Source: Coriobacteriia bacterium (GTDB lineage Bacteria > Actinomycetota > Coriobacteriia > WRKU01 > WQUG01). From it: a stretch of DNA of 53,754 bases. Positions 1 through 53,754 of this stretch are shown here, piece after piece (the stretch's first letter is position 1; each line of letters begins with the position of its first letter). The stretch spans positions 1 through 53,754 of the forward strand of contig WRFR01000009.1 of assembly GCA_009778715.1 (NCBI GenBank). Direction: 5' to 3'. Under the pieces are notes generated by a model that saw only the letters and a program-made list of their open reading frames with translations, searched no databases and was not told where the DNA came from. The position numbers and the translations under genes are program-made.

Positions 1-1593
1 GCTCAGGTCTATACCGGAACTCAGACAGGGACAACAGCAAGCTATATCTTTGACAGCAAAGATATTGACCTGACTACACTGGCTGGCAAGACCGTTGACA
101 TGTATGTCACCGCCTCTCTTATCCAGGTCTCAGGGCTTTATCCGACTGATGTCGTAAACAAAGGCCAGCTGATCGTTAACGCTAACGAAGATGACAACAA
201 CAAGCCTAAGCCCAAAGATATCGATGGGCCGCCAATTACCAATACCGGACGCATCTACGGCTTCCTGTACAACGACGTCGATCGTGACGGGGTCTATACA
301 CCAGGCGTTGATACACCTATCACAACTCCGCAGACCATCACTGCCACTGACGTCAACGATCCTTCAAAGATCTACACGATCCAGTCCAATCCTGATGGGA
401 GCTATGCTTTAGACATTCCGGCAGGTACCTATCTGGTTACCTTCCCGGCTCTAATCGATAACATGGGACGCACCACTGCTCCAAGCTCTGGTAAGGTAGA
501 CGGTGTCATCATCACACTAGGAGACAGCGCTGCTCAGACCAAGAGGCTCGACAGTGGCTATGCCACGCCTTCTGATGATGCTATCAAGGAACTAAAAGAC
601 AGCTTTACTAAGACAGTTGATGACGGCAACGGCAACTACATGACTGCAGCCACCATCACTGACGCAAGAGCGCCACTGAACTACAAACTGTCCTTTACTT
701 TCCCAACAAATATGGCAGGCTTTGCTTCCATAGAGGTCAAAGACGTCATGCCGGCTGGCCTTGAGCTTGATCCAAGTGTTGATCCTAACGTGGTTGTCAA
801 GTTGGGTGGCTCTACTATCTCGTCTGACCAGCAGTCAGGTACTACGGCCAGCTATCTGTTTGATGGCTCAACTACTGATCTGTTTGCTTTGGCAGGAAAG
901 ACTGTTGACATGTATGTCTCAGCCCGCTTAGTTAAGGTCAACGGAGATTACTTAACCGATATCACCAATACCGGCCAGATAATCATTAACGCTGTCCTTA
1001 GTCCTGCTGGCCCAGGACCAATAGAGGTCCCAGGTCCTTCTGTAACCAACACTTGTGTTATCAAGGGTGTTCTCTTCGACGATGCAAATGGTAATGGGAT
1101 TATGGATGCAACAGAGACCGGTCGCTATCCGGATAAGACCGTCAAGCTCTATGCTGCGACGTCTTCTTCTGCGGCCCTCTCAGTAGCTCCTCTGGCAGCC
1201 ACCGGGCTTCAGATCGCAGCGGTTGCCGCCTCAAGTGTCCCGGTAGCTACTACACAGACAGATGCCAATGGTAACTACAGCTTTGAAGTGGTACCTGGTA
1301 CCTACTACGTGGTCTTCCCGAATCTAAAGCCTTTAGTCTTTACGGGTAACACTAATGGCCAGTCTGCCAATGTGACCGTAAGCTATGCAAGCGCACAAGA
1401 TCAGGTGCAGGTAGCCAACCAGGGCTACAAGATGCCAGCACCGCCTGCTGCCCTTCCCAAGACTGGAGACATTGTCAGTATCGTCACGCCGCTTATTGGC
1501 CTGGCAGCTGCTCTCTTGTTCTTCTTTATCCTGCTTGCCTGGAAGAGGCGCAGAGAAGACGAAGATGAAGGGACGCGAGTAAACCTGGCGTAA
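1..1593 (+). CDS. LPXTG-anchored surface protein, SdrD-B/isopeptide-domain repeats (5' truncated)
   Basis: The reading frame is open from base 1, so the window holds only the C-terminal part of a larger secreted protein. It alternates two domain types: a pilin/fimbrial D2-like domain (for example the segments containing GKTVDMYV near bases 82-110 and 892-918) and SdrD-B/Cna-B-like domains that start with G-x-I/V-x-G-x-L/F and contain Asp-rich calcium-loop-like stretches (DVDRDG, DANGNG). The C terminus has a textbook sortase signal: LPKTG at bases 1453-1467, a hydrophobic helix, then KRRRED. It is therefore likely to be linked covalently to peptidoglycan by a sortase, as an adhesin or pilus-like stalk. 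The ligand cannot be told. The domain pair recurs about 810 bp apart, which suggests internal duplication. No sortase gene is in view. Confidence 0.85.
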   Translation, partial: AQVYTGTQTGTTASYIFDSKDIDLTTLAGKTVDMYVTASLIQVSGLYPTDVVNKGQLIVNANEDDNNKPKPKDIDGPPITNTGRIYGFLYNDVDRDGVYTPGVDTPITTPQTITATDVNDPSKIYTIQSNPDGSYALDIPAGTYLVTFPALIDNMGRTTAPSSGKVDGVIITLGDSAAQTKRLDSGYATPSDDAIKELKDSFTKTVDDGNGNYMTAATITDARAPLNYKLSFTFPTNMAGFASIEVKDVMPAGLELDPSVDPNVVVKLGGSTISSDQQSGTTASYLFDGSTTDLFALAGKTVDMYVSARLVKVNGDYLTDITNTGQIIINAVLSPAGPGPIEVPGPSVTNTCVIKGVLFDDANGNGIMDATETGRYPDKTVKLYAATSSSAALSVAPLAATGLQIAAVAASSVPVATTQTDANGNYSFEVVPGTYYVVFPNLKPLVFTGNTNGQSANVTVSYASAQDQVQVANQGYKMPAPPAALPKTGDIVSIVTPLIGLAAALLFFFILLAWKRRREDEDEGTRVNLA

Positions 1594-1613
1594 GCCTGAC
1601 AGCAATGTTTGAA

Positions 1614-1644
1614 CAGGGGGCGGCTCCTATGGAACTGCCCCCTG
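1614..1644 (+). terminator. hairpin downstream of the LPXTG gene
   Basis: An 8-bp perfect stem (CAGGGGGC at 1614-1621 pairs with GCCCCCTG at 1637-1644) closes a 15-nt loop that has a small inner pairing (tcc/gga). It lies 20 nt after the stop codon. There is no clear U-tract behind it, so it may be a weak terminator or a 3'-end-stabilising hairpin. Confidence 0.5.
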
Positions 1645-1814
1645 CGTGTATAAAGGAAAAAACTAAGGAGTTAAACGACAAAAGGATAGCAGATCCCAAA
1701 AATGGGTTGAGATGTTATCTTGGTGGAGTAATCTATAAATGAGGCTTCTTGTGTTTAAATGAAAATAGAAGAGGCCACGGGAAATGAAAAGAAATAATGA
1801 GGAGGTCCCTTGTC

Positions 1815-2033
1815 ATGATAATCAAGAAGAAAACGGTCCTGTCGATCGTTCTTAGTATCGCTTTGGTGGTAGTACTTGCTTTTGGCGCACTCAGCTTGGG
1901 CGGATGCACCAAGAAGAACGCTAATCAAAATTCTACGAATAACGGCACTACTACTACGACCACCAATAAGAACGGTGGCGTCACACTTGAAACGTCAGCG
2001 ACCGTTCATGTAGATATCCCAAAAGGACAATAG
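1815..2033 (+). CDS. small lipoprotein, Asn/Thr-rich
   Basis: This is a 72-aa protein whose start is placed at ATG 1815, because a perfect AGGAGGT lies 8 nt upstream (1800-1806); an in-frame ATG at 1797 would overlap that site. After MIIKKK comes a hydrophobic signal helix ending in a lipobox (S-L-G-G-C), so the mature protein probably starts at the cysteine and is lipid-anchored on the outer face of the membrane. The mature part is only about 47 residues, low-complexity (Asn and Thr runs, NGTTTTTTNKNGG) and has no recognisable domain. Function is unknown. It sits alone between a surface adhesin and a haem protein. Confidence 0.6.
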   Translation: MIIKKKTVLSIVLSIALVVVLAFGALSLGGCTKKNANQNSTNNGTTTTTTNKNGGVTLETSATVHVDIPKGQ

Positions 2034-2105
2034 CAGATCTGCGGACTATTTGGTACTTTACCTTAGTATTTCCAGGTTGTTTCGAGATCAATCTTAAAAA
2101 TCCTA

Positions 2106-2134
2106 CTGACATCGGCAATGAACAAGTGTAAAAT
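2106..2134 (+). promoter_or_regulatory. sigma-70-type promoter for the haem protein gene
   Basis: CTGACA (2106-2111), a 17-nt spacer and TAAAAT (2129-2134) form a good housekeeping promoter, placed about 50 nt before the ATG at 2188. Confidence 0.55.
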
Positions 2135-2187
2135 GATAAATCGATGGTTCATGTCTTGGTCCGGAGGACGATGACCCTAAGATTGGA

Positions 2188-3432
2188 ATGATGGTTAGTA
2201 CTGTGCAGAATGATTCGATAGTTCTTCCGCGTGTCAACGTTGGGTTGATTACCAAAACACTTCTGGTTTGTGCAGCAGTTTTGTTGCTGTTCCTGGGTCT
2301 TGCCAGTAAGGCGGGGGCCGATCCGGCATCTGGCGCCACAGGGGCTACTCTCACTCAACTTATTACTCCTGTTTCTTCTGATACGACTTCAGTTGCGCTG
2401 CTCGGCGCACCACCAACAAATGTCCCGATCACCTATGACGACGCCAGTTGCTCGATTTGTCATTCGAACAATGTACAGCTCGAGCATCAGAAATATTCTG
2501 GCTGTTCTCTCTGCCATGGGAATGCAGGAATCTCAAGTATGTCATCGCCGGTCGACATTCCGGGAGCTGTTGGTAAAAAGAGCTGCGGCACTGACGTCGA
2601 TGCATGCCATGGTCCCAATGGAGGCCAGGCATGGCATGGCTCTGGCGTTGAAGGGGCGTGGGCTGTCGATGGGATGAATAGCTCCCATGCGACCATGGAC
2701 ACACTCACAGCCACTCCGATGGACGCCCAGACCAGTTGTGGCGGTTATGATGACGGGACTGGTACGCCAACCTGTCATAGCGCAGGCTCAACACAGTCGA
2801 ATTATTACTTTGGAATGTCTGATGGGGCATACGATCTGGCAGCAGCGCACGCTGACTATTACAATGCTGTGAAAAACAAAAAAACAGGCCCCGGGGTAAC
2901 GCCTTCCACAGCCATCACCGCATCTGCAAGCGCCTGCGGCATCTGTCATGATAAGAACTCGACTCTCGACGGGGAGCTGAAGCCGGTCATCGCGGCAAAA
3001 GTCAACGCCGCGGGCGGTCCGGGAAACTTGACTTGCAAGTCATGTCATGATGGCACGAATGGTACCTACGTACCGCTAACTGCTTATGCGGCAGTTGACC
3101 CCAGCCTTCCGAGTTTGACTGGTAACAAATCCCTTTGCTATAAGGCTAATTCCAGTCTGGCAACTTCGATGAGCACGTCAGCGGCTCCCGGATCTCTGCT
3201 CTCAGGCCTCACGAGCCATTCAACTACCTCTGCTGCCTTACCGGCGGCAGAAGGAGATCAGGTGGATGCGCTTATTGGCCAACTCAGTCCTGAACTCCAG
3301 GCACAACTGAGCGGCGTAACGGGGCAGCAGCAACAGCTTTCCGCTGGTACGCTTTCGATGAACAACCTGGGTATTCCGGATTCGGCTTTACCTGCGACCT
3401 CGATTTCAAAGATGCCGTTGTTTTTCAGGTAA
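2188..3432 (+). CDS. secreted multihaem cytochrome c-like protein
   Basis: A 414-aa protein with an N-terminal membrane helix/signal sequence (about residues 21-45), then a cysteine- and histidine-rich domain. Four canonical haem-binding CXXCH motifs are visible (CSICH at residue 88, CSLCH at 106, then CGICH and CKSCH). Two further sites have stretched spacing (C-x6-CH at 133-141 and C-x11-CH). This pattern is that of multihaem c-type cytochromes of the doubled-CXXCH/NapC-like kind that carry electrons outside the membrane. The last 110 residues lack cysteine-histidine motifs and are Ser/Ala/Gln-rich. ATG 2188 is followed by a second ATG and lacks a strong Shine-Dalgarno, so the exact start is uncertain. 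No cytochrome maturation genes are nearby. A zinc-binding secreted protein is the alternative. Confidence 0.65.
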   Translation: MMVSTVQNDSIVLPRVNVGLITKTLLVCAAVLLLFLGLASKAGADPASGATGATLTQLITPVSSDTTSVALLGAPPTNVPITYDDASCSICHSNNVQLEHQKYSGCSLCHGNAGISSMSSPVDIPGAVGKKSCGTDVDACHGPNGGQAWHGSGVEGAWAVDGMNSSHATMDTLTATPMDAQTSCGGYDDGTGTPTCHSAGSTQSNYYFGMSDGAYDLAAAHADYYNAVKNKKTGPGVTPSTAITASASACGICHDKNSTLDGELKPVIAAKVNAAGGPGNLTCKSCHDGTNGTYVPLTAYAAVDPSLPSLTGNKSLCYKANSSLATSMSTSAAPGSLLSGLTSHSTTSAALPAAEGDQVDALIGQLSPELQAQLSGVTGQQQQLSAGTLSMNNLGIPDSALPATSISKMPLFFR

Positions 3433-3461
3433 CGTAACCCTGAAATAAGAACAACGTCCTC

Positions 3462-3498
3462 ACGAGTGCTCCGAGATCCCGGAGCACTCGTTATCTTT
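3462..3498 (+). terminator. rho-independent terminator after the haem protein gene
   Basis: A 12-bp perfect stem (ACGAGTGCTCCG at 3462-3473 with CGGAGCACTCGT at 3480-3491), a 6-nt loop and a short T-rich tail. It separates the haem protein from the str operon. Confidence 0.85.
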
Positions 3499-3765
3499 AC
3501 TATACTTCTCAGTTGTCGATCAACTCACAGCATGAGGGGCAAGAGGATTCCGTAACTGATGGATACGCCCGGTAGCGTGGTGTTGACGAATGAGCTCTCT
3601 TCTAGTAATGTAGTACCCCGCGACTAATTTTCAGGGAACGCATGGTGCTGCATGCGAGTTGCCCCCGGGAAACAGGCGGCCACCTTGGGGCGAACCAGGC
3701 AGGTTCTCACCAAATGTCCGCCACCGGTAATGGATAGTAAACTTAAACGTGAAGGGAAGCAAACT
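3499..3765 (+). promoter_or_regulatory. str operon promoter region and structured leader
   Basis: This is the non-coding leader before rpsL. A possible promoter is TTGACG (3583-3588), 17 nt, TAATGT (3606-3611); the -10 match is only partial. Downstream there is a small hairpin (CGCATG 3639-3644 with CATGCG 3651-3656) and a GCCCC/GGGGC pairing further on, so the transcript leader is probably folded. The reading frame of rpsL is open back to an ATG at 3652, but the extra residues do not resemble S12. Nothing else is seen here. Confidence 0.4.
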
Positions 3766-4134
3766 TTGCCTACCATCAACCAACTGGTCCGCAAGGGCCG
3801 CACAGCTGTTGCTGAAAAGAAGAAGAACCCGGCGTTGAAGGGCAACCCTCAGCTGCGGGGCGTCTGCACACGTGTCTACACCACCACGCCAAAGAAACCG
3901 AACTCGGCTCTGCGTAAAGTCTGCCGTGTGCGCCTGAGCAACGGCATCGAGGTTACCGCTTATATTCCGGGTATCGGCCATAATCTGCAGGAACACTCCA
4001 TCGTGCTCGTGCGCGGCGGTCGTGTTCGCGACCTGCCTGGTGTTCGCTACAAGGTGGTTCGTGGCGCGCTTGACGCCGCCAGCGTATCCGATCGCGCCCA
4101 GGGCCGCAGCCGTTATGGCGCAAAGAAATCCTAA
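3766..4134 (+). CDS. rpsL: 30S ribosomal protein S12
   Basis: S12 (122 aa) lines the decoding centre of the 30S subunit and is the target region for streptomycin resistance. The start is TTG 3766, because the family N terminus [11 protein letters not shown] begins exactly there, with GAAGGGAAG just upstream; the longer frame from ATG 3652 is unlike S12. The [12 protein letters not shown] loop is intact with Lys43. In the second loop the sequence is G-R-V-R88-D-L-P-G, with arginine where most bacteria have lysine 88 (Mycobacterium numbering). First gene of the str operon, followed by rpsG 42 nt later. Confidence 0.97.
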
Positions 4135-4176
4135 CCAGGATCCCGCCTGCGAAGAAGTTTTGAAAGGATCAAGTCT

Positions 4177-4647
4177 ATGCCCAGACGAGCAGCAGCACAG
4201 AGACGTGAGATAAAGCCAGATACGCGCTATAACAACCGCTTGGTCACTCAGCTGATCAATAAGATCCTGTGGAGCGGCAAGAAATCAACGGCCGAAGGCA
4301 TCGTGTACGGCGCTTTCGACATCATTGAGGAGAAGACCGGCTCTGATCCCCTGGCGACGTTTAAGACCGCCATGGATAATGTCAAGCCGCAGATCGAAGT
4401 GCGCCCCAAGCGTGTTGGTGGCGCGACTTATCAGGTTCCGGTCGAGGTCAACGCCCGCCGCAGCACAACCCTTGCGATCCGCTGGATCGTCGGGTTCTCA
4501 CGCGACCGTAAAGAAAAGACAATGAAGGAACGCCTTGCCGCAGAAATCATGGACGCCGCCAATGAGACCGGCGCCTCGATCAAGCGACGCGAGGATCTCT
4601 TCAAGATGGCCGAAGCGAACCGTGCGTTCTCGCACTATCGCTGGTAG
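4177..4647 (+). CDS. rpsG: 30S ribosomal protein S7
   Basis: S7 (156 aa, the usual length) nucleates assembly of the 30S head and contacts the E-site tRNA. It is recognised by the start [10 protein letters not shown], the G-x-x-Y-Q-V-P-V-E-V motif near residue 86 and the C-terminal AFSHYRW. AAAGGAT precedes the ATG. Second gene of the str operon. In E. coli S7 is the operon's autoregulator, but no matching site was identified here. Confidence 0.97.
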
Positions 4648-4673
4648 CGATCCCCTACAGGAGTTCACCACTT

Positions 4674-6764
4674 ATGGCTGTTAAGCACTATCCACTTGAT
4701 AAGACCCGCAACATCGGGATCATGGCTCATATCGACGCGGGCAAGACCACGACGACCGAGCGCATCCTGTATTACACGGGGCGCACCCATAAGATCGGCG
4801 AGGTGCACGAGGGCGCGGCGGTCATGGACTGGATGGAGCAGGAACAGGAGCGCGGCATCACGATCACGAGCGCTGCGACGACCTGCTTTTGGAAGGACCA
4901 TCGCATCCAGATCATCGACACACCGGGCCACGTTGACTTCACAGTAGAGGTCGAGCGCTCACTGCGTGTCCTCGACGGATCAGTCGCCGTATTTTGTGCG
5001 GTGTCTGGTGTCGAGCCACAGTCAGAGACGGTCTGGCGCCAAGCCGAGACCTACCATGTGCCGCGCATCGCCTATGTCAACAAGATGGATCGTACGGGAG
5101 CGGATTTCAACCGCGTTGTGCAGATGATTCGTGACCGCCTGGGCGCCGTGCCGGTTGTGATCCAGATGCCGATCGGGTCAGAGGATAACTTCACGGGTAT
5201 CATCGACCTGATCGAGATGAACCAGATCAAATTCCACGCCGAGGATATGAACGCTCATCCCACGATCGAGGAGATCCCTGAGGACTATCTTGATGCGGCA
5301 CGTGCGGCGCGCCACGACATGATCGAGGCTATCGCTGACGTTGATGAGAACATCATGATGAAGTTCCTCGAGGACGAGGAAATCACGACCGAAGAGATCA
5401 AGGCGGGCCTGCGCAAGGGCACGATCGCCTGTGAGTTCAACCCGGTAATCTGCGGCTCGTCATTTAAGAACAAAGGCGTCCAGCAGATGCTTGACGCGGT
5501 TATCGACTATCTGCCGAGCCCGCTCGATGTTCCGCCCATCCAGGGCGTAACGCTCAAGACCGGTGAAGAGATCACGCGCCCGGCCGACCCGAAGGGTCCC
5601 TTCGCGGCGCTCGCCTTTAAAATCATGACCGATCCATTTGTAGGCAAGCTCACGTACTTCCGCGTCTACTCCGGCACGCTGGAGAGTGGGAGCTATATCT
5701 ATAACAGCAGCAAAGATAATAAGGAGCGCATTGGCCGCCTGCTCCAGATGCACGCGAACAGTCGTGAGGATGTCGAGAGCGTCAGCGCGGGCGACATCGT
5801 CGCGGCGGTCGGCCTGAAGAACACTTCGACGGGCGACACGCTTTGTGATGAGAAGAACCCCATCGCGCTTGAGTCGATGGTGTTCCCTGACCCAGTCATC
5901 GATATCGCTATCGAGCCCAAGACCAAGGCGGAGCAGGACAAGCTTGCCAACGGCCTGGCAAAGCTGGCCGAGGAGGATCCGACCTTCCAGGTCCACACGG
6001 ACTCTGAGACTGGCCAGACCATCATCGCTGGCATGGGCGAGCTGCACCTGGAGGTCATCGTTGACCGCCTGGTCCGCGAGTTCAAGGTCGAGGCTAACGT
6101 GGGTAAGCCACAGGTCGCGTATCGCGAGACCGCGGGCAAGCGCGTCGAGGGTGTGGATACGAAGTTCGCGCGCCAGACGGGCGGCCATGGGCAGTACGGC
6201 CACGTGGTCATCAACCTTATTCCCCAGGAGCCGGGCGAGGGCTACGTCTTTGAAAACAAGATCGTCGGTGGCGCGGTGCCAAAAGAATACATCCCTGCGG
6301 TCGACAAGGGCATCAAAGAGGCTCTGGGCAGCGGTGTCCTGGCCGGCTATCCAGTGGTCGACGTGAAAGTCGAGCTGGTCGACGGCTCTTATCACGAGGT
6401 CGACTCCTCGGAAATGGCGTTTAAGATCGTTGGCTCAATGGCCATCAAGGAGGCTCTGCGCAAGTCGAGCCCGATCCTGCTTGAGCCGGTCATGGATGTT
6501 GAGGTCGTGACTCCTGAAGAGTTCATGGGCGACGTGATGGGCGACTTGTCCAGCCGTCGCGGCCATATCGATGGCATGGAGGCGCGCGGATCGGCTCAGG
6601 TCGTGCGCGCGAAGGTGCCCCTGTCCGAGATGTTCGGTTATTCCACTGACCTGCGCAGTAAAACGCAGGGTCGTGCTGTCTATTCGATGCACTTCAAGGC
6701 TTATGAGCAGGTGCCGAAGTCGGTCGCGGAAGAGATCGCGGCCAAATCCGGCGTCTCATCGTAG
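4674..6764 (+). CDS. fusA: elongation factor G
   Basis: EF-G (696 aa, full length) is the GTPase that drives ribosomal translocation. The GTP-binding motifs are all present: A-H-I-D-A-G-K-T (residues 18-25), R-G-I-T-I near 60, D-T-P-G-H (82-86) and N-K-M-D near 136. The GTPase domain is followed by the domain II beta barrel, and domain IV contains [13 protein letters not shown] lies 8 nt before the ATG. It is the last str gene: the elongation factor Tu gene that commonly follows fusA is absent, and rpsJ begins 35 nt later. Confidence 0.97.
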
Positions 6765-6799
6765 GTTGGAAATGCGCAAACGAAACGAAAGGAACTGAA

Positions 6800-7108
6800 G
6801 TGCCTGGTCAAAAGATAAGAATCCGCCTGAAGGGTTATGACCACGAAGTGGTCGACCAGTCGACCGCGAAGATCGTTGAGGTCGCCTTGCGCACCGGCGC
6901 CAAAGTCGTTGGCCCTGTGCCGCTGCCTACCTCGCGCAACCTGTACTGCGTGATCCGCTCGCCGCATAAGGATAAAGACAGCCGCGAGCAGTTCGAGATC
7001 CGCACGCATAAGCGCCTGATCGATATCATCGACGCGACGCCGAAGACGGCCGACTCATTGGGACGCCTCGATCTTCCTGCGGGCGTCGAGATCGAGATCA
7101 AGGCGTAA
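6800..7108 (+). CDS. rpsJ: 30S ribosomal protein S10
   Basis: S10 (102 aa) of the 30S head, also known in other bacteria as the NusE partner in antitermination. The start is GTG 6800 ([12 protein letters not shown] follows), with AAAGGA upstream. The conserved S-P-H-K[15 protein letters not shown] segment is present. First gene of the S10 cluster; it directly follows fusA with no visible terminator, so str and S10 genes are probably cotranscribed. Confidence 0.97.
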
Positions 7109-7121
7109 GAAGGAGCATACG

Positions 7122-7745
7122 ATGACAACTATCTTGGGAAAGAAACTGGGTATGACCCAGGTCTGGACCGAAGACGGGAACCTCCTTCCGGTGACCGTCA
7201 TCGAGGCCGGTCCCTGTACGGTCGTCCAGGTCAAGTCGCAGGCAGGCGCCGATGGCTATGACGCCATCCAGATCGGCTTCGGCGAGATCAAGGAAGACAA
7301 GGTCAACAGCCCGATGGCCGGCCATTTTGCCAAGGCGAAAGTCGAGCCGACCCGCCATCTGGCAGAGGTGCGCCTGGACAGTGAGTCCACCTATAAGCCT
7401 GGCGATACGATCACGGTCGAAGAGCTGGCCGAGGCCAAGCTCGTCAATATCAGTGGCGTCAGCAAGGGCAAGGGCTTTGCGGGCGTACATAAGCGCCACG
7501 GGTTTGGCATGGGCCCAGGCGGCCATGGTTCACACTTTCACCGTATCCCGGGTTCTGTGGGCCAGGCTTCAACGCCGTCGCGCGTGTTCAAAGGTAAGAA
7601 GCTGCCAGGCCACATGGGAACTGACAAGGTGACCACGCTCAACCTGGAAGTGGTCAAGGTCGACGCAGAGCAAAACCTGCTGCTCGTCAAAGGCGCGGTG
7701 CCGGGTGGCAAAGGCGCGCTGTTGACGATCACGGTGCGCAAGTAG
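7122..7745 (+). CDS. rplC: 50S ribosomal protein L3
   Basis: L3 (207 aa) is an early-assembly protein whose long loop reaches toward the peptidyl-transferase centre. The N terminus (G-K-K-L-G-M-T-Q) and the loop [18 protein letters not shown] around residue 130-150 are typical. AGAAGGAG precedes the ATG by 6 nt, and rpsJ ends 13 nt upstream. Confidence 0.97.
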
Positions 7746-7765
7746 AGTAAGGACACAGAGATAAC

Positions 7766-8392
7766 ATGGCAACTTTGAATGTAAAAGACTTCAGCGGTGG
7801 CGCTGCGGGGACGATGAAGGCGGCTGACGCGGTCTTTAAAATCGAGCCCAACACCTTTGCTTTGCATCAGGTGGTCAGAAGCCAACTCGCTGGCGCTCGT
7901 GCAGGTACTCACAGCACGAAGACCCGTAGCATGGTCCGTGGTGGCGGAAAGAAGCCCTGGCGCCAGAAGGGTACCGGCCGTGCCCGCCAGGGTACGATAC
8001 GGGCGCCCCAGTGGAAGGGCGGCGGTGTGGTCTTCGGGCCGCATCCGCGTAGCTATGCCTTCCCGGTGAACAACAAGGTCGTTAAGCTGGCGATGCGCTC
8101 TGCGCTGTCCGCCAAGCTTGCCGAGAAGGCGCTGATCGTCGTTGATGACTTCAAGTTCGATGCGCCCTCGACCAAGGCAGCCGCTGCGGGCATCAAAGCT
8201 CTTGGCCTGGCTGATAAGAAAGTGACGGTTGTGGTGGGCAGTGAGGACGACAACGCCTACCTGAGCTTCCGCAACCTTGCTTGGGTGCGCCCGCTCTTCG
8301 CCTTCGAGGTCAATGCGTATGACCTGGTGGACAACGGCGCGCTCGTTATTGCCAAGGAAGCCCTCGGCTTCATCGAGGAGGTGCTGGCATAA
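7766..8392 (+). CDS. rplD: 50S ribosomal protein L4
   Basis: L4 (208 aa) lines the peptide exit tunnel. The tunnel-loop signature ([26 protein letters not shown]) is complete from about residue 50 to 75. The stop codon overlaps the rplW start by one base (TAATG), which indicates translational coupling. In E. coli L4 represses the S10 operon; no corresponding leader was found here, since rpsJ has almost no leader of its own. Confidence 0.97.
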
Positions 8393-8679
8393 TGCTGGAT
8401 GCACGTCAGATCATCATCAAGCCGATCATCTCGGAGAAGGCGTTCGACCTGCAGTCGGAGCACAGCAAATATACCTTCAAGGTACATAAGGACGCTACCA
8501 AGCCGCAGATCGCTGCTGCGGTCGAAGAGATTTTCGATGTGAAGGTGACCAAGGTCAACACGCTCAATGTGACCGGTAAGCCGCGTCGCGTGCGCTATCA
8601 GAAGGGCAAGACGCCCGACTGGAAGAAAGCGATCGTGACACTCGGCGCTGGTGACTCGATAGAGATCTACCCGAGTTAA
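8392..8679 (+). CDS. rplW: 50S ribosomal protein L23
   Basis: L23 (95 aa) sits at the tunnel exit and is the docking site for trigger factor and SRP. The pattern I-I-x-P-I-I-S-E-K-A then Y-T-F-x-V-H-x-x-A-x-K, and the V-x-x-V-N-T-L-N-V-x-G-K region, identify it. Its ATG overlaps the rplD stop codon by one base. Confidence 0.96.
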
Positions 8680-8699
8680 GGTTAAGGAGCCAACTGTTT

Positions 8700-9530
8700 A
8701 TGGGAATCAAGAAGTATAAGCCGACCTCACCGGGACGTCGCGGTATGTCGGTCTCCGATTTCGCGGAGATCACCTCGACCGAGCCGGAGAAGTCGCTGCT
8801 GGCCCCGTTGCCCAAACAGGCCGGGCGCAACAACAACGGTCGCATCACGGTGCGCCATCAGGGCGGCGGACACAAGCGTCGCTATCGTATCGTTGACTTC
8901 AAGCGCAACAAGGACGGCGTCCCGGCCAAGGTCGCGACGATCGAGTATGACCCCAACCGGTCGGCCCGTATCGCCCTGCTGCACTACGCAGACGGCGAGA
9001 AGCGCTACATCCTGGCCCCCAAGGGCCTGGAGGTCGGTCAGAAGATCGAGAGCGGCCCTGCGGCTGACATCCGCCCGGGCAACGCGCTGCCCCTGGCTAA
9101 CATTCCGGTCGGTACGGTCATTCATGCGGTCGAGATGACGCCCGGCAAGGGCGCCGCGCTCGCGCGCAGTGCCGGGACTTCGATCCAGCTCATGGGCAAG
9201 GAGGGCAAGTATGCCATCCTGCGTATGCCTTCATCGGAGATGCGCCGCGTGCTGGTAGCCTGTCGCGCCACCGTTGGCGAGGTCGGCAACTCCGATCACA
9301 GCAACATCACGATCGGCAAGGCCGGCCGCAAGCGCCATATGGGCGTACGCCCCACCGTCCGTGGTACGGTCATGAACCCGGTCGACCATCCGCATGGCGG
9401 CGGCGAAGGCCGCAACAAGAGCGCTGGTCGTCACCCGGTGACGCCCTGGGGCGTCCCGACCAAGGGTCACCGTACGCGCAAGAAGAATAAAGCAAGCAAC
9501 CGTCTGATCATCAGGCGCCGTAAGAAGTAG
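8700..9530 (+). CDS. rplB: 50S ribosomal protein L2
   Basis: L2 (276 aa, normal length) is needed for subunit joining and peptidyl-transferase activity. The N terminus [14 protein letters not shown] and the C-terminal [10 protein letters not shown][12 protein letters not shown] motif, which carries the functionally important histidine, are intact. AAGGAGC precedes the ATG. Confidence 0.97.
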
Positions 9531-9549
9531 AGATAAGGAGATACAGTTC

Positions 9550-9822
9550 GTGAGCAGAAGCCTTAAAAAAGGACCCTACGTCGAAGCCCGACTTCTTTCG
9601 CGCGTCCAAGCGATGAACGAGTCGCAGACCAAGAACGTCGTTAAGACCTGGTCTCGCTCCTCGACGATCTTTCCCGAGATGGTCGGTCACACGATCGCTA
9701 TCCATGACGGGCGCAAGCATGTGCCGGTCTATATCACCGAGTCGATGGTTGGCCACAAGTTGGGTGAGTTCGCTCCGACGCGTACCTTCCGTGGCCACTC
9801 CGGCGACAGGAAGGGGAAGTAG
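9550..9822 (+). CDS. rpsS: 30S ribosomal protein S19
   Basis: S19 (90 aa) of the 30S head, contacting S13 and the A-site finger. The start is GTG 9550 ([10 protein letters not shown] follows) with AAGGAGAT upstream. The motifs [17 protein letters not shown] and [13 protein letters not shown] are family hallmarks. Confidence 0.97.
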
Positions 9823-9823
9823 C

Positions 9824-10171
9824 ATGCAGTATAGAGCTACCGCCCGCTTCCAGCGCATCGCGCCACGCAAGGCTCGCCTGGTCATCGATATGATCCGGGG
9901 CAAATCACTCGCTGACGCGAAGGCCATCCTGGCATTCTCGCCACGCGCTGCCTCAGAGACGGTCGAGAAGTTGCTCAACAGCGCTGTTGCCAATGCGACT
10001 CAGGTCAATGAAAAACTCAATACCGACAAGCTGTTCGTCACAGAGTGCTTTGTGGACGAGGGCCCGACCCTGAAGCGCTTCCGCGCTGGAAGCAAGGGTA
10101 TGGCCGACCCCATCAAGAAACGCACCTGTCACATCACGCTCGTCTTAGATGATGGAAAGGAGGCGAAGTAA
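9824..10171 (+). CDS. rplV: 50S ribosomal protein L22
   Basis: L22 (115 aa) forms part of the exit-tunnel constriction. ATG 9824, one base after the rpsS stop, is the correct start ([20 protein letters not shown]); the frame is open further upstream, but only as an overlap with rpsS. The beta-hairpin region ([22 protein letters not shown]) is complete. The overlap with the preceding gene's end suggests coupled translation. Confidence 0.95.
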
Positions 10172-10173
10172 GC

Positions 10174-10905
10174 ATGGGTCAGAAAGTAATGCCTACCGGT
10201 TTTCGCCTGGACGTCATTGAACCGCACCGAAGTCGCTGGTTCGGTGGCAAGGACTATGCCAAACTGTTGGCGAACGACATCAAGCTACGGAGCTTCCTGG
10301 ATAAGCGCCTCCAGCGCGCTGGCGTCGCCAATGTGGTGATCGAGCGCAAAGGTGAGAAAACCGAGATCGAGATCTGGACGTCACGCCCGGGCATTGTCAT
10401 CGGTAAAAAGGGTTCTGAGGTCGACGTGCTGCGCGGTGAGCTGGAGAAGATCGCTGGCGGCCCGGTCGACGTCAAGATAGTCGAGATCGTACGCCCAGAA
10501 CTGGACGCCAACCTGGTTGCCCAGTCCATCGCCGACCAGTTGGTCGGCCGCGTAGCCTTCCGCCGCGCGATGCGCAAGGCGGTCAGCGCTGCAATGAAGA
10601 GCGGCGCGCTCGGCATCCGTATCCAGTGCTCCGGCCGCCTCGGTGGCGCGGAGATGTCACGGCGTGAGTGGTATCGCGAAGGCCGTGTGCCGCTGCATAC
10701 CCTGCGCGCCAAGATCGATTATGGATTCACTCAGGCACATACGACGATGGGTGTCATCGGCATCAAGGTATGGCTGTATCATGGCGAGGCGCTCCCGGGC
10801 ATGCCGCTCCCACAGCCGGCCATCGAAGGTCGCCGTGCTCCGCGCCCGAACCGTCGTGGCGATCATCGGGGTGACCGGGGTAATCGTGGCGGGAGGAGAG
10901 AGTAA
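10174..10905 (+). CDS. rpsC: 30S ribosomal protein S3
   Basis: S3 (243 aa) at the mRNA entry channel. The KH-domain loop G-I-V-I-G-K-K-G lies near residue 73. The C-terminal 30 residues are an extra basic Arg/Gly/Asp tail (R-R-G-D-H-R-G-D-R-G-N-R-G-G-R-R-E), a disordered extension that would lie on the ribosome surface. AAAGGAGG lies within the end of rplV, and the two genes are 2 nt apart. Confidence 0.97.
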   Translation: MGQKVMPTGFRLDVIEPHRSRWFGGKDYAKLLANDIKLRSFLDKRLQRAGVANVVIERKGEKTEIEIWTSRPGIVIGKKGSEVDVLRGELEKIAGGPVDVKIVEIVRPELDANLVAQSIADQLVGRVAFRRAMRKAVSAAMKSGALGIRIQCSGRLGGAEMSRREWYREGRVPLHTLRAKIDYGFTQAHTTMGVIGIKVWLYHGEALPGMPLPQPAIEGRRAPRPNRRGDHRGDRGNRGGRRE

Positions 10906-11448
10906 ATGTTAGCTCCCAAACGTGTAAAACACCGTAAGGTGCAGCGTGGCTCGATGAAGGGCCAGGCAAAAGGTGGCACAAAGCTGAACTTTGGAGATTA
11001 TGGCTTGGTCGCGCTGCAAGCGGCCTGGATCACGAACCGCCAGATCGAAGCTGCCCGTGTTGCGATGACCCGTTATATGAAGCGTGGCGGGCGTGTCTGG
11101 ATCAATATTTTCCCGGACAAGCCTATCACGAAAAAACCGGCAGAGACGCGCATGGGATCAGGCAAAGGCAACCCCGAAGAGTGGGTGGCTGTGGTCAAGC
11201 CTGGCCGTGTCATGTTCGAGATCGCTGATGTGACAGAAGAGACGGCTCGCGAGGCGCTTCGCCTGGCTACCCATAAGCTGCCCATCAAGGTGAAGTTCAT
11301 CAGCCGTGAAGATGAGAGGTATGCGGGGACTCCCACGCAAGCACCTCCTGCTTTTATCAAACCTTTCGAGTTCGACCTGCCAAAGGAAACGACTGAAGAG
11401 GCAGCAGAGTCGGGTACCGGAACAGAAACAGTGGGGGAGGAAGCCTAA
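10906..11448 (+). CDS. rplP: 50S ribosomal protein L16 with acidic C-terminal extension
   Basis: L16 organises the A-site and inter-subunit region of the 50S. Residues 1-138 match the normal family length and end in [16 protein letters not shown]-x-I-F-P-D-K-P and G-S-G-K-G[12 protein letters not shown] are intact. Beyond that, about 42 extra residues follow, rich in Pro, then Thr and Glu, ending E-T-V-G-E-E-A. The extension is in frame, and the stop abuts the rpmC ATG directly, so a frameshift artefact looks unlikely. Confidence 0.96.
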
Positions 11449-11667
11449 ATGAAAGCTACAGACATCCATACCCTCAAAGATGAGGAACTGACAGAAGAAC
11501 TGAAGAACAGCCGTACCGAGCTGTTTAACCTGCGCTTCCGTCTTGCGACCGGGCAGCTCGAGGATACCTCGAAGATCCCGGCGGTGAAAAAGGATATCGC
11601 ACGCCTCTGCACCGAGCTGCGTGCTCGTGAACGCGAGGCCGCCGCGTCTGCCGCGGCTGCAGAATAA
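11449..11667 (+). CDS. rpmC: 50S ribosomal protein L29
   Basis: L29 (72 aa) is a two-helix protein next to L23 at the tunnel exit. The motif L-x-x-E-L-x-N-x-R-x-E-L-F-N-L-R-F-R-L-A-T-G-Q-L is typical. The tail is Ala/Glu-rich. The ATG follows the rplP stop without a gap, and GGGGGAGG in the end of rplP serves as ribosome-binding site. Confidence 0.96.
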   Translation: MKATDIHTLKDEELTEELKNSRTELFNLRFRLATGQLEDTSKIPAVKKDIARLCTELRAREREAAASAAAAE

Positions 11668-11680
11668 GTGAGGAGTGCTG

Positions 11681-11947
11681 ATGACTGCTACTGTAACAAG
11701 GAACAACCGCAAGGTTCGCCATGGCGTCGTGGTATCGGTGTCTGGCGATAAGACCTGTGTGGTGAAGATCGAAGAACGTAAGCGCCATGCGCTCTACGGC
11801 AAGATGATCACGACGAGTAAAAAGCTCCACGTGCATGATGAGTCCAACGAGACCGGCGTGGGCGACAAGGTCACCGTTATGGAGACGCGCCCACTGTCGA
11901 AGCTGAAGCACTGGCGTCTGCTCGAGATCAACGAGAAGGCGCGCTAA
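11681..11947 (+). CDS. rpsQ: 30S ribosomal protein S17
   Basis: S17 (88 aa) binds 16S rRNA early in assembly. ATG 11681 is chosen because AGGAG ends 5 nt before it; the in-frame GTG at 11675 overlaps that site. Motifs R-x-x-R-H-G-V-V-V-S-x-x-G-D-K-T-C-V-V and the T-R-P-L-S-K-L-K-H-W-R-L near the end are typical. Confidence 0.95.
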   Translation: MTATVTRNNRKVRHGVVVSVSGDKTCVVKIEERKRHALYGKMITTSKKLHVHDESNETGVGDKVTVMETRPLSKLKHWRLLEINEKAR

Positions 11948-11980
11948 CGGGCGCCCCGTCGGATTTTTTGGAGATTAACG

Positions 11981-12349
11981 ATGATTCAAGCAGAAACCAG
12001 GCTGAAAGTAGCCGACAACAGCGGTGCGCGTAAGCTCGCCTGCATCAAAGTGTTGGGGGGTTCGAAACGCCGCTATGCCTATGTGGGCGATGTCATCGTC
12101 TGCTCGGTCAAAGAGGCGCTGCCCAATGGCAACGTGAAAAAGGGCGAAGTCGTCAAAGCGATCGTGGTCCGCACGGTCAAGGAAGTGCGTCGTAAGGATG
12201 GCAGCTATATCCGTTTTGACGAGAATGCCGCGGTCGTCATCGACGAGCAAGGTAATCCGCGTGGGACACGTATCTTCGGGCCGGTGGCGCGTGAGCTGCG
12301 TGACCGCAAGTACATGAAGATCGTTTCGCTTGCGCCGGAAGTGCTGTAA
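11981..12349 (+). CDS. rplN: 50S ribosomal protein L14
   Basis: L14 (122 aa, exact family length) lies at the intersubunit bridge to 16S h14. The start M-I-Q[14 protein letters not shown] and the end L-A-P-E-V-L are diagnostic. GGAG lies 7 nt before the ATG. Confidence 0.97.
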
Positions 12350-12358
12350 GGACAAAAC

Positions 12359-12676
12359 ATGAAATTTAACATTCGAAAAGACGACAAGGTCGCGGTCATC
12401 TCGGGCAAGGATAAGGGCAAACAGGGCCGCGTGCTCTCAGTCAACCCTTCCAGCCAACGTGTGCTTGTCGAGCGCGTCAACATCGCGAAGAAGGCGCTGC
12501 GCCCCAAAAACGAGCAGCAGCAGGGCGGCATCATCGAGATCGAGGCGCCGCTGCACGTGAGCAACGTCATGCTGATCTGCCCGGCCTGCAATAAGCCGAC
12601 GCGCATCAGCAACAAGCGCTCAGAAGACGGCAAGCGTATTCGCGTGTGCAAGAAGTGTGGGAAAGACATCGACTAG
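12359..12676 (+). CDS. rplX: 50S ribosomal protein L24
   Basis: L24 (105 aa) initiates 50S assembly. The KOW motif region ([17 protein letters not shown]) is near the N terminus. The C terminus carries a C-P-A-C ... C-K-K-C zinc ribbon with all four cysteines. A 119-nt spacer, unusually long for this cluster, follows before rplE. Confidence 0.96.
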
Positions 12677-12795
12677 ATGAAATGATTCGTGGCGCCCGGC
12701 GTGTTTGGGTAACAGCCACGACAGGGCTTGCCTGCGGGCAAGTGTGAGGGTCAGAAATCCTCGCTTGAACCTCCAGATGGAAAGGTAGAACAGAA
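12677..12795 (+). other. 119-nt spacer between rplX and rplE with a small hairpin
   Basis: No gene fits here. A 6-bp hairpin is visible (CTTGCC 12727-12732 with GGCAAG 12737-12742). In E. coli the spc mRNA near rplE is where S8 binds to regulate the operon, so this spacer is a plausible place for regulation, but no S8-site consensus was established. Confidence 0.3.
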
Positions 12796-13377
12796 GTGGC
12801 AACGAAGAAGAAAGCAGCGAAAAAGAGCACCGAGGGTATGCCTCGGCTGCGCGCGCTGTACCTTGATGAGGTGGCGGGCAAGATCGAAGAGCAGTTGGGC
12901 ATCACCAACGTCATGGAGATTCCGCGCCTGGAAAAGATCGTCGTGAACATGGGCGTCGGCGCGGCAGTGGCTGATGCCAAGCAACTTGACGCGGCAGTGC
13001 GCGACCTGCGTACCATCACCGGCCAGCAGCCGATGATCACCCGCGCGCGCCGCAGCATCGCGAACTTCAAGCTGCGCGAGGGTATGGCGATCGGCGCTAA
13101 GGTCACCCTGCGCGGCGATCGCATGTGGGAGTTCTTCGATCGTTTGATCGCGACCGCAATTCCGCGTATTCGCGACTTTCGGGGCTTTTCTGCGAAGAGT
13201 TTCGATGGGCGCGGCAACTACTCCATCGGCGTGACGGAGCAGCTGATTTTCCCCGAGGTCAACTATGACTCGGTGGATCGCACGCGCGGCATGGATATCA
13301 CGTTTGTAACTACCGCCAAAGACGACGCTGGCGCTCGCGCGCTGCTCGACGGCTTTGGCTTTCCGTTCAAGGATTAA
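12796..13377 (+). CDS. rplE: 50S ribosomal protein L5
   Basis: L5 (193 aa) of the central protuberance binds 5S rRNA. The start is GTG 12796, giving a short Lys-rich leader (A-T-K-K-K-A-A-K-K) before the core; a GGAAAGGT lies upstream. Core motifs [16 protein letters not shown] and [10 protein letters not shown][11 protein letters not shown] are intact. Confidence 0.96.
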
Positions 13378-13414
13378 CCGCGGCGCGCACAGCCCCGCTA
13401 CAGAAAGGGAAAAC

Positions 13415-13600
13415 ATGGCAAAGAAATCGATGATCGCCAAAGCACAGAGGACGCCGAAGTTCTCGACGCGTCAGCATAACCGCTGCGTACGGTGCGGCCG
13501 ACCCCGGGCGTATTACCGCCAGTTCGGGCTCTGCCGCGTGTGTGTGCGTGAACTGGCGCTGAAAGGCGAGCTCCCCGGTGTTCATAAGGCCAGTTGGTAG
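13415..13600 (+). CDS. rpsN: 30S ribosomal protein S14, type Z (zinc-binding)
   Basis: This is the short 61-aa zinc-dependent form of S14. ATG 13415 gives the family start [20 protein letters not shown] precedes it. Two CXXC pairs (C-V-R-C and C-R-V-C) form the zinc site in the segment [12 protein letters not shown]. This form is usual in Gram-positive bacteria and the longer zinc-free form would be a paralogue elsewhere. Confidence 0.96.
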
Positions 13601-13709
13601 GCAACTGACGTGAAGGAACAACTGGAGAGGTTGAGGCAAGCAGCGCGCCTTCCACGGGTTGGCGTGAACCTTATCGCCCCATCCATCTGGGACCAGGAGG
13701 AATAACATT
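13601..13709 (+). other. 109-nt spacer between rpsN and rpsH
   Basis: No coding frame is supported. The only clear element is AGGAGGAA just before rpsH. This is the second long gap in an otherwise tightly packed operon and may hold an RNA regulatory site, but no convincing stem was found. Confidence 0.3.
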
Positions 13710-14108
13710 ATGAGTATGACAGACCCCATCGCCGATATGCTGACACGCATACGCAACGCGAACTCCGCCTACAAGCCGGAGTGTGCGATGCCTTCGAGCA
13801 AGAAACTCGTTGCCATCGCCGCGGTGCTCAAAGAAGCCGGCTATATCGTTGATTATCATGTTGAAGATACCAAACCTGCTCCGACGTTGACGGTCATCCT
13901 GAAATATGGCGCTGACAAGCAACGTACCCTGACTGGCATCCGCCGCATCAGCAAGCCGGGTTTGCGTGTTTTCGCAAAGAAGGATGACCTGCCCCGCGTG
14001 CTGGGTGGCCTCGGCATCGCCGTTATCTCGACCTCACAGGGCGTGATGACCGACGTACAAGCTCGTGCCAAAGGGATCGGCGGCGAAGTCGTCGCCTACG
14101 TCTGGTAG
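13710..14108 (+). CDS. rpsH: 30S ribosomal protein S8
   Basis: S8 (132 aa) binds the central domain of 16S rRNA. Starts [18 protein letters not shown]; ends with S-T-S-Q-G-V-M-T-D-x-x-A-R-x-x-x-I-G-G-E-V-x-x-Y-V-W. A strong AGGAGGA lies upstream. In E. coli S8 is the spc operon repressor. Confidence 0.97.
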
Positions 14109-14132
14109 GAAAAGCGAGAGGAGTACACGCTT

Positions 14133-14669
14133 ATGTCACGTATCGGAAAAATGCCTATCGCTGTTCCTGACGGCGTCGATATCACCATCGACGGGCAGCA
14201 GGTGAGCGTCAAGGGCAAGTTGGGCGAGATGTCCCACACAGTCCCTGCGCTGATCACCGCCCAGCTCAAGGACGGGCAGATCGAAGTCACGCGCGCCGAT
14301 GAGAGCCGCGAGGCGCGCAGCCTCCATGGCTTGACTCGCACCCTGATCAACAACATGGTCGTTGGGGTAAGCGAAGGCTATGCGCGCAACCTCGAGATCG
14401 TTGGTGTCGGCTATCGTGCCGCGCTCAAAGGCTCAAACCTGGAGATGGCGCTGGGGTATTCTCATCCCGTCATCGTGGAGCCGATGGAGGGCATCACTTT
14501 TGAGGTGCCTGCGCCCACAAAGATAACGGTCAAAGGGATCGATAAGCAACGCGTCGGCCAGCAGGCTGCTGTGATTCGCAAGTGGCGCAAGCCCGAGCCT
14601 TACAAAGGTAAGGGAATTCGCTATGAAGGCGAGCATGTCCGTCGCAAGATGGGTAAGGCCGCCGGCTAA
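14133..14669 (+). CDS. rplF: 50S ribosomal protein L6
   Basis: L6 (178 aa) sits near the sarcin-ricin loop and factor-binding site. The start M-S-R-I-G-K-M-P-I and the end [15 protein letters not shown] are family hallmarks. GAGAGGAG precedes the ATG. Confidence 0.97.
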
Positions 14670-14726
14670 GGAAAGAGTAGTGTTTTGGGCGTTTTCGCCT
14701 TAAATGTTTCGAGGAGATAAGAAGAC

Positions 14727-15083
14727 ATGGATAAACTCAAAGCAAAAAGCGCAGGGCTGGCACGACGCCAGCGCCGGGTGCGCGCAAAGATCACGGGGAC
14801 CGCTACTCGTCCGCGTTTGCGGGTCATGCGCACTAATAGCAATATCGCGGTCCAGGTGATCGACGACGTGGCTGGCACGACGCTGGTCGCTGCTTCAAGT
14901 GTTGAGAAGGGCTTTAAGGGCGGCAGTGATAAAGACGCCGCCAAGCGTGTGGGCGAAGAGGTCGCCAAGCGCGCGAAGAAGGCTGGTGTGACCGAGGTCG
15001 TCTTCGACCGTGGCGGCCACATCTATCATGGCCGCATCAAGGCCCTGGCGGACGGCGCCCGGAGCGCCGGACTGAAATTCTAG
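14727..15083 (+). CDS. rplR: 50S ribosomal protein L18
   Basis: L18 (118 aa) binds 5S rRNA together with L5. [19 protein letters not shown]-x-V and the C-terminal F-D-R-G-G-H[18 protein letters not shown] are diagnostic. GAGGAGAT precedes the ATG. Confidence 0.97.
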
Positions 15084-15095
15084 GAGGAATAATAC

Positions 15096-15650
15096 ATGGC
15101 GCGTAAAGATACACCCGTATCCGAACTGTCCGAGAAAGTCGTTTCGATCAATCGTGTGTCCAAGGTCGTCAAAGGCGGCCGGCGTTTCTCCCTGAGTGCG
15201 CTCGTGGTGGTCGGTGACGGCGAAGGTAAAGTTGGCGTAGGCATGGGCAAGTCGTCCGAAGTCCCCAACGCTATCAGCAAGGGTATCGAGGACGCAAAGA
15301 AGAACATGTTCAAAGTGCCGCTTATCAACGGTACCCTGCCGCATGAGATCGTAGGAGAGTTCGGCGCAGGCCGGGTCATGCTCAAGCCTGCTGCTCCTGG
15401 TACGGGCGTCGTTGCTGGCGGACCGGTGCGCGCGGTACTTGAAGCGGCTGGCGTGACCGACGTACTGAGCAAGTCACTGGGCAGCTCGAACGCGATCAAC
15501 ATCGTGCGCGCGACCGTGCAGGGATTGCAGTCACTGGTATCGGCGACTGAAATGGCCAAGCGTCGCGGCAAGACTGTTGCCGAGATCTTCGGCCATGAAC
15601 AGAAGTCAGCGCCCGCGCCCGAGCCCGCAGTACAGGGACAGGAGGCCTAA
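15096..15650 (+). CDS. rpsE: 30S ribosomal protein S5
   Basis: S5 (184 aa) at the mRNA entry and helicase site of the 30S subunit. The V[17 protein letters not shown] start and G-x-G-M-G-K-S-x-E-V-P-x-A-I are typical. The last 20 residues are a Pro/Ala/Glu-rich tail. TAGGAGGAA upstream overlaps the rplR stop. Confidence 0.97.
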
Positions 15651-15653
15651 CTG

Positions 15654-15848
15654 ATGCCCGCTAAGAAGACGAAAACACTGAAGGTGACCCAGGTGAGATC
15701 CACCATCAGTTGCCCGAAGGATCAAGTGGCGACCGTGAAAGCCCTCGGGCTCAAGCGTATCCGCCATACGGTGGAACTACCCGATAACGACGCGGTGCGT
15801 GGCATGCTGTTTAAAGTCAAGCACCTTGTTGAAGTAGAGGAAGGCTGA
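15654..15848 (+). CDS. rpmD: 50S ribosomal protein L30
   Basis: L30 (64 aa). [16 protein letters not shown], then [19 protein letters not shown], and a final V-K-H-L-V-x-V-E are recognisable. It lies between rpsE and rplO with 2-3 nt gaps, the normal spc order. Confidence 0.96.
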
Positions 15849-15850
15849 TC

Positions 15851-16294
15851 ATGCAGATCAATGACTTGTTTCCTGCGCCCGGTTCGACCAAGGAGCGCAA
15901 GCGAGTGGGACGCGGTCATGGCTCCGGCCACGGCGGCACCTCCGGTCGCGGAAGTAACGGCCAGATGTCGCGCGCTGGCGGTGGCAAGGGCCCCGGTTTC
16001 GAAGGCGGTCAGTTGCCTTTGGCGATGCGTCTGCCTAAGTTAGGCGGCTTCGTCAGCCACAATCGCGTGGAGTATGCGGTGGTCAACGTGGGGCGCCTTG
16101 AGGAGCTCTTTGAAGCGGGCGCCGTCGTTGATGCAGATACCCTGCAAGCAGCAGGCGCCATTAAATCTGCCGATAAGAAGCCCGTAAAGATCCTGGGTGA
16201 TGGCGAACTGAAGAAGAAGCTCACCGTGCGGGTCGACAAAGTTTCGAAGACTGCCCAAGAAAAGATCGAGGCAGCAGGAGGGGCGGTCGAATAA
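15851..16294 (+). CDS. rplO: 50S ribosomal protein L15
   Basis: L15 (147 aa), a late-assembling 50S protein. The Gly-rich basic N-terminal extension (K-R-V-G-R-G-x-G-S-G-x-G-G-T-S-G-R-G) and G-F-E-G-G-Q-x-P-L-x-x-R-L-P-K-x-G are diagnostic. It ends 2 nt before the secY start. Confidence 0.97.
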   Translation: MQINDLFPAPGSTKERKRVGRGHGSGHGGTSGRGSNGQMSRAGGGKGPGFEGGQLPLAMRLPKLGGFVSHNRVEYAVVNVGRLEELFEAGAVVDADTLQAAGAIKSADKKPVKILGDGELKKKLTVRVDKVSKTAQEKIEAAGGAVE

Positions 16295-16296
16295 TC

Positions 16297-17592
16297 GTGT
16301 TAAAGACGATCGTAAACGCATTCAAAGTCCCTGAACTTCGCAAAAAGATCCTCTTCGTCTTAGGTGTGGTGGCCCTGTATCGTATCGGCTGCTACATTCC
16401 GGCGCCGGGCGTCGATGTTACGCTGGTGAGCAAGACCGTCGAGAGCAACCCCTCGTTGGCGTTTTTGGGCTTGTTCTCCGGGGGCGCGTTGCAGCGGATG
16501 TCGCTCTTCGCCCTTGGCGTGATGCCCTACATCACCGCATCGATCATCATGCAGCTGCTGCAGGCGGCCATTCCTAAGCTTGAGAAGATGAGCAAGGAAG
16601 AAGCGGGGCAGCGTCGCATTACGCAGATCAGCCGCTATATGACCATCGGCATCAGTACTATCGAATCGATAGGCCTTCTGACGATCTTTAACGGCGCGCT
16701 GCAGACGATCCCCGGCGTCTCGGTCTGGATGGTCCGGGTATTGATCGTCGGCACCCTGGTAACTGGCTCGGTCCTTATCATGTGGATGTCGGAGCTGATC
16801 ACGCAAAAAGGTATCGGCAACGGCATGTCCATGATGATTTTTGCGAGCATCGTATCGAGGTTTCCGCTGGCATTCGTGCAAACATTCCAAAGCAGAGCTA
16901 CTCAGACATTTGGAATGAACGTGGGTATTTGGGGCTACCGTGTTATCGTGACGGCAGTCATCGTGTTGGTTCTTCTGGCGGTCATCGCCCTCATCATCTA
17001 TATTGAAGGCGGCCAGCGCCGCATCCCCGTACAGTATGCCAAGCGCATCATCGGGCGTCGCCAGTATGGCGGCAACGCGACCTACATCCCGCTGAAGGTC
17101 AACGGCGCGAATGTCGTACCGATCATCTTCGCCTCGGCGATATTGACGATCCCATCGCAGTTGCACGCAGTGTTTCCGAAGGTGGGCTGGCTCACCAGCG
17201 CAGCTAACTTCCTGGGCGCGGGTTGGGGCAACTGGGTCATCACGTTCATCCTGATCGTGTTCTTTGCCTACTTCTATACGGCCCTGGTGTTCAACCCGGT
17301 CGACATTTCTGACAACATGCGTAAGCAGGGAGGGTTCATTCCTGGCATCCGTCCCGGCTCGCAGACGACGAAGTTCATCGAGACCGTGATGAACCGCATC
17401 ACGCTGCCGGGCGCGTTGTTCCTGGGCTTTATCGCTATCGGCTCATCGATTGTGATGTATTACACGAAAAACCCGGTCGCGCAGCAGCTCGGTGGTACGT
17501 CGATACTGATTATGGTCGGCGTGGCTTTGGAGACGATGCAGCAGATCGAAGCGCAGCTTAAAATGCGGCGCTACGACGGCTTCTTCGAGTAG
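16297..17592 (+). CDS. secY: preprotein translocase subunit SecY
   Basis: SecY (431 aa) forms the Sec protein-conducting channel in the cytoplasmic membrane. The start is GTG 16297, two bases after the rplO stop. Ten hydrophobic segments are visible. The plug/TM2 region (F-S-G-G-A-L-Q-R-M-S-L-F-A-L-G-V-M-P-Y-I-T-A-S-I-I-M) and the cytoplasmic loop I-E-G-G-Q-R-R-I-P-V-Q-Y-A-K-R are typical. A terminator follows, so adk and map, which commonly continue this operon, are separated from it. Confidence 0.97.
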   Translation: MLKTIVNAFKVPELRKKILFVLGVVALYRIGCYIPAPGVDVTLVSKTVESNPSLAFLGLFSGGALQRMSLFALGVMPYITASIIMQLLQAAIPKLEKMSKEEAGQRRITQISRYMTIGISTIESIGLLTIFNGALQTIPGVSVWMVRVLIVGTLVTGSVLIMWMSELITQKGIGNGMSMMIFASIVSRFPLAFVQTFQSRATQTFGMNVGIWGYRVIVTAVIVLVLLAVIALIIYIEGGQRRIPVQYAKRIIGRRQYGGNATYIPLKVNGANVVPIIFASAILTIPSQLHAVFPKVGWLTSAANFLGAGWGNWVITFILIVFFAYFYTALVFNPVDISDNMRKQGGFIPGIRPGSQTTKFIETVMNRITLPGALFLGFIAIGSSIVMYYTKNPVAQQLGGTSILIMVGVALETMQQIEAQLKMRRYDGFFE

Positions 17593-17617
17593 CGTCTCCT
17601 TCCGCGTAAGCCATCCA

Positions 17618-17656
17618 GAGAGGTCCCCATGGGCATAGGCCCAATGGGGACCTCTC
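17618..17656 (+). terminator. rho-independent terminator after secY
   Basis: A 13-bp perfect stem (GAGAGGTCCCCAT 17618-17630 with ATGGGGACCTCTC 17644-17656) with a 13-nt loop, followed by TTCATGTT. It ends the S10-spc transcript 25 nt after secY. Confidence 0.85.
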
Positions 17657-17752
17657 TTCATGTTATACGCGAAACGATCCGCCATTCAAAATCGCTGCTG
17701 GCTTATTCTCTTGTCCGCCACGAGGAGCGCGTAGCGCGACGCGGCAATCCAG

Positions 17753-17780
17753 TTTGCTCGAGTAGACAATAGTTTATGAT
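17753..17780 (+). promoter_or_regulatory. candidate promoter for the membrane protein at 17821
   Basis: TTTGCT (17753-17758), 16 nt, TATGAT (17775-17780). The region from the secY terminator to 17820 otherwise holds nothing recognisable. Confidence 0.4.
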
Positions 17781-17820
17781 GGAGACGGTCAATGAGGTAA
17801 AGAGGAGTGAGGATTGAAAG

Positions 17821-18492
17821 ATGACTGATTTGACGGATGGTCTGGGATCACAAAACTACAATGAAGAGACGCTCCGCAAGGTATTGCGGGTCGTCATGGT
17901 GGTTTGGGTTGTGCTATTTCTGGTATATCTGCTGCCGGTACTTTTCGCTAATTTTTTCCCTGTCGCTTTCTCAATCCTGTCGATAAATCTTTTTGTTTCT
18001 CATTTCTATGTGGATTTTCTTTACTGGGCTTTGATCCCCTTTGGTATCATAGCCATTCTTTGGGCAGCTCAAGCGCTTAAGGCATCTTCGAGAATCATTG
18101 TTCTGTGTGCGGGTGCAATGATGGTCGTTACGGCGCTGTGGTATATTCTTTACCAAAATTGGGTCTGTATCATAATGGCTGCTGCTTATGGTGGCCCTTT
18201 CCCGCTGTCGATTCAAATTTTAATTGCGTTTCTTCATATATTACTTATGACCCTGTGGGCGCTCTTGTTTGCAGGAGGATTATTGTTGCGTAAAGAAGAA
18301 CGTGGCGTAGGAAGATGGATAGCAGGTGTAACGGCTTTGCTCAGTTGGGCGTACGCGATAATTTTCATCTTCATTTCCCACCGCTCTTATGACTCTATGT
18401 TTTTGGCGCTTCTCTTGGTGGCGATCTCAACACTCTGTATCGCGATCAGCTTGAAGCGACCTGAGCCAGCCGCCGAGCTGCCTTCCTCATAG
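17821..18492 (+). CDS. predicted polytopic membrane protein, unknown function
   Basis: A 223-aa protein with about six hydrophobic segments separated by short loops (the first near residues 22-45, the last ending near 212). The soluble N terminus is 20 residues and the C-terminal tail is short and Pro/Glu-rich. I do not recognise a family. The coding sequence is visibly more AT-rich than the flanking ribosomal genes, which fits late acquisition. It lies between the secY terminator and a carbamate kinase gene, in a place where adk would normally follow secY. GAGGAGTGAGGATTG upstream contains the likely ribosome-binding site. Confidence 0.7.
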   Translation: MTDLTDGLGSQNYNEETLRKVLRVVMVVWVVLFLVYLLPVLFANFFPVAFSILSINLFVSHFYVDFLYWALIPFGIIAILWAAQALKASSRIIVLCAGAMMVVTALWYILYQNWVCIIMAAAYGGPFPLSIQILIAFLHILLMTLWALLFAGGLLLRKEERGVGRWIAGVTALLSWAYAIIFIFISHRSYDSMFLALLLVAISTLCIAISLKRPEPAAELPSS

Positions 18493-18534
18493 AGCTACGC
18501 CCACTATCCTGGCTTTTATGTACATCGAGCTGTA

Positions 18535-18565
18535 TTGGCTTGCAGCATATGACGGTTTGTATAAT
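18535..18565 (+). promoter_or_regulatory. candidate promoter for the carbamate kinase gene
   Basis: A perfect TATAAT (18560-18565) about 70 nt before the ATG. Possible -35 boxes are TTGGCT (18535-18540, 19-nt spacer) or TTGCAG (18540-18545, 14-nt spacer); neither spacing is ideal. Confidence 0.45.
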
Positions 18566-18634
18566 AATGAAGCCATCATAAACAGGGGCAAAACTTTATT
18601 TGCATAGAAACACAGAATCGAGAGTGATTATCGT

Positions 18635-19567
18635 ATGAGTAAGATCGTGGTGGCGTTGGGGGGCAATGCCTTGGGTGACACTCCGCAAACTCAGTTGGAG
18701 AACGCCCGTATTGCAGCAAGGTCATTGGCGCCGCTCGTTATCGCGGGGCACAGCCTGGTCGTCTGCCATGGCAATGGCCCGCAGGTCGGCACCATCAAGC
18801 TGGCGTTTGATACGGCCAGCGAGGAGGGCGCCGTGCCGGCGATGCCGTTTGCGGAGTGCTCCGCTATGAGCCAGGGTTACATCGGTTATCACCTACAGCA
18901 GGCCATCGATGAGGAGATCGAGCTTGCGGGTGGGCGGGGCATCCCCGTCATCACGATGCTCACGCAAACGATAGTCGATGAGAACGATCCGGCGTTCCAG
19001 AATCCCACCAAGCCCATCGGGTCCTATTATGATGAAGCTACTGCCAAGAGCCTGGCGGCTGAAAATGGCTATGTCTATAAAGAGGATGCGGGGCGTGGAT
19101 GGCGCCGCGTGGTTGCCAGCCCCAAACCGATCGATATCTATGAGACGATCAGCCTGCGCGCGCTATTCTATGCGCGTGAGGTGATCGTTGCGGGCGGCGG
19201 CGGCGGTATCCCCATCGTCAAGCGCGAGCATGGTTACGTAGGCGTCGATGCGGTCATCGATAAGGACTTCGCGGCGGCTAAGATCGCCGAGCTGGTCGAG
19301 GCCGATTATTTCTTCATCCTGACAGCGGTTGAGAAAGTTGCGATTGATTTCAACACCCCTCAGCAACAGGATTTGAGCCTCCTCACCTGCGCCCAGGCAC
19401 GCGCCTACATTGAGCAAGGGCAGTTTGCGCCGGGTAGCATGCTGCCCAAAGTAGAAGCGGCCATCAGCTTTATCGAGTCAACGCCGGAAGGTCACGCCGT
19501 CATCACTTCGCTCGAAAAAGCGACTGACGCTCTCGCGGGCAAGACGGGGACCTCGATCGTCTCATAG
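18635..19567 (+). CDS. arcC: carbamate kinase
   Basis: Carbamate kinase (310 aa, normal length) transfers phosphate from carbamoyl phosphate to ADP, making ATP, ammonia and CO2; it is usually the last step of arginine deiminase or other carbamoyl-phosphate-yielding fermentations. The N-terminal A-L-G-G-N-A-L, the H-G-N-G-P-Q-V-G motif near residue 48, A-G-G-G-G-G-I-P and the late G-S-M-L-P-K-V-E-A-A-I identify the amino acid kinase fold and this family. No arcA, argF-like or other catabolic gene accompanies it. It is a lone gene between secY and adk with its own likely promoter. Confidence 0.93.
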   Translation: MSKIVVALGGNALGDTPQTQLENARIAARSLAPLVIAGHSLVVCHGNGPQVGTIKLAFDTASEEGAVPAMPFAECSAMSQGYIGYHLQQAIDEEIELAGGRGIPVITMLTQTIVDENDPAFQNPTKPIGSYYDEATAKSLAAENGYVYKEDAGRGWRRVVASPKPIDIYETISLRALFYAREVIVAGGGGGIPIVKREHGYVGVDAVIDKDFAAAKIAELVEADYFFILTAVEKVAIDFNTPQQQDLSLLTCAQARAYIEQGQFAPGSMLPKVEAAISFIESTPEGHAVITSLEKATDALAGKTGTSIVS

Positions 19568-19619
19568 TGACAGAGCACCTTTTCCTGTCCCGGATACCTC
19601 GATACTTGGTTTTACTGCG

Positions 19620-19628
19620 TGCTATCAT
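19620..19628 (+). promoter_or_regulatory. extended -10 promoter before adk
   Basis: TGC-TATCAT matches the extended -10 form TGnTATNAT, 33 nt before the adk ATG. No clear -35 box is present, as expected for extended -10 promoters. Confidence 0.45.
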
Positions 19629-19660
19629 AAAAGCGGTCAAACTGTGACGAAAGGAATCGC

Positions 19661-20290
19661 ATGAACATCGTGTTACTGGGCGCTCCGGGCGCAGGCAAAG
19701 GTACGCAGGCAAAGCTTCTGGTTGACGCTTACGATATCCCGCATATCTCAACAGGAGATATCTTTCGTGCAGCACTCGCAGAAGGTACCCCTCTGGGGCT
19801 TGAAGCGAAGAAATACATGGATGCAGGCGAGCTAGTCCCTGATCAGCTTGTGATCGATCTGATGAATGAGCGCTTGGCGCAACCCGACACGGCCTTGGGC
19901 TTTATCCTGGATGGTTTTCCCCGCACGGCGGCTCAAGCGGTCGCTCTAGATGAGGCCTTGGCAGCGTCAGGCCGCAAGATCGATGTGGCGCTTTCAATTG
20001 ACGTTGAACCTGAGGTCATCGTGAAGCGCCTGAGCGCGCGGCGCACCTGCGCTGAGTGCGGAAGAATCACGACGGCTGATGAAGGCGATACCTGCCAGGC
20101 CTGCGGTGGCAAACTTGAGCAGCGCGCTGACGATAACGAGGCGACGATCCGCAATCGCCTTTCTGTTTATGCGCAGCAGACCGCGCCGCTCATTAATTAC
20201 TATCAAGGGAAAAATGTGCTCGTTGCAATCGATGGCGATCGTCCGATCGCAGAGGTCTGGGCTGACGTTAAAGCTGCTTGCGAGCACTAG
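19661..20290 (+). CDS. adk: adenylate kinase, zinc-LID type
   Basis: Adenylate kinase (209 aa) interconverts AMP, ADP and ATP. The P-loop is G-A-P-G-A-G-K-G-T (residues 7-15), the D-G-F-P-R-T motif lies at 84-89, and the LID domain has four cysteines (C130, C133, C145, C148) for a structural zinc. AAAGGAAT precedes the ATG. It is followed by map with a 5-nt gap, the normal pairing. It is separated from secY by two unrelated genes. Confidence 0.97.
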   Translation: MNIVLLGAPGAGKGTQAKLLVDAYDIPHISTGDIFRAALAEGTPLGLEAKKYMDAGELVPDQLVIDLMNERLAQPDTALGFILDGFPRTAAQAVALDEALAASGRKIDVALSIDVEPEVIVKRLSARRTCAECGRITTADEGDTCQACGGKLEQRADDNEATIRNRLSVYAQQTAPLINYYQGKNVLVAIDGDRPIAEVWADVKAACEH

Positions 20291-20295
20291 CAGCC

Positions 20296-21087
20296 ATGAG
20301 CAGGGGTATACAGACCAAAACACCGGCAGAGATTGAGCAGATGAAAGATGCTGGCCGCATTTCTGCCAAGGCGCTCCGGGTGACGTGCGAAGCCGCACGC
20401 CCCGGCATCACGACCAAAGAACTCGATGAACTGGCTGAGGCTACGATCCGCGCTGAGAAGGCGATACCGACGTTTTTGGGTTACGGCGGCTTCAAGGGCA
20501 GTATCTGCGCGAGCATCAACGAAGAGATCGTTCATGGCATTCCCTCACCGCGCATGAAACTTTATGCGGGCGACCTGCTGACTATCGATGTTGGCGCGAC
20601 TTTCAACGACTGGGTGGGCGATAATGCGAACTCCGTCGGCGTTGGAGGCGTTCTGGACGAGGAAGGCCAGCGCCTGATCGACGTGACCCGCCAAGCGCTG
20701 TACGCGGGCATTGCCCATGCCGTGCCCGGCAATCACTTTGGTGACGTGTCCGCCGCGGTCGGCGCGGTGGCTGAAGCTGCGGGCCTGGGTATCGTGCGCG
20801 AATATACCGGCCACGGAGTCGGGCATGAGATGCATGAGGATCCCAGCGTTCCCAATTACGGCACGCCAGGCACCGGGGCGCTGCTTAAAGTGGGCATGGT
20901 GTTTGCTATCGAGCCCATGTTAATGCTGGGCGGCGAGCGCGTTAAAGTGCGCCCCGACGGATGGTGCGTAGTGACCGTTGACGGCAGCCGTGCGGCACAG
21001 GTCGAGCACACGATCGCCGTGACCGCCGATGGCCCGATGATACTTACCTGTGAGGACGAATCCGACCGCTGGCCTGATCACGTGTAG
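20296..21087 (+). CDS. map: methionine aminopeptidase, type I
   Basis: Removes the initiator methionine from nascent proteins. ATG 20296 gives 263 aa, the usual size; a GTG at 20278 inside the end of adk would add six residues and cannot be excluded because no clear Shine-Dalgarno is seen. The catalytic residues are present: H80, the metal ligands D98 (T-I-D-V-G) and D109 (V-G-D-N-A), the G-H-G-V-G-H-E-M-H-E-D-P motif, I-E-P-M, and the final Glu in V-E-H-T. It lies downstream of adk, and a bidirectional terminator follows. Confidence 0.95.
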   Translation: MSRGIQTKTPAEIEQMKDAGRISAKALRVTCEAARPGITTKELDELAEATIRAEKAIPTFLGYGGFKGSICASINEEIVHGIPSPRMKLYAGDLLTIDVGATFNDWVGDNANSVGVGGVLDEEGQRLIDVTRQALYAGIAHAVPGNHFGDVSAAVGAVAEAAGLGIVREYTGHGVGHEMHEDPSVPNYGTPGTGALLKVGMVFAIEPMLMLGGERVKVRPDGWCVVTVDGSRAAQVEHTIAVTADGPMILTCEDESDRWPDHV

Positions 21088-21142
21088 CTACGGCACTCTG
21101 TCGCTCCACTATTCGGAGTAGCAAATTATCGGTAAAAGTAAA

Positions 21143-21175
21143 AACACCCACAGCCCGGAATGGACTGCGGGTGTT
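21143..21175. terminator. bidirectional terminator between convergent genes
   Basis: AACACCC (21143-21149) pairs with GGGTGTT (21169-21175), continued inward by CAG/CTG across one mismatch. Read on the minus strand it is followed by a U-rich stretch; on the plus strand the tail is weak. It lies between map (+) and the proline-rich protein gene (-). Confidence 0.7.
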
Positions 21176-21208
21176 CTTGTCACCTTGTTATAGTTGCGGG
21201 TGAAACTG

Positions 21209-21862
21209 TTACCCGAGGAACAGGTGGGGTAGATAGCTGTAAAACGAAGAGGAAGTACTGTTTAAAGCGGCGGCGAAGAAAGCGAAATAAGCGATTATCG
21301 CACAAATTCCAAGCACGTTGAGAACGATGCAGATGATGCCGCAGATCTTGCCTGCTTTTGCATAGTTATTCGGCACACCTGGAGGAGTCTTTTTCTGCCC
21401 CTGGATCGAGAGCACCAGGCCGACAATAGCCAATATGATCCCACCAACGAAGAATGAAACGATACTGCACACCATCCCAGCGATACTGATGTTCTTGGCT
21501 TCCCCCAGCGGGTCGGCTTCTGGTACCGGCCCATACTGCGGCGCCTGCCCATACGGGGGAGCGGGAGCAGCACCAACTGGTGGCGCATACTGAGGCGTAG
21601 GGGCGTCGGGGGCTGGGGTGTATTGAGGCGCGGGTGGCACAGGAACGGGACCATATTCTGGAGCAGGTGGGACCGGAGCCTGAGGCGCGGGCGGAACAGG
21701 CGCGGGGGCTTCTGGAGCGGGCGGTACGGGCGGCACCGGAGCCTCCGCAGCAGGCGCTGGTGGTACAGGAGCTTCTGGCGCAGGGACAGGCGCAGCATCT
21801 GGAACTGGCGCTGTTGCGTTATGATCCTCGATAGGGGTTGAGCCAATCTCGTCTGGGTACAT
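21209..21862 (-). CDS. proline-rich DUF4190-like membrane protein
   Basis: A 217-aa protein in two parts. Residues 1 to about 118 are a low-complexity cytoplasmic or exposed region of Pro/Ala/Val repeats (variants of P-x-P-P-A-P and P-Q-Y). The rest has two hydrophobic helices and the pattern S-I-A-G-M-V-C-S-I-V-S-F-F-V-G-G-I-I-L-A-I-V-G-L-V-L-S, then Y-A-K-A-G-K-I-C-G-I, typical of DUF4190-type proteins of actinobacteria and firmicutes. Function is unknown; such proteins often sit near cell-wall or signalling genes. AAAGGACA lies before the ATG on the minus strand. It interrupts the map-infA gene order in the opposite orientation. Confidence 0.7.
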   Translation of the reverse strand: MYPDEIGSTPIEDHNATAPVPDAAPVPAPEAPVPPAPAAEAPVPPVPPAPEAPAPVPPAPQAPVPPAPEYGPVPVPPAPQYTPAPDAPTPQYAPPVGAAPAPPYGQAPQYGPVPEADPLGEAKNISIAGMVCSIVSFFVGGIILAIVGLVLSIQGQKKTPPGVPNNYAKAGKICGIICIVLNVLGICAIIAYFAFFAAALNSTSSSFYSYLPHLFLG

Positions 21863-22044
21863 CTCTCTGTCCTTTCTTTCTAGGGCGTGTGCAAAGCATA
21901 CGCTTGCGCGAGTTCATGCGGTTTTTCTTCCCTTATGATACCAGCAAGAAGAATACACCCGGGGTAATTTCACAGAATCCTCTCCCAGTGGAAGACCGCT
22001 CATTCAGTGACAGTTAGCGTTTGACGATAAGCGGGACTATTTTG

Positions 22045-22073
22045 TTTCTTGTAACGTTTGTTTCTAGTACAAT
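22045..22073 (+). promoter_or_regulatory. candidate promoter before the first DUF5684-like gene
   Basis: TTTCTT (22045-22050), 17 nt, TACAAT (22068-22073). The AT-rich intergenic stretch 21863-22129, between two divergent genes, otherwise holds nothing clear. Confidence 0.4.
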
Positions 22074-22129
22074 TAATCCGTAGAGCAAGCAGTGAAGTGA
22101 AAATCGAAGTGAAAAGATAGGAGAAAGTC

Positions 22130-22567
22130 ATGCCAGTTGAAGGAATTAATGCAGTATCAGCCAGCACGAATGTCTCTTCAGGCGGAGGCCTCTTGGCGAT
22201 CTTGTTTGGTGGTGTTATGTGGCTTATCTATGTAGTGATCCTCGTCTTGATGATCGTTGCCATGTTCAAGTTGTTCGCGAAAGCGGGAAAGCCGGGCTGG
22301 ACAGCGATCATCCCCATACTGAATGTGCTCCAACTGCTCGATATCGCGGGTAAGCCCTGGTGGTGGATCATCTTGATGTGCATTCCGATAGTGGATATCG
22401 TGATATTGTTCATCGTGAGCATCGCGGTAGCGAAAGCTTATGGCAAAGGCGCCGGTTTCGGTATTTGCCTGGTCATATTCGCCCCGATCTTCTATCTGAT
22501 CCTGGGCTTTGGAAGCGCGCACTATCAGCGCCCGGCGGACTTCTCGCCAACATGGCTGAACATTTAA
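22130..22567 (+). CDS. DUF5684-like membrane protein, copy 1
   Basis: A 145-aa protein with three or four membrane helices. The sequence F-A-K-A-G-K-P-G-W-T-A-I-I-P-I-L-N-V-L-Q-L-L-D-I-A-G-K-P-W-W-W in the middle is the signature of DUF5684-type proteins, some of which are annotated as signal-peptidase-like, although no catalytic Ser/Lys pair is visible here. Function is unknown. AGGAGAAAG precedes the ATG. It is a tandem paralogue of the next gene, from which a terminator separates it. Confidence 0.7.
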   Translation: MPVEGINAVSASTNVSSGGGLLAILFGGVMWLIYVVILVLMIVAMFKLFAKAGKPGWTAIIPILNVLQLLDIAGKPWWWIILMCIPIVDIVILFIVSIAVAKAYGKGAGFGICLVIFAPIFYLILGFGSAHYQRPADFSPTWLNI

Positions 22568-22591
22568 ACGCTCTCTAAACGAGAAATGAAA

Positions 22592-22624
22592 CAGGGGCAT
22601 GCGTTTCAGTGTGCCCCTGCTTTT
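22592..22624 (+). terminator. rho-independent terminator
   Basis: CAGGGGCA (22592-22599) pairs with TGCCCCTG (22612-22619), 12-nt loop, followed by C-TTTT. It ends the first DUF5684-like transcript. Confidence 0.85.
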
Positions 22625-22642
22625 ATGCTGAGGACTACAGCG

Positions 22643-22651
22643 TGCTATGAT
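22643..22651 (+). promoter_or_regulatory. extended -10 promoter before the second DUF5684-like gene
   Basis: TGC-TATGAT, 32 nt before the ATG at 22684. No good -35 is visible. Confidence 0.45.
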
Positions 22652-22683
22652 GCAAGGGGTTGCATGAAGGTAGGGAGGCAAAC

Positions 22684-23127
22684 ATGTACGGAGACACTCT
22701 TTCTGCTCCGGTAACGTCATCAGGGTCGCTTGTTGCGGGATTGTGGGTCGGCCTGATGTTCTTCTATGTGTTCATCATTTTCTTCGCGATAGCGGAGATG
22801 GCGTTGCTTTATGTCTCATACTGGTTCCTGTTCCAGAAGGCGGGACGCAAGCCTTGGCCAGCAGTGATACCTATCCTAAATCAGCTTATGCTGCTTGATA
22901 TCGCTGGCAAACCTTGGTGGTGGATATTCATGTTCTATATCCCGGTCGCGAACATCGTGTTCGAGATTATGCTCTACATTGATCTGGCGCGCGCATTCGG
23001 CAAGTCGGGCGGCTGGGCTGCGGGGCTCCTGTTGCTGCCCTATGTGTTCTTCCCGATCCTTGCATTTAGTAAGAACATCACTTACCTGCGGCCGGTTGAC
23101 TTTCCTCAGCCTTGGCTCGAGATTTAA
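22684..23127 (+). CDS. DUF5684-like membrane protein, copy 2
   Basis: A 147-aa protein with about four membrane helices, paralogous to the gene just upstream: F-Q-K-A-G-R-K-P-W-P-A-V-I-P-I-L-N-Q-L and L-L-D-I-A-G-K-P-W-W-W match it closely, as do the C-terminal P-V-D-F/P-A-D-F and P-x-W-L-x-I. ATG 22684 follows GGGAGG; an upstream in-frame ATG at 22660 would put that site inside the gene. Its stop overlaps the convergent exonuclease III stop by 4 nt. Function is unknown. Confidence 0.7.
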   Translation: MYGDTLSAPVTSSGSLVAGLWVGLMFFYVFIIFFAIAEMALLYVSYWFLFQKAGRKPWPAVIPILNQLMLLDIAGKPWWWIFMFYIPVANIVFEIMLYIDLARAFGKSGGWAAGLLLLPYVFFPILAFSKNITYLRPVDFPQPWLEI

Positions 23128-24047
23128 TTTTCAGCTGTCGATGTATCCGGAATAGATAGAGGAGAGCTCCGTAGCTTTAAGCCGATGGGGCAGTGGTCCG
23201 ACCCGGTAACGTCCGGGTAGATCAGCGCGTCTTCTACCTGGGGCATCAGTCGCCTCGACGCGAGAAAGTAGTCGATGCGCCAGCCCACGTTGCGGGCGCG
23301 GGCGTTCGCGCGAAATGACCACCAGGTGTAGGCGTCCTCCCGCTGCGGGTTCAACTCGCGGTAGGTGTCCACGAAGCCAGCTGCCAGCAGCTCATCGAAC
23401 TTGCCACGTTCCTGGTCAGAGAACCCGGCGCCTCCCCGGTTAGGCCGGGGTCGGGCCAGATCGATTTCCTCATGCGCCACGTTCATATCGCCACAGATCA
23501 CGACCGGTTTGCTCCGGTCAAGCTTCTTGCAGAAGGCACGAAACGCGTCCTCAAACGCCATACGGTGGTCGATACGGGCCAATCCGTCCTGAGAGTTGGG
23601 CACATAGACGCTCACCAGCCAGAACCCCGGGTACTCGAGGGCTGTGATGCGCCCCTCAGTATCAAGCGCTTCTAGTTCGTTAGCGCTGAACGTGCAGGCG
23701 CGCGCCGCCGCTGCATCAGTGCCAATGGCAGCGATCTGGGGATCCTTGCTGTCTGCGCTGATCGTGACCGCACTCCGTTTGACCTGGGTCGCGCGCAGCG
23801 TTGGGATAAAATCCTGCACTACCGAAAGCGGCTCGATCCGGGAGAAGATCGCGGTGCCCGAGTAGCCCTTGCGCTGCGCGGAGTTCCAGTATTGGTGATA
23901 ACCAGGCAATTCCAGATCGACTTGCTCTGGCTGAGCCTTGGTCTCATTCAGGCAGAACGCGTCAGCGTCCGCGCTCTCAAAAAAATCCAGGAACCCCTTG
24001 TTCAGGGCTGCCCGGATCCCGTTGACGTTCCATGATATCAACAACAT
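23124..24047 (-). CDS. xth: exodeoxyribonuclease III (AP endonuclease family)
   Basis: A 307-aa Mg-dependent AP endonuclease/3'-5' exonuclease of base-excision repair. ATG 24047 gives the family start M-L-L-I-S-W-N-V-N-G-I-R-A, with GGAAAGGT upstream on that strand; the frame is open further upstream, but the extra residues are not family-like. Catalytic residues are visible: N7, E35 (L-N-E-T-K-A-Q), G-D-M-N-V-A-H, and the C-terminal T-G-S-D-H-C-P-I-G. It is some 40 residues longer than the usual 250-270 because of an insert after the strand V-K-R-S-A-V-T-I that contains an A-A-A-A-R-A-C-T-F-S segment. It is divergent to the sigma factor gene. Confidence 0.93.
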   Translation of the reverse strand: MLLISWNVNGIRAALNKGFLDFFESADADAFCLNETKAQPEQVDLELPGYHQYWNSAQRKGYSGTAIFSRIEPLSVVQDFIPTLRATQVKRSAVTISADSKDPQIAAIGTDAAAARACTFSANELEALDTEGRITALEYPGFWLVSVYVPNSQDGLARIDHRMAFEDAFRAFCKKLDRSKPVVICGDMNVAHEEIDLARPRPNRGGAGFSDQERGKFDELLAAGFVDTYRELNPQREDAYTWWSFRANARARNVGWRIDYFLASRRLMPQVEDALIYPDVTGSDHCPIGLKLRSSPLSIPDTSTAEN

Positions 24048-24069
24048 GACGCACCTTTCCTCTGAAGCC

Positions 24070-24077
24070 ATTATAAT
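24070..24077. promoter_or_regulatory. overlapping divergent -10 boxes (xth / sigma factor)
   Basis: The palindromic core TTATAA supplies TATAAT on the plus strand (24072-24077, 50 nt before the sigma gene) and TATAAT on the minus strand (24075-24070, 23 nt before the xth start). Neither has a convincing -35 box. If both are used, the two genes would compete for polymerase. Confidence 0.4.
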
Positions 24078-24126
24078 GAAATAACGCAAATACTGGTATC
24101 GTGATCCCGGAAGAGGCCTGCCTACC

Positions 24127-25662
24127 GTGAAGCAGCAACTGAGCAAAGAACGCCTGACCACCCTGATTCATGACGTGCGGGCAGATAAAGAGGAGCATTT
24201 CGAGCAGCTCTATGCGGAGTTGTTGCCGCTCGTCTATTATCGGGCCCTGGTGATGCTCAACGACCGTGATGAAGCGCAGAAAGTCACCCAGGCATCTTTT
24301 ATTCATATCTATAAACATATCGATGAGCTGAAGAACCCTGACCACTTCCAGGCGTGGCTCAATGCGGTCATCACCAGTGCATGTCAGGGAATGCTGCAGG
24401 CGCGCAAACATGAACACGACCTCAGCGATGATATCGGTCAGGATATGTTGGCCGATCTTTTGGGCGGCAGCGAGAGCTATTATCCGGATGAAGCCCTGGA
24501 GGCCCATGAGGCTGATGAAAAGATCTGGGCGGCGATCCAGGCGCTTTCCCAGAAGCAGAAGGAAGTCATTCTGCTGTACTATATCGAGGGCCTTTCGATC
24601 GATGATATCGCGGGTGTTCTGGGGATCACGTACACAGCGGCCCGTTCCCGACTCTTCAAGGCACGTCGACACTTGCTGGTCCTGCTGGAAGAGAGCGGGG
24701 AGAAAGTGGCGGTTGCGCCAGCGCCCGGGCTCGAGCTTAACTCTGCCTTGGGACGTATGGACGCTCTGCTTATCCTGCCATTTATTACCAGGCAGCTTAC
24801 TCAGTTCGAACTGTCACCGAACTTTGGAGAACTGGGCGCCAGTGTCGCGCGCCTGATCCCGCAACATCACTCACTCTTGACGGTCGCTCCCGATATCTGG
24901 GGTAACGTTGTGCGTGCAGTTGGCCTTCCTGCCCTTGCCGCTTCAGCCCCCACGATCGCGGGAACAGCCATCAGTGCTTCCCAGGCGTCTGCTACTGCTG
25001 CGCACGCTGCGCACCTGCCGGCTTCTTCGCTTAAACTGATACCCAAGTTGATCTCTCGTGCTACGGCGAATCCTGCCCAGGCTGCGGTCGTCGGCGTTGC
25101 CACGGTTGCTTTAGCCGCAGGGGTCGTGACGGGCGGGACTGTCCTGGTCCGTCACGCTGTGAGCACTAATCAGAAACAAGTCGCTGCCACGTCTGTCAGC
25201 ACCGGGAACACAGGCGGGCGTTCGAATGGTTCTCCAAGCTCTCAAGGGCAGGATGCTGCAAGCTTAGCGAGCGCTGATTCAAAGAAGGTTGCCCAGGTAC
25301 CAACTCCATCTCAGGATCAGACCCAAAGCCAGACACAGCAAGCTGCTGTCCGGCAGCGCCAGCCAGCACAAACGGCTGCCCAGCGAACAACAAAACCTGC
25401 TGCCACCAAGACGAAGCCGGTGAAGCCTCCCAAAGGCGGCGGTAAGGGCAAAGCCAAAACCAAAGACCAGGGCAAAGATAAGGGCAAGGGCAAGGGCAAA
25501 GACAAAGAAAAAGAAAAGGCGAAGCTCGTTCCCAGTAATCCGACGACGGAGACGCCTGCGCCCATTTGTGGATGTAAGCAGAAGGCGACCCCTAAGTTGA
25601 CTCCGGGTAAAGCAACACCACCGGGGCCAATGCCACTGGCTGTGGTTGACTTCAGGCGGTAA
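24127..25662 (+). CDS. ECF-like sigma-70 factor with C-terminal transmembrane and Lys-rich tail
   Basis: A 511-aa protein starting at GTG 24127 after GGAAGAGG. Residues about 25-95 match sigma region 2 (F-x-x-L-Y-x-x-x-x-P-L-V-Y-Y-R-A-L-V-M-L-x-D-x-D-E-A-Q) and residues about 132-190 match region 4 with a helix-turn-helix (L-S-I-D-D-I-A-G-V-L-G-I-T-Y-T-A-A-R-S-R-L-F-K-A-R). That is a full ECF-type sigma factor in about 190 residues. The remaining 320 residues are unusual: an Ala-rich region, one likely membrane helix (about 319-341), then an outside tail that is Ser/Gln-rich and, near 425-475, very Lys/Gly-rich. The protein probably tethers itself to the membrane, so release by proteolysis would be needed unless it acts there. 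No separate anti-sigma gene is adjacent. It is directly upstream of infA. Confidence 0.75.
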   Translation: MKQQLSKERLTTLIHDVRADKEEHFEQLYAELLPLVYYRALVMLNDRDEAQKVTQASFIHIYKHIDELKNPDHFQAWLNAVITSACQGMLQARKHEHDLSDDIGQDMLADLLGGSESYYPDEALEAHEADEKIWAAIQALSQKQKEVILLYYIEGLSIDDIAGVLGITYTAARSRLFKARRHLLVLLEESGEKVAVAPAPGLELNSALGRMDALLILPFITRQLTQFELSPNFGELGASVARLIPQHHSLLTVAPDIWGNVVRAVGLPALAASAPTIAGTAISASQASATAAHAAHLPASSLKLIPKLISRATANPAQAAVVGVATVALAAGVVTGGTVLVRHAVSTNQKQVAATSVSTGNTGGRSNGSPSSQGQDAASLASADSKKVAQVPTPSQDQTQSQTQQAAVRQRQPAQTAAQRTTKPAATKTKPVKPPKGGGKGKAKTKDQGKDKGKGKGKDKEKEKAKLVPSNPTTETPAPICGCKQKATPKLTPGKATPPGPMPLAVVDFRR

Positions 25663-25686
25663 AGCAACGCCACCGGGCGTGTCGGC

Positions 25687-25715
25687 TTGCAATAGATTTT
25701 TCTGCATGCTACGAT
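25687..25715 (+). promoter_or_regulatory. promoter for infA and the alpha operon
   Basis: TTGCAA (25687-25692), 17 nt, TACGAT (25710-25715) with TGC just before the -10. A small ACGCC/GGCGT hairpin just after the sigma gene stop lies upstream. Confidence 0.6.
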
Positions 25716-25763
25716 AATAGACCGCGTGTTTTTTTGTGTCGCAACAGAAAGGGTATGTAAGTT

Positions 25764-25997
25764 TTGGCAGAAAAAGAAGCAGCTATCGAGCTTGAAGGAA
25801 CGGTCGTTGAACCGCTCCCTAATGCCATGTTCAAGGTCGAACTCGACAACGAGAACGGCCCGGGACACCAGATACTTGCTCATATCTCTGGCAAGATGCG
25901 TATGCATTATATCCGTATCCTTCCGGGCGACCGTGTGAAAGTCGAGCTTTCACCTTACGATCTAAGTCGTGGTCGCATCACGTATCGCTACAAATAG
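25764..25997 (+). CDS. infA: translation initiation factor IF-1
   Basis: IF-1 (77 aa), an OB-fold protein that occupies the 30S A site during initiation. The start is TTG 25764, and residues [26 protein letters not shown] follow; AGAAAGGG lies upstream. The end [14 protein letters not shown] is diagnostic. It is normally next to map in Gram-positive bacteria; here five genes intervene. Confidence 0.96.
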
Positions 25998-26103
25998 GGG
26001 ACACGCCTGCCGGGGCTGAGAGGCGTCCGGCGCTTACTTGTGAAAAATATCGCCTGCGGCTGGGCGTTGATGATAGAACAAAGAATACTAAAGGAGACCC
26101 ATT

Positions 26104-26217
26104 ATGAAGGTTCGTCCTTCCGTAAAAAAAATGTGCGATAAATGCAAGATCATCCGGCGCCATGGGCGCGTGTATGTCATCTGTGACAATCCGCGTCATA
26201 AGCAGCGTCAGGGCTAG
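26104..26217 (+). CDS. rpmJ: 50S ribosomal protein L36
   Basis: A 37-aa zinc-type L36, [37 protein letters not shown]. The zinc ligands C11, C14, C27 and H32 are present. AAAGGAGA lies upstream. It lies between infA and rpsM in the canonical order. Confidence 0.96.
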
Positions 26218-26232
26218 AGTAAAGGAGCATCT

Positions 26233-26607
26233 GTGGCTCGTATTTTCGGTATCGACTTGCCGCGCGAAAAACGCGTCGAGATCGGCCTAACCTACATATA
26301 CGGCATCGGGCTTACCACCAGCCAGAAAGTGCTGGCGGCAACAGGCATAGATCCTGATACCCGTGTTGCTGACCTCACTGATGAGGACGTCTCGGTCATC
26401 CGGGATTATATCGATAAGAACGTACAGGTGGAAGGTGACCTGCGCCGGGAGACCTCGCAGAACATCAAGCGCCTGATGGAGATTGGCTGCTATCGTGGCC
26501 TGCGCCATCGTCGTGGCCTGCCGGTGCGCGGCCAGCGGACGCATACCAACGCGCGTACCCGCAAAGGGCCGCGTCGTCAGATCGGCGCGAAGAAGAAGGG
26601 AGCATAA
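26233..26607 (+). CDS. rpsM: 30S ribosomal protein S13
   Basis: S13 (124 aa) of the 30S head contacts the P-site tRNA and 50S bridges. The start is GTG 26233 (A-R-I-F-G-I-D-L-P follows) with AAAGGAG upstream. [21 protein letters not shown] is diagnostic. Confidence 0.97.
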
Positions 26608-26610
26608 GGC

Positions 26611-27009
26611 ATGGCTCCTAAGAAGAATGTACGTAGCCGCCTGAAGAAGAGCGAGCGCAAGAATATCGCGGTCGGCCAGGCGCACGTCAAATCCACTTTC
26701 AACAACACCATCGTGACGATCACCGACCCTGCGGGCAATGTTGTTGCCTGGCAGAGCGCTGGTACCTCGGGCTTCAAAGGCTCGCGAAAGTCGACCCCGT
26801 TTGCGGCTCAGCTGGCTGCTGAGGCCGTGGCAAAGGTTGCCCAAGAGCATGGCATGCGTAAAGTCGCCGTGTTCGCCAAGGGGCCGGGGAGTGGCCGCGA
26901 GACCGCGATCCGCAGCCTTCAGGCCGCCGGGCTTGAGATCACATCCATCCAGGATGTGACCCCGATCCCGCACAATGGTTGTCGTCCGAGTAAACGCCGC
27001 CGCGTCTAG
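26611..27009 (+). CDS. rpsK: 30S ribosomal protein S11
   Basis: S11 (132 aa) on the 30S platform. Motifs [12 protein letters not shown] and [14 protein letters not shown], and the end [13 protein letters not shown], are family hallmarks. It starts 3 nt after rpsM. Confidence 0.97.
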
Positions 27010-27035
27010 CAGTGTGCAGATAGAGGAGTACCTAC

Positions 27036-27662
27036 ATGGCACGATATAGAGGAGCCACTTGTCGACTCTGCCGTCGCGAGGGAGAGAAGCTCTTCCTGAA
27101 AGGCGACCGCTGCTTCAGCGATAAGTGCGCTATGGAAAAGCATCCCTACCCGCCGGGACAAGCCGGCAAGAAGCGTCCGCGCGAATCCGAGTACCGGATC
27201 CAGATGCGCGAGAAACAGAAGACGAAGCGTACCTACGGTATGCTCGAAAAACAATTCCACGGCTACTATGTGTTGGCCAGCCGCCAGCCAGGCATCACGG
27301 GTGAGAACCTGCTGATCCTGCTGGAGACCCGCCTGGACAACGTCGTCTATCGCCTGGGATTTGCGAAATCGCGCGCAGAAGCGCGTCAGTTGGTCCGTCA
27401 TGGGCACATCACAGTCAATGGTAGTCGTGTCGACATCCCATCGATGCGCGTACGCGAAGGCGACCTGGTGGGCGTTGCGACCAAATCAAAGGACCTGCTG
27501 GTCATTAAGGCGGCCATCGTCTCAAACGAGCGTTCAACGGTGCCTGGTTGGCTTGAGGTCGATATCGAGAAACTGCAAGGTTCGGTACTCTCAATGCCGA
27601 AGCGCGAGCAGATCGACATCACGGTCCGCGAGCACCTGATCGTCGAGCTCTACTCCAAGTAA
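27036..27662 (+). CDS. rpsD: 30S ribosomal protein S4, zinc-binding form
   Basis: S4 (208 aa) nucleates 30S assembly and binds at the mRNA entry. The N terminus has the zinc ligand set C-R-L-C ... C-F-S-D-K-C, and the S4 RNA-binding domain begins near residue 95 ([13 protein letters not shown]). GAGGAGT precedes the ATG. In E. coli S4 represses the alpha operon. Confidence 0.97.
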
Positions 27663-27677
27663 GAAAGGAACGGGATA

Positions 27678-28616
27678 ATGAGTGACTTCATGAAGCCAAG
27701 TGTTACCGTTCAAGAGCTGGACGAGCACACATCACGTTATATTGTTGAGCCCCTTGATCGTGGGTTCGGCTGGACGCTGGGTAACTGCATGCGCCGCGTG
27801 CTGCTCTCCTCATTGGAGGGGGCAGCTGTAACGAGCATCAGGATTGACGGCGTACAGCATGAGTTCTCTACAGTAGAGGGCGTCCATGAGGACGTTACCG
27901 AAATCGTACTTAACGTCAAAGGCCTGGTGTTTCGCGAGACGGGCATCGGCGAGGGTACGGGCGAGGCCCTGCTTTCTGTAACTGGCCCACGCACGGTAAC
28001 CGGCGCTGACCTCAGCGTTCCGAGTGAGTTCGAGCTGGTCAACCCTGACCACGTCATCGCGACGCTCAACAAGAACGCAAGCCTTAACGTCTATATGCAT
28101 CTGGGGACCGGGCGCGGCTACGTTACAGGCGACCGCAACAAGAAGCCGGGCGACGCCATCGGCGTGATCCCGGTCGACAGCCTGTTCTCACCGGTGGTCC
28201 GCTGCACCTCGAACGTGGAAAACACCCGTGTCGGCCAACGTACCGACTACGAGAAACTGACCATCGAGGTCGAGACGAACGGCTCGATGGCGCCTGATGA
28301 CGCTATCGCTCGCGCCGGGCGTATCATCGATGAGCATATGCAGCTCTTTGTCGAGCAGACCATCACGCCCATCGATGATGAGTCGATCTTCTCTGAGTTC
28401 AGTGAGGGCGAGTACGGCCAGTTGGATACGCCGATCGAGCAGCTTAATCTGTCGGTTCGCGCCTACAACTGCCTGAAGCGCCAGGGCGTCAACACGATCG
28501 GCCAGCTGACCGAGTGCACCGAGAACGACCTGCTGAATGTTCGCAACTTCGGCGCCAAATCGATCGAGGAAGTCAAGGACAAGCTCATCGATATGGGCCT
28601 GAACTTGAAGCTCTAG
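27678..28616 (+). CDS. rpoA: RNA polymerase alpha subunit
   Basis: Alpha subunit (312 aa) of RNA polymerase. The N-terminal dimerisation domain contains E-P-L-x-R-G-F-G-x-T-L-G-N-x-x-R-R-V-L-L-S-S-L-E-G; the C-terminal domain (about residue 245 on) carries the helix-hairpin-helix segment L-K-R-Q-G-V-N-T-I-G-Q-L-T and N-F-G-A-K-S-I-E-E-V, which contacts UP elements. AGAAAGGAA precedes the ATG. Confidence 0.97.
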   Translation: MSDFMKPSVTVQELDEHTSRYIVEPLDRGFGWTLGNCMRRVLLSSLEGAAVTSIRIDGVQHEFSTVEGVHEDVTEIVLNVKGLVFRETGIGEGTGEALLSVTGPRTVTGADLSVPSEFELVNPDHVIATLNKNASLNVYMHLGTGRGYVTGDRNKKPGDAIGVIPVDSLFSPVVRCTSNVENTRVGQRTDYEKLTIEVETNGSMAPDDAIARAGRIIDEHMQLFVEQTITPIDDESIFSEFSEGEYGQLDTPIEQLNLSVRAYNCLKRQGVNTIGQLTECTENDLLNVRNFGAKSIEEVKDKLIDMGLNLKL

Positions 28617-28629
28617 GAGGAGAACGCCC

Positions 28630-28980
28630 ATGAGACACGGATATAAAGGCCGCAAGCTGGGCACTGACGCCTCGCACACTGCTGCGATGCGCAAGAGCCT
28701 GGTAGCGGCTGTTCTTAAGCATGAAAGTATCAAGACGACCGAGACACGCGCCAAGGAGATCCGCGGCGACGTGGACAAGGTCATCGGCTGGGCCAAGAAG
28801 GGCGATGTGCATGCGCGCCGCCTGGCGATCGCTGCGATTGGCGACCAGGAACTAGTGGCGAAGCTCTTCGAAGAGTCGGAGCGCTTTGAGGGCCGCGAAG
28901 GCGGCTACACCCGCATCATGAAGCTGGGTCCTCGCAAGGGCGACGCTGCGCCCATGGTGGTCATGTCGCTGCTGGACTAA
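28630..28980 (+). CDS. rplQ: 50S ribosomal protein L17
   Basis: L17 (116 aa). M-R-H-G-Y-K-G-R-K-L-G-T-D-A-S-H-T-A-A-M-R-K-S-L is diagnostic, and the end M-V-x-x-x-L-L-D is typical. TAGGAGGAGAA overlaps the rpoA stop and serves as ribosome-binding site. Last gene of the cluster; a terminator follows. Confidence 0.97.
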   Translation: MRHGYKGRKLGTDASHTAAMRKSLVAAVLKHESIKTTETRAKEIRGDVDKVIGWAKKGDVHARRLAIAAIGDQELVAKLFEESERFEGREGGYTRIMKLGPRKGDAAPMVVMSLLD

Positions 28981-29005
28981 CAAAGTTACCAAAGCGGTCG
29001 TCATT

Positions 29006-29022
29006 CCGGGCTTGACCCGGGA
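29006..29022. repeat. REP-like short palindrome
   Basis: The segment CCGGGCTTGACCCGG, between ATT and GATCT, is an inverted repeat of 5 bp around CTTGA. Sequences of this general form (CATTCC-CGGGCTTGACCCGG) are common dispersed elements in some other bacteria; whether it is repeated in this genome cannot be seen. Confidence 0.3.
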
Positions 29023-29034
29023 TCTAAAAGTCAG

Positions 29035-29067
29035 AAAATTGAGCACTCTACGGGGTGCTCAATTTTT
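29035..29067 (+). terminator. rho-independent terminator after rplQ
   Basis: AAAATTGAGCAC (29035-29046) pairs perfectly over 12 bp with GTGCTCAATTTT (29055-29066), 8-nt loop, and the last stem strand runs into a T-tract. Confidence 0.9.
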
Positions 29068-29093
29068 GTGTAACCCCGCGCCTACTGGTGCCC

Positions 29094-29122
29094 GTAACAA
29101 ACACCCTTGGGGTGTTTGTTAC
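29094..29122. repeat. palindromic repeat element, copy 1 (intergenic)
   Basis: A 13-bp perfect inverted repeat, GTAACAAACACCC and GGGTGTTTGTTAC, around TTG. The same design occurs inside pncB (38468-38496) and in part at 42659-42673. Read in one frame it would encode V-T-N-T-L-G-V-F-V-T. Confidence 0.7.
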
Positions 29123-29183
29123 TCAAGTAAGTGAGATAATAAGGAAACAATTAAGAGTTACAGAGAATGCCAGGTCAGAGAAG

Positions 29184-29897
29184 ATGAAAAACGTCAGAAG
29201 CAAAATTGCTAAGATTGGTATCCCGATAGGCGTATGCCTAGTGTTGCTGGCTGTTTCTTCGGCGGTGTTTCTTCATTGGAATAGCAGCACAAAGACTGCC
29301 CGTGTGAAGACCGTTCAGCCGCAAAATGTTGTTCATGTGATTGAGTTGAAAATTCCCTTCGGCTTGGACACATCCAATCCCGGTGGGCCCATGATTCCTG
29401 CTGATGCTCCTCCCCCGATGACAACACAGCAGATAAGCAGCTATTATGGGGTGAATATTGTTCCATCCTATATTCCAAAGGGGCTTTCCGAGGCCAAAGA
29501 GGCGCCGGGCGTTTGGACCGACACGGGGAGCATCGATTCCTCTTATAGCAAAATGCTGTTGGTGGCTGTCAGCAAACAACGGTTATCTTATTTTCAGGCA
29601 GGCGATGTAGTATCTCATATGTATAATCCTACTAAGAATAATGAATCTGCTGCGGATCTGAATCAGTATAACGATGTTTCAAATTATAAGCCCGATGCTG
29701 TCTCGAAGATAAACGGGGTTGATATGGTGATAGGCCACTATACTGATGAAGCAAACGATTTGCTCGGTATGATGATGGGTCACTATTCGGATTTGTTCTG
29801 CGCGCAATTCTTTTATAAGAACACCGGCTTCTGGATTTACTCGCAGAATATCTCGCAAAATGATTTCATAAAGACCGTAGCATCTGTTATCAAATGA
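29184..29897 (+). CDS. membrane-anchored protein of unknown function
   Basis: A 237-aa protein. ATG 29184 gives a normal N terminus (M-K-N-V-R-S-K-I-A-K-I) followed by one hydrophobic helix (about residues 11-30); an in-frame ATG at 29055 would place the start inside the rplQ terminator and is rejected. The rest is exposed outside. It has low-complexity spots (P-P-P-M-T-T-Q-Q) and a pattern Y-Y-G-V-N-I-V-P-S-Y-I-P-K-G-L resembling secreted proteins of the DUF4367 kind, but this is too weak to assign. The gene is more AT-rich than its ribosomal neighbours. The Shine-Dalgarno is poor. Confidence 0.55.
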   Translation: MKNVRSKIAKIGIPIGVCLVLLAVSSAVFLHWNSSTKTARVKTVQPQNVVHVIELKIPFGLDTSNPGGPMIPADAPPPMTTQQISSYYGVNIVPSYIPKGLSEAKEAPGVWTDTGSIDSSYSKMLLVAVSKQRLSYFQAGDVVSHMYNPTKNNESAADLNQYNDVSNYKPDAVSKINGVDMVIGHYTDEANDLLGMMMGHYSDLFCAQFFYKNTGFWIYSQNISQNDFIKTVASVIK

Positions 29898-29948
29898 GAA
29901 ATGGGCGTAAGAGTAAGAGGAGATGTCGCCGTCACTCGGATTGACAAG

Positions 29949-29985
29949 TTGCTAGTTGCACAAAGAACATGTACAATGTAGTACA
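29949..29985 (+). promoter_or_regulatory. promoter with operator-like palindrome for the toxin-antitoxin pair
   Basis: TTGCTA (29949-29954), 17 nt, TACAAT (29972-29977). The palindrome TGTAC-N6-GTACA (29970-29985) overlaps the -10 box. Antitoxins of this type commonly repress their own operon through such a site, so it is a likely operator. Confidence 0.6.
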
Positions 29986-30015
29986 AGTAACAACAATGTA
30001 AACAAAGGAGAGACG

Positions 30016-30240
30016 ATGGCTTCGGCAACTATCAGACTATCCGATGAAGAGAGCCAGCTGATCAAAAGCTACGCTGCCCAGGAGAGACGCTCTGTTTCTG
30101 ATGTGATCCGTCTGGCGATTCTTGACAAGATCGAGGACGAGTATGATCTTGAGCTATATCGGCAAGCGAAAGAGGAGTTCGAGAAAAATCCCGTAACGTA
30201 CACTCTGGATGAGATCAAAGAGATGCATGGCCTCAAATGA
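30016..30240 (+). CDS. RelB/DUF6290-like antitoxin
   Basis: A 74-aa protein starting at ATG 30016 after AAAGGAG (in-frame upstream codons lie in the promoter and are rejected). The N-terminal half (A-T-I-R-L-S-D-E-E-S-Q-L-I-K-S-Y-A, then S-V-S-D-V-I-R-L-A-I-L-D-K-I) has the ribbon-helix-helix fold pattern of DNA-binding antitoxins; the C-terminal half (Y-D-L-E-L-Y-R-Q-A-K-E-E-F) would bind the toxin. It overlaps the toxin gene by 4 nt (ATGA). Confidence 0.85.
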   Translation: MASATIRLSDEESQLIKSYAAQERRSVSDVIRLAILDKIEDEYDLELYRQAKEEFEKNPVTYTLDEIKEMHGLK

Positions 30241-30512
30241 GTAAAACGTATCAGGTGGAGTTTTCTCAGCGTGCCAGTAAAGCGCTTAGCAAAATAGATC
30301 CTCCGAACAAGCAGCTTATTGTTTCATGGATAGAGGAAAGACTGGAAGGATGTAGCGACCCTCGCAGATACGGAAAAAGTTTGACTGGTGAGTTCTCTGG
30401 GGCGTGGAGATATCGGGTTGGGAGCTACCGGATCGTAGCAGACATCATCGATGACAAAATCCTGATCCATGTTCTTGATGTGGGGCATCGGAGAAAGATC
30501 TATAAGAGATAA
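30237..30512 (+). CDS. RelE/ParE-superfamily toxin
   Basis: A 91-aa protein of the RelE fold: the N-terminal strand Y-Q-V-E-F-S, the helix A-S-K-A-L-S-K-I-D, and the core strands G-A-W-R-Y-R-V-G-S-Y-R-I-V-A-D-I, ending V-L-D-V-G-H-R-R-K-I-Y-K-R, are typical of ribosome-dependent mRNA-cleaving RelE toxins. Arg residues of the R-Y-R-V-G-x-Y-R motif and the C-terminal basic residues match the usual active site. Its start overlaps the antitoxin stop. Confidence 0.87.
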   Translation: MSKTYQVEFSQRASKALSKIDPPNKQLIVSWIEERLEGCSDPRRYGKSLTGEFSGAWRYRVGSYRIVADIIDDKILIHVLDVGHRRKIYKR

Positions 30513-30522
30513 GGATTTATCC

Positions 30523-32061
30523 ATGAAGTGTTTTCCAAAGATACTGGTTTATATCCTTTCGACTCTGATCATCTTCAGCATGCTGCCACTCAGCAATGCC
30601 GGTGCTGCCGCTACTGATCCCGCACCCAGTCCTGCAACAAACGTTGGTAATGGGTGGACTGCCTACGAAGAGACCAGTAGCTTTATCTACTTCATCGGCG
30701 CCTGGGGTAAAGCAACTAACCCTGCCAATAGCGGCGGCGCACTTAATTACAGCAAGCAAGCAGGCGCTGCCGCTCAGATCCGTTTTGCAGGAGATGGCAT
30801 CGAATGGGACGGCATCCGTGCATCAACCTGCGGAAAAGCGCGAGTCACCCTTGATGGGGTCGGCCAGGGCACTATCAATTTGACTACTAATAAGACTTAC
30901 TACAAGCAGGCCTTGTTTCACAAAACGGGACTAAACGCTGCTGTTGTCCATACCTTAACTATCACAGTCGTCTCTGCCACGCCAACAGCAGCTTGCGTTG
31001 ATCGCATCATGGTACACAATGGCTCTGCTCGTATATTTGCACCCGCTACCGAGACAGGTAATGGATGGAACGGTTATTACGAGCTGCACTCCTCTATCGT
31101 CTACTCAGGTAGCTGGAATAAAGTGTCCTCATCAAGGTCTTATGATGGCGCCGTAAAACTCAGTAGTACGAAGGGCGCCTCTTTTCAGGTTTCCTTTAAA
31201 GGCAACAGCATCGAATGGGTCGGCATCACTGCCTCAACGTATGGTTTTGTCTCTGTAGTCCTTGACGGAATAACCCAAAAGTCTCTCTCACTGACCACCC
31301 CGCAACCTCAATATAAGCAGGCGCTCTTTCATCGGGAGGGATTGGATGCAGCCAAGACCCATACCCTAAAGGTTACAATCACCTCATCTGCCAAACCCGT
31401 TACCATCGACCGCATCATGATACACGGGACAGCTTTTTGTAATAATGCTCAGACAGTCAATGCTATGAAGAACCTGGGAAGCGCCCGGCAATTAATCCTG
31501 GTCACCGCCCCCAGTTTGTCATCGAGATCCGCAACGATCAATACCTATCAAAAAACAAGTTCAGGCTGGCATCTGGTCTCGTCCATGCCGGGCATTCTGG
31601 GAAAGAACGGCCTGGGCAAAACCAAAGAAGGCGACTCCCGGTCTCCCGCGGGCAAGTATTTGGTTGGCATGGCGTTTGGAGAGTATGGTAACCCGGGAAC
31701 AAAGCTGTCCTATCACCTGTTCAAATCTGGTGATGTCTGGGTTGAAAACCCGGCTTATCCCTCGGTTTACAACACCTTGCAAAATGTCTCGACCTCAAGC
31801 CCGCTCTGGAAGGACCCAGCCAATGAAAAAATGTATTATATCCGGCCTTATTATAATTACGGATTTGTGATCAAATACAATACGGCGAGAACACCAGGCG
31901 CCGGAAGCGGCATATTCTTCCACTGCAGCGGGAGCGCCAGTTATACAGCAGGATGTACCGCGGCATCACAGGCGCATGTCGTCTCGGTGCTCAAATGGTT
32001 GGATCCTTCGTATAACCCGGTGATAATCCAAGACTCGATCGCACATCTTACGAACTATTAG
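30523..32061 (+). CDS. secreted L,D-transpeptidase-like (YkuD-type) protein with duplicated N-terminal domain
   Basis: A 512-aa protein; ATG 30523 gives a signal peptide (M-K-C-F-P-K-I-L-V-Y-I-L... ending near S-N-A-G-A-A-A). Two copies of a domain of about 130 residues follow (G-N-G-W-T-A-Y-E-E... and G-N-G-W-N-G-Y-Y-E...), each with G-x-x-I-E-W-x-G-I and a Y-K-Q-A-L-F-H motif, a beta-sandwich-like exposed module. The C-terminal about 190 residues match the YkuD-like peptidoglycan cross-linking family: H467 and the catalytic C478 (T-A-G-C-T). It is therefore likely to act on the wall outside the membrane. It starts 10 nt after the toxin gene, perhaps by chance. A terminator follows. Confidence 0.8.
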   Translation: MKCFPKILVYILSTLIIFSMLPLSNAGAAATDPAPSPATNVGNGWTAYEETSSFIYFIGAWGKATNPANSGGALNYSKQAGAAAQIRFAGDGIEWDGIRASTCGKARVTLDGVGQGTINLTTNKTYYKQALFHKTGLNAAVVHTLTITVVSATPTAACVDRIMVHNGSARIFAPATETGNGWNGYYELHSSIVYSGSWNKVSSSRSYDGAVKLSSTKGASFQVSFKGNSIEWVGITASTYGFVSVVLDGITQKSLSLTTPQPQYKQALFHREGLDAAKTHTLKVTITSSAKPVTIDRIMIHGTAFCNNAQTVNAMKNLGSARQLILVTAPSLSSRSATINTYQKTSSGWHLVSSMPGILGKNGLGKTKEGDSRSPAGKYLVGMAFGEYGNPGTKLSYHLFKSGDVWVENPAYPSVYNTLQNVSTSSPLWKDPANEKMYYIRPYYNYGFVIKYNTARTPGAGSGIFFHCSGSASYTAGCTAASQAHVVSVLKWLDPSYNPVIIQDSIAHLTNY

Positions 32062-32078
32062 AGGCCCATTTTTCTGTA

Positions 32079-32112
32079 AGCCCTCTTGCGTTTTTCGCGA
32101 GGGGCTCTTTTT
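32079..32112 (+). terminator. rho-independent terminator after the L,D-transpeptidase gene
   Basis: AGCCCTCTTGCG (32079-32090) pairs with CGCGAGGGGCT (32096-32106) with one bulged base, loop TTTTT, then C-TTTTT. Confidence 0.8.
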
Positions 32113-32118
32113 GTTCCG

Positions 32119-32124
32119 TATAAT
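32119..32124 (+). promoter_or_regulatory. -10 box of the gatCAB operon promoter
   Basis: A perfect TATAAT, 52 nt before gatC and just after the terminator. No clear -35 box. Confidence 0.4.
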
Positions 32125-32175
32125 AGGGTAAGAGCGATATTGGGGGCTGAGAAGTCCTTGCAATGAAAGGTAGCT

Positions 32176-32478
32176 ATGGCATTAACACAAGAGGAAGTGC
32201 GCCATGTGGCATTGTTGGCGCGTATCGCGCTGGATGATGAGCAGGTTGCAACGCTGCAGACCGAGCTGAACGGGGTCTTCGATTACATCGATCAGATCTC
32301 ACAGCTCGATCTGGCTGACGTTGAGCCGATGGTGCACTCGATCCCGCTCGTCAACTCGATGCGCGAGGATGTGCCAGTCACAGGCCTTGACCGGGAGAGG
32401 GCGCTCGCCAACGCACCGGCGCGCGAGGACGATGCGATCCTGATTCCGCGGATCATTGGCCCGGGGGCTGATGCCTGA
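32176..32478 (+). CDS. gatC: Asp-tRNA(Asn)/Glu-tRNA(Gln) amidotransferase subunit C
   Basis: GatC (100 aa) stabilises GatA and GatB in the amidotransferase that turns misacylated Glu-tRNA(Gln) or Asp-tRNA(Asn) into the correct amide form. E-V-R-H-V-A-L-L-A-R-I-A-L and the C-terminal P-R-E-D are recognisable, as is V-E-P-M-V-H-S in the middle. Its TGA overlaps the gatA ATG by one base. Confidence 0.95.
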   Translation: MALTQEEVRHVALLARIALDDEQVATLQTELNGVFDYIDQISQLDLADVEPMVHSIPLVNSMREDVPVTGLDRERALANAPAREDDAILIPRIIGPGADA

Positions 32479-33995
32479 TGACTACTGCTATAAACCCTCA
32501 GGACCTGATGTTTCGGCCAGCGACGGAAATATCGCAGCTGGTCTGCTCGCGCGAGGTGTCTGCGCGCGAGGTCGTCGATGCGGCTTATGCGAGCATGGAC
32601 GCCTGCGATGAGCATGTTCATGCTTACAACCAGCGCGCCGAAGAGCTGGCCTACGGCGCGGCTGACGCGCTTGACGAGAAGCTTGCGGCAGGGGCTACGC
32701 CTGGCGACGGACTGCCGGATAGCGCGCTGGTGGGTGCGCCGGTAGCGTTTAAGGACAACATGAACTTGCTGGGGACGCGCACGACTTGTTCGTCGCGCAT
32801 TCTCTCAAACTATGAGTCGGTCTATGACTGCACGGCGGTGCGCCGCCTGCTTGATGCGGGCACGTTGCCGCTCGGCAAGCTCAACATGGATGAGTTCGCC
32901 TTTGGTTCCTCGACGGAGAACTCGGCGTTCGGGCCTACGCACAACCCCTGGGATTTTCAGCGGGTGCCGGGTGGGTCGTCCGGTGGCTCGGCTGCGGCGG
33001 TAGCAGCGGGCCTGGCCTCTATCACACTCGGCAGCGACACCGGCGGCTCGATCCGCCAGCCGGGCGCGTGCTGCGGGGTCGTAGCGCTCAAGCCCACCTA
33101 CGGACGTGTTTCGCGTTATGGCTGCGTAGCCTTTGCCTCTTCTCTTGACCAGATCGGGCCGTTCTCTCACACGGTGCGTGATGCAGCGCTTACCCTGCAG
33201 GCGATCAGCGGTAAAGACCGCTACGACGCGACGAGTGTGGATACGCCGGTGCCGGACTATAGTCAGGCGCTGGGCGCTGACCTGAAGGGCCTGCGTGTGG
33301 CGGTGGCCACCGATTTCCTTGAGCTTGAAGGACTTGATCCGGAGGTCAAGGCGGGTGTGCTCGACGCAGCGGAGCGCCTTACCAAGCTGGGCGCCGAAGT
33401 GGGTGAAGCCACCCTGCCCAGTACTGAGTACGGGCTTTCTGCCTATTACATCGTTGGGCCAGCCGAGGCGAGCGGCAATCTCGCGCGCTTCGATGGGATC
33501 CGCTATGGCCTACGGGCAGAGGATGCCACCGACGTGCTCGACCTCTACATGCGCAGCCGTGCGGAGGGCTTCGGGCCGGAGACGATCCGCCGCGTGATGA
33601 TCGGGACCTATGCGCTGTCTGCCGGTTACTATGACGCCTATTACGCGCAGGCACAGAAGGCACGCACGGTCATCAAGCAGGACTTCGACCGCGTGTTCGC
33701 TGACTTCGACCTGATCCTGACGCCGACGGCGCCGACCCCTGCGTTCAAGCTGGGTGAGAAGACGGCCGATCCGCTCTCGATGTATCTATCCGATGTTTTC
33801 ACGATCCCGGTCAACCTGGCAGGTAACGCTGGCATGCATTTGCCAACGAAGCTTTCTGCCGCAGGGCTGCCGCTCGGGGTGCAGCTGATAGCGAACCACT
33901 TCGATGAGGCGAGCATCTTCCGCGCAGCTTCAGCGCTTGAGCAAGACTATCAGTTTCCGTACCAGCGCGTGATGGAGAGCCTTGCAGGTGTCTGA
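32478..33995 (+). CDS. gatA: aspartyl/glutamyl-tRNA amidotransferase subunit A
   Basis: GatA (505 aa) hydrolyses glutamine and channels ammonia to GatB. The amidase signature is intact: the catalytic Lys in V-A-F-K-D-N, the G-G-S-S-G-G-S-A-A-A-V-A-A-G glycine/serine loop and the catalytic Ser in S-D-T-G-G-S-I-R-Q-P. It shares a TGATG overlap with the following PASTA gene, so it is translationally coupled with it. Confidence 0.97.
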   Translation: MTTAINPQDLMFRPATEISQLVCSREVSAREVVDAAYASMDACDEHVHAYNQRAEELAYGAADALDEKLAAGATPGDGLPDSALVGAPVAFKDNMNLLGTRTTCSSRILSNYESVYDCTAVRRLLDAGTLPLGKLNMDEFAFGSSTENSAFGPTHNPWDFQRVPGGSSGGSAAAVAAGLASITLGSDTGGSIRQPGACCGVVALKPTYGRVSRYGCVAFASSLDQIGPFSHTVRDAALTLQAISGKDRYDATSVDTPVPDYSQALGADLKGLRVAVATDFLELEGLDPEVKAGVLDAAERLTKLGAEVGEATLPSTEYGLSAYYIVGPAEASGNLARFDGIRYGLRAEDATDVLDLYMRSRAEGFGPETIRRVMIGTYALSAGYYDAYYAQAQKARTVIKQDFDRVFADFDLILTPTAPTPAFKLGEKTADPLSMYLSDVFTIPVNLAGNAGMHLPTKLSAAGLPLGVQLIANHFDEASIFRAASALEQDYQFPYQRVMESLAGV

Positions 33996-35725
33996 TGTCT
34001 GGTAAGTCGAAATCAACGCCTCCGTCTCGCGCGGAGTCGAAAACTGAAAAGGAACCGAGTTCTGCTTCTGGCGTGAGCGAGAAGAAGCAGACCAAAACCA
34101 ACACGGAACAAAAGCCGGCTCAGGGGTCGGATCAGAAGCTGAAACAAGAGCCGGATACAAAAAAGCCAGCGGCGAAGAAGCCAGCGGCGAAGAAACCGAA
34201 TGCAAAAAAGCCAGCGGCGAAAAAACCCAAACAGAAGGCAGCGGCGAAGAAGTCGGCTGCAAAGAAGCCAAAGCAGAAGCCGGGCGCAAAGAAGGATCAA
34301 GTCGACGCGGCGGTCATCCAACACATCCGTGAGGAGAAGGCAGCTTCGGCTGTCGCTGATGCGGGCGCTATCGACCAGGCGCTTGAGGTCTTGCGCCAGG
34401 ATATCAGCACCTCAACACTTCCGGACCCAGACATTGTCCCCAAAGACGAGAGCGAAGACGCCTTTGATGCCCTGGGCGCAGGCGATGAACCGCCAATGAG
34501 AGGATTCTTCGGGGTGCTGGACCGCGCACAGAATGCCATGACGGCTGCTGAAGAGCGCTTGATCGCAGAAGCTGACGAACCCCCCAAGTCCTATCGCAAG
34601 CTCCAGGTAGCCTTGATCATTGGAGGGCTGATCGTCCTGCTGATCGCTGGGGCGTTCACGTGGTACCAGGTCTATGGGCGAGTGGCTGTTCCTGATTTGG
34701 TCGGCATGAGCCAGACCGACGCTGTCTCGGCGCTCAACAAAAAGCACCTCAAGGTCGGACAGCTGTTGGAAAAAGAATCGGTCGATGTCGAACCAGGGAC
34801 AGTCGTCGATCAGAGCCCGATGGTCGATGTGAAAGTAGCAAGGGGCTCTGCAGTGGACCTGACCACCGCGAAGGCCTCGGACCAAGTAGCGGTGCCTTCC
34901 GTTCTAAATAAGACCTTGACTGACGCTAATGCCACATTGGTCCAATCACGCCTGATCTATCAGGAGGCCAAGACTTTCAGTGATGTGGTGCCGCCGGGTC
35001 AGATCGTTGGGCAACTCCCGGTTGCGGGCACGACGGTGGACAGCGGTTCGCAGGTCACCGTGCTGATCAGTCAGGGGTCGATGCGCTCTCCCATCCCTGT
35101 TCCGAAAGTCATGGGCCTGTCGAAGGCAGACGCGACAAAGCTCTTGAGTGACCAGGGATTCATCCCGCTCTTCTACTTCGCGCAGACGACGTTCGGCAAT
35201 GTGAACGAGGCAGTGACGCAGACTCCGGCTTCGACTGGGGTCGCGATGCCAGGTTCAGTGGTCATGGTCCTGATCAGTCAGGGGAACTCGGCCAGTGGCA
35301 TGATCGTACCGGACGTTGCGGGCAAGGACGAGGCAGCTGCGGTCAAAGCGCTCAGGGATGCCGGCTTCAATGTTGACGTACGCCATATCGTGACCAGCTC
35401 GGCTGCTGCGGGGAAGGTGGTTGCCCAGACCCCGCAATCAAACGATACACACCTTGATGCTGGCGCCACGGTTGGCATATTGGTAAGCGCCGGAACGAAC
35501 CCCCTGGTGAAAGTCCCCAGCTTGCTTGGCACGCAACTTGCAACGGCTCAGGATAAGCTGCGCTCGATCGGACTGACTCCCTGGGTCGTTCCGCTGCCTG
35601 CCGGGCAACATGCGGGTGTGGTCACGCAGCAGTTCCCTGCCGGTGCTCAGGACTATCAGCTAGGCCTGCCGGTCTTGCTGTATGCTCCGCCCGCGCAGAA
35701 CCAGACGTCGGGATCAGCGCCTTAG
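33995..35725 (+). CDS. PASTA-domain membrane protein with histone-H1-like N-terminal tail
   Basis: A 576-aa protein starting one base inside the gatA stop. Residues 1-100 are hydrophilic and contain repeated K-K-P-A-A-K-K-P units like the tails of linker histones and actinobacterial HupB. A segment of about 100 acidic/neutral residues follows, then one membrane helix at about 203-226. Outside the membrane are five PASTA domains (about residue 230 to 566, each starting V-P-D-L/V-G or similar), which bind peptidoglycan muropeptides or lipid II. Unlike PknB/Stk1 there is no kinase domain. It lies between gatA and gatB. A role as a wall sensor or septum scaffold is inference. Confidence 0.85.
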   Translation: MSGKSKSTPPSRAESKTEKEPSSASGVSEKKQTKTNTEQKPAQGSDQKLKQEPDTKKPAAKKPAAKKPNAKKPAAKKPKQKAAAKKSAAKKPKQKPGAKKDQVDAAVIQHIREEKAASAVADAGAIDQALEVLRQDISTSTLPDPDIVPKDESEDAFDALGAGDEPPMRGFFGVLDRAQNAMTAAEERLIAEADEPPKSYRKLQVALIIGGLIVLLIAGAFTWYQVYGRVAVPDLVGMSQTDAVSALNKKHLKVGQLLEKESVDVEPGTVVDQSPMVDVKVARGSAVDLTTAKASDQVAVPSVLNKTLTDANATLVQSRLIYQEAKTFSDVVPPGQIVGQLPVAGTTVDSGSQVTVLISQGSMRSPIPVPKVMGLSKADATKLLSDQGFIPLFYFAQTTFGNVNEAVTQTPASTGVAMPGSVVMVLISQGNSASGMIVPDVAGKDEAAAVKALRDAGFNVDVRHIVTSSAAAGKVVAQTPQSNDTHLDAGATVGILVSAGTNPLVKVPSLLGTQLATAQDKLRSIGLTPWVVPLPAGQHAGVVTQQFPAGAQDYQLGLPVLLYAPPAQNQTSGSAP

Positions 35726-35763
35726 GGCGCACGAGTGCCCGGTTACAAGAAAGGAAAGCCAAG

Positions 35764-37323
35764 ATGCGCAAGACACTCGAAGAGGTGATACGAACCTGGG
35801 AACCCGTTATCGGCCTGGAGATCCATACCGAGATCACCGCGACGCGCACGAAAATGTTCTGTGGTTGTGAAACCGCTCACGGCGGCCAGCCCAACACGCG
35901 AGTTTGCCCGGTCTGCATGGGCATGCCGGGCGCGCTGCCGGTACCTAATGAGGCGGCCATCGAGTGGACCGTGCTCGCGGGCCTGGCGACCGGCTGTGAG
36001 ATCGAGCGGGTCAGCCAATTCCACCGCAAGAACTACTTTTATCCTGACATGCCCAAGAATTACCAGATCTCGCAGTATGACCGTCCGTTCTGCAAGGAAG
36101 GGCAGCTGACGATCGAAGTGGGCAAGGAGGGGCTCGATGAGCGCCTGGATCGCGCGCAGCCTGGCGCGGTAACGCCCACTGAAAACGGCTATGAGACCTG
36201 CATCGGCATCACACGCATCCACTTGGAAGAGGACACCGGCAAGATGGTGCATATCGGCGGTAGCGAGGGGCGCATCGCGGGCGCAACCCACTCTCTGGTC
36301 GACTACAACCGGGCTGGCACGCCGCTCATGGAGCTTGTGAGCGAACCCGATATCCGCACGCCGGAGGAAGCACGTAGATTTGTGCAGAAACTGCGCCTGA
36401 TCTGGCTGACGCTTGGCATCTCTGATGGCAATTTAGAGAGCGGCTCGATGCGCGTTGACGCCAACATCAGCCTGCGCCCCCGCGGAGCCAAGGAACTGGG
36501 CATCCGCGCCGAGGTCAAGAACATGAACTCGTTTAAGGCGCTCCATGACGCCGTGGCCTATGAGATCGTGCGCCAGGCCGAGATCCTTGAGGACGGGGGC
36601 CACGTGGTGCAGGAGACGCGTCACTGGGACGCCGGGCGCAAGGTCACGAGCTCGCTGCGCTCCAAGGAGGAGGCTAACGACTACCGCTATTTCCCGGAGC
36701 CGGACATGGTGCCCTTTGAGTTTTCCGATGAGTTTGTTGAGCGCATCGCGGCGCGCCTGCCCGAGCTGCCGGACGCGCGCAAGAAGCGCTTCTGTGCTGA
36801 CTACGGGCTGCCGACAACTGATGCGACGATCCTGACTGATGACCTTGAGCTTTGCGCCTTCTACGAGAAAGCTGCCGGGGCGCTGGGCGCCAAGGTGGGC
36901 GCATTGGCCAAACCGCTCGCTAACCTGATCATCAATGACCTGATCGGCGTGCTTAATGCCGCCGGGGAGGAGCTACCTGCGAGCAAAGTGACGCCGGAAG
37001 CCGCTGCTGCGCTGATCATGCTGACTGACGAGGGGGCGATCTCAGGCAAGCAGGCCAAGGAGGTCTTTGCTGATATGGTCGAGACCGGCGAAGAGCCGGT
37101 GACGATCATCGAGCGCCGGGGGCTTAAGCAGGTCAGCGATACAGGTGAGCTGGCGGCGATCGTTGACGCGATCTGTGCCGCGAATCAAGACAAAGTCGAG
37201 CAGTACCGCAGCGGCAAGACGGGGCTCATGGGCTTTTTTGTCGGCCAAGTCATGCGCGAGACCCATGGCCAGGCTAATCCGCAGGTGGTAAACGAACTGT
37301 TAGGAGAAAAACTTGATGGCTGA
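35764..37323 (+). CDS. gatB: aspartyl/glutamyl-tRNA amidotransferase subunit B
   Basis: GatB (519 aa) binds the misacylated tRNA and performs the kinase and amidation steps. [12 protein letters not shown] near the start, the Cys motif K-M-F-C-G-C then C-P-V-C-M-G-M-P-G, and N-Y-Q-I-S-Q-Y identify it; the tail domain contains the E-x-L-G-E-K-L. AAGGAAAG lies upstream. Its end overlaps the pncB start by 8 nt. Confidence 0.96.
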
Positions 37324-38842
37324 GTCATCGGCGCTGCGCACCGACCTGTACCAACTGACGATGGCGCAGGGCTACTTTCATGCGGGGCTCCAGGAGCGTC
37401 AGGCCTGCTTCATCCTGAGTTTCCGCTCGAACCCCTTCGACGGGGGCTTTGCTGTTGCTGCCGGTCTTGGTCCGGTGCTCGAGTATCTGCGCGACTGGCG
37501 CTTCAGTCCGTCGGAGCTTGATTACCTGTCCACGCTGCCTGCCCCTGACGGCTCACCGCTCTTTTGCCCGGAGTTCCTTCAACACCTGCGCGACCTGCGG
37601 CTGACGGTTGATGTCAGGGCCATCGGTGAGGGGGAGATTTGTTTTGCGCAGGAACCCTTGCTGCGCATCACGGGTCCCATCGAGCAATGTCAGCTGCTGG
37701 AGACGCCGCTGCTCAACCTCATCAACTTCTCGACCCTGATCGCGACGAAGGCGGCGCGTTGTACCTTGGCGGCAGAAGGCGCCCCGCTGCTTGAGTTCGG
37801 CCTGCGTCGCGCCCAGGGGCCTGACGGCGGCCTGCTTGCATCGCGCGCGGCCTACATCGGCGGATGCTCGGCGACCAGCAACGTTGAGGCGGGACAGCGC
37901 TTTGGCATTCCGGTGGCAGGCACTCACGCGCACAGCTGGGTCATGGCCTTTGACGACGAGCTGACGGCTTTTCGTGCCTACGCCCAGTCCGCGCCCAACA
38001 ACCTGGTGCTGCTGGTCGATACCTACGACACGCTGCAAGGGGTGCGAAACGCGATCACCGTGGGACGTGAGCTGCGCGAACAAGGCCGTGAGCTCCTGGG
38101 CATCCGTATCGATTCCGGGGACTTGGCCTGGCGATCCAAGCAGGCGCGCGCGCTGCTTGATGAAGCAGGATTTGGCGCCACGAAAATCTACTGCAGCAAT
38201 GAACTCGACGAATATACGATCTCCTCGCTTAAAGACCAGGACGCGCCTATCGATGTCTGGGCGGTCGGTACCCGGCTTGCCACCGGTTATCCGCAAGCGG
38301 CGCTCGGCGGAGTCTATAAATTGAGCGCGCTGGTCGACGAGCAGGGTGTCTGGCAACCCCGGCTCAAACTCAGCGACCAGAGCGCGAAGACGACGATCCC
38401 CGGCCTGCAGAATGTGCGGCGCTATTATCGCTCCGACGGCAGGCTGGACGGGGACCTCGTCTACGATGTGACAAATACCCCAGGGGTGTTTGTCACCGGC
38501 ACTGACACCGGGCAACCACCTGTGCCCGCAGGTCCGGTCACCATGTTTGATCCGGCGGATATGACTCGCAGCAAGACTTTTGCCCCGGACGCACAAAGTC
38601 GCGAGCTGCTGACCGCGGTCGTCTCTGGAGGCCTGCCCTGCGCGGACGCGCCATCGCCTGCGCTGAGCGAGATCCGCGCGCGCACTCTGGCCGGCCTGGA
38701 GACCCTTGATGAGACCCACAAGCGCTGGCTTCGCCCCCACAGCTATCCGGTAGGGTTGGAGGCATCGTTGGCCCGCACCCGCCTGCGTCTGATCGCTCGC
38801 GAGCGCGGAACAGACGAGTCGGTGCTATTTGAAGAGCCATAA
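37316..38842 (+). CDS. pncB: nicotinate phosphoribosyltransferase
   Basis: PncB (508 aa) makes nicotinate mononucleotide from nicotinate and PRPP in the NAD salvage (Preiss-Handler) pathway. ATG 37316 follows AGGAG by 9 nt. The fold signature [23 protein letters not shown] and G-T-H-A-H-S-W-V-M (active-site His) are intact. Around residues 385-395 the sequence [11 protein letters not shown] is encoded by a palindromic repeat element (38468-38496), in frame, in a poorly conserved C-terminal part; the reading frame is unaffected. It is translated as part of the gatCAB transcript. Confidence 0.93.
38468..38496. repeat. palindromic repeat element, copy 2 (inside pncB)
   Basis: GTGACAAATACCCC and GGGGTGTTTGTCAC around a single A; the stem is 14 bp with one G-T mismatch. 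It has the same design as the intergenic copy at 29094-29122 and shares the 15-base core ATACCCCAGGGGTGT exactly with 42659-42673. Confidence 0.75.
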
Positions 38843-38850
38843 ATAGAAAT

Positions 38851-38883
38851 TTGATAAGACTGTTTCATATTATGATGTATAAC
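38851..38883 (+). promoter_or_regulatory. promoter region for the NYN-domain gene
   Basis: An AT-rich stretch with TTGATA (38851-38856), TATGAT (38871-38876) and TATAAC (38878-38883). The spacings are 14 and 21 nt, so the exact pair is uncertain, but transcription would start just before the structured leader. Confidence 0.4.
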
Positions 38884-38892
38884 GAAGGAATC

Positions 38893-38970
38893 GTTTCGTG
38901 TAAGCCCCGAAGAGCGATGCGCACTGGGCTTTGTCCCGTGCGGTGCCGATCTGAGCGGCTTAGACGAAAT
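38893..38970 (+). ncRNA. structured leader RNA upstream of the NYN gene
   Basis: A 78-nt region of nested pairing. The outer stem is TTTCG (38894-38898) with CGAAA (38965-38969), a 2x2 internal loop, then TAAGCC (38901-38906) with GGCTTA (38957-38962). Inside it a second stem pairs CGCAC (38920-38924) with GTGCG (38938-38942) and, past one bulged T, GGG with CCC, closing a 6-nt loop. AACGA (38881-38885) could instead pair with TCGTT (38891-38895), competing with the outer stem. It matches no family I can name. It ends 31 nt before the gene, whose TAAGGAGA ribosome-binding site lies outside it. Confidence 0.45.
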
Positions 38971-39001
38971 GAGACCGAGTTAGAGATAAGGAGAGCCATC
39001 T

Positions 39002-39805
39002 ATGGCTGATACTACAACTGAACATTCGCTCGGCGTCTTTATCGACTTCGAGAACCTGGTCCTGGGACTCAAGGACCTGCCTAATGGGCGTAAGCGTAAA
39101 ACGAACCAGACCATTGACATGCGTAAGGTCTTCGATCGCCTGCTGGAGAAAGGCAAAATCGTTGCAAAGGTCGCGTACTGCGACTGGCAGAACTATCCCA
39201 GCTATGTGACGCCGCTCCATGAGCTCGGCATCGAGCTGATCGAGATCCCCCAGCGCCGAATCAGCGGCAAGAACTCAGCGGACATCCGCCTGGTCGTTGA
39301 CGCGATGGAGTACTGTTCATCGCGGGGCAACATCGATACGTTTGTCATCATCAGTGGGGACTCGGACTTCCTGCCGTTGGTCAGCAAGCTCAAGGAGTAC
39401 GGCAAGACCGTCATCGGCGTCGGCATGCGCGAGGCCACGAGCGACCTGCTTGCGGCCAACTGCGATGAGTTCATCTTCTACGATGATATCGGGGCGAGCA
39501 AAGAGGTTCCCAAGTTGGGCACTGACGTCCCGCGCAAGCAGCGCACGGTCTATAAGCTGCTGCTTGAGACGGTTGACGCCCTGCTGCGCGATAACATCAC
39601 AAACATCCACAGCTCCCGCATCAAGGACACAATCCGGCGTAAGCTGCCGCAGTTCTCTGAGCGCAGCTATGGCTATCGCAGCTTCAATCAGCTACTGGAA
39701 GAAGCGGCCGAGAAAGGCTACATCGTCATCGAACGCGACCCACGCAGTGGTACTTATGCCGTCCAGGGTTTTGGAAAACGAGAGGCTGAGCAACATGCCA
39801 ACTGA
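39002..39805 (+). CDS. NYN-domain (PIN-like) protein with C-terminal OST-HTH/LOTUS-like domain
   Basis: A 267-aa protein. The NYN fold, a PIN-like nuclease family, has the acidic active-site residues D15 (G-V-F-I-D-F-E-N-L), the D-I-R-L-V-V-D-A-M segment and I-I-S-G-D-S-D-F-L-P-L-V. After about residue 185 an OST-HTH/LOTUS-like winged helix follows (Y-G-Y-R-S-F-N-Q-L-L-E-E-A-A-E-K-G-Y-I-V-I), a domain known for RNA binding. It is likely to be an RNA-processing or RNA-decay protein of the LabA/DUF88 type. TAAGGAGA lies 7-10 nt upstream. Its 3' end overlaps the M20 gene by 11 nt. Confidence 0.85.
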   Translation: MADTTTEHSLGVFIDFENLVLGLKDLPNGRKRKTNQTIDMRKVFDRLLEKGKIVAKVAYCDWQNYPSYVTPLHELGIELIEIPQRRISGKNSADIRLVVDAMEYCSSRGNIDTFVIISGDSDFLPLVSKLKEYGKTVIGVGMREATSDLLAANCDEFIFYDDIGASKEVPKLGTDVPRKQRTVYKLLLETVDALLRDNITNIHSSRIKDTIRRKLPQFSERSYGYRSFNQLLEEAAEKGYIVIERDPRSGTYAVQGFGKREAEQHAN

Positions 39806-41177
39806 TAACTGGAACGCAGAGGCGACTGACGTGATCGCGGCCGCAAAAGCGCAGTCTCGGCGCGCACTTGTTGAGCTGCGCACGCTCGTGGGCTACCCTT
39901 CGCTGGCTTTCGACGGCTACGATCAGGAGCCGGGCCTTAACTGTGCCAAAGAGGTGCTGCAGATGCTGCGTGATGCGGGGGTCGCCAATGCCGAGATCCG
40001 CGACATCGGCGGCAAGCTGCCACTGGTGTGGGCAGAGATCCCTGGGCCAGACGGCGCGCCGACCGTGTTGCTCTATGCTCACTATGACATTCAGCCTGCT
40101 CCTGTCGAGGAGCAGGGCTGGGAGACTGACCCATTCCAGATGACCCAGAGACCTGACGGCCGCTACTATGGCCGGGGCGCCGCTGACGACAAGAACGGTA
40201 TTGTGAGCCACCTGGCCGCGCTGCGGGCACTGGGCTTGCGTGAGGATGGCACGGCGCCGCTCACCATCAAGATCTGTATCGAGGGCGAAGAAGAGTACGT
40301 CAGCGCGCTTGACAGCTATGTGACCACCCAGCCTGAGATGTTTGCGGCAGACGTCTATCTGGTCAGCGATGACGGTGATATGGAGGTCGGCAAGCCAACG
40401 ATAACCACCGCGATGCGCGGCACCGTGGCGCTTACCGTGACCGTGCGTACGATCAAACAGGCGCTGCACTCGGGGCTCTTCGGCGGCGCTGCGCCGGACG
40501 CGATGGTGGCCTTCCTGCTGATGATGGGCAGATGCTATGGCGAGAACGGCTCCACGCAGATCCCCGGCCTGGAAGGCGCCGACTATGCTGGCATCGACTA
40601 TCCCGCTGACTTGCTGCGCGAGCAGGCAGGACTTCTTGAGGGAGTGGACTTCGCCGGGGTCGGCAGCCTTTCGGCGCGCCTCTGGTCTCACCCGAGCCTC
40701 TCGGTCATCGGCCTTGATAAGCTGCCCTCTATCCAGGGTTCGTCCAACATCGTCATCCCGGAGGTCGCAGCGGCGCTCAGTCTGCGCTTCCAACCGGGAT
40801 TGACCGGGCGCGAGGCGCTTGACGCACTTGAGGCGCACCTCCGGCGCCACGTACCCTTCGGCGCCCAACTCGAAATCGTCGAGACCCACGAGAGCAGCCC
40901 GTTCTCTTTTAATCCGAGTGAGCGCTTCCTGACAGCCGCGCGCCACGCCTTCGAGTTGGCGTTTGGGCGCCCACTCCAGGTCAAAGCGAGTGGTGGCTCG
41001 ATCCCGCTGATGACCGAGCTCCAGAAGATCGCGCCTGAGGCGGACTTCCTCGTTTTTGGCTCCGCAGACGCCGAGTCCAGCAAGATCCACGGTGGCAACG
41101 AGAGCGTCGACCCCGCCGAGCTGGAACGTACCACGATAGCCGAGACCTTGTTCCTGCAAAAGTTAGCACTGCGATAG
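39795..41177 (+). CDS. M20-family metallopeptidase (dipeptidase/deacylase)
   Basis: A 460-aa zinc peptidase starting at ATG 39795 within the end of the NYN gene. The metal site is visible: H96-x-D98 (Y-A-H-Y-D-I), D in G-A-A-D-D-K-N-G, the catalytic E-G-E-E-E, and the late H-G-G-N-E-S-V. The lid/dimerisation domain, G-S-S-N-I-V-I-P, lies between. Members act on dipeptides, N-acyl amino acids or similar; the substrate cannot be told. No signal peptide is visible, so it is cytoplasmic. Confidence 0.9.
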   Translation: MPTDNWNAEATDVIAAAKAQSRRALVELRTLVGYPSLAFDGYDQEPGLNCAKEVLQMLRDAGVANAEIRDIGGKLPLVWAEIPGPDGAPTVLLYAHYDIQPAPVEEQGWETDPFQMTQRPDGRYYGRGAADDKNGIVSHLAALRALGLREDGTAPLTIKICIEGEEEYVSALDSYVTTQPEMFAADVYLVSDDGDMEVGKPTITTAMRGTVALTVTVRTIKQALHSGLFGGAAPDAMVAFLLMMGRCYGENGSTQIPGLEGADYAGIDYPADLLREQAGLLEGVDFAGVGSLSARLWSHPSLSVIGLDKLPSIQGSSNIVIPEVAAALSLRFQPGLTGREALDALEAHLRRHVPFGAQLEIVETHESSPFSFNPSERFLTAARHAFELAFGRPLQVKASGGSIPLMTELQKIAPEADFLVFGSADAESSKIHGGNESVDPAELERTTIAETLFLQKLALR

Positions 41178-41199
41178 ATACCTTTCAGGAAGGACTGAT

Positions 41200-42574
41200 A
41201 TGAGCAACCAGAAGAAAATTGTAGGGGGGGGGGGCTTCAGGTAGTCTAGTCCCAATTTGTAAGGCATTCATGCTTTTTATTGGATTAGGCGCCATTCTTT
41301 TCGGGCTTCTTTATGCGACTGCGTTTTTACCGCGCGCCAGGATACAGGGGCACATTGCCCAGGATCGACAAAAGATTGTTTCTCGAGGGCAACATCCAAT
41401 TGAAAAGTTCGCTGGTTCGCAAGTAATCTTGGATGGACTCTCTGATGCGTTCATGATGTCGGAGTCCCTCACTCACTATCCCGGGTATACTCCGCTTAAA
41501 CAAATAATTCTCAGTCCGACTTTGACAGCGTCGCATGATCCCGGTACTGAAACAAAATTATTGAACAAGCAAGTTATGGGACAACCTGTTCCCCTCGTAA
41601 ATTACACTCGCTATTGGCATGGCTATTTAGTCACGCTACGACCCGCTCTTACTCTTTTTTCTTATAGTACCGTGGTAAAACTTAACATCGTGATAAGCCT
41701 TCTCTTGATGCTTGGCGCGGCCATCGCTTTTCGAAAGGTCTCAGGATGGGTTGGCGCGGTGACATTCGTGTTTTCGCTCTTATTGGTTGGATATTGGGCT
41801 ACCGTATTCAACTTCCAGACTTCAACGATGTTTCTCATTTCATTTATTGGGGTTATTACTGCTGCGCTGCTTTTGAAACACAAAGAAATGACTCGATGGG
41901 ATTATCTGCTGTTCCTCAGCTTGGGGATAGGTACAGCATTCTTTGATTTTCTGACTATACCGCTTCTTAGTCTTTGCCTTCCGGCGCTCTATCTTATTGC
42001 GGCAGCTCTGAAAAAAGGTACCCCACTGCGTGTACGGCGTATTTTCTTATGGTTTGTGTGCTGGGGTATAGGTTATGTTTGTTTTTGGGCGATCAAGTGG
42101 ATAATGGTCGCTGCTTTACAAGGACCGGCCGCTTTAAAGTCGATCCTTTCGCAAGTCACATATCGCGCCGGCTCATCGGGAGCACAAGGCCTGACGGGTA
42201 GCTTACGTTTGACTGGGATCATGCGGAATATTAAGTGGTTCAGTTATAACCTTGTTGGAACAGGGAAGTCGCTTCCGCTTCTCGCTTTAGCGGCTGTTGT
42301 TATCGCGGGCTTTATTATCACGTTAGTTTATATGTTATTCACAAAAAAGACCGATCTGCGTACGAGACTCCGCTCGTTTTTCGTTATCTGGGCTTTTGCC
42401 GCAGTGCCTTTCTTTTGGTATATGTTCGCGCTTAATCACTCAGTAGCGAATGCGCTTTTCACCTATCGGCTTCTTTTTGTGAGCATATTTGCTACTTGCC
42501 TCTTTTGGATCTTGTTTTTAAAGCAAAAAGAAAAACTTTCACATGTTATAAAGAGCCGAGATGATGACAATTAA
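41200..42574 (+). CDS. polytopic membrane protein with start frameshifted at a G11 tract (candidate phase-variable gene)
   Basis: ATG 41200 follows AGGAAGG by 6 nt and reads M-S-N-Q-K-K-I-V, then runs into eleven Gs (41224-41234) and stops at TAG 41242-41244. With ten Gs the frame would continue G-G-G-A-S-G-S-L-V-P-I-C-K-A-F-M into the long frame that starts here at ATG 41270 (434 aa), with no stop between. The body has about ten hydrophobic segments and a large exposed first loop, as in GT-C-type glycosyltransferases, but no definite motif is seen. It is AT-rich relative to its neighbours. ATG 41270 alone lacks a good ribosome-binding site. Confidence 0.75.
41224..41234 (+). repeat. G11 homopolymer tract
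   Basis: Eleven consecutive Gs, 24 bp after an ATG with a good ribosome-binding site. Homopolymers of this length are prone to slipped-strand change; the length decides whether the gene that follows is in frame. Confidence 0.85.
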
Positions 42575-42594
42575 CCTCGCAGCGCATAGATACG

Positions 42595-42663
42595 AAATCC
42601 TTTACTTATGACGCATTAAATCCTTTACCTAGAATAGAATAAATCTTTTATCTACAGAATACC
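42595..42663 (+). repeat. three phased 23-bp direct repeats
   Basis: Each begins AAATCCTTTAC or AAATCTTTTAT (starts at 42595, 42618 and 42641). The period is exactly 23 bp, about two DNA turns, so the motifs would face the same side of the helix, as in a protein-binding array. Confidence 0.6.
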
Positions 42664-42673
42664 CCAGGGGTGT
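42659..42673. repeat. palindromic repeat element, partial copy 3
   Basis: ATACCCCAGGGGTGT, identical to the core inside pncB; the outer arms (CAGA/TCAT) do not match. It overlaps the end of the third 23-bp repeat. Confidence 0.5.
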
Positions 42674-42717
42674 CATCCGTCATGAATTGCACTTGAGATG
42701 GCAATTAATCCGGCGCC

Positions 42718-42726
42718 TGCTAAAAT
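42718..42726 (+). promoter_or_regulatory. extended -10 promoter before the glycosyltransferase
   Basis: TGC-TAAAAT, followed by a 76-nt leader to ATG 42803. Confidence 0.45.
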
Positions 42727-42802
42727 GACATTACGGGCTTGTCAATGCCGATAAATTATGAACTAGGGATCTGACGATCATTAACTAGAAGAAGGAACTG
42801 AT

Positions 42803-43729
42803 ATGAAAACAGCTATCCTGCTGCCTTGCTATAACGAGGGGACCACGATCGCGAAGGTGGTCGCGGATTACTATAAGCTCCTGCCTGAAGCGACGGTCTA
42901 TGTTTACGACAACAACTCGACGGACGATTCAGCGGAGTCCGCCCGCCAGGCGGGGGCGATCGTCGTCCCTGAGTATCGGCAGGGCAAAGGCTTCGTGGTG
43001 CGTTCGATGTTTCGTGATATCGAGGCTGACGTCTATCTGATGGTCGACGCTGACGACACCTACGAGGCTGCTGATGTAGTCGCGCTTGGCGCTGACGTGG
43101 CGAGCGGGCGCGCGGATATGGTGGTCGGCGACCGCCTCTCCGGCGCCTACTTCACTGAGAACAAGCGCGCGTTTCATAACACAGGTAACCGCGGAGTCCG
43201 GTGGCTGATCAATCGGATATTTAACAGCGACATCGCCGACGTAATGACCGGCGCCCGCGCATTTTCGCGTCCCTTCGTCAAGACTTACCCGTCGTTTTCC
43301 GGGGGCTTCGAGGTTGAGACCGAGATGACGATCCATGCGCTCGATAAAAATTTCCTCGTGACTCAGCACCCAGTTGGGTATCGTGACCGGCCTCAGGGCA
43401 GCGAGAGCAAGCTGGACACGATCCCCGATGGCCTGCGGGTACTCAAAACGATATTCGCGCTCTTCAAGGATTTCCGCCCGCTCATGTTCTTCGGGCTGAC
43501 GTCTTTGATCATCTTCCTGGTGGCTTTCGCGCTTTTCCTGATTCCGCTTGACGAGTTCATCATGACCGGCCAGGTGCTGCGCTTCCCGACTTTGATCGTT
43601 TCGATCGGCTTGTTCGTGATGTCACTTCTTTCAGTGGTCTGCGGGGTGATCATTGACTCGATCCGCAAGCAGACCCGGCTGTTCTTCGAGATCGAGTTGA
43701 CACGCGTCACGCACGAGAACCAGAGCTGA
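42803..43729 (+). CDS. family-2 glycosyltransferase, DPM1-like, with two C-terminal membrane helices
   Basis: A 308-aa GT2 enzyme. A-I-L-L-P-C-Y-N-E-G-T-T-I at the start, the D-N-N-S-T-D-D-S nucleotide-sugar loop, the D-A-D-D metal-binding motif (L-M-V-D-A-D-D-T-Y) and R-Q-G-K-G-F are visible, as is the Y-R-D-R-P-x-G-S-E-S-K motif of polyprenyl-phosphate glycosyltransferases. Two helices near residues 230-250 and 265-290 anchor it. It probably loads a sugar onto undecaprenyl phosphate for envelope glycan modification, with the GtrA gene next to it as flippase. Confidence 0.88.
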   Translation: MKTAILLPCYNEGTTIAKVVADYYKLLPEATVYVYDNNSTDDSAESARQAGAIVVPEYRQGKGFVVRSMFRDIEADVYLMVDADDTYEAADVVALGADVASGRADMVVGDRLSGAYFTENKRAFHNTGNRGVRWLINRIFNSDIADVMTGARAFSRPFVKTYPSFSGGFEVETEMTIHALDKNFLVTQHPVGYRDRPQGSESKLDTIPDGLRVLKTIFALFKDFRPLMFFGLTSLIIFLVAFALFLIPLDEFIMTGQVLRFPTLIVSIGLFVMSLLSVVCGVIIDSIRKQTRLFFEIELTRVTHENQS

Positions 43730-43737
43730 GGCAAAGG

Positions 43738-44217
43738 ATGGGGATTATCAAGAAACTGAAGGCGCTCATCGAAAAGTTGTGGGCGCTTGAGTTCGTACGG
43801 TTTCTGTGCGCCGGCGCTTTCAATACCGCTTTTAACTGGGGCTTGTTCGCGCTGCTCTGGTTGATCCTTAAGCCGGAGGCCTCGCTTCTGATGGCGGCAC
43901 AGGCTTCTACCCTGCGCTTCATTGGCGGCCATTATTACGCCGTTGTTACCTGGATTGCCTGGTTCTTGACGGTGCCAGTCAGCACCTACACGATGCGGCG
44001 TTTCGTGTTCAGGCATGAAGGCGCCTATTTCCGGCAGGTGCTGCGCGCTTATGGCGTCTATCTTCCCGCGCAGCTGGTTTCGATGGGTGTCTTGGTCTTC
44101 TGTGTTCAAGTGCTGAAGTTCCACCCGCTGTTGGGGCAGCTGGTCGCGGTTTGTTTCTCGACCGTCATCTCCTACGTCGGGAACAAGTTCTTCACGTTTC
44201 GCGCGTCTTTCTCATAA
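43738..44217 (+). CDS. GtrA-family membrane protein
   Basis: A 159-aa protein with four membrane helices. V-R-F-L-C-A-G-A-F-N-T-A-F-N-W-G-L-F near residue 20 and the C-terminal Y-V-G-N-K-F-F-T-F-R are typical of the GtrA family, thought to flip undecaprenyl-phosphate-linked sugars. The start is placed at ATG 43738, eight bases after the glycosyltransferase stop; GGCAAAGG provides the ribosome-binding site. Confidence 0.88.
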   Translation: MGIIKKLKALIEKLWALEFVRFLCAGAFNTAFNWGLFALLWLILKPEASLLMAAQASTLRFIGGHYYAVVTWIAWFLTVPVSTYTMRRFVFRHEGAYFRQVLRAYGVYLPAQLVSMGVLVFCVQVLKFHPLLGQLVAVCFSTVISYVGNKFFTFRASFS

Positions 44218-44235
44218 GGGGGCCTGCCCTTTTGC
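44216..44235 (+). terminator. weak terminator after the GtrA gene
   Basis: AAGGG (44216-44220, overlapping the stop codon) with CCCTT (44227-44231), followed by TTGC. The stem is only 5 bp, so its effect is uncertain. Confidence 0.35.
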
Positions 44236-44295
44236 AAAATCTTCTTGCACTGCGGCAACGCAAAAGCTACATGATAGGCCGGGGCGCTTTATGAT

Positions 44296-44304
44296 TGCTA
44301 CAAT
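44296..44304 (+). promoter_or_regulatory. extended -10 promoter immediately before a gene start
   Basis: TGC-TACAAT ends 9 nt before ATG 44314, so transcription would begin about 3 nt before, or at, the start codon. No ribosome-binding site lies in between, which suggests a leaderless or nearly leaderless mRNA. Confidence 0.45.
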
Positions 44305-44313
44305 CAAAATATT

Positions 44314-46944
44314 ATGAGCAAGAATGATGCGCGTTCAGAACAAGGGTCGACTTTGACTACCCGCCAGAAGTGGCTGGCGATCGTTTCATTGTTTGTCATC
44401 GGAGCAACCGTACTCTATGTGAAGAAATGGGCGTTTTTCATCCCACACTTCCCGAAGATGTTCTTCGGGCCGTTTCTTGTGTTGGCGCTCGGCCTGGTCG
44501 TTGCGTGCGGGGTGTTCTTCAGCAGGAGCTGCGAGATCGATCGCAAAGCGCTCCTGCGCGAGGCGCTCCCACTTATTATCTACTATGCGGTGACTTTCGC
44601 GGTATTGATCGCCGGGACGTTGCGGGCCCATGACCCGCTGGTGCGGGTCGCAGGCTCGATCGCTACTAATTACTGGATGCTTTACGCCGCCCTGCCCTTT
44701 GCTTACCTGATCGGTGTGGTCAACCGGCGCACCCCGCGGCGCTGGATCGCCTTTTTCTTCGTCGTCATCATGACGGTCGCCGTTATCAGCGGTCTGGGCG
44801 AATTGCTGAGGGACTTCGGCATCTCAAACCCGGTTGGCAACTTCTTCTACTGGCTTAACCAGGTTGCAAACCGCCCCTTTGCGTCCTGGTCCTGGAATCA
44901 TATCGAGTCGTTGCGCCTGACGGGCTTTACTAACAACCCGAATATCTTCGGATATTTCGCCGTTATTGCGTTCGCGTGGGCCTGCACAGGGAAGGGCGAC
45001 CGGATGGCGCGCATCATCGTTGCGGTCGAAAGCCTGCTGGTGGTGTTCTTCAGTGCGTCACGCACCTCGCTCCTTGCCCTGCTGGCGGTACTGATCTGCG
45101 TAACGGTCATATACCGCAAAGATATCAAGGCTTTCTGTTTTGCGACCCGGCGTCGCAAAGCGCTCTTCTTCACCGTGCTGGCGGTGCTGGGGGTCGCCGT
45201 TGTCGCGGTCGTCGTCATGGCTTTGACGAGGCAACGCCTTGCCGACTTTGGCCTGCTCGGGCGCCTGGTCTCAGCGGATCAACAGGTCAACGCGCAGGGC
45301 TCAGGATCGCTCACCTCACAGCTTCTCAATGCGCTGATGTCCGGACGGGGCGACCTCTGGACGGCCGCATGGCGGGTCATCAGCGCGCATCCCTGGGGGG
45401 CGTGGCTGACCGTCATGCAGATGTTCAGCATGAACGTCCATAACGACTTCCTGGCTTCCTGGTTGCAGGGCGGCCCGCTCATGTTTGCCGCGTTTGTCGC
45501 GTTGATGGCCTGGATGGCGACGCGAAAGACCGAGCCCGCATCACGGGCGCTTCCCTTGTGCCTGTGCTTGATCTCGGTGATCACCAGCCTGTTCGACAAT
45601 ACCTTCACCGTTGCCTATTCGCCCCACCTCGTGTTCTTCTTATTGGGCGTTTATAGCATAAGCACGACAGAATACGCGGCGCTGCGCGCGGGCGGTGACG
45701 CAGGCGGTGGCACGCAAGAAGCATCCGGGAGCAGCAGCAGCCGCGGGCTTGCCTTTTTGCTGCGCCTGGGCCGTCCGTTTGCCAACCTTTACTATGCGGG
45801 CATCAAGCGGCGTCATCCGGTCCGTCGCAAGGTGACCCTGCTCTCACGTCAGTCAAGTGAGGCCACGGCTGATTTCACCCTGCTGATCGAGGCACTACGG
45901 GCGGCCGACCCGGAGCTGGAGATCGCGGTGCACTGCCTGTATGATGAGGGCGATACACGCGCGCTGAAAACGATAGCTGGCCACCTGAGCGAGGAGTTGC
46001 GCGATGTGGCGTCTTCCCGTGCCGTGGTGCTTGACGGTTACAGCCCGGCGATCAGCTACTTCAATCAGCGTCCCGGGCTCTACGTCCTGCAGATGTGGCA
46101 CGCGCTTGGCGCGATAAAGAAGTTCTCGCTCCAAACGCTTGATACGAGCGGCGGGCGGTCTTCGACGCTGGCGAAGGCGGCGCGCATGCACCGGGGCTAC
46201 AGCCAGGTGCTGTGCGGGGGTGAGGGGAGCGTGCCGTTTTTCGCAGAAGCGTTTAACGTGGAACCCGAACGTATCGCCACGATGCTCCTGCCTCGTGCCG
46301 ATACGTTGCGCGCGCTTCGCTCATTTGCGGGCGCCTCGGGGCGCCTGCTCTATGCTCCGACCTTTCGTGATAGCCCCCGTCAGCGCGCCCGGTGGTGCCA
46401 GGCTGCTCTTGAGCTTGCTCACGCAGCTGAGGGCGCTGGCCTGCAGCTGACGATCAGCCTGCATCCGCTCGCAGCGGCTCAGCTGCAACGTGATGGCTTA
46501 TCTGATGAGCTGGCGGCCCTGGCGCCCTACCTGGAGACGGAGCGTTCTACTCAGGATCTGATGGCTGGCTGCGCCGACGTCATTACCGATTATTCTGCTG
46601 TAGTTTTTGAGGCGGCTCTTGCCGGGCGTAATGTCTGGTTCTATGATTATGACTTAGACGAGTATCGTAACGATAGGGGATTAAACATCGATACTTCCCT
46701 TGAACTTCCTGAGGCGACTTTTTTCTCCGCGGCAACGCTTATCGATGCGCTCCGTGGTGTTGCGTCACGTTCCGAGGCGCGCGCGGCCAGTCAGGCCTTT
46801 TTCGCGCGTTACCTTGTTCGTGAACCTGGTTCAGCGGCAGCGCAGGTGGCAGGGTTTCTGAAAGCACACGTGCTGTCAGATTCGGACGCCTCAACTCCGC
46901 TCATGGCTCAGGGTAGCCAGGCGCCGGTGGCGGGGGAGCGCTGA
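44314..46944 (+). CDS. fusion of O-antigen ligase/polymerase-like domain and CDP-glycerol glycerophosphotransferase domain
   Basis: An 876-aa protein with two parts. Residues 1-455 are a membrane domain with about ten to twelve helices and Wzy/WaaL-type features: R-L-T-G-F-T-N-N-P-N-I-F-G (about 201-213), S-A-S-R-T-S-L-L-A-L and S-M-N-V-H-N-D-F-L-A-S-W-L-Q-G-G near 382. A Gly/Ser linker (469-486) leads to a cytoplasmic domain (about 500-870) with the TagB/TagF pattern: L-Q-M-W-H-A-L-G-A-I-K-K-F-S, Y-A-P-T-F-R-D, I-T-D-Y-S-A-V-V-F-E-A-A-L and W-F-Y-D-Y-D-L-D-E-Y. It may polymerise or ligate a glycan and add polyol-phosphate units. Its stop overlaps the next ATG by one base. Confidence 0.85.
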   Translation: MSKNDARSEQGSTLTTRQKWLAIVSLFVIGATVLYVKKWAFFIPHFPKMFFGPFLVLALGLVVACGVFFSRSCEIDRKALLREALPLIIYYAVTFAVLIAGTLRAHDPLVRVAGSIATNYWMLYAALPFAYLIGVVNRRTPRRWIAFFFVVIMTVAVISGLGELLRDFGISNPVGNFFYWLNQVANRPFASWSWNHIESLRLTGFTNNPNIFGYFAVIAFAWACTGKGDRMARIIVAVESLLVVFFSASRTSLLALLAVLICVTVIYRKDIKAFCFATRRRKALFFTVLAVLGVAVVAVVVMALTRQRLADFGLLGRLVSADQQVNAQGSGSLTSQLLNALMSGRGDLWTAAWRVISAHPWGAWLTVMQMFSMNVHNDFLASWLQGGPLMFAAFVALMAWMATRKTEPASRALPLCLCLISVITSLFDNTFTVAYSPHLVFFLLGVYSISTTEYAALRAGGDAGGGTQEASGSSSSRGLAFLLRLGRPFANLYYAGIKRRHPVRRKVTLLSRQSSEATADFTLLIEALRAADPELEIAVHCLYDEGDTRALKTIAGHLSEELRDVASSRAVVLDGYSPAISYFNQRPGLYVLQMWHALGAIKKFSLQTLDTSGGRSSTLAKAARMHRGYSQVLCGGEGSVPFFAEAFNVEPERIATMLLPRADTLRALRSFAGASGRLLYAPTFRDSPRQRARWCQAALELAHAAEGAGLQLTISLHPLAAAQLQRDGLSDELAALAPYLETERSTQDLMAGCADVITDYSAVVFEAALAGRNVWFYDYDLDEYRNDRGLNIDTSLELPEATFFSAATLIDALRGVASRSEARAASQAFFARYLVREPGSAAAQVAGFLKAHVLSDSDASTPLMAQGSQAPVAGER

Positions 46945-48578
46945 TGGATCTTACTGAAGAGCTGCTCAGCCTTGCCTGGATGCAGGTACTGATCTTTGCC
47001 AACATAGCGCCGGTCTTCTGGAAGACGAAGCGCCGGTTGGGGTATTTTGCCCTGTGCGCCTATCTGGATAAGACTTCTGAGGGGATAAACTTCAAGCAGA
47101 CGCGCTTGTTTGCCGGTACGGTCCCGGTGCGCATGCGTATGCTGATGCGCCACGGCCTGCGCGTGCCCTTCACCAAGTTGCACTTCAACTTCATGCGGGT
47201 CAGCATTGATCTCGACGGGCCGCAGCGCGTCGACCTGATCATCAACAACATGTTGAACTTTGAGATCATCACTGACGAGCGCACCTGGCGCGTGCCCTTC
47301 GTCTACGACCTGCTCAACGCCCGCCACGGACGCTACCGCCATGGACGGATCGCAGTCGATCACAGCCGGGGCCTGAGCCTGTATTTCCGGCAGACCAGGC
47401 AAAACGCGCTCGTACTGGCCCAGCGCAAGATCAATCGCACCGATACGGCGCGTGAGCGCCTCAAACTGCGCCTGGCCCATCTGATGGCTCTCGTGGCGCC
47501 CCGCTCGCATGAGGTGCTTCTCTATGAGAAAGAGCTCCAGGGCTATGGGGAGTCAGCTTCGGTGCTCTTCGAGCGCCTCTGCGAGGGGGGCTACTCGCGT
47601 GCCTACTATCTGCTTGATCCGGCCAGTCCCCAGGCGGGCTTCGTCCCCTCCTCGTGTCGCCAGCACGTCATCGACGCTTTTACCGTGCGTCACTACTATC
47701 ATTTCTTCGCTTGCCGCACGTTCATGGGGACCGAGGGATTGCAGCACGCGCTGGAGTCCCGCGTGGCAAGTCCGATCGCGCAGCGAAAAGCTAACAGCCA
47801 GCACAACCGCTTCGTCTTCCTGCAGCATGGCGTCATGTATATGGTGTCGCTGGCCTCGCCGTTGCGGCAGGTGTTTCGCGAAGGCATCCGCTCGTATCGC
47901 TTCCATCGCGTTGTCGTTTCCTCTCAGACAGAAGCACAACACTTCATCGACGCGGCAGGCTATACGCCCGAGTCGCTCTACATCACCGGCCTGCCGGATT
48001 ACGATCACTACCAGATAGCGCCGGACGCCGATCGCATCATCCTGATGCCGACCTGGCGCGAGTGGGAATTTAACCAGGCGCGGGTCGCCCCTGAGCAGAC
48101 GGGCTACTACCGGCTGCTGTGCGCGATGTATGAGAGTGTTCCGCTTGAGCTGCGCGAGCGGGTCTGGGTTCTGCCACATCCCTTGATGCTGGAGGCGTTT
48201 CGCGCAAGCGACCTGGCCGATCATATCCCCTCCTTCGAGCGCTACAGCGACTTGCTCCGTGTGTGCAAGTTGTTCATCACGGACTACTCCTCGGCATCGT
48301 TTGCGGCATTCTATGGGGGCAGTAACGTGTTGTTCTTCTGGCGCGACCTCGAGGAGTGCATCCAGCAGTACGGTGCTCCGCTCATGCTTGATGAACGTAC
48401 CGCGTTCGGGGAAGTCTGCTGGAATCCCGCAGCGCTTGCCACCGCGGTCGATCGTTGGTATGGCGCGCCGCAGGATCCCACGTTTGAATCTCACTACCGC
48501 CGGTTGGTCACCTATCATGACGGGTGCAATACAGAGCGGCTAATTGCCGCCCTGGCTGCCGACCACCTGCTATACTAG
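46944..48578 (+). CDS. CDP-glycerol glycerophosphotransferase (TagB/TagF family)
   Basis: A 544-aa protein. The N-terminal 220 residues hold no family domain I can name, though the start looks membrane-associated. The C-terminal 300 residues match the TagB/TagF family: F-L-Q-H-G-V-M-Y-M-V-S (catalytic His region), S-S-Q-T-E, I-T-G-L-P-D-Y-D-H-Y, M-P-T-W-R-E-W, P-H-P-L, and I-T-D-Y-S-S-A-S-F-A-A-F-Y. It would transfer glycerol-phosphate or a similar polyol unit from a CDP-activated donor, building teichoic-acid-like polymer. It is coupled to the preceding fusion gene by a TGATG overlap. Confidence 0.88.
   Translation: MDLTEELLSLAWMQVLIFANIAPVFWKTKRRLGYFALCAYLDKTSEGINFKQTRLFAGTVPVRMRMLMRHGLRVPFTKLHFNFMRVSIDLDGPQRVDLIINNMLNFEIITDERTWRVPFVYDLLNARHGRYRHGRIAVDHSRGLSLYFRQTRQNALVLAQRKINRTDTARERLKLRLAHLMALVAPRSHEVLLYEKELQGYGESASVLFERLCEGGYSRAYYLLDPASPQAGFVPSSCRQHVIDAFTVRHYYHFFACRTFMGTEGLQHALESRVASPIAQRKANSQHNRFVFLQHGVMYMVSLASPLRQVFREGIRSYRFHRVVVSSQTEAQHFIDAAGYTPESLYITGLPDYDHYQIAPDADRIILMPTWREWEFNQARVAPEQTGYYRLLCAMYESVPLELRERVWVLPHPLMLEAFRASDLADHIPSFERYSDLLRVCKLFITDYSSASFAAFYGGSNVLFFWRDLEECIQQYGAPLMLDERTAFGEVCWNPAALATAVDRWYGAPQDPTFESHYRRLVTYHDGCNTERLIAALAADHLLY
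48568..48576 (+). promoter_or_regulatory. extended -10 promoter before the NlpC/P60 gene
   Basis: TGC-TATACT overlaps the end of the preceding coding region, 57 nt before the NlpC/P60 ATG. Confidence 0.4.
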
Positions 48579-48632
48579 TTAATTCCTGTATCCTGCTGTT
48601 TTGCAGGCAGAGAAAGGAACACTCGACCACTC

Positions 48633-49799
48633 ATGCAGCGCCGTCTGCCGACCATAGCATTCGTCAATGCCGCCATGCTCCTGCTTTCGTTGGTGCTGGC
48701 GACGATCCCTGCCCTTGTGGCGCCCGCAGGTGCGGCGCCAGCCCCGGCGCCGAGCGCGCCAGCTATTGGGACCGAGGTCATCGGGCAGAGTGATTCGGGC
48801 ACTACCGCCCAGGCCCGGGCGCAGGCGGCAATCGATACGGTGCAGGGCATCACGGCTGCGCAGCGCTCGGCCTTGCTGAAGCTCTACCAGAAGCTTGACT
48901 CTATCAACCAGGAAACCGAGATCGCTACCGAGCAGTACAATGCTGCCTCAAGCGAGCTTGATACCCTGAACACAGACATCGAGACCCAGCAGAACAACTA
49001 CGACCTGCTTGCCAAGGCTTACGACATTGCGGCGCATGACTTCGGGCAGAGGGCAGCGTCAACATATCGCGACGGGGGCTACAGCACCTTTCAGCTGCTG
49101 TTCGATTCATCTTCATTCAGTGATTTCTACTCACGGCTGGAGTACCTGAAGTCCGTTAATGACATGGATACCCGTCTTATCTCAACGTTGCATGACAAGA
49201 AGACCGCCATCGCAGGCACACTGACCAAGCTTAAGAGTGACCGGGCTGCGGCACGTAGCCTTGAATTCGAACTGAAGGCACGCAAGATCGAGATCGAAGC
49301 ACGCAACTCTCAGCTTCAGGAGAACCTGAAAAGCCAGGACCCCACGTTACGCGCGCTCTATGAGCGGACGACCCAGGTCAGCAATGAGCAGGATCGCCAG
49401 TTAGCCCTCGCGATCACGCTGGGTAAGCTTGCCGACGTTAAGATCGAACCAAACAGTCCCGCGTCGATGGCGCTCAGTTTCGTCGGCACACCTTATGTGT
49501 GGGGCGGGGCAAGCCCGGCGGGCTTCGATTGTTCCGGGCTGATGATGTACGTCTTCGCACACTACGGGGTAGCGCTGCCCCATAGCAGCGCGGCGCAGGC
49601 GCTCATGGGTTCGCCGGTCACAGGACCCTTGCAGCAAAACGACGTCATTTTCTTCGGGTCACCTATCCATCATGTCGCTCTCTATTTGGGCGCCGGCTAT
49701 TATGTCGAGGCACCCTATACCGGCGCGAATGTTCGCGTCAGCAAGATCACTGATCCTTCCGAGATAGTCGCAGCACGGCGCTATGACTGGAAACAGTAG
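48633..49799 (+). CDS. secreted coiled-coil NlpC/P60 peptidoglycan endopeptidase (CwlO/RipA-like)
   Basis: A 388-aa protein: a signal peptide (residues 1 to about 35), a Pro/Ala linker, a long coiled-coil region (about 85-250, heptads such as L-D-T-L-N-T-D-I-E-T-Q-Q-N-N-Y-D-L-L), and a C-terminal NlpC/P60 domain with the catalytic C300 (F-D-C-S-G-L) and H347 (P-I-H-H-V-A-L-Y-L-G). Family members cut stem peptides in peptidoglycan, needed for wall growth or cell separation, and are often regulated through the coiled coil. GAAAGGAA lies upstream. Confidence 0.92.
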   Translation: MQRRLPTIAFVNAAMLLLSLVLATIPALVAPAGAAPAPAPSAPAIGTEVIGQSDSGTTAQARAQAAIDTVQGITAAQRSALLKLYQKLDSINQETEIATEQYNAASSELDTLNTDIETQQNNYDLLAKAYDIAAHDFGQRAASTYRDGGYSTFQLLFDSSSFSDFYSRLEYLKSVNDMDTRLISTLHDKKTAIAGTLTKLKSDRAAARSLEFELKARKIEIEARNSQLQENLKSQDPTLRALYERTTQVSNEQDRQLALAITLGKLADVKIEPNSPASMALSFVGTPYVWGGASPAGFDCSGLMMYVFAHYGVALPHSSAAQALMGSPVTGPLQQNDVIFFGSPIHHVALYLGAGYYVEAPYTGANVRVSKITDPSEIVAARRYDWKQ

Positions 49800-49942
49800 A
49801 ACACACCCTGGCTGCTCGCTGCGTCATTGCACGCGAAGGCGCGTAAATCCAGGCAAGAATCAGAAAGCTGGATCCTGCAAATGACGCGCGCGACGATAAC
49901 GCGCGCCTCCTGCCGCTCAGGGCATCGTTAAGTTTTTCTTCA
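49800..49942 (+). other. intergenic stretch after the NlpC/P60 gene
   Basis: No gene is seen. A GC-rich inverted repeat, GCGCG ... CGCGC near 49887-49909, may form a hairpin but has no U-tract. Confidence 0.3.
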
Positions 49943-49971
49943 TTGTTCGTTTAGCAATACTGTGGTATTGT
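49943..49971 (+). promoter_or_regulatory. promoter of the livJ operon
   Basis: TTGTTC (49943-49948), exactly 17 nt, TATTGT (49966-49971) with TGG before the -10. It leaves an 83-nt leader to the livJ ATG. Confidence 0.6.
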
Positions 49972-50060
49972 CATTACAGGCCATTGGATGCGCTTGTATC
50001 TCAATGGTTTGTTTTGTCCGCAGGGCAAAAAGCGAGTAATCATAGTAGAGGAGGACGTAC

Positions 50061-51266
50061 ATGAAGAAGAACCACAGGATAGTCTTCGGTGTGATGGCGG
50101 CATTGCTGACTCTTGCACTGATACTGACTGGCTGCGGCAGCGGAGGCGGCAGTGGCAGCACCACAAAGACGTTTAACGTTGGTTTTGGTGGCCCGATTAC
50201 CCAAGGTGACGTAGCCTTTGGTCAGGGTGGCCTACGTGCTGTTCAGTTGGCGATCGCCAATGCCAACAAGAGCCAGGAAGCCAAGGATCTTAAGATCCAG
50301 TTCAAGGTAATACAAGGCGACGATCAGAGCCTCGCTGATGTTGGCACAACAGTAGCCAACCAGTTTGTCTCTGACAAGAGTATGGTCGGCGCGGTCGCGC
50401 ACTTTAATTCGACCGTTTCGATTGCAGCTTCGAAAGTTTATCATGAGAACAACTTTGTTCAGATCAGCTATGGTTCTACGAACCCGGCGCTGACGCAGCA
50501 GGGCTTCAAAAATGTATTCCGTACCTGCGCAACCGACGATTTGCAGGGCCCCACGGGCGCCAATCGCGCGACTGCGCTCGGATTCAAATCAGTCGCCCTT
50601 ATCGATGACTCCAGCCCGTACGGCCAGGGTCTTGTTGCGGCTTTCAAGGATCAGTTCGTCAAGAATGGCGGCACGGTTGTTTATCAGGCTTCGACTCAGC
50701 AGAAGCAGAACGACTTCACGGCGGTTGTGACCAAGATCGCTTCCGTCAAGCCTGATCTCGTTTACTTCGGCGGCACCTATGCTCCTGATACGGGCGCGGG
50801 CGCGCTGCTGTGCAAGCAGCTTAAGAGCGGCGGCGTTACCGTTCCGATGATGGGCGGCGACGGTCTGTATGCACCTGAGTTCATCTCTGGCGCGGGCGCA
50901 ACAGCAGCTGAGGGCAGCTACGCAACGTGCCCAGGCATGCCCGTTGAGCTGCTCCCGAACGGCAAGCAGTTTGCAGCGGACTATACGGCGATGTTCCCTG
51001 GCCAGCAGCCAGCTCCGTTTGACGCCTATGCTTATGACGCGGCGAACGCGATCATCAACGCCACCTATTCGGTCGCTAAGGACCTCGGCGTAAACAAAGT
51101 TACTTCACCTGCAGGTAAAGACGCTTTGATCAAAGCGGTTGCTGCTTCTAACTTTGACGGTGTGACTGGTAAGGTTTCCTTCGACTCAAAGGGCGACCCG
51201 AACAACAAGGTCATCACCCTGTACAAGGTCGTTAATGGCAAGTGGGAAGCTCAGGCAGATAAGTAA
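50061..51266 (+). CDS. livJ: branched-chain amino acid ABC transporter, substrate-binding lipoprotein
   Basis: A 401-aa periplasmic-binding-protein-fold lipoprotein: signal with lipobox L-T-G-C (C25), then a Gly/Ser linker. The mature domain (F-N-V-G-F-G-G-P-I-T-Q-G-D, A-V-Q-L-A-I, and D-D-S-S-P-Y-G-Q-G-L) is of the LivJ/Leu-Ile-Val family type. The ligand is usually a branched-chain amino acid, but urea, amides or other solutes are also bound by this family. GAGGAGGA lies upstream. Followed by a hairpin, livH and livM. Confidence 0.9.
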   Translation: MKKNHRIVFGVMAALLTLALILTGCGSGGGSGSTTKTFNVGFGGPITQGDVAFGQGGLRAVQLAIANANKSQEAKDLKIQFKVIQGDDQSLADVGTTVANQFVSDKSMVGAVAHFNSTVSIAASKVYHENNFVQISYGSTNPALTQQGFKNVFRTCATDDLQGPTGANRATALGFKSVALIDDSSPYGQGLVAAFKDQFVKNGGTVVYQASTQQKQNDFTAVVTKIASVKPDLVYFGGTYAPDTGAGALLCKQLKSGGVTVPMMGGDGLYAPEFISGAGATAAEGSYATCPGMPVELLPNGKQFAADYTAMFPGQQPAPFDAYAYDAANAIINATYSVAKDLGVNKVTSPAGKDALIKAVAASNFDGVTGKVSFDSKGDPNNKVITLYKVVNGKWEAQADK

Positions 51267-51305
51267 TCGTCGTCAATTCGTAGTAGAATCATTTCTAGTG
51301 TGCGT

Positions 51306-51334
51306 GAGGGGGCGCCGGGTCCCGGTGCCCCCTC
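51306..51334 (+). terminator. hairpin (partial terminator/attenuator) between livJ and livH
   Basis: GAGGGGGC pairs with GCCCCCTC, with an inner CCGG/CCGG pair across a mismatch; two bases close the loop. No U-tract follows. Such a hairpin after a binding-protein gene commonly lets it be expressed above the permease genes. Confidence 0.55.
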
Positions 51335-51375
51335 CGTGTTCTGTCAGGTAGACGCGGGCAAAGGAACCAGTTTTT

Positions 51376-52371
51376 ATGAATTACTTTCTTGCGCAGTTGG
51401 TGAACGGGATCACCCTGGGCGGCATGTATGCCCTCATCGCTCTCGGTTACACTATGGTCTATGGCGTTTTGCTCATGATCAACTTCGCTCATTCGGAGAT
51501 GTTCATGTCGGGCGCTTATATTGGCCTGGGGACGCTGCTCCTCTTATCCAACGCGGGAACACAGAATGCGATCTGCAAAGTGCTCCCGTTTCTTTCATTC
51601 TTCAAGAGCCTTCGAAGTTTTTTCACCGGCTCGACCGTGGGGCTCATCATAATGTTCATCATTATATTGGCGGTGTCCGCAGTGCTGGTGGGCTGTCTGG
51701 GCATGTTGACCGAACGCTTCGCCTATCGACCGTTGCGTCACGCTCCGCGTTTGGCTCCATTGATCTCCGCCTTGGGCGTTTCAATCTTTTTGCAGAATGC
51801 GTTCTTGCTGTGGATCGCCCCTAATAAGCCGTTCAATCTGCCGGCTGTGGTCGCAAAAGCCGCAATCGTTGACTTGAGCGGAAAGAATTTAAGTTTGGGA
51901 ATAACACCGTTGCGCATCATCATTGTGGCGACTTCGGTTATCTTGCTGATCGTACTCGACCTGTTCATTGCGCGGACCCGTGTAGGCAAGGCAATGCGCG
52001 CAACCAGCCAAGACCAGGACGCTGCGGGGCTCATGGGTATTAACGTGAACTCGGTCATTGCTTTGACCTTCTTCATTGGCCCGGCCCTTGGTGGTATCGC
52101 GGGCGTGTTTTCCGGGGCCTATTACGGAACGGTGACCTATAACATGGGCTTTATGCCCGGCATCAAAAGCTTTACCGCAGCGGTTATCGGAGGTATTGGT
52201 AACCTGCGAGGAGCGATGCTCGGAGGTTTTATGCTTGGTCTTATCGAGTCCTTGTCGCAAGCTTATATTTCGGCGTCGTATAAGGATGTCATCACCTTCG
52301 TCATCTTGATCGTGATCCTGATATTCCGTCCGGGCGGCTTGCTCGGTAGTTCAGTTGTAGAGAAGGTGTAA
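51376..52371 (+). CDS. livH: branched-chain amino acid ABC transporter permease LivH
   Basis: A 331-aa permease with about eight membrane helices. L-V-N-G-I-T-L-G-G-M-Y-A-L-I-A-L-G-Y-T-M-V-Y-G at the start, N-F-A-H-S-E-M-F-M, A-T-S-Q-D-Q-D-A-A-G-L-M-G-I and the G-P-A-L-G-G-I-A-G region identify it. AAAGGAAC precedes the ATG. It pairs with LivM to form the membrane channel. Its stop is 2 nt from the livM ATG. Confidence 0.95.
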   Translation: MNYFLAQLVNGITLGGMYALIALGYTMVYGVLLMINFAHSEMFMSGAYIGLGTLLLLSNAGTQNAICKVLPFLSFFKSLRSFFTGSTVGLIIMFIIILAVSAVLVGCLGMLTERFAYRPLRHAPRLAPLISALGVSIFLQNAFLLWIAPNKPFNLPAVVAKAAIVDLSGKNLSLGITPLRIIIVATSVILLIVLDLFIARTRVGKAMRATSQDQDAAGLMGINVNSVIALTFFIGPALGGIAGVFSGAYYGTVTYNMGFMPGIKSFTAAVIGGIGNLRGAMLGGFMLGLIESLSQAYISASYKDVITFVILIVILIFRPGGLLGSSVVEKV

Positions 52372-52373
52372 TC

Positions 52374-53669
52374 ATGGCAGATGAAATTAAAGATATGATG
52401 ACACCGGCCTACGACAAGAAAAAGAAAAAGGAGCCCTCGCATACGCGCAAGCACAGTAAAACGTCAACTATCATGTTGGCGGTGCTGGTACTCGTCTTAA
52501 TACTCGTACCCTTTGTATTCGCGGCGACCAGTCAAGAAATCTATACGAGAATCCTTACGATCATTGGCCTCTATTTGATCCTGGCCTTAGGTCTTAATAT
52601 TCTGGTAGGCTATGCCGGCCAGTTGGACTTTGGCCGAATCGCGTTTTACGCGGCGGGCGCCTATGCCGGTATGATCATCGGTTTGATCGTTGCAAACGCG
52701 CTGCCAGCTCAGTTTGCGGGCCTCTCCTTTATTGTTGCGATCCTTGCTGGAGTAGCTGGCGCGGCATTGCTTGGTGGGATACTTAGCTTAGCGGTGCTCA
52801 GGTTGCGAGGCGACTACTTGACGATTGTGACACTCGGCTTTGCCGAGATCATACGCGTCAGCGCCCAGAACAATATTTTGCATCTGACCGGTGGCGCCGC
52901 TGGTATTCCAACGGCTGGTAAGAATCTCCCGATGCCGATCGGTTTGGCCTGGCTGCAAAAAAACCTGTATATTCCTCTTGGGAATAGCAACTACAGTATT
53001 TCGTTTTCTGCCAATATTTATTGGTATCTCCTGATTCTGCTGTTTGTCATCATCGCCATCATTATCACGCGGCGACAGGAGAACTCCCGTACCGGGCGTG
53101 CTTGGGCGGCGCTGAAAGATGACGATGTCGCGGCGCGCGCGATGGGCATCAACACCACCAAGACCAAGACCTCAGCCATTATGATGAGCGCGATCTGGGG
53201 CGGCGTGGCCGGCGCGCTCTTTGCCTATGTCCAGGGAATGGTTTCGCCGGAGACCTTCGCGTTCTTTGGTTCGATCCTCGTGTTGGCCATCGTGGTCATC
53301 GGCGGTATGGGTTCGACTAAGGGCGTTATCATCGGCGCGATCATCATCTACGGTACGCCGGAGCTTATCCGTGCGTTCGCGGGACCCTCAGGCCTGCCCT
53401 TTATCATGTGGCAACTGCCGCTGTCGCAGAATGTGGTTGCGACGATCGCAAACTACCGTAACCTGGTACTCGGTTTGCTCATGGTCGTCATGATGGCGTG
53501 GAGACCGGACGGGATCATACCGATGGTACGGCCTAAGCGCTTCCTTACTACTGAGGCGCAGAAAAAGATCGAGGGGTCAGCAGGCGATTCGACTGTCGAT
53601 CCAAACTCAGCTTCGGCTTCGGCAGTACCAGCAGAAGAAGATCTCGTGAAAGCAGGTGATGCGGCATGA
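52374..53669 (+). CDS. livM: branched-chain amino acid ABC transporter permease LivM
   Basis: A 431-aa permease with about nine helices after a long basic cytoplasmic N terminus (Y-D-K-K-K-K-K-E). L-G-L-N-I-L-V-G-Y-A-G-Q-L-D-F-G-R, R-L-R-G-D-Y-L-T-I-V-T-L-G-F-A-E-I, and R-A-W-A-A-L-K-D-D-D-V-A-A-R-A-M-G-I-N are diagnostic. A Ser/Ala/Glu-rich tail of about 30 residues follows the last helix. Its stop overlaps the livG start. Confidence 0.95.
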   Translation: MADEIKDMMTPAYDKKKKKEPSHTRKHSKTSTIMLAVLVLVLILVPFVFAATSQEIYTRILTIIGLYLILALGLNILVGYAGQLDFGRIAFYAAGAYAGMIIGLIVANALPAQFAGLSFIVAILAGVAGAALLGGILSLAVLRLRGDYLTIVTLGFAEIIRVSAQNNILHLTGGAAGIPTAGKNLPMPIGLAWLQKNLYIPLGNSNYSISFSANIYWYLLILLFVIIAIIITRRQENSRTGRAWAALKDDDVAARAMGINTTKTKTSAIMMSAIWGGVAGALFAYVQGMVSPETFAFFGSILVLAIVVIGGMGSTKGVIIGAIIIYGTPELIRAFAGPSGLPFIMWQLPLSQNVVATIANYRNLVLGLLMVVMMAWRPDGIIPMVRPKRFLTTEAQKKIEGSAGDSTVDPNSASASAVPAEEDLVKAGDAA

Positions 53670-53754
53670 GTGAGCACCTGGTAGAAGCGAAAAACGCTAC
53701 CATTCAGTTTGGTGGTCTGCGTGCAGTCGACAGTGTGAACCTCTATATTGATCC
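53666..53754 (+). CDS. livG: branched-chain amino acid ABC transporter ATP-binding protein LivG (3' truncated)
   Basis: ATG 53666 overlaps the livM stop (ATGA). The visible residues (L-V-E-A-K-N-A-T-I-Q-F-G-G-L-R-A-V-D-S-V-N-L) match the start of ABC ATPases of the LivG type. The window ends before the Walker A motif. Confidence 0.8.
   Translation, partial: MSEHLVEAKNATIQFGGLRAVDSVNLYID

Follow-up and report, generated by a model that had tools for sequence, protein, structure and literature searches.

Within the window, as we call the whole 53,754-nt stretch analysed here, a run of eleven guanines interrupts a short leader frame just upstream of a 434-codon membrane-protein gene, and this gene is followed on the same strand by a gtrB-like glycosyltransferase gene, a gtrA-like flippase gene and two genes with CDP-glycerol glycerophosphotransferase domains (Table 1). 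The neighbourhood of glycosyltransferase, GtrA and CDP-glycerol transferase genes reported in a preliminary description of this DNA is borne out by matches to PF00535, PF04138 and PF04464, respectively.

Table 1. Features of the proposed switch and of the adjoining genes (window coordinates).
Feature	Coordinates	Strand	Evidence
Shine-Dalgarno AGGAAGG of ATG 41200	41187..41193	+	sequence; anti-SD -6.5 kcal/mol; likeness to gtrB start region
Leader ORF, MSNQKKIVGGGGFR followed by stop; OFF state as assembled	41200..41244	+	tract-length series
G11 tract, proposed switch	41224..41234	+	sequence, run counts, tract-length series
Putative GT-C-like glycosyltransferase, 434-codon membrane protein, body of the switched gene	41270..42574	+	all 18 invariant residues present; Pfam search negative
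gtrB-like polyprenyl-phosphate glycosyltransferase (GT2, AglJ-like)	42803..43729	+	PF00535; TIGR04182-like below its cut-off; 88% identical in L111
gtrA-like flippase	43738..44217	+	PF04138 above its cut-off
O-antigen-ligase-like (Wzy_C) and CDP-glycerol glycerophosphotransferase fusion	44314..46944	+	PF04932, PF04464
Second CDP-glycerol glycerophosphotransferase-family gene	46944..48578	+	PF04464

The tract begins eight codons after the ATG at 41200-41202, and the frame opened by this codon closes at the TAG at 41242-41244; on re-reading, the start, its AGGAAGG, the eight codons, the eleven Gs and the stop all stand exactly as first described. When the tract length is varied in silico from 7 to 15 Gs, a single open frame of 456-458 codons runs through the downstream ORF at 7, 10 and 13 Gs (ON) and the product is truncated at 8, 9, 11, 12, 14 and 15 Gs (OFF), such that a change by one or two units exchanges the full-length for the truncated product. 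This confirms the frame relation proposed for ten or thirteen Gs and adds seven to the permissive lengths. It is important to note that chance may well place, ahead of an ORF, a short ATG-initiated frame that slippage could fuse to it, so that the frame relation alone is weak evidence and it is the comparative evidence presented below that carries the case.

Several observations bear on where translation of the gene starts. The calculated anti-Shine-Dalgarno duplex energy at ATG 41200 is more favourable than that at ATG 41270 (-3.7 kcal/mol) and compares with -5.7 kcal/mol at the neighbouring gtrB gene, whose start region (42793-42806) is similar to 41190-41203. The earlier remark that the 434-residue frame lacks a good ribosome-binding site thus holds with regard to duplex strength, but a partial Shine-Dalgarno, TAAGG, is present there, spaced too near the ATG. 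We further compared the N termini of eight homologues from the taxonomic family and twelve from the related-loci search, one of which is common to both sets: helix 1 is preceded in homologues by a short polar leader, of which a start at Met 41270 would remove about 10 residues, and the homologue profile matches the genome from 41255 even though this protein entered the profile from Met 41270. Since the homologues start about 10 residues 5' of Met 41270, the comparison favours ATG 41200 as the genuine start. No consensus promoter spanning the window tract was found, and a promoter role for it was rejected on that ground.

The G11 tract is the only G or C run of at least 8 in the window. A first-order model predicts about 0.015 G runs and 0.003 C runs of at least 11 per window, or about 0.02 together, and this is, if anything, an overestimate, since for G runs of at least 7 the model gives about 150 in the genome against the 32 found; with such runs fewer than modelled, the long ones stand out all the more and a chance origin of the tract is unlikely. 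The 1.73-Mb genome has internal runs of at least 9 at just two further places, the rest being low-complexity sequence at contig ends. The exact length is less secure than the tract itself, since a true G10 or G12 might have been called as G11.

The protein encoded downstream of the tract has no sequence match in Pfam, NCBIfam or the PDB, and a search of the genome collection with this membrane protein alone returned no relatives, whereas family and profile searches did. It is a polytopic membrane protein of a family in which 18 residues, including D55, D59, YWHG and H390, are invariant across 13 sequences; all 18 are kept in the tract-bearing gene, which thus looks functional. Its fold, predicted without an alignment, is useless (pLDDT 51), but with the 13 sequences the model reaches a pTM of 0.84, and the structures with the highest Foldseek probabilities are then ArnT and ALG12, both GT-C enzymes, with E-values that are not significant; the ArnT match (5f15) is itself weak (probability 0.92, E 0.3, TM 0.35). 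A GT-C transferase would be expected to conserve acidic residues in its first extracytoplasmic loop, and D55 and D59 are invariant here; the match to the GT-C fold is weak, and the assignment is putative.

The gene further differs from its surroundings in composition, with a G+C content of 45% against 55-63% in its neighbours, or 57-63% in the surrounding protein genes, and a GC3 of 0.45 against 0.72-0.77. In the nearest relative, a metagenome-assembled genome of the same genus (WQYT01000001, Coriobacteriia bacterium Emb289P4bin29; locus L111), the corresponding junction lacks it, and gtrB there comes straight after the upstream peptidase-like gene (82% identical). It was probably acquired horizontally, or else lost in that relative, and its unusual composition and absence from the equivalent site leave no close orthologue for comparison. 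Searches of plasmid and viral collections gave one distant plasmid match and no viral match.

Homologues of the gene directly adjoin GtrB/AglJ-like glycosyltransferase genes in relatives within the family, in Clostridia, Selenomonadaceae, Bacteroidota and others, that is, across many phyla. With a GtrB-like GT2 enzyme and a GtrA-family flippase both encoded at the window locus, the switched gene is probably, as judged from its context, the GT-C transferase in a three-component system for glycan decoration such as PMC11127046 describes. The fusion gene at 44314..46944 possibly belongs to the pathway for the acceptor polymer.

A profile search detected homologues in 21 of 250 Coriobacteriia genomes, and two of these genes carry homopolymers, both out of frame. 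In the first (L240) a G9 tract stands directly before helix 1, at a place equivalent to that of the window tract, and its leader, MLQQERMRSILRGVVQ, joins the body only at 7 or 10 Gs; in the second (L244), which comes from the same taxonomic order, a C12 tract parts the helix-1 segment from the remainder of the protein, within the first extracytoplasmic loop. Both lie in glycan regions, as indicated by a Wzz-like gene and a sugar transferase gene. A G8 run in a homologue of L130 was left out of this count, as it is in frame and the copy is broken elsewhere. Homologues starting at the equivalent of Met 41270 and free of a tract had been named at the outset as evidence against a switch; most homologues do indeed lack a tract, but their starts lie upstream of that position and not at it. 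The recurrence of tracts in homologues is, on these comparisons, the strongest argument that the tract itself may be under selection.

Elsewhere in the same genome, on another contig (G000:C3), a type III Mod gene adjoining a Res gene is broken by a C10 tract about 105 codons in. In silico, a frame of about 708 codons comes back at 8, 11 or 14 Cs, and the sequence beyond the tract matches a type III Mod model of 709 positions, starting at position 142 and reaching the last. This restriction-modification locus (L009, 4076-8750) is a candidate phasevarion; beside it, on the minus strand (3096-3905), a membrane gene and two small genes whose matches are weak and TIR/ThsB-like possibly form a defence island. 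Together with the window gene and the two homologues, the Mod gene brings the homopolymer-split genes discussed here to four, and all four are OFF in their assemblies, which chance allows (2/3 each). A second G11 tract (L011, 4924-4934; G000:C15) belongs to a second teichoic-acid-like cluster, which includes CDP-glycerol transferase and pyruvyl transferase genes. A YfhO-family gene follows the tract at a distance of about 210 bp, and neither an ORF nor a promoter consensus accounts for the tract. Poly-G at the ends of contigs C13, C21 and C34 was set aside as low-complexity junk, and that in L062 (ends), L067 and L068 as junk or composition.

In related genomes, tracts of 10-14 Gs are found between a short leader and a signal peptide in genes for secreted RCC1-repeat proteins (L101-L110 of G004, L084 of G008). 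The products of these loci and of L083 (G008) are secreted and, in those scanned, contain RCC1 repeats, with the tracts partly in frame and partly not. Poly-G also stands at the beginning of a gene for a BspA-type leucine-rich-repeat protein (L096) and within two MmeI-type type IIG enzymes, out of frame in one (G14; L077, G007) and in frame in the other (G12; L080, G008), at different places in the methyltransferase part. At four further loci of G008 (L086, L087, L089 and L090) the tract falls between TTGACA-like and TATAAT-like hexamers spaced 15-16 bases apart, exemplified by TTGACT, 16 bases and TAATAT at L086, which makes these candidate transcriptional switches. Tracts of G11-G12 with the near-identical left flank AAAAATGTA precede large surface-protein genes by about 300 bp in a genome of the window's genus (L063, L064 and L065; G001); the flank AAAA(A/T)TGTA-G-CT is common to these and the window tract, a likeness that is suggestive only.

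Across the class, poly-G tracts of at least 10 are present in 88 of 121 Coriobacteriia genomes, some of them contig-end or composition artefacts, and one single-contig genome holds 45. Seven larger genomes of one Coriobacteriia family (G032, G052, G068, G072, G088, G114 and G123) have 27-45 such tracts each, and a few of those inspected there interrupt long ORFs near the 5' end. We lean towards a poly-G phasome in an uncultured Coriobacteriia family, and perhaps in much of the class, similar to those that Campylobacter and Neisseria have, which would jointly switch glycan decoration, methylation and repeat proteins. If true, it would take in type III Mod and MmeI-type IIG enzymes as well as secreted RCC1- and leucine-rich-repeat proteins, by way of both intragenic and promoter-spacer tracts.

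In light of these comparisons, we consider it likely that the run of eleven Gs constitutes a translational contingency locus through which a surface-glycan gene undergoes slipped-strand phase variation, and it very probably belongs, as far as sequence can tell, to a group of switches in this genome and its relatives that turn ON and OFF at random. The phase-variation reading offered at the outset thus finds support in the intact downstream coding sequence, in the G9, C12 and C10 tracts of the two homologues and of Mod, and in the 5'-proximal poly-G tracts of relatives. We propose that slipped-strand mispairing during replication would add or remove Gs. Ribosomes starting at ATG 41200 would read on into the complete GT-C-type membrane glycosyltransferase at 10, 13 or 7 Gs and would stop within about 16 codons at 11 or 12 Gs, the OFF state being that of the assembly. 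The GtrB-like enzyme would make a sugar on polyprenyl phosphate and GtrA would flip it; in the ON state the GT-C enzyme may then transfer the flipped sugar to a polymer of the cell surface, for which the teichoic-acid-like glycan of the adjoining gene cluster is one possibility, and the population would become a mix of decorated and undecorated cells. Replication slippage accounts together for the tract, the frames, the tracts in homologues and those in other genes.

An error of sequencing or assembly, with a real and invariant G10 and the gene simply ON, is in our estimate very unlikely. Homopolymer length is error-prone, Illumina trouble at G-tracts has been described (PMC9187656), and the same assembly carries low-complexity poly-G at three contig ends, but the window tract is contig-internal and has counterparts both in homologues and in further genes of this lineage, so that it looks real whatever its length; moreover, G10 is also prone to slippage, and such an error would remove the OFF state, not the switch. 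We hold it to be very unlikely that the gene is a young pseudogene, acquired horizontally and broken at its 5' end, or that it starts at Met 41270 with the tract irrelevant. Its low G+C and GC3, its absence from the L111 junction and the partial Shine-Dalgarno at Met 41270 would fit either version, but every invariant residue is kept, the later start would shorten the N terminus relative to homologues, tracts are found in homologues at this position or close to it, and horizontal acquisition is in any case compatible with phase variation. Long homopolymers can in principle cause RNA polymerase or ribosome slippage, and as the tract lies inside a reading frame some product might arise in frame with the DNA unchanged, but paralogous genes of relatives differ in tract length (G10-G14, ON and OFF) in a manner that looks like DNA-level drift, and we give this explanation the least credence.

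A switch of this kind is well known, and searches of an open-access library, weak as evidence of absence, gave no report of one in Coriobacteriia or Eggerthella. Host-adapted Proteobacteria and Campylobacterota provide the classic poly-G contingency loci, and such loci have recently been measured in Bifidobacterium pili; the proposed glycan-gene switch, the split Mod gene and the tract-bearing surface genes of relatives suggest that Coriobacteriia, too, may randomly vary both surface and methylome. Campylobacter and Neisseria carry poly-G/poly-C contingency genes for surface glycans, C. jejuni Cj1295 reportedly being one example. The window locus resembles these in having a homopolymer inside a glycan gene whose length sets the frame, with other phase-variable surface genes nearby, and differs in phylum, in enzyme family and in that switching is here predicted from sequence. 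It likewise resembles the gtrABC cassettes of Salmonella and Shigella (PMC2909390, PMC11127046), in which a GtrB-like donor synthase, a GtrA-like flippase and a polytopic transferase stand side by side. According to PMC2909390, however, Salmonella gtr phase variation is DNA-methylation dependent and acts at the promoter, whereas the switch proposed here would be a poly-G tract confined to the transferase gene, and the bacterium's cell wall is of another type. The genome's second coding tract, splitting a type III Mod gene beside Res on a contig other than that of the glycan switch, is in turn reminiscent of phasevarions such as ModS of Streptococcus suis (PMC8125046).

A close parallel in form is provided by the sortase-pilus switches of Bifidobacterium breve UCC2003 (Penno et al. 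2022, PMC9187656). There, too, in an actinobacterial gut commensal, a tract of about 11 Gs parts a 5' ORF from the main ORF, its length sets read-through, and the deposited sequence is OFF. The 5' ORF of B. breve encodes a signal peptide, and the two cases differ in that a pilin operon is switched there and a glycosyltransferase gene would be switched here, and in that mixtures of tract lengths have been measured in B. breve, whereas the Coriobacteriia locus is known from its sequence.
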